Source: Campylobacterales bacterium
Lineage (GTDB): Bacteria > Campylobacterota > Campylobacteria > Campylobacterales > Nautiliaceae
Assembly: GCA_027023105.1 (NCBI GenBank)
Contig: JALVWY010000088.1
Coordinates: forward strand, 1-36,674
DNA length: 36,674 nt
Direction: 5' to 3'
Made by a program: the position numbers and the translations under genes. Under the pieces are notes generated by a model. The model was not told the DNA's origin. It did not search any database and was given only the letters and a program-made list of their open reading frames with translations. Shown piece by piece: positions 1 through 36,674 of this stretch (position 1 is its first letter; each line of letters opens with the position of its first letter).

Positions 1-247
1 CGTCCCCGTCTGAATCCAGCCATTTTTCTTTTATATATACTTTTTTAATAATTACTTTTGGTTTTTGAACATCATTAGGCGTATTCCATCCTGCAACTTT
101 TTGATTACCTGCTAACTGAACAACATTAGGCGTATTCCATCCTGCAACTTTTTGATTACCTGCTAACTGAACAACATTTGTAGCCACTGGCTTATTTGCA
201 CAACCAATTAAAAAAACCAAACTTCCCGTTAAAAAAATTTTTTTCAT
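1..247 (-). CDS. Outer-membrane lipoprotein, N-terminal part (OmpA-like, partial at window edge)
   Basis: Reverse translation MKKIFLTGSLVFLIGCANKP (lipobox IGC) ...KEKWLDSDGD (calcium-binding type-3-repeat-like start). ATG overlaps/couples to the ftsK stop; AAAAGG SD inside ftsK end. Confidence 0.75.
   Translation of the reverse strand, partial: MKKIFLTGSLVFLIGCANKPVATNVVQLAGNQKVAGWNTPNVVQLAGNQKVAGWNTPNDVQKPKVIIKKVYIKEKWLDSDGD
74..178. repeat. 51-bp perfect tandem duplication encoding NVVQLAGNQKVAGWNTP x2
   Basis: attaggcgtattccatcctgcaactttttgattacctgctaactgaacaac at 74-124 and again at 125-175, in frame (17 aa). Confidence 0.97.
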
Positions 248-249
248 TT

Positions 250-2403
250 TCATCCTTTTAAAATTTCTCTTTGTCCTTTTGCGTTAGGAGAAGAAAGGAT
301 ACCTTTTCTCTCCATTTGTTCAATAATATTCGCGGCTCTATTATACCCAATTTGAAGCCTTCTTTGAAGATAACTGATGCTTGTTTTATTTTCTTTAAAT
401 ATTATATTCTTAGCTTCTTCAAAAAGTTCGTCCACATTATCCAAATCATCTTCAATCTCTTCATGCTCTATTGTATTGATAATAGTATTATCATACTGAG
501 CTTCTCTTTGAGATTTCAAAAATTCAACTATTTCTTCAATTTCGTCTTCCGTTGTAAAAGGAGCATGAAGCCTTATAAGACCCGTAATTCCCGGAGGAGT
601 AAAAAGCATATCGCCTTTTCCAAGTAAACTTTCAGCTCCAAACTGGTCTAAAATAACTTTTGAATCAATTTTTTGCCCCACTTTAAAACTTATTCTACTT
701 GGAAGATTTGCTTTTATAAGCCCTGTTACAACATCTACGCTTGGTCTTTGTGTTGCTACAATCAAATGAATCCCGCTGGCTCTTGCCATTTGGGCAAGCC
801 TTGCAATGGAATACTCAACATCTTTTCCGCTTGTCATCATCAAATCGGCTAACTCATCAATAATAATAACAATATAAGGCATTTTTTCATCAGCTTTTTT
901 ATTATAACCTTCTATATTTTTAACTCTCGTTTTTGCCATAAGCTTATATCGTTTTTCCATCTCTCTTACCATGGCATTAAGAGCCATTATAGCTTTTTTG
1001 GCATCTGTTATTACAGGAGTCAGGAGATGAGGAATATCATTATAAATTGAAAATTCAAGCATTTTAGGGTCAATCATTATAAGCTTAAGCTCATCGGGCG
1101 AATTTTTATAAAGAAGTGATAAAATCATAGCATTAATCCCTACACTTTTTCCACTCCCCGTAGTCCCTGCAATTAAAAGATGGGGCAGTTTTTTCAAATC
1201 CGTAACAAAAGGGGCTCCCACTATATCTTTTCCAAGAGCCAAAGTCAAAGGAGATTTTGATTTTTTAAAAATATCACTCTCTAAAATTTCTCTTAAATAA
1301 ATTGTTTCTTGCTTCTCATTTGGTATTTCAATTCCCACAACATCTTTTCCTGGAATCGGTGCTTGAATTCTGATAGACTGAGCTTTAAGAGCCATAGCCA
1401 AATCATCTTGAAGCGCCAAAATTTTGCTGACTTTTATGTGAGGAAGAGGCTTAAATTCAAATGTAGTAACGACAGGTCCGACATAATATCTGACAACATC
1501 GCCTTCTACTTTAAACTGCTTTAGTTTTTCTATTAAAATTTTTATTTTTTTGTCAATTTCAGCTTCATTAACCTCTTTTTTTACTCTTGGAGGCTCCTTT
1601 AAAAATTTCAAAGAAGGAAATTTCCAATCTTTCGGTTTGTTTCTCTCTCCGATTTCTATTTGAGAAAGAAGTTTTTTTGTATCTTCAAGCTCCATAGTAT
1701 GAGTGGCTTTTGTTTTTTCCTCTTCTTTTTGAGGTGTTTTTTCTAAAATTTCTTCTTTAATCTCCTTTTTTTCTTCTAAAGAAGTTTTCGTCTCTTCTTC
1801 ACTGAGCGATTCTTTCTCATCTTTAATCTGTTCATTTTTTTTAGTTTCTTTATGCTCTTTTTCTTCTAAGGAATCATCAAGTTCTATATCTCCTACATTA
1901 TATTCAAAAGATGTATTTGAAATCTCATTTTCTTTTTTTAAGACCCTGTTTTTTTTATCCTGTTTTTTTTCAAGTTTCAATTTTTTAAAATAATTAAAAA
2001 ACTTTTCTTCAAATATCATAAACACACCCCAGGCTCCAAGAACCAAAATAAGTAACACAACACCGAAAATTCCGATAAACTTCTCAAGAGTTTTATCAAA
2101 TAAATTACCGATTACACCTTTTTTTGTAATAAGACTTTGAATGAAAAGCAAATCAAAAAACAAAATCAAAACACCTAAAACAATTAAAGAATTTTTGAAA
2201 TTGAATTTTTCTTTATAAGCAAGATATAAAATCCAAAAAAGATACAAAATAAAGAATAAAGAAATATATCCGAACAACATAAAATTAGTTTTTCCCAAAA
2301 ATTCACCGAATTTACCTACATAATGAAAATTTGGCACAATAGTCGCTATACCCAAAAATAAAATTACCGCAAAAAGAAATATAAAAAAAGCATTTTTTAA
2401 AAT
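250..2403 (-). CDS. ftsK: DNA translocase FtsK; probable start at ATT (2401-2403) rather than the TTG at 2355
   Basis: Walker A LLIAGTTGSGKSVGINAMILSLL, Walker B YIVIIIDELADLMM, C-terminal gamma winged helix. Upstream in-frame I/M-LKNAFFIFLFAVILFLG supplies the first of four TM segments. Confidence 0.95.
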   Translation of the reverse strand: MLKNAFFIFLFAVILFLGIATIVPNFHYVGKFGEFLGKTNFMLFGYISLFFILYLFWILYLAYKEKFNFKNSLIVLGVLILFFDLLFIQSLITKKGVIGNLFDKTLEKFIGIFGVVLLILVLGAWGVFMIFEEKFFNYFKKLKLEKKQDKKNRVLKKENEISNTSFEYNVGDIELDDSLEEKEHKETKKNEQIKDEKESLSEEETKTSLEEKKEIKEEILEKTPQKEEEKTKATHTMELEDTKKLLSQIEIGERNKPKDWKFPSLKFLKEPPRVKKEVNEAEIDKKIKILIEKLKQFKVEGDVVRYYVGPVVTTFEFKPLPHIKVSKILALQDDLAMALKAQSIRIQAPIPGKDVVGIEIPNEKQETIYLREILESDIFKKSKSPLTLALGKDIVGAPFVTDLKKLPHLLIAGTTGSGKSVGINAMILSLLYKNSPDELKLIMIDPKMLEFSIYNDIPHLLTPVITDAKKAIMALNAMVREMEKRYKLMAKTRVKNIEGYNKKADEKMPYIVIIIDELADLMMTSGKDVEYSIARLAQMARASGIHLIVATQRPSVDVVTGLIKANLPSRISFKVGQKIDSKVILDQFGAESLLGKGDMLFTPPGITGLIRLHAPFTTEDEIEEIVEFLKSQREAQYDNTIINTIEHEEIEDDLDNVDELFEEAKNIIFKENKTSISYLQRRLQIGYNRAANIIEQMERKGILSSPNAKGQREILKG

Positions 2404-2426
2404 TTTTTATCCTTTTTGATGTAATT

Positions 2427-5039
2427 TTACCTTAAATAGTTAAGAAGCGTCAAATTATTAACTTTTGCGATACTCGCAAGAAGCGCCTGATATGAAAGTT
2501 TAAGTGAATTTAACTGCATAGACGCTTTTCCTATATCCGTATCAATATTATCCGATTGCAAAACGGTAATATGATTTTTTAGCATATCGGTTCTTTGAAT
2601 TGTCAAATCAAATTCCTGGGAAACAGCCCCTGTTGTGGCATCTTCTCTTCCGACTCTGTCCATTACATGTTCTATTGCTTCAAGTGCTCCTTGAATACCG
2701 AAATTTCTAGGGTCGCTAGAAGAGGCATTTGCATAATTTTGACCGTTTTTTACAGCGTCTATTGCTTTTTGTAAAGTTCCAAAAAAGTCAGTTTCCGGCT
2801 CGTCTATCGTTATTGCGTTGTTTTCTTGAAAAGAAAAATTATCTCCATACATTGATAATTCCATTTTAGTAGGTTGACTATTCAAATCTTTTACAAAAAA
2901 TTTTCCTTTATCGCCAATCCCTGCACTAACCTCTTTTTGGGCGTTTTGTAAAGCTTTATTATAATCTTCCTGAGTAGAAGAAGCCGGTAAATTATTTGTA
3001 ACTATCATTGAAACAACATCGCTTAATTGCTTAAATGTAACACCCTTTTGCAAAGTTTTCTCTTGACAAAGCTCACATGTATCCAGATTCATTGTTGTTT
3101 GAGTTGTTATTTTATCGTGTGCCGGAGTTTTTTCTCCGTTTTTATCCAAAATATCATAAGTATTACCATTTATACTAAAAGTGGATAAATGCCCGTCACT
3201 ATCGGGAGTATCTCTTAAAGTAACGGTAGCTGTATTAAAATTTCCGTTTATATCCCTAAATCTTATATTTATTGTCTGTGGATAACTACTCGGAGATAAA
3301 TTTATCGTATCTGCTAAAACAGTATTAAAATCAGCATAATGTTGAGCGTTTGAATTTTGTTTTGTTATTAATTGTCCATCATCATATTCATATTTATAAT
3401 CGGCTACTATTTGAGAGTAATTTGATATATTCAAATTACTCTTTTTCTCAAAAAAAAGTTCTTTAAAGTTCGCAACATCTTCGCTTCTGAAAGCCTGCAA
3501 GGCATTCCCGTTTGAATCTTCCGCTTCTAAAGAAATACTTAAATTGGATTTTTGAGTATTTGAAATTGAGTTGTCAACAATTTTCAATTCCCCGTTTTCC
3601 AAATATACATCTACATCTCCGTAATCGGATTTGATTTTATCCATTAAATCTTTCATTGTAGTTGTAGAAGTTATATCCAAATCATCGCTTACACTATTTC
3701 CATCGGTATCGGTTCTGCTAAGATGTATTTTTGCAATATCCTGAATTGTTCCATCACTGCTTCTAACGGCTTTTTCTCCTATTACATTTTGAAGTAAATT
3801 ATCCGGCAAGGCATCTTTTGAATTATCTTTTAATTTAAAATTAGAAAAAAATTTAAATGTTTTGTTATTGTCAATATTAGAAGCGGTAATAGTATCCAAA
3901 TTTCTTATGGAATCAAATTTACTTTTTTGAAAAGAAACTATATCATAGCCTCCGCTGATTAAATCTTTTATGGAAGTAGGGTCAGGCTGGGATTGCGAAA
4001 ACTTTCCTCCGGCAACCATATAAAAATCCGTAAGCATTTTCCCTGAATTTAAATCTTTTATTTGAATTTCTCCATCATTATTCAAACTGACATCCACATT
4101 TTTACTTGTGGAAGTATTTCCATAAATTTCCCCTATTTTATCAAGAAGTTTTTGAATTGAATCATCATTACTTAATGTAAACGATGTATCTATCACACTT
4201 CCATCGCTTTTTTTTCCTTTTATAAAGAAATAATTATTCCCGCTCGTATATGTCCCATCGGAATTTTTAAAATCGGTAATCCCAGTTAAAACCCTTAAAG
4301 GAGTAGTAGAAACGGCACTAGGATTAAGCATTGCTTTTTGAGGCTGTATATTCTCGTTAACGGCAATTGAATCTTCGGAATTGTTTTTATCAATATAAAG
4401 TTTTCCATCTTTTCCTCTTACGACAAACTGAGGGTTTGCTTTCATTTTGTCATATTGAATTACATTTAAAGTCGTGTGTTTTTTATAATCGTTATCTCTT
4501 CCTAAAAAAAGGCTTTTCCCATCAATATTATAAACCCTCTCAACTCCGGCACCTAAAAAAGCCTTAATTTTTTTATCATTTCCCTGATATTTGAAATTAT
4601 CATCAATAGGTTTTTTATTAAAAGTACTTCCAGTAAAAATATATTTCCCGTTGATTGAAGTATTTGCCAAATCTTTTAAATGAGTAAGCTCGGCTTCAAG
4701 CTCTTTTGCAATAGCCTGTCTGTTTGAAACATTATTGGTATCATTTGCCGCATCAAGAAGTTTTGTTTTAAAAGTTGTAAGAGTGTTTGTCATATCATTT
4801 AATGTAGTATCGGTTTCATTTGCAAAAGCTTTGGCAAAATTAGCACTGTTTTTAACCTGTTCAAAAGAGTTTATTTCTTCTTTGAAGCTTAAATCTTTTT
4901 CATAAATAACAGGATTATCATACATATTTTCTATTTTTTTACCGCTTGCAAGTTTGGTTTGAATTTTATTTAATTCACTCTAATCCTGTTGTTCGGAGTT
5001 AATAAAATTATTATAATAAGTAAACTGAGTAACTCTCAT
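2427..5039 (-). CDS. flgL: Flagellar hook-associated protein 3 FlgL, interrupted by in-frame TAG at 4980-4982
   Basis: ATG at 5037-5039 with AAAAAAAGG SD: MRVTQFTYYNNFINSEQQD*SELNKIQTKLASGKKIENMYDNPV...; C-terminus MQLNSLKLSYQALLASIAKVNNLTLLNYLR is flagellin/FlgL-like. Confidence 0.85.
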
Positions 5040-5063
5040 CTGTTACCTTTTTTTAAATTTTAA

Positions 5064-5077
5064 GCAAAAATCATTCC
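5064..5077 (-). promoter_or_regulatory. Candidate sigma54 promoter (-24 GG / -12 GC) for flgL
   Basis: Minus strand AAGGAATGATTTTTGCTT: GG-N10-GC, the canonical RpoN spacing, about 25 nt upstream of the flgL ATG. Confidence 0.65.
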
Positions 5078-5109
5078 TTAAATATTAATCGGCAAAGTTT
5101 ATGAAGTCT

Positions 5110-6441
5110 TTAGTCTTTAGAGGTAATTTCAAGAACTTTTGATTTTATTTTTCTTTTTGTGTTTATAATTTCAAAAACATCATCGGTTTTTAAATCCGAT
5201 AATTTTATTTTTTTATTGTTTTTTATAATTTCAATTTTTTCTCTTTTGTCGGGATTTAACATTTCAAAAGCATTTTTTAGGGAATTAACTTCATTTTCTT
5301 TTATAAAAATTTTATTTTTAAGAGAATTTTGAAACTGCATTTTTAATATTTCAATCTCTTTTTTTATTTTTTCCACTCTGTTTTGAGGTGAAAGAGCATT
5401 AAATTCATTTCTTAAGATTTCCATATAATTGGTTTTTTGATTCAAAACAAATCTCATTTGATTAAAAAATCTGTTTTTTATAATTTTAATATTTTCTAAT
5501 TTCATATCAAGTTTTTTGTCTATGGAATTGGCTTCAAAAACTTCTTTTAAATGATTTAAACTTTTTTCTTTCTTATATAAAATATTCCCCGTTTTATAAT
5601 TAAAAGAGTTTATCATTTCATCAATATTCATCAATATTTCATTACCATCAGGCAAAGCGATTTCCATTGCATTGCTTGGAGTCGCCGCTCTTTTATCCGC
5701 TACAAAATCACTTATAAGATAATCAATTTCGTGCCCTACTGCCGAAATTACGGGAGTTTTGGCTTCATATATCGCATCGGCGACAACTCTTTCGTTAAAA
5801 GCCCATAAATCTTCTTTACTGCCTCCCCCTCTTCCTGCAATTATCAAATCAAATCCGCTTCCGTCTTCAAATCTAAACTCATCAGCCATTTTTATTTTGA
5901 GTGCAATATCACCGGCAGCCTCTTCGCCTTGGACAAGTGTGTTAAAAAGATAAAATTTAGTGAGTTTCCAGCGTTTATTTGCAACTCTTAACATATCTTG
6001 AAGTGCAGCGGCGGTAGCTGATGTCACAATTGCAATTTTTTTAGGAAATCTTGGAAGCGGCTTTTTTTTACTTTCATCAAAATAACCTAAATTTTTAAGC
6101 TCAACTTTCAGCTCTTCATACGCTTTTTGTAAAGCTCCTATTCCGCTAGGCTCTATATTTTGAGCAATAAGTTTATATTCTCCTCTTGGCATATAAAGGC
6201 TAACAGCCCCGTAAACCAAAATTTTATCACCCTCTTTTATTTTAAATCTCATCTTAGATAAATTACTTCTCCACATAGCACAGCTGATGGACGAATTTTC
6301 ATCTTTTATAACAAAATAAAGATGTCCCGAAGAGTGATAGATAGCTTTGCTTACTTCCCCTTCCACCAAAACAATTTGAAAATGGGATTCTAAAATAGAT
6401 TTTATTTGATTATTAAGCGCGGTTACACTAATTGGTTTCAA
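5110..6441 (-). CDS. xseA: Exodeoxyribonuclease VII large subunit (TTG start)
   Basis: N-terminal OB fold (VLVEGEVSKAIYHSSGHLYFVIKDENSSISCAMWR), IAGRGGGSKEDLWAFNE and PVISAVGHEIDYLISDFVADKRAATPSNAMEIA motifs. Confidence 0.95.
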   Translation of the reverse strand: MKPISVTALNNQIKSILESHFQIVLVEGEVSKAIYHSSGHLYFVIKDENSSISCAMWRSNLSKMRFKIKEGDKILVYGAVSLYMPRGEYKLIAQNIEPSGIGALQKAYEELKVELKNLGYFDESKKKPLPRFPKKIAIVTSATAAALQDMLRVANKRWKLTKFYLFNTLVQGEEAAGDIALKIKMADEFRFEDGSGFDLIIAGRGGGSKEDLWAFNERVVADAIYEAKTPVISAVGHEIDYLISDFVADKRAATPSNAMEIALPDGNEILMNIDEMINSFNYKTGNILYKKEKSLNHLKEVFEANSIDKKLDMKLENIKIIKNRFFNQMRFVLNQKTNYMEILRNEFNALSPQNRVEKIKKEIEILKMQFQNSLKNKIFIKENEVNSLKNAFEMLNPDKREKIEIIKNNKKIKLSDLKTDDVFEIINTKRKIKSKVLEITSKD

Positions 6442-7405
6442 TTACAACTCTTTTTATTCTCGGAGACATTTTTACCAAAATTTCATAAGTTATCGTCTCA
6501 AAATTTTTTACAAATTCTTTTATATCATCAAAAACAACCACTTCTTTATGCTCTCCTAAAACAGACATATAATCCATTGATATTTTACCGACAGCCTTAG
6601 TCTCTTTTAATTCACATCCGTTTTTGAAATATGGAATCCCATCCGCATACCCTATATCGATAGTTGTAAGTTTTATTTTATTTTCACTGAAAAATGTTTT
6701 ATTATATCCGACTCCGTCATTTTCTATTTCTCTTATGCTAACCCCCTTAGCCACCAAACTCATAACAGGCTCATATCCTTCAATACCTCCATACATTGCA
6801 ATTCCGGGACGAACAAAATCAAATGTATCGGGAAGTTTATTTAGTGCCGTTGAATTTGCAATATGAAAAATCGGTCGTTTTAAATCATTGATTTTACAAA
6901 ATTTTTCTATTTTAGATTTTATTTTTTTAAATTTTTCATATTGAATAAAAGTATCGCAGTTTTCCTCTTCACTACAGCAAAAATGGCTAAAAACACCTCT
7001 TATTTTAAAATTTTTTTCTAAACAAATTTCTAAAGCTTTATCAATTTCATCTTCTAAAATCCCGTTTCTGTGCATTCCGGTGTCAATTTTAAGATGAATA
7101 TAAGGATGGCGATTTTTTTTAAGCTGTTTAATAGAATTTATAGCATAAGAAATATTTTTGGCGTTTCTTGCACCTATAGGATTAAAAACTAAAATTTCTT
7201 CAAAAAATCCTTTTATAATATCCGCTTCATCACTGTTTCTGACACAGACTTTTTTTATTCCATACTCTTTTAAAAGTTTTGAAACGGTAATAATCCCATG
7301 CCCGTAAGCATTATCTTTTATAACGGCTAAAATATTTGGATTAATTGAAGAAATTTTATCTAAGTTTTTAAAAAGATTAGATTTGTTTATATATAGAGTA
7401 GCCAC
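6428..7405 (-). CDS. alr: Alanine racemase (GTG start)
   Basis: PLP motif AVIKDNAYGHG; FVRPGIAMYGG; TTIDIGYADGIPY. Confidence 0.93.
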   Translation of the reverse strand: MATLYINKSNLFKNLDKISSINPNILAVIKDNAYGHGIITVSKLLKEYGIKKVCVRNSDEADIIKGFFEEILVFNPIGARNAKNISYAINSIKQLKKNRHPYIHLKIDTGMHRNGILEDEIDKALEICLEKNFKIRGVFSHFCCSEEENCDTFIQYEKFKKIKSKIEKFCKINDLKRPIFHIANSTALNKLPDTFDFVRPGIAMYGGIEGYEPVMSLVAKGVSIREIENDGVGYNKTFFSENKIKLTTIDIGYADGIPYFKNGCELKETKAVGKISMDYMSVLGEHKEVVVFDDIKEFVKNFETITYEILVKMSPRIKRVVIETN

Positions 7406-7411
7406 AAGGGT

Positions 7412-7693
7412 TTACCCTTTAAGTGGCTTGATGATATCAAATGGATTTTCAACAACTTTTTCTCTATCTACAACATAAGGGATAAATGCTACTTGTCTTG
7501 CTCTTTTAATAGCTTTTTGAACCATATCTTGGTGTTTTTTACAAGTCCCTGTAAGTCTTCTTGGCATAATTTTATATCTTTCAGATAAAGAATATTTAAT
7601 TAAATTCAAATCTTTATATCCGATATAATCAACTTTCATTTCACAAAATTTACATCTTTTTTTTCCGAATTTTTTCTTTGGATCTGCTGCCAT
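7412..7693 (-). CDS. rpsR: 30S ribosomal protein S18
   Basis: [13 protein letters not shown]...[39 protein letters not shown]. Confidence 0.97.
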
Positions 7694-7703
7694 TATTTAT
7701 CCT

Positions 7704-8165
7704 TTAAAATGGTATATCTTCTTCATCAATATTAATTGATGGAACTTCGTTTGTTTTGGTTGGTTGAGACATCTGTGGCTGTGGTTTAGGTGCGGAAACA
7801 GGCGCTTGATATCCGTATTCCTGACCTGAATTTTGATTTTTATTATCCATAAACTGCACTCTCTCGGCTACTATTGAATGTTTACTTCTTTTATTTCCGC
7901 TTGCATCAACCCATTGGTCTAATACAAGTCTTCCTTCAATAAGAACTTTTTTACCTTTTTTCAAATACTGGTTGGCAACTTCGGCACTTCTTCCAAAAAC
8001 AGTAATGTCAATAAACATAACTTCCTGTTTATTTTCACCGCTCATAGAATCTTTGTAAGTTCTGTTTGTAGCTAAACCGAATTTGGCAATAGCCGTTCCG
8101 CTTGGAGTATATTTAAGCTCCACATCACGGGTCAGATTACCTACTAGTATAACTTTGTTATACAT
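7704..8165 (-). CDS. ssb: Single-stranded DNA-binding protein
   Basis: MYNKVILVGNLTRDVELKYTPSGTAIAKFGLATNR; acidic tail EEDIPF. Confidence 0.97.
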   Translation of the reverse strand: MYNKVILVGNLTRDVELKYTPSGTAIAKFGLATNRTYKDSMSGENKQEVMFIDITVFGRSAEVANQYLKKGKKVLIEGRLVLDQWVDASGNKRSKHSIVAERVQFMDNKNQNSGQEYGYQAPVSAPKPQPQMSQPTKTNEVPSINIDEEDIPF

Positions 8166-8493
8166 TTTTGCTCATCTCTTCCCAGCGTTTAATATCTTTT
8201 TTGCTTTCGTATTTAACAGTCATAAATTTTAGCAGTTCTTCGTTATATCTCATTTGTCTTTCAAGTTCTAAAACTGCGTCACCCGGTGCTTTGTAATAAA
8301 CTATATAATAATGACCTCTTTCAAATTTATTGATTGGATAAGCAAGTTGTCTAACTCCGATATTATCAACTGCAACTACTTCACCGCCTTTTTGTGCGAT
8401 TACATTTTTGATGTTTTCTACGATTGTCGCTTTTTCTTCATCGCTTAGTGTCGGCTTAAGAATAAAAAGCGTTTCATAATGTCTAAGACTCAT
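8158..8493 (-). CDS. rpsF: 30S ribosomal protein S6
   Basis: MSLRHYETLFILKPTLSDEE...RQLAYPINKFERGHYYIVYY; operon rpsF-ssb-rpsR. Confidence 0.97.
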   Translation of the reverse strand: MSLRHYETLFILKPTLSDEEKATIVENIKNVIAQKGGEVVAVDNIGVRQLAYPINKFERGHYYIVYYKAPGDAVLELERQMRYNEELLKFMTVKYESKKDIKRWEEMSKNV

Positions 8494-8515
8494 TAAATCT
8501 CCTTTTGGCTTGTTA

Positions 8516-8543
8516 GCCCCTTTTGCTTTGGAGCAAGGAGGGC
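8516..8543 (-). promoter_or_regulatory. Stem-internal loop-stem in the rpsF 5' leader, candidate S6:S18 autoregulatory element
   Basis: Minus strand GCCCUCCUUGCUCCAAAGCAAAAGGGGC folds as GCCCU/GGGGC + CC/AA internal loop + UUGCU/AGCAA + CCAA loop, just upstream of the rpsF SD. Confidence 0.45.
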
Positions 8544-8639
8544 ATTTTTAGTTTTTGAAATGAAATTATACAATAATTTAAAACAAAACACAAATTTTTT
8601 ATTCTGTTTACCTTGATAAAGTTATCTTAATAATTTTTA

Positions 8640-8647
8640 TGTATAAT
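8640..8647 (+). promoter_or_regulatory. Candidate -10 element (TGTATAAT) for gap
   Basis: TG TATAAT after a T-rich stretch, 30 nt upstream of the gap ATG; no convincing -35. Confidence 0.5.
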
Positions 8648-8676
8648 TACATAAATACAAAACAAAAGGAGAAGAT

Positions 8677-9696
8677 ATGGCAAAAACAAAAATTGCAATA
8701 AACGGACTTGGAAGAATCGGAAAAATGGTTCTTTGGCATTATATAATCAATAAACCTGAAAATGTAGAAATCGTAGCGGCAAACGGAGGAAGCGGAACAG
8801 CTGAGGATTTAGCTTATATGCTTAAATTTGACAGCGTTCACGGAAAATTTCCGGCTGAAATTTCTTATACAGACGACACTTTAAAAGTAGGAGACACAGA
8901 AATTAAACTTGTAACGGGAAGAGACCCTGAAACTTTACCTTGGGCTGAGCTTGGTGTTGATATCGTTCTTGAATGCACAGGACACTTTACAAAAAGAGAC
9001 GACGCGGCAAAACATTTAAAAGCGGGTGCAAAAAAAGTTATTATTTCAGCTCCTAGTAAAGATGCCGAACTTACAGTGGTTCTTGGTGTAAATCAAAACG
9101 AATATGACCCTGCTAAACACGATGTAATTTCAAATGCTTCTTGCACAACAAACTCACTGGCTCCTGCTATCAAAGTTTTAAATGACGCTTTTGGAATTGA
9201 CAGCGCACTTGTTACAACCGTTCATGCTTATACATCTTCTCAAGCAATTGTGGACAGAAAAGCTCCCGGAAAACACAGAAGAGGAAGAGCTGCTGCTGCA
9301 AATATTATCCCTACAACAACCGGAGCTGCAATAGCTACAACAAAAGTTATTCCTGAACTTGTTGGTAAAATGAATGCAAGAGCCCTTAGAGTTCCTGTAA
9401 CAGACGGGGCAATTACAGATATTTCAGCAACACTAAAAAAAGATGTAACAGAAGAAGAAGTAAATAAAGCTTTTGAAGATGCAATGAACGGTGAATTAAA
9501 AGGAATCTTGGAAATAACTCATGATGAAGTGGTTTCTAAAGATATCATTAACAATCCTCATTCAAGCATAATTGACGGACTTTCAACAATGGTGGTTGAA
9601 GGAAATAAAGTTAAAGTTTATGCATGGTATGATAATGAGTTCGGATATTCTGGAAGACTTCTTGAAGTAGCTGATTTTATAGCTTCAAAATTTTAA
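8677..9696 (+). CDS. gap: Glyceraldehyde-3-phosphate dehydrogenase, type I
   Basis: AINGLGRIGKMVLWH; catalytic SNASCTTNSLAP; WYDNEFGYSGRL. Confidence 0.97.
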   Translation: MAKTKIAINGLGRIGKMVLWHYIINKPENVEIVAANGGSGTAEDLAYMLKFDSVHGKFPAEISYTDDTLKVGDTEIKLVTGRDPETLPWAELGVDIVLECTGHFTKRDDAAKHLKAGAKKVIISAPSKDAELTVVLGVNQNEYDPAKHDVISNASCTTNSLAPAIKVLNDAFGIDSALVTTVHAYTSSQAIVDRKAPGKHRRGRAAAANIIPTTTGAAIATTKVIPELVGKMNARALRVPVTDGAITDISATLKKDVTEEEVNKAFEDAMNGELKGILEITHDEVVSKDIINNPHSSIIDGLSTMVVEGNKVKVYAWYDNEFGYSGRLLEVADFIASKF

Positions 9697-9714
9697 GGGA
9701 TTTCTCCCTTTTTT
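9695..9714 (+). terminator. Rho-independent terminator after gap
   Basis: aaggga-tttc-tccctt hairpin followed by tttt. Confidence 0.75.
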
Positions 9715-9822
9715 AATTTTTATATTTATTATTAGTGGATTGATAAATATTATTTAACACTTTTCACTTAAAACTTGAAACTTTTTCTCTATTACCGGCA
9801 TTTATTTTACCCATTAACCATA

Positions 9823-10563
9823 TCAACTTTTAGCAAGCTTGCTTATATAAGCATTTGAAACACCTAAAAATCTTGCCACTTCACTATATTTGTATCCGTT
9901 TGCTTTTGCAGCTTTTATAGCCTCTTTTTTATCTTTAAATTCTTCAAAAAATTCGGGAAGTTTTTTTCTTATAACTTTAAGCTCTCCATCAACCATTACA
10001 ATTTTAGGTTCTTTATAAATTTCATCAACAATATGTTTACCAAGGGGTTTATTCAGCCGGTTTATATATTCTTCAAGCGGTTTTGTTAAGATTTTGCTCT
10101 CTCTTATGATTTCGTTAAATTTTGTATTTTTAAGTCTAAGCGCTAAAGACTGATATTCCCATTTTTTTATATCTTTTACCAATCCTAAAGAAAGAGCATT
10201 TCTTTCTATATATTTTACAACATTCCAAAAATGTTCTTCATCAAAAAGCATATAACTATCAAATCTGCCTTTCCACAAATGCCCTACTCTTTTACTTTTA
10301 AAATTATACCAAGCGGCATACGCTGAATTTAAAAGTCTCATAGCTTCGCTTAAATTGTCTTTATGTGTCTGTATTAAAACATGATAATGAGTCGGCAAAA
10401 TTGTAAAAGCGTGAATGGTTACATTATAGTCATATGTAATTTTCAAAAGAAGTTCCAAAAATTTATGATAATCCTCTTTTTCAATAAAAACTTCGCTGTT
10501 ATTTACACCCCTATTTACAATATGATAAATACCAGCTTCATTAACTCTGAGTTTCCTTGCCAT
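9823..10563 (-). CDS. REP-associated-type (RAYT, HUH/Y1) transposase with C-terminal HTH
   Basis: GIYHIVNRGVN, HUH motif THYHVLIQ, GHLWKGRFDSYMLFDEEHFWNVVKYIERNAL, C-terminal YSEVARFLGVSNAYISKLAKS. Confidence 0.85.
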   Translation of the reverse strand: MARKLRVNEAGIYHIVNRGVNNSEVFIEKEDYHKFLELLLKITYDYNVTIHAFTILPTHYHVLIQTHKDNLSEAMRLLNSAYAAWYNFKSKRVGHLWKGRFDSYMLFDEEHFWNVVKYIERNALSLGLVKDIKKWEYQSLALRLKNTKFNEIIRESKILTKPLEEYINRLNKPLGKHIVDEIYKEPKIVMVDGELKVIRKKLPEFFEEFKDKKEAIKAAKANGYKYSEVARFLGVSNAYISKLAKS

Positions 10564-10616
10564 TTTTTACCTTTTTTTTAATAATTTTACATAAATTTTA
10601 CATAAATTTCAACTTT

Positions 10617-11048
10617 TTATATTTTTTCAACCCTTACAATTTTATATCCGTTTTTAATAATTCTTACCCTGTCCCCTATATTTATTTTAACACCTTTTAC
10701 AATCACCACTATATTTTTACCGTTATCAAGTTTAATAAAAAGCTCCTCTCCATTGGCTTTATCCGCCTCATATCCTGCAAAAGCACCTGTAAGACCTCCT
10801 ATTAAAGTTGAAAGGATATTACCTTTTCCGTTTCCAAGCATACTTCCAAGTACAGTACCGCTATATGCTCCTACCATTGTTCCGCTTCCGTCATCTTTAA
10901 TAATTACTTTTTTAATACCCTGAACCGTTCCCGTTTGATATGTTAAAACTTCATTTGTATTATTAAGACTGACTTCATTTGAATTATATAATTGAGAACA
11001 TCCTGTCAATATAAAGGCTAATGCAATTAAAAATATTTTTACTTTCAT
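10617..11048 (-). CDS. Glycine-zipper lipoprotein, SlyB/PcpY-like
   Basis: Lipobox LTGCSQ; GSGTMVGAYSGTVLGSMLGNGKGNILSTLIGGLTGAFAGYEA. Confidence 0.75.
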   Translation of the reverse strand: MKVKIFLIALAFILTGCSQLYNSNEVSLNNTNEVLTYQTGTVQGIKKVIIKDDGSGTMVGAYSGTVLGSMLGNGKGNILSTLIGGLTGAFAGYEADKANGEELFIKLDNGKNIVVIVKGVKINIGDRVRIIKNGYKIVRVEKI

Positions 11049-11542
11049 TTAATATCCTTTGCTATGATTTTTATAAATTTTTTTAAAATTTCATTAATAC
11101 ATTTATAATTTTCGCCGCATTTTTCAGATAAAGAAACTTTTTTAAACAAAAGATTACTGTTTTTAATAAAAAACCTTCCGTTTAATATAATTTTATCATC
11201 TTTTAAATAAAAATCATCTATTTTTATATTAATAATCTCTTTTGGCTTTATATTCATTCCAAACGGATATGAATAAACATAAGGGTCATTTAATATATTT
11301 GAAAGCATTGTCACAAAAACATTTTTAATATCTTTTGAAATATAAATCCCTGTGTGAACAAGCTTTGAATTTTTAAGTTTCATAACTTCCAAATCACTCA
11401 TATATAAAGGCAAATCAACCTCATTTATTCCTATTGGCTTTTGAATGCTCTTTAGAGGTTTTTGCGTTGTATTTATATATACAAATGTCTTTTGGCTACA
11501 TCCCAAAAAAATAAATAAAATTAAAATCTGTAAAATTTTCAT
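11045..11542 (-). CDS. PqiC-like auxiliary lipoprotein (ABC-type transport auxiliary/YmbA family)
   Basis: MKILQILILFIFLGCSQ lipobox; directly downstream of and coupled to pqiB-like gene; ATG at 11540-11542 has a GGAG SD. Confidence 0.65.
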   Translation of the reverse strand: MKILQILILFIFLGCSQKTFVYINTTQKPLKSIQKPIGINEVDLPLYMSDLEVMKLKNSKLVHTGIYISKDIKNVFVTMLSNILNDPYVYSYPFGMNIKPKEIINIKIDDFYLKDDKIILNGRFFIKNSNLLFKKVSLSEKCGENYKCINEILKKFIKIIAKDIK

Positions 11543-11543
11543 A

Positions 11544-13118
11544 TCAATCTCCAAAAATAAGTGAATTTGGTTTTTTATCCAGTTTATCTATAAACTGATT
11601 TAAATTAAGCAGTGTTTTATCCAAATCATAAAGCGTTTTAGAGGCTTTATCATAAAACACAGAATTTTTATTATAGCTTTTTATCAAAACATTTAAATTC
11701 TTGCTCAAATCATTAATATTTTTAAATGTTGTGTGCAGATTTTTATTATTATCTTTTAAAACAACTCTTACACTCTCACTTGTTTTTGTAATAGAATTAA
11801 ACATTTTATTAAGATTCGGTGTTGTTGTAACCAAAAACTTATTAACATTTTCCATACTCTTTTTTAAAGGAAGAGAGTTTAATTTATCCAAAAATTTATT
11901 GAGCTTAACCATTAAAGAAATATTTTTCTTTTTAATTACAGGAATAATAAAAGTGTTGTTTTCTTTTTCATATTTATCTTTTTTATTGTCAAACATAAAA
12001 GAGATATAAGCATCATCAATTACAGGTAAAGGAGAATTTACATATGCTTTCATTCCTTTATCTAAAAGTTTTTTTATATCATCTTCTCCAAACGCCCCTA
12101 AATCCAATTTTATTAAAACATCAGAAATCAGCTTATCTGTTTTAATATCAAAATATGAATTTATATTCTTTATATATCCTACTTTAAAACCTTTGAATTT
12201 AACAATGTCTCCGATATTAAATAAAGAATTATAATTATTAACCAACTTAACCGAAACCAAAACATATTTATGTTTTTTTCCCAATCTGTTCTCAAATGCT
12301 TCCATTTTAGACGGATATAATTTATATTTCTTTTTTGTCAGATTATTTTCAAAAGGAGTATCAAAAGCAATTCCCCCAAATATCATCTCTTTAAGCCCTG
12401 GCAGAGCCATTTGCAGTTTATTGTCTTTTAGTGAAAAACTTATTTTTTTCAGATTCCAAAATTTAGTGGAACTGTTAATCAAAAATGCATATTTTTTTTG
12501 AATTGAAATAATAATTTTAAATTTTTTATTTTTTAAAAGCTCTATTTTTCTAATAGTCCCTACTTTCATCTGCTTATAATAAACAGGAAGTTTATCACTA
12601 AGCCCGTATGTATTATCCGCTAAAAGCGTAATAATTTTACCGTTAAGAATTTTGGCATCCAACGGAGGTTCGTTTAAACCTTTAAATCTCTCTTTTGTAA
12701 AATCCCCTGTTTTTGCATACATTTGAATATAAGGACCGTTTAATAAAGCATCAAGCCCTTTTACTTCCCCTATTCCTATTTTCGGTCTTACCACCCAAAA
12801 TTTTGTTGTAAAATTTAAAAAAGGTTTCATATCCTTATGCATTCTGACAAACACCAAAACACCCTCTTTATTTTTTAAAATAGAAACTTTTTCTACAATT
12901 CCAACTTTTACATCCCTGAATTTCACAATAGAGCGCTTTGGCTCAAGTCCGCCGCTGTTTTTAAATTCTATTTTGATTAAAGGTCCGAGATTTGTATAAT
13001 ACTTAAAAACAAGCCATCCTGCCACAATAATAGAGATAAGAGGAATTAACCATACTAAAATATTTATCTCTTTTTTTCTTATCTGAACTTCAACCATCTC
13101 TTCATTTACATTTTTCAC
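11544..13118 (-). CDS. pqiB: MCE-domain protein, PqiB-like (three MCE repeats), GTG start
   Basis: N-terminal TM LVWLIPLISIIVAGWLVFKYY; three MCE-like segments (GGLEPKRSIVKFRDVKVGIVEKV; YGLSDKLPVYYKQMKVGTIRKI; NSLFNIGDIVKFKGFKVGYIKNI). Confidence 0.88.
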   Translation of the reverse strand: MKNVNEEMVEVQIRKKEINILVWLIPLISIIVAGWLVFKYYTNLGPLIKIEFKNSGGLEPKRSIVKFRDVKVGIVEKVSILKNKEGVLVFVRMHKDMKPFLNFTTKFWVVRPKIGIGEVKGLDALLNGPYIQMYAKTGDFTKERFKGLNEPPLDAKILNGKIITLLADNTYGLSDKLPVYYKQMKVGTIRKIELLKNKKFKIIISIQKKYAFLINSSTKFWNLKKISFSLKDNKLQMALPGLKEMIFGGIAFDTPFENNLTKKKYKLYPSKMEAFENRLGKKHKYVLVSVKLVNNYNSLFNIGDIVKFKGFKVGYIKNINSYFDIKTDKLISDVLIKLDLGAFGEDDIKKLLDKGMKAYVNSPLPVIDDAYISFMFDNKKDKYEKENNTFIIPVIKKKNISLMVKLNKFLDKLNSLPLKKSMENVNKFLVTTTPNLNKMFNSITKTSESVRVVLKDNNKNLHTTFKNINDLSKNLNVLIKSYNKNSVFYDKASKTLYDLDKTLLNLNQFIDKLDKKPNSLIFGD

Positions 13119-13680
13119 TAATTAACCTTTCATCAAAACTTAAAGATGATAAAATCAAAAATATCACCATAATCAAAAAATAAAAAGCCCCGTCTTTTGG
13201 AACAACAGAAACGCTTGCAAAATGCACCATTACCGCTAAAACAAAAACAACAAAAACATCAAGCAAAGACCAAGGACCCGAAACTTCTATGAATTTATAA
13301 AGCCTTTTTTTAAATTTAATAAACTTACACGATTTTATATCAATAATCAAATAAAAAAGTATAACAAATTTTAATAACGGAATTAAAACGGAAGCCAAAA
13401 AAACAATAATGGCAATAGGCACATCCCCGTCTTGCCAAAGCTCAAATATTCCACTTATAATCGTATTATTTGTAGAAGTGGCAAGTTTATTTGTTTGCAA
13501 TATAGGCTCAATATTTGCCGGAATATAAAAAACAATAGATGAGATTAAAAAAGCAAAAGAATTATAAACTGATATATAACTTTTCTTTACCTTAAATCCG
13601 CATCTTTTGCAATAAATATCATTCCCTTCATTTGTAAATCCGCAGTGCGGACATCTTACATATCTTCCCATATCTCCCAT
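13102..13680 (-). CDS. PqiA-domain membrane protein (second half)
   Basis: Zn ribbon RCPHCGFTNEGNDIYCKRCGFKV; PANIEPILQ; GPWSLLDVFVVFVLAVMV. Confidence 0.85.
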   Translation of the reverse strand: MGDMGRYVRCPHCGFTNEGNDIYCKRCGFKVKKSYISVYNSFAFLISSIVFYIPANIEPILQTNKLATSTNNTIISGIFELWQDGDVPIAIIVFLASVLIPLLKFVILFYLIIDIKSCKFIKFKKRLYKFIEVSGPWSLLDVFVVFVLAVMVHFASVSVVPKDGAFYFLIMVIFLILSSLSFDERLISEKCK

Positions 13681-14264
13681 AAAGATTCCACCTTTAAAAA
13701 TTTTATAATATAAATCAAAAAACCCAAAAACAATATATAAACCAAAAATCCGCCCCTGAAATCAACATCTGCAACATTCAAAAGTTTTATAACAGAGACC
13801 AAAACGGCAATCAAAAATATATCCGTAAAACACCAATCTTTTAAAACAGTAATAATTACCAAAAGATTTTTGGCAAATTTTTTATCAAATCCTGAAATAA
13901 AAAGCAAGGATAACATAAATAAAACAACTGTAAAAATAAAAGGAAATAAAATTACACTGAAAAATACAAATAAAGACAAAGAAACATATCCTTTAGAAAA
14001 AAGAAAAATAAAAGAGTTAATTATTTCAAGATTTTCTTCATATCCTGCAATATTAATATGAATAATAGGCAGTAACATTGCCAATACAAAAAAAACAATC
14101 ATAGCAATAGAAAAATTAAAAAGTCTGTATTTTACACAGTTAGTAGATTCATAAAGCCTTTTATTGCATACAGGACAAAAAGCCACCTCTTTTTGTTTAA
14201 GTTCTTTTTTTTCCAAAACATTTTCACATCTTGGACAAATAATAATATTTTTTTCATTTTTCAT
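13656..14264 (-). CDS. PqiA-domain membrane protein (first half)
   Basis: Zn ribbon CPRCENVLEKKELKQKEVAFCPVCNKRLY; DWCFTDIFLIAVLVSVIKL. Confidence 0.83.
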   Translation of the reverse strand: MKNEKNIIICPRCENVLEKKELKQKEVAFCPVCNKRLYESTNCVKYRLFNFSIAMIVFFVLAMLLPIIHINIAGYEENLEIINSFIFLFSKGYVSLSLFVFFSVILFPFIFTVVLFMLSLLFISGFDKKFAKNLLVIITVLKDWCFTDIFLIAVLVSVIKLLNVADVDFRGGFLVYILFLGFLIYIIKFLKVESLWEIWEDM

Positions 14265-14279
14265 AAGGAATTAAATTTT

Positions 14280-15467
14280 TCAAATTTGAACTCCATAAAA
14301 TTGATACAATTTAGATTTATCTATCAAAATAGAATTTTCTTTTAATTTTTTTTCTCTTTTTTCCAACAATAAATCAAGAAGTCGCTTTTTTTCATTATCA
14401 GTTGCTAAATGTATTTTTCTATGACAATTTGGACATAAAGCCACTAAATTATCTACAACATCAATACTAACATCAAATTCATTTCTTTTAGAAAATGGAA
14501 TTAAATGATGGGCTTCTACATACTTTTGATTATTTGCTTTTGATATAAAAGTTATATGATCATTATTTATTTCACATTCATAATTTGCTTTCGCTTTTGC
14601 TTCTTCTTTTACATTTACATTAGAATAAATCACTTCATCTTCACTATCAAAATCAAAATACTGTAATCTATACTCTTTTGCCTTTTCTAATTTTTCCTCT
14701 TTTGAAAGCCCTTTTATTGATAAAGCAAATTCATTTATTTCTAAATTTTTAGTTTTTAAATTATTTTCAATCCCTTTATAATCTTCATCATAAAAAACAA
14801 ATCCATCATCACTCTTTAAAATTTTATGTTTTATAACTTGATAATATTCAATTAAAAAAGGTCTAAAAAAACCATAATTTCCAGCATAATATTCTAACGA
14901 AAGTCTAAATTGATCATTTTTTGTATGAGATTCTTTTTGTAAAATTCTTGGATTATAATTGAAACTAAAACCTAATAAATTATACATTGTATTTAATTTT
15001 CTTTTGGTTATTTCATCATCTTTTGCAATATCTATACTAAAAAGTTTAGCTGTGAAATCTAAACTTCCTCTACCATCCATAAATCCAATTAAAAACCATT
15101 TTTTAAAATCATCATCTAAATCTATTAAATATTTTTCAATAACTCCATAAATTTTATTATTATCTATATCATTTTCTAAAACTACACTAACACCCAACAA
15201 CTTTTTTCTATTAAATTGATAATCTATATCATTATTTAATTCAACTTGAAACTCTTTACCCAAAAATTTTTGTAATTTTTCTTTATGCTCTATATAAAAC
15301 TTTTTTATATTTTTAGTTAAAACTTTTTCACTTTTAGAACCAAATTTATAAGCACTATATGCTAAAATAATTTTAGAATCTTTACTTATCATTGGCCAAG
15401 CATATATCATACCTAATAAAAAAGCTGATTTTTCATCAAAACAATTTAGCAGTTGGCTTAACTTCAC
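14280..15467 (-). CDS. Putative type II restriction endonuclease: LAGLIDADG-like N-terminal region + C-terminal HNH (GTG start)
   Basis: AFLLGMIYAWPMI and WFLIGFMDGRGSLDF (LAGLIDADG-like pair); HNH VEAHHLIPFSKRN...DNLVALCPNCHRKIH; overlaps two methyltransferase genes; AAAGGAG SD before GTG. Confidence 0.75.
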   Translation of the reverse strand: MKLSQLLNCFDEKSAFLLGMIYAWPMISKDSKIILAYSAYKFGSKSEKVLTKNIKKFYIEHKEKLQKFLGKEFQVELNNDIDYQFNRKKLLGVSVVLENDIDNNKIYGVIEKYLIDLDDDFKKWFLIGFMDGRGSLDFTAKLFSIDIAKDDEITKRKLNTMYNLLGFSFNYNPRILQKESHTKNDQFRLSLEYYAGNYGFFRPFLIEYYQVIKHKILKSDDGFVFYDEDYKGIENNLKTKNLEINEFALSIKGLSKEEKLEKAKEYRLQYFDFDSEDEVIYSNVNVKEEAKAKANYECEINNDHITFISKANNQKYVEAHHLIPFSKRNEFDVSIDVVDNLVALCPNCHRKIHLATDNEKKRLLDLLLEKREKKLKENSILIDKSKLYQFYGVQI

Positions 15468-16095
15468 TTACTCTCCTTTTTGTAATCTCTACAAATTCAG
15501 AATTTATATCCCCTACTATAAATTTACGATTTAATTTTTTAGCGGCTACGGCTGTAGTCCCACTTCCTACAAATGGGTCACATACTAAATCCCCTTGATT
15601 TGAACTTACTTCTATTAAATATTCAAAAAGTTTAAGAGGCTTTTGAGTTGGATGAATTTTGCTACTTCCATTTGGGAATCTAACTACACTATTTTTATAA
15701 TGCTCATTAAATACCGCTCCTCTTTTTTTGAAATACACAAATGTTTCAATCCCACTCATCCATACATGTTGACAATTCATAGGAGATGGATTTGTTTTTT
15801 CCCATATCATTAGCCTTGTAGTAAGTCCAACTTCATCAAAAAATTGAAAAATTTGACTAACCTGTTCTTTTCCACAAAAAATATATCCACTTCCCTTCGT
15901 AACTCTATAAACTTCTTCTAAAAATTTATCTAATTTAAATGTCATTGTATTTGCTTCTTTTTTGTCTAATACTCTAAGTCCATTTGATTTTTTATTCACT
16001 TTTTCATACGGGATATCAGTAAGCATTAAATCTATACTATTTTTATCTAAATCTCTAAGTAATTCTATCGCATCTTTACACTCTATTCGATTCAT
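15436..16095 (-). CDS. DNA N6-adenine/N4-cytosine methyltransferase, beta-class motif order
   Basis: Motif IV LTDIPY before motif I CDPFVGSGTTAVAA; HPTQKPLKLFEYLI. Confidence 0.9.
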   Translation of the reverse strand: MNRIECKDAIELLRDLDKNSIDLMLTDIPYEKVNKKSNGLRVLDKKEANTMTFKLDKFLEEVYRVTKGSGYIFCGKEQVSQIFQFFDEVGLTTRLMIWEKTNPSPMNCQHVWMSGIETFVYFKKRGAVFNEHYKNSVVRFPNGSSKIHPTQKPLKLFEYLIEVSSNQGDLVCDPFVGSGTTAVAAKKLNRKFIVGDINSEFVEITKRRVSEVKPTAKLF

Positions 16096-17137
16096 TACAT
16101 TCCTTATAATGATTTAAAATATGTTCAGCTATTCCCTTTGCCATAAGTGGAGGTACTGCATTTCCAATTTGTTTAATTATTGAGCTTTTTGGTCCATAAA
16201 AAATAAAATCATCTGGAAAAGATTGAAGTCTTGCAGCTTCTCTTGGAGTTATTGCTCTATGTAAAAATGGATGTGAATTTTTACCATTTGAAGGAGTGTC
16301 AAATCTTGTAATAATTGTAGGCGAAGGTTTATCTTTTTCAAGTCTTCCCCATGTTTGTCCAAATGTTGAAGTTATTTTTTCATCTAAATACTCTTTTCCA
16401 CATTCAGGTGGAATCTTTTTTAATCTATCAATTGCTATTTTTGAATGATTTGTAGCTTTATGGTTATAAAGTTTCTTAGAGTTTTTTCTCATCTTTTTTT
16501 GATATTCACTTTGTGGTGGAAATTTATATTTACTCTCAAATTCACCTTCACCACTTTCTAAATAAGCTAAATCACTAATAGCATCCCATACCGTTACAAT
16601 TTCACTTGAAACTTGTGGTAATTTAATTCCTGCAAGTTTTGAACCTATAAAAATCGCTCTTTTTCTTTTTTGAGGAACTCCAAAATCTAAACTATTTAAA
16701 ACTCCTACATCTACAAAATATCCTAAATTTTCAAAGGCTTTTTTTATCTCATTTTTAAAAAATCCGCCACTATCACTCAGCATTGCAACTACATTCTCTA
16801 ATACAAAGTATTTAGGCTTAAAAAATTCTACAAACTTTATATATTCTTTAAATAAAAAATTTCTTTCATCATCTAAACCTCTTCTTTTCCCTTTTAACGA
16901 AAATCCTTGACAAGGAGGACCACCAATAATTACATCAACATCCCCTATTCTAGTTTTAATATTATCTAAATCCATATTTCTAATATCACCACAAAAGGCA
17001 TAGGCATTTGGATGATTTTTTGCAAATGATTTTGAGATAAATTCATCATATTCTATACCAGCTATACATTCAAATTCAGCCATCTCAAAACCATAGCTCA
17101 TTCCTCCAACACCACTAAATAAATCTAAAACTTTGAT
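16076..17137 (-). CDS. DNA (cytosine-5) methyltransferase; probable ATC start at 17135-17137
   Basis: PCQGFSLKGKR, ENV, QKRKRAIFIGS, QIGNAVPPLMAKGIA; motif I KVLDLFSGVGG is encoded upstream of the first ATG (17101). Confidence 0.92.
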   Translation of the reverse strand: MKVLDLFSGVGGMSYGFEMAEFECIAGIEYDEFISKSFAKNHPNAYAFCGDIRNMDLDNIKTRIGDVDVIIGGPPCQGFSLKGKRRGLDDERNFLFKEYIKFVEFFKPKYFVLENVVAMLSDSGGFFKNEIKKAFENLGYFVDVGVLNSLDFGVPQKRKRAIFIGSKLAGIKLPQVSSEIVTVWDAISDLAYLESGEGEFESKYKFPPQSEYQKKMRKNSKKLYNHKATNHSKIAIDRLKKIPPECGKEYLDEKITSTFGQTWGRLEKDKPSPTIITRFDTPSNGKNSHPFLHRAITPREAARLQSFPDDFIFYGPKSSIIKQIGNAVPPLMAKGIAEHILNHYKECNESNRV

Positions 17138-17185
17138 AAGAACTCCTTTTTTAAGATTTTATTCAAATAAAAAATTATTAATAAT

Positions 17186-17194
17186 ATTTTAGCA
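17186..17194 (-). promoter_or_regulatory. Candidate extended -10 (TGCTAAAAT) for the R-M operon
   Basis: Minus strand TTTTTTTTGCTAAAAT, resembling the Campylobacter-type T-tract + TGnTAnAAT promoter. Confidence 0.45.
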
Positions 17195-17243
17195 AAAAAA
17201 ATTAGAAAATAAAAGTGTCAGAGAATATATTGAGCTAAAACAA

Positions 17244-17320
<77 letters not shown>

Positions 17321-17337
17321 ATTCTTGGCATTGCAGA

Positions 17338-17413
17338 TGGTGGTCGCTACAGGGCTCGAACCTGTGACCCTTAGCTTGTAAGGCTAATGCTCTCCCAGCT
17401 GAGCTAAGCGACC
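17338..17413 (-). tRNA. tRNA-Val (TAC)
   Basis: GGTCGCTTAGCTCAGCTGGGAGAGC...CCTTACAAG...GGTTCGAGCCCTGTAGCGACCACCA. Confidence 0.97.
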
Positions 17414-17436
17414 TTAATTGAATTTTTATTTAATGA

Positions 17437-17512
<76 letters not shown>

Positions 17513-17515
17513 AAG

Positions 17516-17591
17516 TGGTGACCCGTGTTGGATTCGAACCAACGGCCCTCTGCTTAAAAGGCAGATGCTCTACCGACTGAGCTAACGGGTC
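17516..17591 (-). tRNA. tRNA-Lys (TTT)
   Basis: GACCCGTTAGCTCAGTCGGTAGAGC...CCTTTTAAG...GGTTCGAATCCAACACGGGTCACCA. Confidence 0.97.
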
Positions 17592-17629
17592 AACCGTTAT
17601 TCACAACTCTTTGTTGTTGTGTGGGTGAA

Positions 17630-17658
17630 ATTATAAGTAAATTTATTTTTTAAGTCAA
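17630..17658 (-). promoter_or_regulatory. Sigma70 promoter for the tRNA cluster
   Basis: TTGACT-N17-TATAAT on the minus strand, upstream of tRNA-Lys. Confidence 0.85.
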
Positions 17659-17758
17659 GAGAAAAAGCCCGGAATTTGAAAAATTTTCAAAAAAAGCGAT
17701 TTTAACAAAATTTTAATATAAACGATTTACAATAACACATCTTAAAAAAAGGTCTAAA

Positions 17759-18691
17759 ATGGAAACATTGCAAAACATTAAACAAGAGATAAAAAAAGCA
17801 ATAATAGGACACGATAAATTAATAAACTCTATGCTTATAGGTCTTATTACAAAAGGACATATTTTAATAGAAGGTGTTCCCGGAATTGCCAAAACAACCG
17901 CTGTTAAAGCTCTTGCTAAAAGCGTTGATTTAGATTTTAAAAGAATCCAATTTACTCCTGATTTACTTCCAAGTGATATTACGGGAATAGAAATTTATAA
18001 TCCTAAAACAAATGAATTTCAAATAAAAAAAGGCCCTGTTTTTACAAATTTCCTTTTAGCCGATGAAATAAACAGAGCCCCCGCAAAAGTCCAGTCAGCA
18101 CTTCTTGAAGCAATGCAAGAAAGGCAAGTAAGCATTGCTGAAGAAAATTTCCCTTTGCCTGAGCCTTTTTTGGTTTTAGCTACACAAAACCCGATAGAAC
18201 AAGAAGGCACCTATCCTTTACCGGAAGCTCAACTTGACAGATTTATGTTAAAAGTGGAAGTAGGATACAATACTTTAGAAGAAGAAGTGGAAATTATAAA
18301 ACTTCTTGATAATCCAAAAGAGATTAAAGCCGTTGCAAATAAAGAAGATATTTTAAATCTTCAAAAAAAACTTAAAAATATTCATATAGACGAAGAGCTT
18401 ATAAAATATATAGCCACAATAGTAAATGCAACCCGTTATCCGGCAAAATATATAAAACTTTTTGAATACATAGAAGTCGGAGCATCTCCAAGGGCTACAA
18501 TTTCACTTGTAAATGCCGCAAAAGCAAATGCAATGCTAAAAAACAAAGATTTCGTAGCACCGAGCGATATAATAGAACTTATTCCACTTGTGCTTAAACA
18601 CAGAATAAAACTAAATTATAAAGCTGAGGCTGATGAAATTAAAAAAGATATCATAATAAAAGAAATAATAGACACAATAGACATACCATGA
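17759..18691 (+). CDS. MoxR-family AAA+ ATPase
   Basis: Walker A EGVPGIAKT; FLLADEINRAPAKVQSALLEAMQERQV; ATQNPIEQEGTYPLPEAQLDRFM. Confidence 0.96.
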   Translation: METLQNIKQEIKKAIIGHDKLINSMLIGLITKGHILIEGVPGIAKTTAVKALAKSVDLDFKRIQFTPDLLPSDITGIEIYNPKTNEFQIKKGPVFTNFLLADEINRAPAKVQSALLEAMQERQVSIAEENFPLPEPFLVLATQNPIEQEGTYPLPEAQLDRFMLKVEVGYNTLEEEVEIIKLLDNPKEIKAVANKEDILNLQKKLKNIHIDEELIKYIATIVNATRYPAKYIKLFEYIEVGASPRATISLVNAAKANAMLKNKDFVAPSDIIELIPLVLKHRIKLNYKAEADEIKKDIIIKEIIDTIDIP

Positions 18692-19485
18692 AAACACTGA
18701 TTTTTAAAACCAAAAAAAGAGTTTTCGGCTCTCTTAGCGGCAGGCATCTCTCTAAATTCAAAGGTGAAGGAATTGATTTTAAAGAAATAAGAGAATACAC
18801 CTATGGAGAAGATGCCAAAAAAATAGACTGGAAAATAAGCGCTAAACTTCAAAAACCGGTTATTAAAGAATTTGAAGAGAGTAGAGAACTTAATATAATG
18901 ATTTTGTATTTAATAAGCGGAAGTATGCATTTTGGAAGCATTAGGCTAAAAAGCGAAACAGCACTTGAAACAATAGCTACTCTTGGATTTAGCGCCATAA
19001 AAGATGATGACAGAGTAAGTGTGGTGTGTTTTGATAAAAAACCGATTCATTTTAAACCTACAAAATCCATAAACACCATAAGCGGAGTAATTGAAAATAT
19101 TAGTAATATAGAACTCTTGCAAAAAGATTATGATTTTTCGTTTATAGATTATTTAAACAGATTCAAAAAATCACTTCTTTTTGTTGTGGGCGATTTTTAT
19201 AAAATTCCGCCCCTTCATAAACTAAAACACGAAACATATGCAATAATTATAAGAGATAAATTTGAAGAAGAGCCAAAATTCAAAGGTTTTGTAGAGCTTA
19301 TAAATCCAATGGATTTAAAAGAATACGAAGCCGCTTTTTCTCCATCAACAATTAAAAAATATAAAAAATTCATTCAAAATCACGACGCAGAGCTTTTTTC
19401 TTATCTTAATTCAAAAAGAATAAAAAGCACCAAAATTTATACCGATGAAGATGTATTTTATAAACTTAAAGAGATGCTAAAATGA
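18688..19485 (+). CDS. DUF58 protein
   Basis: GSLSGRHLSKFKGEGIDFKEIREYTYGEDAKKIDWKISAK. Confidence 0.92.
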   Translation: MKTLIFKTKKRVFGSLSGRHLSKFKGEGIDFKEIREYTYGEDAKKIDWKISAKLQKPVIKEFEESRELNIMILYLISGSMHFGSIRLKSETALETIATLGFSAIKDDDRVSVVCFDKKPIHFKPTKSINTISGVIENISNIELLQKDYDFSFIDYLNRFKKSLLFVVGDFYKIPPLHKLKHETYAIIIRDKFEEEPKFKGFVELINPMDLKEYEAAFSPSTIKKYKKFIQNHDAELFSYLNSKRIKSTKIYTDEDVFYKLKEMLK

Positions 19486-19835
19486 ACGGATTAAAATTAA
19501 AACCGATAAAACCTGATATCCCGCTTCCTGAGCATCATTATGTTTTTTGGATATCGGGATTAATTATATTGATTTTGCTATTAATATTAATCTATTTTTT
19601 AAATAAACGAATTAAAATAAAAAAAGAAAAAAAAGCTCTTTTTTCTATTATAAACGAGCCTAAAAAATTTGCTTATGAATTTACAAAAAAAGCAAAAAAA
19701 TATAAAAACAAAAAAAACGAAAAAATTTTAGAGCAAATTTTAAAAGAACTTGAGAATTATAAATACAGACCAAAAGTTAACAATATAGACGAAAACACAA
19801 TAAACCTTATAAAACGGTATCTGGAGTTAAAATGA
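19482..19835 (+). CDS. Small single-TM protein of the moxR-bat operon (DUF4381-like position)
   Basis: IKPDIPLPEHHYVFWISGLIILILLLILIYF; translationally coupled on both sides. Confidence 0.6.
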   Translation: MNGLKLKPIKPDIPLPEHHYVFWISGLIILILLLILIYFLNKRIKIKKEKKALFSIINEPKKFAYEFTKKAKKYKNKKNEKILEQILKELENYKYRPKVNNIDENTINLIKRYLELK

Positions 19836-20698
19836 GTTTAGAATATCCTTTGGCTTTAATTATTCCTGTTATTTTCATCATATGTTCAAAATACTGCAAA
19901 GCAAAAGTAGAAGGAATATTTTTCCCAAATACCCAGTTTTTTGCAAAAAAAGCCCCTTTTTCGTGGAGCCTGTTTTTTGCCGTTATTTTTATAAGTATCG
20001 CTTTAAGTTCGCCTGTAAAATTAAATATCTATAAAAATCAAAACAAAAAAGGTTATGATATTTTAGCCGTGCTTGATACAAGCGGGTCTATGCAGCTTGA
20101 ACATAAACTCGATAACGCAAAAGCAATACTTAATGATTTTATTCATAAAAGAAAAAACGACAGAGTGGGACTTGTGGTGTTTGGAAATATAGCCTATATT
20201 GCATCCCCTCTTACATTTGACAAAAAAAACTTCAGCGAAATTTTAAGCAGGGTCTATCCCGGAATTGCCGGAGGACAGACAGCTATTTATGACGCCCTGT
20301 TTCTTAGCACCACTCTTTTTAAACACTCACACGCTAAAAATAAAATAATTATTTTAGTAACCGATGGAATAGACAACGCTTCCACAACCCCGAAAGATTT
20401 GGTAATCAAAACACTTAAACAAAATCATATAAAAGTATATGCAATAGGTCTTGGTATGAGCGTAGATGCAAAAGCACTGGAAAACATATCAAAAAGCACA
20501 AACGGAAAATTCTTCTGGATAAACTCGGCAAATGAACTAAAAAAAGTATATAACACAATAGACAAGCTTGAAAAATCAAATATAAAAACAAAAACCGTTA
20601 TTCAAAAACACTACTTTTATGAATATCCGTTGATTATCGGACTTTTGTTTTTTATCTGGTTTTTGATTAATTACAGGAGAAGTATATGGAATTTTTAA
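19832..20698 (+). CDS. batA: von Willebrand factor A domain protein, BatA-like
   Basis: MIDAS DILAVLDTSGSM; GGQTAIYDAL; VTDGIDN. Confidence 0.88.
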   Translation: MSLEYPLALIIPVIFIICSKYCKAKVEGIFFPNTQFFAKKAPFSWSLFFAVIFISIALSSPVKLNIYKNQNKKGYDILAVLDTSGSMQLEHKLDNAKAILNDFIHKRKNDRVGLVVFGNIAYIASPLTFDKKNFSEILSRVYPGIAGGQTAIYDALFLSTTLFKHSHAKNKIIILVTDGIDNASTTPKDLVIKTLKQNHIKVYAIGLGMSVDAKALENISKSTNGKFFWINSANELKKVYNTIDKLEKSNIKTKTVIQKHYFYEYPLIIGLLFFIWFLINYRRSIWNF

Positions 20699-21477
20699 AT
20701 CCTTCAGCTCTTTTTTTACTGCTTGGGTGTTTGGTTATTTTTATCAAAAACAAAAACTTACCATTCAAAAAAGAGATTTTAGAAAAAATAACAAAACAAG
20801 TCTCTTTTACAAAGAAAAAAAGATTTTTTATTTATTTTTTGGCTTATGTTTTTTTGGTTTTAGCCCTTGCCAGACCTGTTATAACCCACGGCTACACAAC
20901 AGTAAAACTTCCCAAAAGCACAGTTGCTGTTATTTTAGACGCTTCAGCACCTATGAAATGTAAAGATATCTATCCAACCCGCTATGAAGGGGCAGTTGAG
21001 AAATTAAAAGTTCTTTTTTCTAAATTAAACTTACAAAATGTAAGCGTTATTATTTCAGACAATAATCCTTATCTTTTAAATCCTCCAAGCAACGACTATG
21101 CTTCAATTATTTATCTTTTAAAACATATAAACAAAAATTATCTTTTTACCTCCCCTGTTTCAAACATAAATAAAGCCATAGACACGGCAAAAAAAACACT
21201 TAAAAAACCTCTTATATTTTTGACCTTATCTTATACAAAGCCTAAAACCGGAATTTTTTATAATTTAGCTAAAAAACCTTGTATGGGATACGGAGTGGAA
21301 AACAGCGGAATTAAATTTAGTTATTCAAATGAAGATATAAACAAAATAGTATCTATTCTAAAAGAAAAAGCAAAATCAAAAACAATTAAAATTTTAGATA
21401 AAACAGAGCTTTTTTATTATTTTTTAATACTTGCCTTAATTTTAATCTTTATAGCAACATTTTGGAGAAAAAAATGA
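20686..21477 (+). CDS. batB: VWA-like BatB protein with degenerate MIDAS
   Basis: Position plus LALARPVITHGYTTVKLPKSTVAVILDASAPM. Confidence 0.75.
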   Translation: MEFLNPSALFLLLGCLVIFIKNKNLPFKKEILEKITKQVSFTKKKRFFIYFLAYVFLVLALARPVITHGYTTVKLPKSTVAVILDASAPMKCKDIYPTRYEGAVEKLKVLFSKLNLQNVSVIISDNNPYLLNPPSNDYASIIYLLKHINKNYLFTSPVSNINKAIDTAKKTLKKPLIFLTLSYTKPKTGIFYNLAKKPCMGYGVENSGIKFSYSNEDINKIVSILKEKAKSKTIKILDKTELFYYFLILALILIFIATFWRKK

Positions 21478-22232
21478 AAAAAATAATTATTTTAATAGCA
21501 GCTCTTCTTTTTGCCCAAAATATCCATATACAAAAAGCAAAAGAGTATCTAAAAATCGGCTCACAAAGTGCACTTTATGACGCTGCTAATGAATATTACA
21601 AAGCAAAAGAGTATAAAAGGGCTATTAATTTATATCAACAAATCAATAAACCAAATCTAAAATTCAATGCCTTATATAATATGGCAAACGCTTATGCTTA
21701 CAGCGGTAATTTAGAAAAAGCAAAAGAATTACTTCAAAAAGCCCTGAAAATAAAAAAGGACAAAGATGCCGAATATAATTTGAAATTAATAGAAAAGCTC
21801 TTAAAAAAACATAAAAACAAATCTCAAAATAAACGCAATAAACACAATCAAAAGAAAAATAACAAAAAAACAAATAATCAATCCAAAAAACAACAAAACA
21901 ATAATAAAAATAAATCTAAAAATGAAAATGAACAGCAAAAAAACAATAAAAACAGTCATAAAAAAAATCAATCAAAAAATAAAAATCAAAAAAAATCTTC
22001 ACAACAAATCAAGCAACAAAATAATGAAAATAAAAAAACTAAAAAACTAAAAAAAGAAAGACTTAAACAAACAAATGAACTAAAACAAAATAAAAGAGCC
22101 CAAAAAGAAAGAATAAAAATCTTTAAACCAAATAAAGAGAAAAAAACATCCGATATAAGAAAGAGATATTATGAAATGAAACTGAAAAATATGAATTTCA
22201 ACACACTACTTTTACCACTAAGGAGTAATTAA
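21474..22232 (+). CDS. TPR protein BatC-like with K/N/Q-rich tail
   Basis: TPR FNALYNMANAYAYSGNLEKAKELLQKALKIKKD followed by low-complexity K/N/Q; ATG at 21474 overlaps batB stop. Confidence 0.78.
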   Translation: MKKIIILIAALLFAQNIHIQKAKEYLKIGSQSALYDAANEYYKAKEYKRAINLYQQINKPNLKFNALYNMANAYAYSGNLEKAKELLQKALKIKKDKDAEYNLKLIEKLLKKHKNKSQNKRNKHNQKKNNKKTNNQSKKQQNNNKNKSKNENEQQKNNKNSHKKNQSKNKNQKKSSQQIKQQNNENKKTKKLKKERLKQTNELKQNKRAQKERIKIFKPNKEKKTSDIRKRYYEMKLKNMNFNTLLLPLRSN

Positions 22233-23641
22233 TGAAAAATTTAAAATTATTATTGGCTTTTTTAACACCTCTTATTTTATTTGCTGCAAATGTGAGTGTG
22301 AGTGTTAATAAAACTCATCTAAATACAGGAGAAGAACTTATAGTAACGCTTCATGCCCAGGGACATAATGTAAAATTCCCCAATATTACACAAATTGACG
22401 GAGTAAATATAGTCGGTAATTCAAGAGCTGATAATATAAGCGTTATAAACGGAGAGATGAAAGAAAGCATTAGTCAGTCTTACATTTTATATCCACTAAA
22501 AAGCATAACAATCCCTTCTTTTGATGTAATTATAAATTCAAAAACATATCACACAAAGCCCATTAAAATTACAGTTCAAGAGCCAAAACAAACAAAAGGG
22601 GATTTTGAGCTTGATGTAAACATTTCAAAAAACACTCTTTATCTTGGTGAAAATGCAATTTTAACTATGAAATTCGTTCAGTCAAAAAATGCGGATTCTA
22701 TAAATATTCAAAAACCTGTGATTAAAAACTTTATTTTAAAAGAAATTAAAAATTATTCTATAATAAAAAACAATAATAAAATTTCCATTTTTAAATTTTT
22801 ACTTATTCCCCAAAAAAGCGGAGAATATACTGTAGGACCTTTTGTAGCAAGTATAGGTTATATTGTAAACACAACACCTCAAGGTTTTATGGGACTGAAT
22901 ATTTCAACTATGCGATATAAAAACATCTATTCAAACACACTAAAAATTAAAGTCAAAGAAATACCGGCAAGCAGCGTTTTTGGGAGCTTTAAACTAACCC
23001 TTAAATCACAAAAAACAACACTTAAAGAAAATGAACCCAATAAAATCACTATCAATTTAAGCGGATGCGGTGATTTTTATTCTGTAGGAAATTTCAAATT
23101 AAATATACCAAATGTAACAATTTATCCTTCAAAACCTGTTAGAAAATTACAAATAAAAGATAATAAAATCTGTGGAACTTTTTCACAAACTTTTACAATT
23201 CTTTCACAATACAATTACACTATTCCTTCAATAAAATTCCAAGAATTTAACGGCACATTAAAAACATTATCCACAAAACCTATCAATATAAATATATTTA
23301 CAACCCATATCAATTCTCAAAAACCTATAAAAAACGAACCTGTTATAAAAGTGGTTAAGAAATCTTTCCCTATTAGAAATATAATTATCATTGCTTTAAT
23401 TTCACTCATAACAGGAATTTTAATCGGATATCTTTTTTATATAATTTCCAATAAAAACAAAGAGTTCATACAAATAAAAAAAGCAAATGAAAAAGAGCTT
23501 TTAAATATCCTAAAAAAATATGAAGAAAATCCGAAAATCAAAGAATATATGCAAAAATTAGAAGAAAATATCTATAAAAACGCTTCAAATCCTATAAACA
23601 AAAAAGATATAATTAAAATTATAAAAAATATTAAAAATTAA
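22232..23641 (+). CDS. BatD-like protein (oxygen tolerance family)
   Basis: Signal peptide, VSVNKTHLNTGEELIVTLHAQG beta-sandwich repeats, C-terminal TM; last gene of moxR-bat operon. Confidence 0.8.
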   Translation: MKNLKLLLAFLTPLILFAANVSVSVNKTHLNTGEELIVTLHAQGHNVKFPNITQIDGVNIVGNSRADNISVINGEMKESISQSYILYPLKSITIPSFDVIINSKTYHTKPIKITVQEPKQTKGDFELDVNISKNTLYLGENAILTMKFVQSKNADSINIQKPVIKNFILKEIKNYSIIKNNNKISIFKFLLIPQKSGEYTVGPFVASIGYIVNTTPQGFMGLNISTMRYKNIYSNTLKIKVKEIPASSVFGSFKLTLKSQKTTLKENEPNKITINLSGCGDFYSVGNFKLNIPNVTIYPSKPVRKLQIKDNKICGTFSQTFTILSQYNYTIPSIKFQEFNGTLKTLSTKPININIFTTHINSQKPIKNEPVIKVVKKSFPIRNIIIIALISLITGILIGYLFYIISNKNKEFIQIKKANEKELLNILKKYEENPKIKEYMQKLEENIYKNASNPINKKDIIKIIKNIKN

Positions 23642-24470
23642 TTTTTCTTTCATATCTTTTTAGCATTGTAATATTTCCTTTTAGCCCCCCTTGATGAATA
23701 TACAAAATATTTTTAAAATTATGAAAAAGAACTGTATCCCAACCTATCGGATCATAAAGCAAATCAAATTCTATTCCCCCGTTTTTTAATTCCTGCCAAA
23801 GAAAAAACAACTCTTTATAAAGTTTTCCAAAATAATATTTTTTCCTTGGATTTAAAATTGTAGGAATTTTACCGCCTCCAAGCCACTCAAACTGCTTTTT
23901 AAGATATTCACCATCTCCCACACAAGGCACTGTCAAAACTTCAACATCCAAATGCTTTGCAAGAAAATAGGCACTGGTTCCAGTTCCGCTTGGTAAAAAT
24001 ACTTTTAAACTGTTTTTTTTGCAATATTCACTTATTTCATCGGCTAAAATTTTAAATCCATATTCCGCTTCTTTAATTCTCCCGCCCTCTTCTATAATTA
24101 AATTCTCTTTATTTTTAAGACTTAAAACATAATTTCTAAGCTCTTCCCCGTTTAAACCGGTTTCAATAATTTTCATTCCGTTTTTAAGAGCTTCTAAATA
24201 ATTACCTTCTGGATTTTCCTTTAAAAAGGCTGGAATATGATTGGTAAAATAGATAAATTCTCTGTTTTTAAGTTTACTAAGAAGTGAAAGAGAATACATA
24301 GCATTGGACTGATTAGAACCAAAAGAGATTATTCTTTTTTCTTTAAAATCATTCTTTAAAAAATAATAAAATTTTCTAGCTTTATTTCCTTCAAACGGAG
24401 TTAATAAATCATCTCTTTTTATATGATAAAAGTTATTACGAAAAAAAAAGGGGGTAATTGGAGATTTTAT
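23631..24470 (-). CDS. PLP-dependent 1-aminocyclopropane-1-carboxylate deaminase/D-cysteine desulfhydrase-like; probable ATA start at 24468-24470
   Basis: Upstream extension encodes KRDDLLTPFEGNKARKFYYFL (PLP lysine region) and SNQSNAM; LPSGTGTSAYFLAKHL. Confidence 0.8.
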   Translation of the reverse strand: MKSPITPFFFRNNFYHIKRDDLLTPFEGNKARKFYYFLKNDFKEKRIISFGSNQSNAMYSLSLLSKLKNREFIYFTNHIPAFLKENPEGNYLEALKNGMKIIETGLNGEELRNYVLSLKNKENLIIEEGGRIKEAEYGFKILADEISEYCKKNSLKVFLPSGTGTSAYFLAKHLDVEVLTVPCVGDGEYLKKQFEWLGGGKIPTILNPRKKYYFGKLYKELFFLWQELKNGGIEFDLLYDPIGWDTVLFHNFKNILYIHQGGLKGNITMLKRYERKINF

Positions 24471-25537
24471 TTAATAGCCCTTAAATCTTTGTAAGCTTTT
24501 ATTACCCTGTCTTTCATAGAAACTTCACCCTCTCTTAGCCATTTTCTAGGGTCGTAATATTTTTTATTCGGTTTGTCTTCACCTTCAGGGTTACCGATTT
24601 GAGATTGAAGATAATCGTGATATTTTTCAACATATTTTCTTACACCGTCCCAAAAAGCCCATTGTGTATCAGTATCCACATTCATTTTTACAACACCGTA
24701 ATCAAGTGCTTCGTGAATTTTACCAAGTTCGCTTCCGCTTCCTCCGTGAAATACAAATCTAATAGGTTTTTTTTTGTCTAAATTAAATTTTTCTCTTATA
24801 TATTCTTGAGAGTTTTTAAGAATAACAGGCTCTAATTTTACATGTCCGGGTTTATAAACGCCGTGAACATTCCCAAAACTTGCCGCAATAGTAAATAAAT
24901 CGCTAACTTCGCTAAGCTCCTTATAAGCATATGCCACATCTTCTGGTTGAGTATAAAGTTTAGAGTTATCAATTCCGCTGTTATCCACTCCGTCTTCCTC
25001 TCCGCCTGTAACTCCTAGTTCAATTTCAAGCATAATATCAAGCGGAGCCATTTTTTTAAGATATTCTTTACAAGTTTGAACATTTTCTTCAAGTGTTTCT
25101 TCGCTAAGGTCTAACATATGAGAAGAAAAAAGAGGTCTGCCGTGTTCTTTAAAATATTTTGCATTTTCTTCTATAAGCCCGTCAATCCAAGGAAGAAGTT
25201 TTCTAGCTGCGTGGTCTGTATGTAAAATTACAGGAATACCATAAGCTTCAGCCAATGTATGAATATGTTTAGCCCCTGCAACAGCTCCTAAAATCGCCGC
25301 TTTTTGGTCTTTATTATCAAGCCCTTTTCCAGCCCAAAAATGAGCCCCACCGTTACTAAACTGAATAATAACAGGCAAATTTGCTTCTTTTGCCGCTTCC
25401 ATAACGGCATTTGCAGAATCTGTTCCGACTATATTAATAGCAGGAAAGGCAAAACCGTTTTCTTTTGCCCAGTCCATAACTTTTGCCGCTTCACTTCCGC
25501 TTAAAACTCCGGGTTTTACCAAATCCCTAAAACTCAT
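24467..25537 (-). CDS. fba: Fructose-bisphosphate aldolase class II
   Basis: FPAINIVGTDSANAVMEAA; VILHTDHAARKLLPW; FVFHGGSGSELGKIHEALDYGVVKMNVDTDTQWAF. Confidence 0.96.
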   Translation of the reverse strand: MSFRDLVKPGVLSGSEAAKVMDWAKENGFAFPAINIVGTDSANAVMEAAKEANLPVIIQFSNGGAHFWAGKGLDNKDQKAAILGAVAGAKHIHTLAEAYGIPVILHTDHAARKLLPWIDGLIEENAKYFKEHGRPLFSSHMLDLSEETLEENVQTCKEYLKKMAPLDIMLEIELGVTGGEEDGVDNSGIDNSKLYTQPEDVAYAYKELSEVSDLFTIAASFGNVHGVYKPGHVKLEPVILKNSQEYIREKFNLDKKKPIRFVFHGGSGSELGKIHEALDYGVVKMNVDTDTQWAFWDGVRKYVEKYHDYLQSQIGNPEGEDKPNKKYYDPRKWLREGEVSMKDRVIKAYKDLRAIK

Positions 25538-25547
25538 AAATTCCTCC

Positions 25548-26423
25548 TTAACTGTTTGGAATAGAATATTTTACATTTTCGCTAGATTGAATTTTTTGAA
25601 GTTCATCTTTTAATTTAAGTTGTTTTAAATAATTGATAATTTGAGCTTTTACTTTTGCAAAAGGCATATAAGAATTATTTTGTTTACCTTCAACCAAAAT
25701 CACATGATAACCAAATCTTGTATGAACAGGTTTTAGTGTAATTTGACCAGGTTTTAGTTTCTCAGCAGCTTTTGAAAATGCAGGAACCATTTGTTTTGGA
25801 TTAAACCACCCGAGTTCTCCACCGTTAACTTTACTTGGTCCTATTGAATATTCTTTAGCAAGTTTTGCAAATTTTTCTTCAAGAGCTTTTCCTTTTAGCC
25901 CTTTTAATTCGTTAATTAATTTTTGCGCTTCAGCTTCATTTTTTACTAAAATATGTCTGGCTTTAATTTTTGGAGTTGTTTTAAAGTATACATCTTTATT
26001 TTTTTCATAAAAAGCTTTTGCCTCTTTATCTGATATTTTAATATTTTGGTATCTGTTTTTAAGCCACATATCAACTGCCAATTTCATTTTTGCAGCTTTA
26101 AATTGAGGAGTTTTTTCTACTGATTTAGCTTTTTTGTAAAGTTCAAGTGTATTAACATATTGAGATACAAATTTTTTTACATGTTGAGCCGGTAATTCTT
26201 GAAGTTTTATTCTATTATCTCCTGTAATCCCCTGTAAATAAGCGTTTAATTCTCCAACTGTAATTTTTTTACCGTCAAGTGTAGCTAAAACCGTATTATT
26301 TGTAAGACCTTTTAAAGGTTTTCCTATCATTCCGCTACCTTGCATTCCTCCCATTCCCTGCATTCCCGGGAATGCAAAAAGAGCCGCCGCACTAATCATT
26401 GAACCTATTATAATTTTTTTCAT
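25548..26423 (-). CDS. Periplasmic peptidyl-prolyl cis-trans isomerase (PpiC/SurA; PEB4/Cbf2-like)
   Basis: Signal peptide; parvulin KARHILVKNEAEAQKLINEL...GGELGWFNPKQMVPAFSKAAEKLKPGQI...HVILVEGKQ. Confidence 0.9.
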   Translation of the reverse strand: MKKIIIGSMISAAALFAFPGMQGMGGMQGSGMIGKPLKGLTNNTVLATLDGKKITVGELNAYLQGITGDNRIKLQELPAQHVKKFVSQYVNTLELYKKAKSVEKTPQFKAAKMKLAVDMWLKNRYQNIKISDKEAKAFYEKNKDVYFKTTPKIKARHILVKNEAEAQKLINELKGLKGKALEEKFAKLAKEYSIGPSKVNGGELGWFNPKQMVPAFSKAAEKLKPGQITLKPVHTRFGYHVILVEGKQNNSYMPFAKVKAQIINYLKQLKLKDELQKIQSSENVKYSIPNS

Positions 26424-26442
26424 ATTTATCCTTTAATTTTTT

Positions 26443-27159
26443 TTATGCCATATTGTGAATGACATTTTGAATATCATCTATATCTTCTAAAACCTCTATT
26501 AAATGCTCCACTTTTTCTGCCGTTTCATCATCAACATCGCTTTCGTTTGTAGCAATCAGTTGAATATTGCTTTCAAGTATTTCAGCACCTTCTATTGAAC
26601 TTACAGCTTCTAACACATTATTAAAATCTTCAGGGGCTGTTTCTATAACCAATACTTCATCCATATCTTTTATATCTTCGGCACCTGCGTCAATAGCTTT
26701 TTCTTCGATTTCTTCATCTTTATCGGATTTGTTCAAAACAATTATACCTTTTTTCTCAAACATCCAAGCAACACTTCCGCTTGTTCCAAGGTTTCCACCG
26801 GCTTTTTTAAAAGCGTGTCTAACTGCCGCAACCGCTCTGTTTTTATTATCCGTAAGGCACTCAACCATAACGGCAACGCCGCCTGGTCCGTATCCTTCAT
26901 AAACAATCTCTTCTAAAACCATTCCATCAAGATTTCCGGTAGCTTTATCAATTGCCCTTTGAATATTATTCGTAGGCATAGAATCAGCCTTTGCCCTATC
27001 AACCGCAAGTCTTAAAGCGGCATTTGTATCGGGATTTCCCCCGCCGCTTCTGGCTGCAGTCATTATAGCTCTTACATGTTTTGTAAATATTTTACTTTTT
27101 TTTGCGTCTTCTTTAGCTTTGATATGCTTTACTTTAGACCATTTATTATGTCCTGCCAT
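26443..27159 (-). CDS. YebC/PmpR-family regulator/translation factor
   Basis: [50 protein letters not shown]. Confidence 0.96.
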
Positions 27160-27219
27160 ATCTCTCCTTTTTGAAAATATTTGTTATTATACAATAAAAA
27201 AATGTATAAAGGATTAATT

Positions 27220-27864
27220 ATGGTTTTAAGAACGCCCAAAGAGCTTGAAGAAATTAAAAAAAGATTCCTGGAACATTATAAAGGAAGCAAAACGGAGCTT
27301 AAATATAAAAACGATTACGAGCTTTTAATAGATATTATTTTAAGTGCCCAATGCACCGACAAAAGAGTAAATATTATAACTCCCGCCCTGTTTGAAAAAT
27401 ATCCGGATATTGATTCTCTTGCTAAGGCTGATTTAGAAGATGTAAAAGAGATTATAAAATCATGCTCGTTTTTTAACAACAAAGCAAAAAACATAATAGA
27501 AATGGCAAAAAAAGTCAAAAACGAATATAACGGCAAAATACCAAGAGAGCATAAAGAACTTATAAAACTTCCGGGTGTTGGAAACAAAACGGCAAATGTA
27601 TTTTTGATTGAACTTGAAGGGGCAAATAAAATGGCTGTAGATACCCATGTATTTAGAGTAACTCACCGCTTGGGAATTACAGATGCAAAAAATGTCACGG
27701 AAACGGAAAAAGACTTGGTAAAAGCCTTTAAAACCGACCTTAATGAGCTACATCAGGCTTTTGTGTTATTCGGAAGATATATCTGCACGGCAAAAAATCC
27801 AAAATGCGACAAATGTTTTGTGACGGATTTTTGCGTCAGCAAAGAGGTTTTTAAGGCAAAATGA
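27220..27864 (+). CDS. nth: Endonuclease III
   Basis: LILSAQCTDKRVN; LPGVGNKTANVFL HhH; VDTHVFRVTHRLG; FeS CTAKNPKCDKCFVTDFC. ATG at 27220 has an AAAGGA SD. Confidence 0.95.
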   Translation: MVLRTPKELEEIKKRFLEHYKGSKTELKYKNDYELLIDIILSAQCTDKRVNIITPALFEKYPDIDSLAKADLEDVKEIIKSCSFFNNKAKNIIEMAKKVKNEYNGKIPREHKELIKLPGVGNKTANVFLIELEGANKMAVDTHVFRVTHRLGITDAKNVTETEKDLVKAFKTDLNELHQAFVLFGRYICTAKNPKCDKCFVTDFCVSKEVFKAK

Positions 27865-27901
27865 TTATTAAAATTCTGGGATTTTAATATCCGATCTTAA
27901 A

Positions 27902-28585
27902 CTAATTTATTAATTCTAAACTTTTATTTATACTGTTTTTTAAAAATTTATATAAATTATGTTTATTATTTATAGCTTTTAAATATTCATCTCTGCTTTC
28001 GTTTTTAATAAGAGGAGGAACAATATTATTTTGTATAGTCTGATAAGCCATTAAAAGCCTTCCAACTCTTCCATTGCCATCAGCAAATGGATGTATCCTT
28101 TCAAATAAGATATGAAATTCTGCAATATTTTCCAAATTCATATTATTGCTTGGAAATTTATATAATAAATTTTCTATTTCGTTTGCAATTTTATGGGGTA
28201 AAGACAATTCTATATTCACGCCTTTTATATATCTTTCATCTTGCCTGTAAGCCCCAATTGGTTTAGACACATATTCAGGAGCTACATTGAGAGCATCTTC
28301 AAACATAATGGCGTGAATATCTTTTATAAAATTGCTGCTCATTATATTATTTGGATTTTGTGCTTCTCGAATCACTACATCATAGGCTTTTGCAAATCCT
28401 AAAATCACAAGTTGTTCTCCAAGAGGTTTATGCCCGGCAGTATGCCCTAATTCCAATAACTCTTTTGTTTCACCAAAAGAAAGAGTTGTTCCTTCCATTG
28501 CATTTGAATGATGAGTGATAGAAATACGAAGAAGGCGAAATAACTGTTCTCTTTGTTTAAGTGATAACTTATTTAGTTGTTGCAT
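27902..28585 (-). CDS. Fic family protein (class II-like inhibitory motif)
   Basis: Fic core HPFADGNGRVGR; N-terminal SNAMEG fits (S/T)xxxE(G/N). Confidence 0.93.
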   Translation of the reverse strand: MQQLNKLSLKQREQLFRLLRISITHHSNAMEGTTLSFGETKELLELGHTAGHKPLGEQLVILGFAKAYDVVIREAQNPNNIMSSNFIKDIHAIMFEDALNVAPEYVSKPIGAYRQDERYIKGVNIELSLPHKIANEIENLLYKFPSNNMNLENIAEFHILFERIHPFADGNGRVGRLLMAYQTIQNNIVPPLIKNESRDEYLKAINNKHNLYKFLKNSINKSLELIN

Positions 28586-28589
28586 TTTA

Positions 28590-30170
28590 TTACCTTTTTG
28601 TATTTCTTTTAATTGAAACTATAATTTGCCATATTAATATTGAAAAAATTATATAAAATATTAAAGAAATAAATTCTAAACCTTTTTTAAGAAATTTTGA
28701 AAAAGGTAAAATATTTTTTGCAAAACTATTTAATAAGTCCGTAAAATATTCAATATAAATATTTATTGGTGGATATATCTTATATAACCAATTCTGTTCA
28801 TATCCATAAATAATCAAACAATATAATAAAGCAAACCCTATAATCCATAAGATTGGCTTAAAATAATTTTGAGCAAATGATGAAATATAATCATTTATAT
28901 AAAATACAATTTTTTCTTGTATATTACCCCTTAATTGTTTTGTTTTTAGTTCTTCTTTATATTTTTTCATTTCTTGGACAAAATATTTATTGGCTTCTAT
29001 GTAATTATTAATTTTATCAAAAGAGTGTTTTATAATTCTAAAGGTCTCTCTATTTGTATTTTGAAATTCAATATTTATATTTAAAAAATTCGGGGCTTCT
29101 TTGATATTTATATTTTCAATATCAAGACCACTTTCAAAAGTGCTATTTCTAAAATTTATAAAATCTAAGAATGTTGCATATTTAAAGATAGCTATTTCTT
29201 CCTTTTTCTTATTTTCTGTGCCAAATTTACAATTTTCAAAAACAACAAAATCATCAAATATACTTTTATATATTTTAAATTGTTCAAATTCGGTTCCAAA
29301 AAAATCTACAATTTTTTCAAAGTTAGAATTATTAATTTCAAATTTATTTAAACTATTTTCTTTAAATTCAAACTTACTCTTAAAATTACTATTTAGAATT
29401 TCAAAATTTTTGATTTTATATTTGTTTAATATAAATTTTTTCTCAAAAATACAACTATTAAATCTAATATCTTCTATTTCATTATTTTCTTTATTTTCAT
29501 TATAATGATATTGATTTGTATTGAAAAGCATATCTTTAAAAGAAACTCTATTAAATTCAATATTTTTATGAAATTTACAAGTATACTCAAACTGTGAATA
29601 ATTATAAGTAGCTAATTTTTTTTGTTCTTCTGGTATATAATTTGATACAGTTTCGTAAAATTCACATATTTGATAAATCACATTGTATTCCTTTTTCAAA
29701 ACTCCATAATCATACAATGTCCATCTATCGTGAAACTTACAATCTTGAAAAAAACATTCTACATTTTCTAAATCTAAACTTGAAAGATAAAATTCACAAC
29801 AATTAAAACATATTTGACCAAATAGATTTAAAATTTTTAGATAATCAAATGTATCTCGTCCATCTCTTTTAGGAAAGTGAATAAAACTTGGGATAAAAAT
29901 GCTCTTTTTTAAAGATTCATTGTATTTATTTTTATCAAATTTACTATTTTTTAGATAAGAAGCAATTTCATCTTTTGAATATTTATCATCAAGCAATTCT
30001 CTATGCTTAAATACTTGCTCAATTGTATAATTTATAAACTCATTATAAAAACTAGACAATAGCCCAGAATGACGATCTTTTTGATAATCATTTTTTATGC
30101 AATGTAATATGCATTTATCATTATTTCTATAAATATCCCTTTCACATTTATCCATATTACATATTTTCAT
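28590..30170 (-). CDS. Cys-rich N-terminal motif + pentapeptide-like repeats + C-terminal TM protein
   Basis: CNMDKCERDIYRNNDKCILHC; phased F-rich repeats (FNSCIFEKKF, FEILNSNFKSKFEF, FEINNSNFEKIVDF, FVVFENCKF); two C-terminal TM helices. Confidence 0.7.
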   Translation of the reverse strand: MKICNMDKCERDIYRNNDKCILHCIKNDYQKDRHSGLLSSFYNEFINYTIEQVFKHRELLDDKYSKDEIASYLKNSKFDKNKYNESLKKSIFIPSFIHFPKRDGRDTFDYLKILNLFGQICFNCCEFYLSSLDLENVECFFQDCKFHDRWTLYDYGVLKKEYNVIYQICEFYETVSNYIPEEQKKLATYNYSQFEYTCKFHKNIEFNRVSFKDMLFNTNQYHYNENKENNEIEDIRFNSCIFEKKFILNKYKIKNFEILNSNFKSKFEFKENSLNKFEINNSNFEKIVDFFGTEFEQFKIYKSIFDDFVVFENCKFGTENKKKEEIAIFKYATFLDFINFRNSTFESGLDIENINIKEAPNFLNINIEFQNTNRETFRIIKHSFDKINNYIEANKYFVQEMKKYKEELKTKQLRGNIQEKIVFYINDYISSFAQNYFKPILWIIGFALLYCLIIYGYEQNWLYKIYPPINIYIEYFTDLLNSFAKNILPFSKFLKKGLEFISLIFYIIFSILIWQIIVSIKRNTKR

Positions 30171-30210
30171 TAATAATGGCTATTCCATTTAATATTATAA
30201 AATTTCATAA

Positions 30211-30888
30211 TTATTTCTCAAAAACCAAAATCATTTTTTCAGCCTCTTCACTTCCGTAAAGAGAAATAGGAACCATATTTTTTAATTTCATACTGGTAAG
30301 TTTTTCAATCTCTTCTACTGAATGATAATATTGTGTTATTGATTTTTGTTTTTTTATGTAGCAGTTATTATCTTTTTTTTCAAAAAGTGTAATTTCGGTA
30401 ATTAATTTATTATCTTCAAATTGACTGTAAAGTGTAGAAAATCTGTTTTCATCTTCGGCTTTTAAATTTCCAATAGCCAACTCATCCATTGCATAAAAAG
30501 TATTAATATCAAATATAAAATATTTTTCCACTACTTTTTCAACACAGGAAAAAAATATTTTAAGCTCATTTTTATCCATATAATTAATTACATCAAAAAT
30601 AGCCGTGGCAGCTTCAAATTTTTCTTTCATATCGCAAATATTTGTATTTTCACAATTACAGCCCTTTTTTTGTGCCTTTTTTACCTGAGAAGAGCTTAAA
30701 TCAACACCTTTTATATCAATACCGGCTTTTTTTGCCATTAAACAAAAATCTCCGCCCCCACATCCTATATCAAGAAGATTTTTAATATTTAATTCTTTTA
30801 TAATATCCAAAAAACTGCCCCAAAGCATATCGGCGGCTTCTTTATCTAAAAAAAGCTCTTCAATTTCAGCATATAGTTCAAGCCCCAT
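30211..30888 (-). CDS. SAM-dependent class I methyltransferase
   Basis: LLDIGCGGGDFCLMAKKAGIDIKGVDLSSSQVKKA. Confidence 0.82.
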   Translation of the reverse strand: MGLELYAEIEELFLDKEAADMLWGSFLDIIKELNIKNLLDIGCGGGDFCLMAKKAGIDIKGVDLSSSQVKKAQKKGCNCENTNICDMKEKFEAATAIFDVINYMDKNELKIFFSCVEKVVEKYFIFDINTFYAMDELAIGNLKAEDENRFSTLYSQFEDNKLITEITLFEKKDNNCYIKKQKSITQYYHSVEEIEKLTSMKLKNMVPISLYGSEEAEKMILVFEK

Positions 30889-31489
30889 GAACCTGTCCTA
30901 TTTTTGCAATTAAATCTAAGATTTCTTTTTTATTTGTGCTAAATGAATTTTTATTAGCAATAACTCTTGCGGATGAGTGCATAATAACCTCTTTTTCTTC
31001 CATTCCGTTTTCTTTTAGTGTTCCGCCTGTTTGGACAATATCAACTATTACATCACTAAGCCCTACAAGTGGAGATAGTTCAATAGAACCGTTTAGTTTA
31101 ATAATTTCTATTGGGATTCCTTTTTTTGAAAAATATTTTTTTGCAATATTTTGAAGTTTTGTAGCAACTTTAATTCTAGTTTTGCTTTTATAACTCTCAT
31201 CCCCTTTTATCCCGGCGACACTGACCCTACACTCTCCAAGTCCTAAATCCATAAGTTCCAAAACATCTGAATTAAGCTCGGTAATCACATCATATCCCAC
31301 AACTCCAATATCTGCCGCTTGCTTCTGGACATAAGTTGCCACATCCCAGTTTCTTACATTCAAAAATGTAAATCCAGCCTTTTTTAAAATAAGTTTTCTG
31401 TTTTCAAACTCAAAATCCTCATTAAAAATCTTCTTAAAAATCGCCAAAACATCCTCGGCAATTCTACCTTTTGGTAAAGCTATTGTCAT
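30878..31489 (-). CDS. hisG: ATP phosphoribosyltransferase, short form
   Basis: MTIALPKGRIAEDVL; DIGVVGYDVITE; DVIVDIVQTGGTLKENGM; about 200 aa, short (HisZ-dependent) type. Confidence 0.94.
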   Translation of the reverse strand: MTIALPKGRIAEDVLAIFKKIFNEDFEFENRKLILKKAGFTFLNVRNWDVATYVQKQAADIGVVGYDVITELNSDVLELMDLGLGECRVSVAGIKGDESYKSKTRIKVATKLQNIAKKYFSKKGIPIEIIKLNGSIELSPLVGLSDVIVDIVQTGGTLKENGMEEKEVIMHSSARVIANKNSFSTNKKEILDLIAKIGQVHGA

Positions 31490-32081
31490 TATTTTCCTTT
31501 ATTGTTTTTTCCATTCCCCTAAAAACCAAATCTTTTATATAAATTCCATCAACAAAAGAGCTCAAAAACTCCCCGTCTCCTCCTGTAAAATAATAAGGTC
31601 CTTTAAAAGATTTTATAATCTCCAAAATCGCTCCCACACTTCCGTATAAAAGAGCTTCGTTTGTATTTTGAGGAAGTTTATCTAAATCAAACTTTTTTAT
31701 TTCCATATCCAAAACTTTTGAAATTTTAACAAAAGCTTCCTTAAAAGCAAAAATTCCGGGCATTATAATCCCGCCTTTATGAACTCCGTTTTGCATAATA
31801 TCAATCGTTACCGCACTTCCTGCATCTACAACGACTCCGTTTTTTATACTTTTACAAGCCATTATTCTGTCAATTCCGAGATTTTTATAATCTGTTTTAA
31901 AATTTACATAATTTTTTAAATTAATTGCACTTGGATTTAATTTTAGAAGTTCTTTTTCTTTTTGTTCATTTACACTTATATAAAAAATTTTTTTGTTAAA
32001 TTTTTTGATTTTTTTTAAGTCATAAATTCTCTCATTTTCTAAAATGTGATAATTTGTATTTCCAATATCAATTAAAATCAA
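31464..32081 (-). CDS. coaX: Type III pantothenate kinase (TTG start)
   Basis: ILIDIGNTNYH; LGIDRIMACK; VVVDAGSAVTIDIMQNGVHKGGIIMPG. Confidence 0.92.
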   Translation of the reverse strand: MILIDIGNTNYHILENERIYDLKKIKKFNKKIFYISVNEQKEKELLKLNPSAINLKNYVNFKTDYKNLGIDRIMACKSIKNGVVVDAGSAVTIDIMQNGVHKGGIIMPGIFAFKEAFVKISKVLDMEIKKFDLDKLPQNTNEALLYGSVGAILEIIKSFKGPYYFTGGDGEFLSSFVDGIYIKDLVFRGMEKTIKENNDNSFTKR

Positions 32082-32370
32082 AAATCCTCCAATCTTTTAA
32101 AAGCTCTTTTGTTTTAGAACAAACAGGAGCGTTTATGATTAAAATTTTCTTTTTATATCTAAAATTAATTTCAGGTAAAAGTTTAAAATATTCTTCAATA
32201 TCTTTTTTTAAAATTCTTGTTTTTTTATCTATTTTCAAAATAAAACAATATTCATTTTTGATATTAACTCCAAGATATGCTTTTATTTTTTTTCTGGTAT
32301 TTAATTCAATAGGCTTTAATTCTTTACATATGATTTTATTTTTAATTAAAATATTTAAAATTTCTTTCAT
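32068..32370 (-). CDS. Uncharacterised 100-aa protein between xer and coaX
   Basis: Overlapping start and stop with both neighbours; no motif recognised. Confidence 0.6.
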   Translation of the reverse strand: MKEILNILIKNKIICKELKPIELNTRKKIKAYLGVNIKNEYCFILKIDKKTRILKKDIEEYFKLLPEINFRYKKKILIINAPVCSKTKELLKDWRIFDFN

Positions 32371-33197
32371 TACAAATCTTTTAGAGGATGATATTTTAAA
32401 ACACTCTCTTTTAAATTTTCTTTTTGTATATGGGTATAAATCTGAGTGGTATTAAGTGAAGAGTGTCCTAAAAGTTCCTGGACAATTCTTAAATCCGCCC
32501 CACCTAAAACAAGTGAAGTTGCAAAAGAGTGCCTTAGGGTGTGAGGTGAAACACCTAAATATTTTTTAGTAATATTAAAAGCACTAATTCTGCTTAGTTT
32601 ATTGCAGTTTTTATTTACAAAAATATATTCATTCCCGCAAGGTCTTTTATAAAGATACTCATTAATAGCCTTTAAGGCAATCTCAGCTATTGGGACAACT
32701 CTTTGTTTTTCACCTTTTGCCATTGTAACTTTAACCCATCCCTCTTCAATATCAGCCGATTTTACATTCAATGCTTCGCTGATTCTAAGACCGCACGCAT
32801 ACAAAAACAAAATCAAAGCCTTATCTCTTAATTCAAACCACGAAGATTTTTGATAATTTATATGCTCAACACTTCTTAAAATTTCTTCTTTACTTAAAAA
32901 TTTTGGAAGTGTTTTTGGAATTTTTGCTTGTTTAACTTTAAATTTTTCATCAATAATTTCTTTTTTATAAGCAAAATCAAAAAAAGAATTAATAGCACTG
33001 AGTTTTCTATTAAGGGAGCGTTTATTATCTATTTCGGATAAAAAAGAGATAATATCGCTTGTATCAGCTTCTACTATTGGTCTTTTTAAAAATTCTTCAA
33101 ACTGAACTAAATCCCTCTTATAAGCATCATATGTATTTTTACTTACAGCTTTATTTATAAGAAGGTATTCTAAAAAACTTTCTATATATTTACTCAA
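32370..33197 (-). CDS. Tyrosine recombinase, Xer family (probable TTG start at 33195-33197)
   Basis: YACGLRISEALNV; GVSPHTLRHSFATSLVLGGADLRIVQELLGHSSLNTTQIYTHI catalytic box. Confidence 0.92.
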   Translation of the reverse strand: MSKYIESFLEYLLINKAVSKNTYDAYKRDLVQFEEFLKRPIVEADTSDIISFLSEIDNKRSLNRKLSAINSFFDFAYKKEIIDEKFKVKQAKIPKTLPKFLSKEEILRSVEHINYQKSSWFELRDKALILFLYACGLRISEALNVKSADIEEGWVKVTMAKGEKQRVVPIAEIALKAINEYLYKRPCGNEYIFVNKNCNKLSRISAFNITKKYLGVSPHTLRHSFATSLVLGGADLRIVQELLGHSSLNTTQIYTHIQKENLKESVLKYHPLKDL

Positions 33198-34194
33198 TAA
33201 AAAATACCTTATCCTGATTATATATTTTACATCCATCAAATCTTAACGGCTCACTTGTATCAAACTGATTTGTTTTATAGACAGTAATATTTAAATCAGG
33301 TGATATTTTAAGCAGATATCCGTTTGTGGTAAGAGTATAAATATTTCCGTTACACACACTCGGTGCAAAAAAATCTGCAAACGGAAGATTCTTTTCTTTT
33401 AGTTTTTTTAGATTGGAATTTAACTTAATAATTTTTCCTTCAACATTAAAAACATACAAATTATTTTTATACGAAATTATATGTTTTATTTCATCTTTAT
33501 AAGTAATTAAGAAATTTGGATTAAACAATACTATTTTTTTAGGTGTCGCCATAAAAAGATTATTGTTTACTATTTTTAGAAAAATTATATTATCAATAAT
33601 AGAATCATCTGAAATATCAATATTTCTAATGAACTGATATGTTTTTGCATCCACAACAGCTATATTCCCGTTAAGCAAAGGATATAAAATCAATCCCTGA
33701 TAAAAAACAGGTTTAGCTCCAAGATATTTTGCAGCAATTACATCATCGCCTTTTTTTAAAAAAAGCATTTTATTTTGTTTTAAAGAATAAAGTCCGTATA
33801 AATTGTTTTCAAAAACCAAAGCTATTTTATCTTTGTTTTGTGTCGCAGAGTAAAGCATATAAGGCATTTTTACAGTTTTGTTTTCATCAATAACTAAAAG
33901 TTTATCATTATAGGCGGCTAGATTTTTAGATATTTTTTTAAATTTTCCAAGTTTTTTACCGTTTACATCAAAATAAACATATTCTCCTCTTACACCGTCA
34001 TCTAAAAAAGAAGTTTTTTTCGTATATTTTAATGTTAAAACTCTAAATGTTTTTGAATCTTTTGTGTAATCATATAAGCTTTCATCTAAATTTTTATTTT
34101 TTAATGTTTCATTACTGAATTTTTGAGGTTCAAAATTTTTTGTGCTACAACCCAAAAATAAAAAGAGCGGTATTAAAACAAAAAAATATCTCAT
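33190..34194 (-). CDS. Lipoprotein with WD/PQQ-like beta-propeller character
   Basis: Lipobox FLFLGCSTK; repeated beta-strand segments. Confidence 0.55.
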   Translation of the reverse strand: MRYFFVLIPLFLFLGCSTKNFEPQKFSNETLKNKNLDESLYDYTKDSKTFRVLTLKYTKKTSFLDDGVRGEYVYFDVNGKKLGKFKKISKNLAAYNDKLLVIDENKTVKMPYMLYSATQNKDKIALVFENNLYGLYSLKQNKMLFLKKGDDVIAAKYLGAKPVFYQGLILYPLLNGNIAVVDAKTYQFIRNIDISDDSIIDNIIFLKIVNNNLFMATPKKIVLFNPNFLITYKDEIKHIISYKNNLYVFNVEGKIIKLNSNLKKLKEKNLPFADFFAPSVCNGNIYTLTTNGYLLKISPDLNITVYKTNQFDTSEPLRFDGCKIYNQDKVFFIE

Positions 34195-34760
34195 TTTACT
34201 ATCCCGTAATGAAGAAGATAAGCCCCAAGCGCTTTAAATTTAGAATTAGGATTTATGTTATTAAACACTTCTTTTGCTTTTTTTCTGTTATGCTCTTCTA
34301 AATATATTTTCATTAAAGCAAATCTGACAGGATTTTTAAGAATTTTATAACTTGGATTCAAAAGATATCCCTCAAGCGATTCTTTTGTTCCTTTTTGCAT
34401 TGCAATTTCATAGGCTTTTAAAGCTTCCAGGCTTTTTGAATTTACTTTTGAATATTCACCTTTATTAAAAAGATATAAATTATAAAGCTTTTTATCTTTT
34501 TTTACAATTTCAAGAGCTTTTTTATCGTTTGGATTTTGCAAAAGTGTCTCAAATGCATTATTTGCTTTTATAAGATTTTGTTTTTGAATATAGGTGTAAA
34601 TATTATATCCTATTAAATAAGCAGCTAATATAACAACTGTCAATATAATCTGTTTTTTATATTTTTTAACAAATTTTTCCAGCTTAAAAACTTTTACTAA
34701 AAGCTCTTCATCCTGTTTTAGCTCTTCAGTATCTCTTTTTATTTCATCTTTAATACCCAT
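34191..34760 (-). CDS. Single-TM TPR-like protein (YfgM-like)
   Basis: N-terminal cytosolic helix, TM IILTVVILAAYLIGYNIY, helical repeats. Confidence 0.5.
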   Translation of the reverse strand: MGIKDEIKRDTEELKQDEELLVKVFKLEKFVKKYKKQIILTVVILAAYLIGYNIYTYIQKQNLIKANNAFETLLQNPNDKKALEIVKKDKKLYNLYLFNKGEYSKVNSKSLEALKAYEIAMQKGTKESLEGYLLNPSYKILKNPVRFALMKIYLEEHNRKKAKEVFNNINPNSKFKALGAYLLHYGIVK

Positions 34761-34771
34761 AAATTGCCTTT

Positions 34772-35641
34772 TTATTGAAATTTTATCAAATAATCGTCTA
34801 TTTTTTTTATAACTTCCGGTGCTATTTTAACATTTAATTCTATAATTTTTAAATTTAGGGGAAATTTTTTAAGTTTTACATAATCTTTTGCTGTTGTTAT
34901 TATAGTTTTATCTTTAAATTCTTTTAAATCTTCCCACTTATACTCATAATGGTCCGGAAAAAATTTATATTTTTTATCCCAAAAATTAAGAAGCCTTTTT
35001 GGATTAGAAATACCGCTTATTAAAATATCTCCCTTAGGAACTTTAACTTCTCTTTGAATATCATCTAAGACAATATCAGCATATTTTAAAAAACTTCTTG
35101 GATATCTATATCCGCCTGCAGGCAAAACAAAAGGATTTTTTATTTTTTTATCAATTACGATATTAAGTTTTTTAAAAGGTTTATCAAATCCATCATCTAA
35201 AATAACAAAATCAGCCCCTAATTCTTTAGCTTTTATTATTCCTTTTTTTCTATCTTCACTGACAATCACAGCCGCTTTTGTAAAAAGAGCTGTTTCCATT
35301 GCTTCATCACCGCTTATATCTACATCAACCAAAATTTTTTCAAAATCCTTAACGACAACAAGCCCCTTGCTTTTTCTTTTGTATCCCCTCATAACAACAG
35401 CGATTTTTTTATCTTCATAACGATTAATAACAGCTTTTGTCAAAGGTGTTTTTCCACTACCTCCAACAATAATATTTCCAATAGAAATTATAGGAATTCC
35501 TAAATCTTTATAATTTCTAGGAAATTTAATTAAAACAATTAAATAATAAATTAAAGAAAAAGGAAGTAAAGCTAAAATAAAAGCCCGGTGATACCACTTC
35601 GGTTCAAAAAGCATTTCTTCAAAAAAATTATATATTTTCAC
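34772..35641 (-). CDS. lpxK: Tetraacyldisaccharide 4'-kinase (GTG start)
   Basis: IPIISIGNIIVGGSGKTPLTKAVI; VIVSEDRKKGI; FVILDDGFDKP. Confidence 0.95.
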   Translation of the reverse strand: MKIYNFFEEMLFEPKWYHRAFILALLPFSLIYYLIVLIKFPRNYKDLGIPIISIGNIIVGGSGKTPLTKAVINRYEDKKIAVVMRGYKRKSKGLVVVKDFEKILVDVDISGDEAMETALFTKAAVIVSEDRKKGIIKAKELGADFVILDDGFDKPFKKLNIVIDKKIKNPFVLPAGGYRYPRSFLKYADIVLDDIQREVKVPKGDILISGISNPKRLLNFWDKKYKFFPDHYEYKWEDLKEFKDKTIITTAKDYVKLKKFPLNLKIIELNVKIAPEVIKKIDDYLIKFQ

Positions 35642-36433
35642 TTAAAGCCTAATGTCTCTTTCATATAAAAAGTCGTGTCCTATTGTTCTTGCTTTTAGTT
35701 TTACAATAATTGGAGGCTTTCTTTTAAACTGATTTTGATAAACTTTTTTTAATACAAATTCCACTAAATTTTTATCATATTTTTTAAGTAGCTCTTCTTT
35801 TGTAGCTCTGTTATCTACAAAATCTCTTAATACCTCATCTAAAACTTCATAACTGTATCCAAGGTCAGCTTCATCACTTTGCCCTTCCCATAAATCGGCA
35901 CTTGGAGGTTTAGAAATAATCTCTTCATTAACCCCTAAATATCCGGCAAATTCAAAAATCTCCGTTTTATACAAATCCCCTATAGGATTTAGTGCACTTG
36001 CCAAATCTCCAAAAAGCGTCCCGTATCCAAGCATCAGTTCGCTTTTATTGCTTGTGCCTATTACCAGCGCATTAAGTTCGGCAGACTTATCATAAAGAAT
36101 AGCCATTCTCATTCTGGCAGAAAAATTCCCAAATCTCACTTTATTATCAATTTTATATGCTTCAAGCAAAGGAGCAATAGAGATAATTTCATAATCAATA
36201 TCAAATTTTTCACAAAGTTTTTTGGCATCTTCAATACTTGATTTACTTGAATATTGGCTTGGCAGCAAAAAGGCTTTAAAATTATTTCCTAACGCCTTTT
36301 TTGCCAAAACTGCCACAACAGCACTATCAATTCCACCGCTAAGACCTAAAATTCCTCTTTTTAGTCCTGTTTTAGTAATCTCTTCATAAATAAATTTAAT
36401 TAAAAACTCTTCAATCAATTCCCATTTTTTCAT
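35642..36433 (-). CDS. nadE: NAD synthetase
   Basis: LGLSGGIDSAVVAVLAKKALG; VIGTSNKSELMLGYGTLFGDLASALNPIGDLYKTEIF. Confidence 0.96.
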   Translation of the reverse strand: MKKWELIEEFLIKFIYEEITKTGLKRGILGLSGGIDSAVVAVLAKKALGNNFKAFLLPSQYSSKSSIEDAKKLCEKFDIDYEIISIAPLLEAYKIDNKVRFGNFSARMRMAILYDKSAELNALVIGTSNKSELMLGYGTLFGDLASALNPIGDLYKTEIFEFAGYLGVNEEIISKPPSADLWEGQSDEADLGYSYEVLDEVLRDFVDNRATKEELLKKYDKNLVEFVLKKVYQNQFKRKPPIIVKLKARTIGHDFLYERDIRL

Positions 36434-36441
36434 TTTAAACC

Positions 36442-36674
36442 TTAGCTGTCTATATAATTTTTAAGAAGTTTTCCAATATTCGGATGTCTAAGTTTTTTAA
36501 TAGCACTGCTTTCTATTTGTCTAACTCTCTCTCTTGTTACATTTAGCGCTTTTCCAATTTCTTCAAGAGTTCTTTCGCTTTTATCCGGCATAAGACCAAA
36601 GCGCATTTTAATAACTTCTCTTTCCCTTTCATTTAAATTCTCAAGTATTTCATCGATATGTTTTCTTAAATCTT
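36442..36674 (-). CDS. rpoD: RNA polymerase sigma factor RpoD, C-terminal region 4 (partial)
   Basis: LEEIGKALNVTRERVRQIESSAIKKLRHPNIGKLLKNYIDS. Confidence 0.95.
   Translation of the reverse strand, partial: DLRKHIDEILENLNEREREVIKMRFGLMPDKSERTLEEIGKALNVTRERVRQIESSAIKKLRHPNIGKLLKNYIDS

Follow-up and report, generated by a model that had tools for sequence, protein, structure and literature searches.

An ATC where the start codon is expected in a C5-cytosine DNA methyltransferase gene of a type II restriction-modification operon of a Campylobacterales bacterium

The C5-cytosine DNA methyltransferase gene of a three-gene restriction-modification (R-M) operon in this Campylobacterales draft genome appears to have its initiation site, or to have had it until recently, at the position of an ATC codon. 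The gene, which we will call M1 (353 codons from ATC, 16076–17137, minus strand), lies in the 36,674-nt stretch of contig JALVWY010000088.1 analysed here, referred to below as the window. The initiation site is placed at ATC because of the spacing of the Shine-Dalgarno (SD) sequence and because this codon aligns exactly with the initiator Met in M.HaeIII and in 29 relatives. The sequence fixes the position of the site, but neither which codon the living cell has there nor whether it is used. We hold genuine, if weak, initiation at ATC to be the likeliest single reading and about an even call; the weights we attach to this and to the other explanations are judgements and not computed probabilities.

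The minus strand at 17161–17096 reads TAA AAT CTT AAA AAA GGA GTT CTT ATC AAA GTT TTA GAT TTA TTT AGT GGT GTT GGA GGA ATG, exactly as quoted in the original prediction. From the in-frame TAA stop that closes the M1 frame upstream (17159–17161, minus strand) to catalytic motif I there is not a single ATG, GTG or TTG in the M1 frame, and the ATC at 17137–17135 is the only codon in this interval that is one base off ATG, which makes it the sole near-cognate codon in frame. A GGAG had been noted 5 nt ahead of the ATC, and the SD proves even stronger than that, being a 7-nt match to the anti-SD, AAAGGAG (17143–17149, minus strand), with a 5-nt spacer. Counting both strands, the window has 1158 ATC triplets. 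Only one of them (0.09%), M1’s own, has such a 7-nt SD at a distance of 3–12 nt, and 0.7% reach an equally good SD duplex energy. AAAGGAG with identical spacing also heads other genes of the window, with starts at 8493, 8677 and, for the nuclease gene of the operon, 15467. Two of the features expected of a genuine ATH start, the lack of a canonical alternative and a strong SD at the right distance, are present in M1. Further upstream, a possible extended -10 element for the operon, TGcTAAAAT (17186–17194, minus strand), was spotted by eye; it was not picked up by a promoter scan of the minus strand over 17100–17260, which returned no promoter-like site.

Could translation begin downstream instead? 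The first canonical in-frame start is the ATG at 17099–17101 (minus strand), codon 13 of M1, and it even has a GGAGG just ahead. This GGAGG is, however, 1 nt away, too near for a normal SD, and a start here would remove DLFSGVGG, as was correctly pointed out in the original prediction. The shortened product, devoid of the DLFSG-G that is invariant in the subgroup bar one residue, could not bind SAM normally, and we regard a start at 17101 as very improbable.

When read from ATC, M1 matches positions 1–323 of the 324 positions of PF00145 from its residue 1 (Pfam, E 6e-77), as well as TIGR00675 and the PADLOC type II methyltransferase models. Motif I, the SAM-binding loop DLFSGxGG, is part of the protein only if translation begins at or before ATC, while GGPPCQGFS at residues 72–80 and ENV at residues 114–116 represent motif IV (PCQ) and motif VI (ENV). 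Residues invariant among six aligned relatives of 50–56% identity, including DLF-G-GG, GGPPCQGFS and ENV, are all kept in M1. M.HaeIII (PDB 1dct) belongs to the same family and can be followed residue to residue from residue 3, which pairs with residue 3 of M1, and therefore ATC falls on the position of Met1. The two genes differ in that M.HaeIII has ATG where M1 has ATC, and the target-recognition region of M1 is unlike that of M.HaeIII, hence the recognition site is presumably another one.

Motif I could also be reached by a route on which the ATC start would be unneeded. In the +1-offset frame ahead of the M1 frame the sequence TTG AAT AAA ATC TTA AAA AAG provides an upstream TTG start followed by A AAA AAG, a slippery heptamer of the dnaX type, so a -1 shift on this heptamer would lead into the M1 frame and yield the N-terminal peptide MNKILKKGVLIK. 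The TTG is, however, preceded by no SD, runs of A are common at 29% G+C, AAAGGAG would be left purposeless and no such arrangement is found among the relatives listed, which makes frameshifting the least credible of the explanations weighed here.

If ATC is the start, how common are such starts in the family? We tabulated the N-termini of 158 distinct aligned relatives of M1. A canonical start (ATG, GTG or TTG) precedes motif I in 157 of them, and 29 have ATG at the exact position of the M1 ATC; ATC itself serves as the start in none and ATA in one. A close orthologue (>60% identity) was found neither among 200 relatives nor in about 400 genomes of the order, about 400 of the phylum, GTDB contigs, viral contigs, plasmids and phages, the best match being 58% identical. 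The nearest parallel is an intact phage m5C gene (IMGVR_UViG_3300038318_000290, positions 4001–4951), where ATA, sitting at the same position as the M1 ATC and equipped with the SD AGGAAG, is the sole start-like codon before motif I; this gene is a singleton, with no close relatives in the viral contigs.

Viral contigs were also scanned with the pattern GGAG-N4-9-[ATH, A(A/C/G)G or ATG]-motif I, which gave 7 matches with ATH, none with A(A/C/G)G and at least 120 with ATG. Four of the 7 ATH matches have an upstream in-frame ATG. Another, at position 1086 of IMGVR_UViG_2693429913_000004, is a methyltransferase start of the form AAAGGAGGGATAGATA-ATA, without a canonical start, in a frame that ends after 31 codons, and the gene looks like a decaying one. 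Two further matches (L208:1269 and L212:8054) represent one near-identical phage gene, in which the ATG behind GGAGG is out of frame and the gene’s own frame offers only ATA, consistent with either a shared frameshift or a true ATA start. With no clear enrichment and no clean intact case among the 7 matches, a family-wide habit of ATH starts was rejected.

A genome-wide habit fared no better. The 1.29-Mb assembly contains 67 AAAGGAG-N4-6-ATH sites, and inspection of the stretches around them revealed that M1 alone opens a long ORF that lacks a nearby canonical start; at four other sites ATG is the very next codon. The infC gene of the assembly begins ATG AGT AAA GAC. On the strength of this survey and of infC on ATG, a general use of ATH starts in this genome was rejected, and IF3 autoregulation of the infC type, which would have the lineage’s infC on ATH, is not seen here either, since infC starts with ATG. 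Judged by these searches, the M1 ATC stands almost alone in its family and has no counterpart in its genome.

This isolation bears directly on the possibility that the C in the third position stems from a consensus or assembly error, or belongs to a minority strain variant; the gene would then be an ordinary one with ATG as its real start. The start is canonical in nearly all aligned relatives, often with ATG at the very place, the M1 case has no companion within the assembly, and the assembly, examined here as consensus sequence, comprises 179 draft contigs (89.75% complete, 1.82% contamination). However, three start-codon bases are a small target for error and the adjoining genes of the operon are undisturbed. 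We consider a miscall unlikely. The same facts count against weak initiation at ATC, namely that no relative uses ATC, that no second startless long ORF lies behind AAAGGAG, that infC is on ATG and that the genome is a 179-contig draft.

The operon around M1 provides an argument that the gene is needed. Three overlapping genes are found on the minus strand at 17137–14280, in the order M1 (m5C), M2 (N4/N6) and HNH nuclease, called MTase_II, MTase_II and REase_II, respectively, by PADLOC. M2 is an N4/N6 DNA methyltransferase of 219 aa (15436–16095, minus strand; PF01555) with an ATG and the SD AAGGA, and its start overlaps the end of M1 by 20 nt. R, an HNH restriction endonuclease of 395 aa (14280–15467, minus strand; PF13391/PF01844), overlaps M2 by 32 nt and starts with GTG behind AAAGGAG with a 5-nt spacer. 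The PADLOC REase_II model PDLC03514 covers residues 16–365 of R, and PDLC03279, a model of a fused M1-M2 protein with 587 positions, matches M1 with its first part and M2 with its second. The operon thus has the composition of a type II R-M system, with cognate methyltransferases beside a nuclease in one operon. The Pfam matches of R are confined to its HNH end; in its N-terminal part a GFMDGRGSLDF stretch recalls the motifs of LAGLIDADG homing enzymes. We take the HphI and HpyAVI-like layouts to be the closest type II R-M systems with m5C and N4/N6 methyltransferases and an HNH nuclease, and the window operon shares with them the placing of M1 beside M2 and the nuclease. It differs from known relatives of such systems in the ATC start and in M1, the best identity of which is about 50–58%. 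The same M1-M2 pair occurs in relatives from Campylobacterota-like, Firmicute and phage genomes and in other genomes of the order, in some of them apparently fused.

The claim that the partner nuclease is intact was borne out by Pfam and PADLOC, and extends to M2, as both genes are free of premature stops and frameshifts. An active nuclease would therefore select for a working M1. That M1 is needed would follow from the intact nuclease, because where each strand has its own methyltransferase, replication in the presence of a dead M1 would produce one daughter duplex lacking modification. An active methyltransferase, as originally anticipated, finds some reason in the intact nuclease and M2, and would remain an expectation from the sequence.

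The opposite outcome would be a real and recent ATG-to-ATC mutation that has effectively switched M1 off; the R-M system would then be starting to decay, its nuclease being silent or lost. R-M systems are frequently gained and lost, congeners are without this operon, ATC is kept by no relative, and the identical SD, frame and alignment are just what is expected shortly after such a mutation. On the other hand, the three genes of the operon show no other damage, being free of premature stops and frameshifts, a nuclease with a strong SD would be toxic without M1, and with a strong SD ahead of it ATC would probably still let some translation through. We regard loss of the start as rather unlikely.

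The operon is a horizontal insertion between tRNA-Asp and pqiA. Its left boundary is tRNA-Asp (17244–17320, minus strand), the last of a Lys-Glu-Val-Asp cluster, and directly downstream of the operon lies a pqiA-like gene (13656–14264, minus strand), which adjoins the tRNA cluster in congeners. In two of these (G004 and G002) pqiA sits directly beside the Lys-Glu-Val-Asp cluster, with 540–680 nt from pqiA to a moxR-type gene, and M1 is absent from all congeners tested. The window is homologous to the empty site only as far as about 17210, ahead of the SD, and therefore the M1 start region belongs to the inserted module. A leader fusion or a chimeric start created by the insertion junction was ruled out on the same grounds, as the homology ends well before the SD. 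In the congeners (loci L161 and L162 of G004 and G002, respectively) an extended -10-like element is found no more than about 10 nt from the start codon of pqiA; the gene there seems to have its own promoter between tRNA-Asp and the gene, and the arrangement suggests a leaderless pqiA transcript. In the window the R-M insertion parts pqiA from the extended -10-like element, and pqiA, which starts 15 nt past the nuclease stop, may now depend on the R-M transcript. Near the pqi genes an ORF at 9823–10563 resembles REP-associated tyrosine transposases, below the NCBIfam cut-off.

The use of ATC is mechanistically ordinary though rare, because non-canonical starts behind strong SDs are known. Streptomyces infC begins with ATC and that of E. 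coli with ATT, and Streptomyces sigR starts with GTC behind a strong SD in a coupled operon and is repressed by IF3 (PMC5472188). In S. aureus infC starts with AUA, and ccpN (AUA), cvfC1 (AUU) and citZ (AUA) reach about 10–30% of the AUG reporter expression; these three starts, measured by Ribo-Ret and reporters, mostly have an extended SD (PMC13009471). An E. coli N-terminomics set includes one ATC upstream start (PMC13245402). M1 resembles infC and sigR in having a non-canonical start behind a strong SD, but those starts are conserved and tested, while the M1 ATC is known from one draft genome sequence. It likewise shares an ATH start with ccpN, cvfC1 and citZ of S. aureus and, with most of them, an extended SD, but their codons are AUA and AUU instead of AUC and they come from a different phylum.

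What is shown directly for weak initiation at ATC is the reading frame with its SD and motif, its alignment and the anatomy of the operon. With the 7-nt SD at the right distance, the initiator tRNA would be positioned on ATC in spite of the mismatch at the third base, and full-length M1 would be produced at a reduced level, sufficient for a catalytic protein. This presumes that the organism truly has ATC here and that its ribosomes start on it. The three readings, weak initiation at ATC, recent mutation and miscall, are inseparable by sequence because SD, frame, motif and alignment look alike under each of them. Genuine initiation at ATC, as favoured by the original prediction, is accordingly not singled out, as a one-base consensus error or a recent loss of ATG would leave these features, motifs included, as they are.

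Is the weak start then a regulatory device? It had been suggested that it throttles the expression of the methyltransferase in the R-M operon. We find no comparative support for this, as the codon is absent from relatives and the pattern from other genes of the assembly. Moreover, R has its own AAAGGAG, 5-nt spacer and GTG, so a weak M1 start need not throttle R. It would therefore tilt the balance in the dangerous direction, toward the nuclease, unless translation is coupled through the overlaps; that R would outpace a weak M1 start also counts against weak initiation at ATC. In the PvuII system the overlapping C and R genes are translated independently (PMC2997769). One could imagine that ATC was selected since it holds M1 at a low, IF3-sensitive level. 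Modification, and with it any leak of protection to the DNA of invading phages, would thus be limited, and the strong SDs of M2 and R would maintain the translation of these two genes. Such selection is improbable in our view, and a selected regulatory ATC is currently unsupported by positive evidence. A balance of methyltransferase and nuclease based on start codons is not described, and the term ‘start codon’ is absent, in a review on R-M regulation (PMC3874152).

In the case of a miscall or a fresh mutation the M1 ATC would be of value only as an annotation note. If, however, the codon is real and the enzyme active, M1 would represent a natural AUC start in a defence gene, beyond the few documented cases. 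Gene callers that insist on ATG, GTG or TTG would then lose the SAM-binding motif of M1, and the weakness of a start codon as the setter of the methyltransferase to nuclease ratio would become testable.
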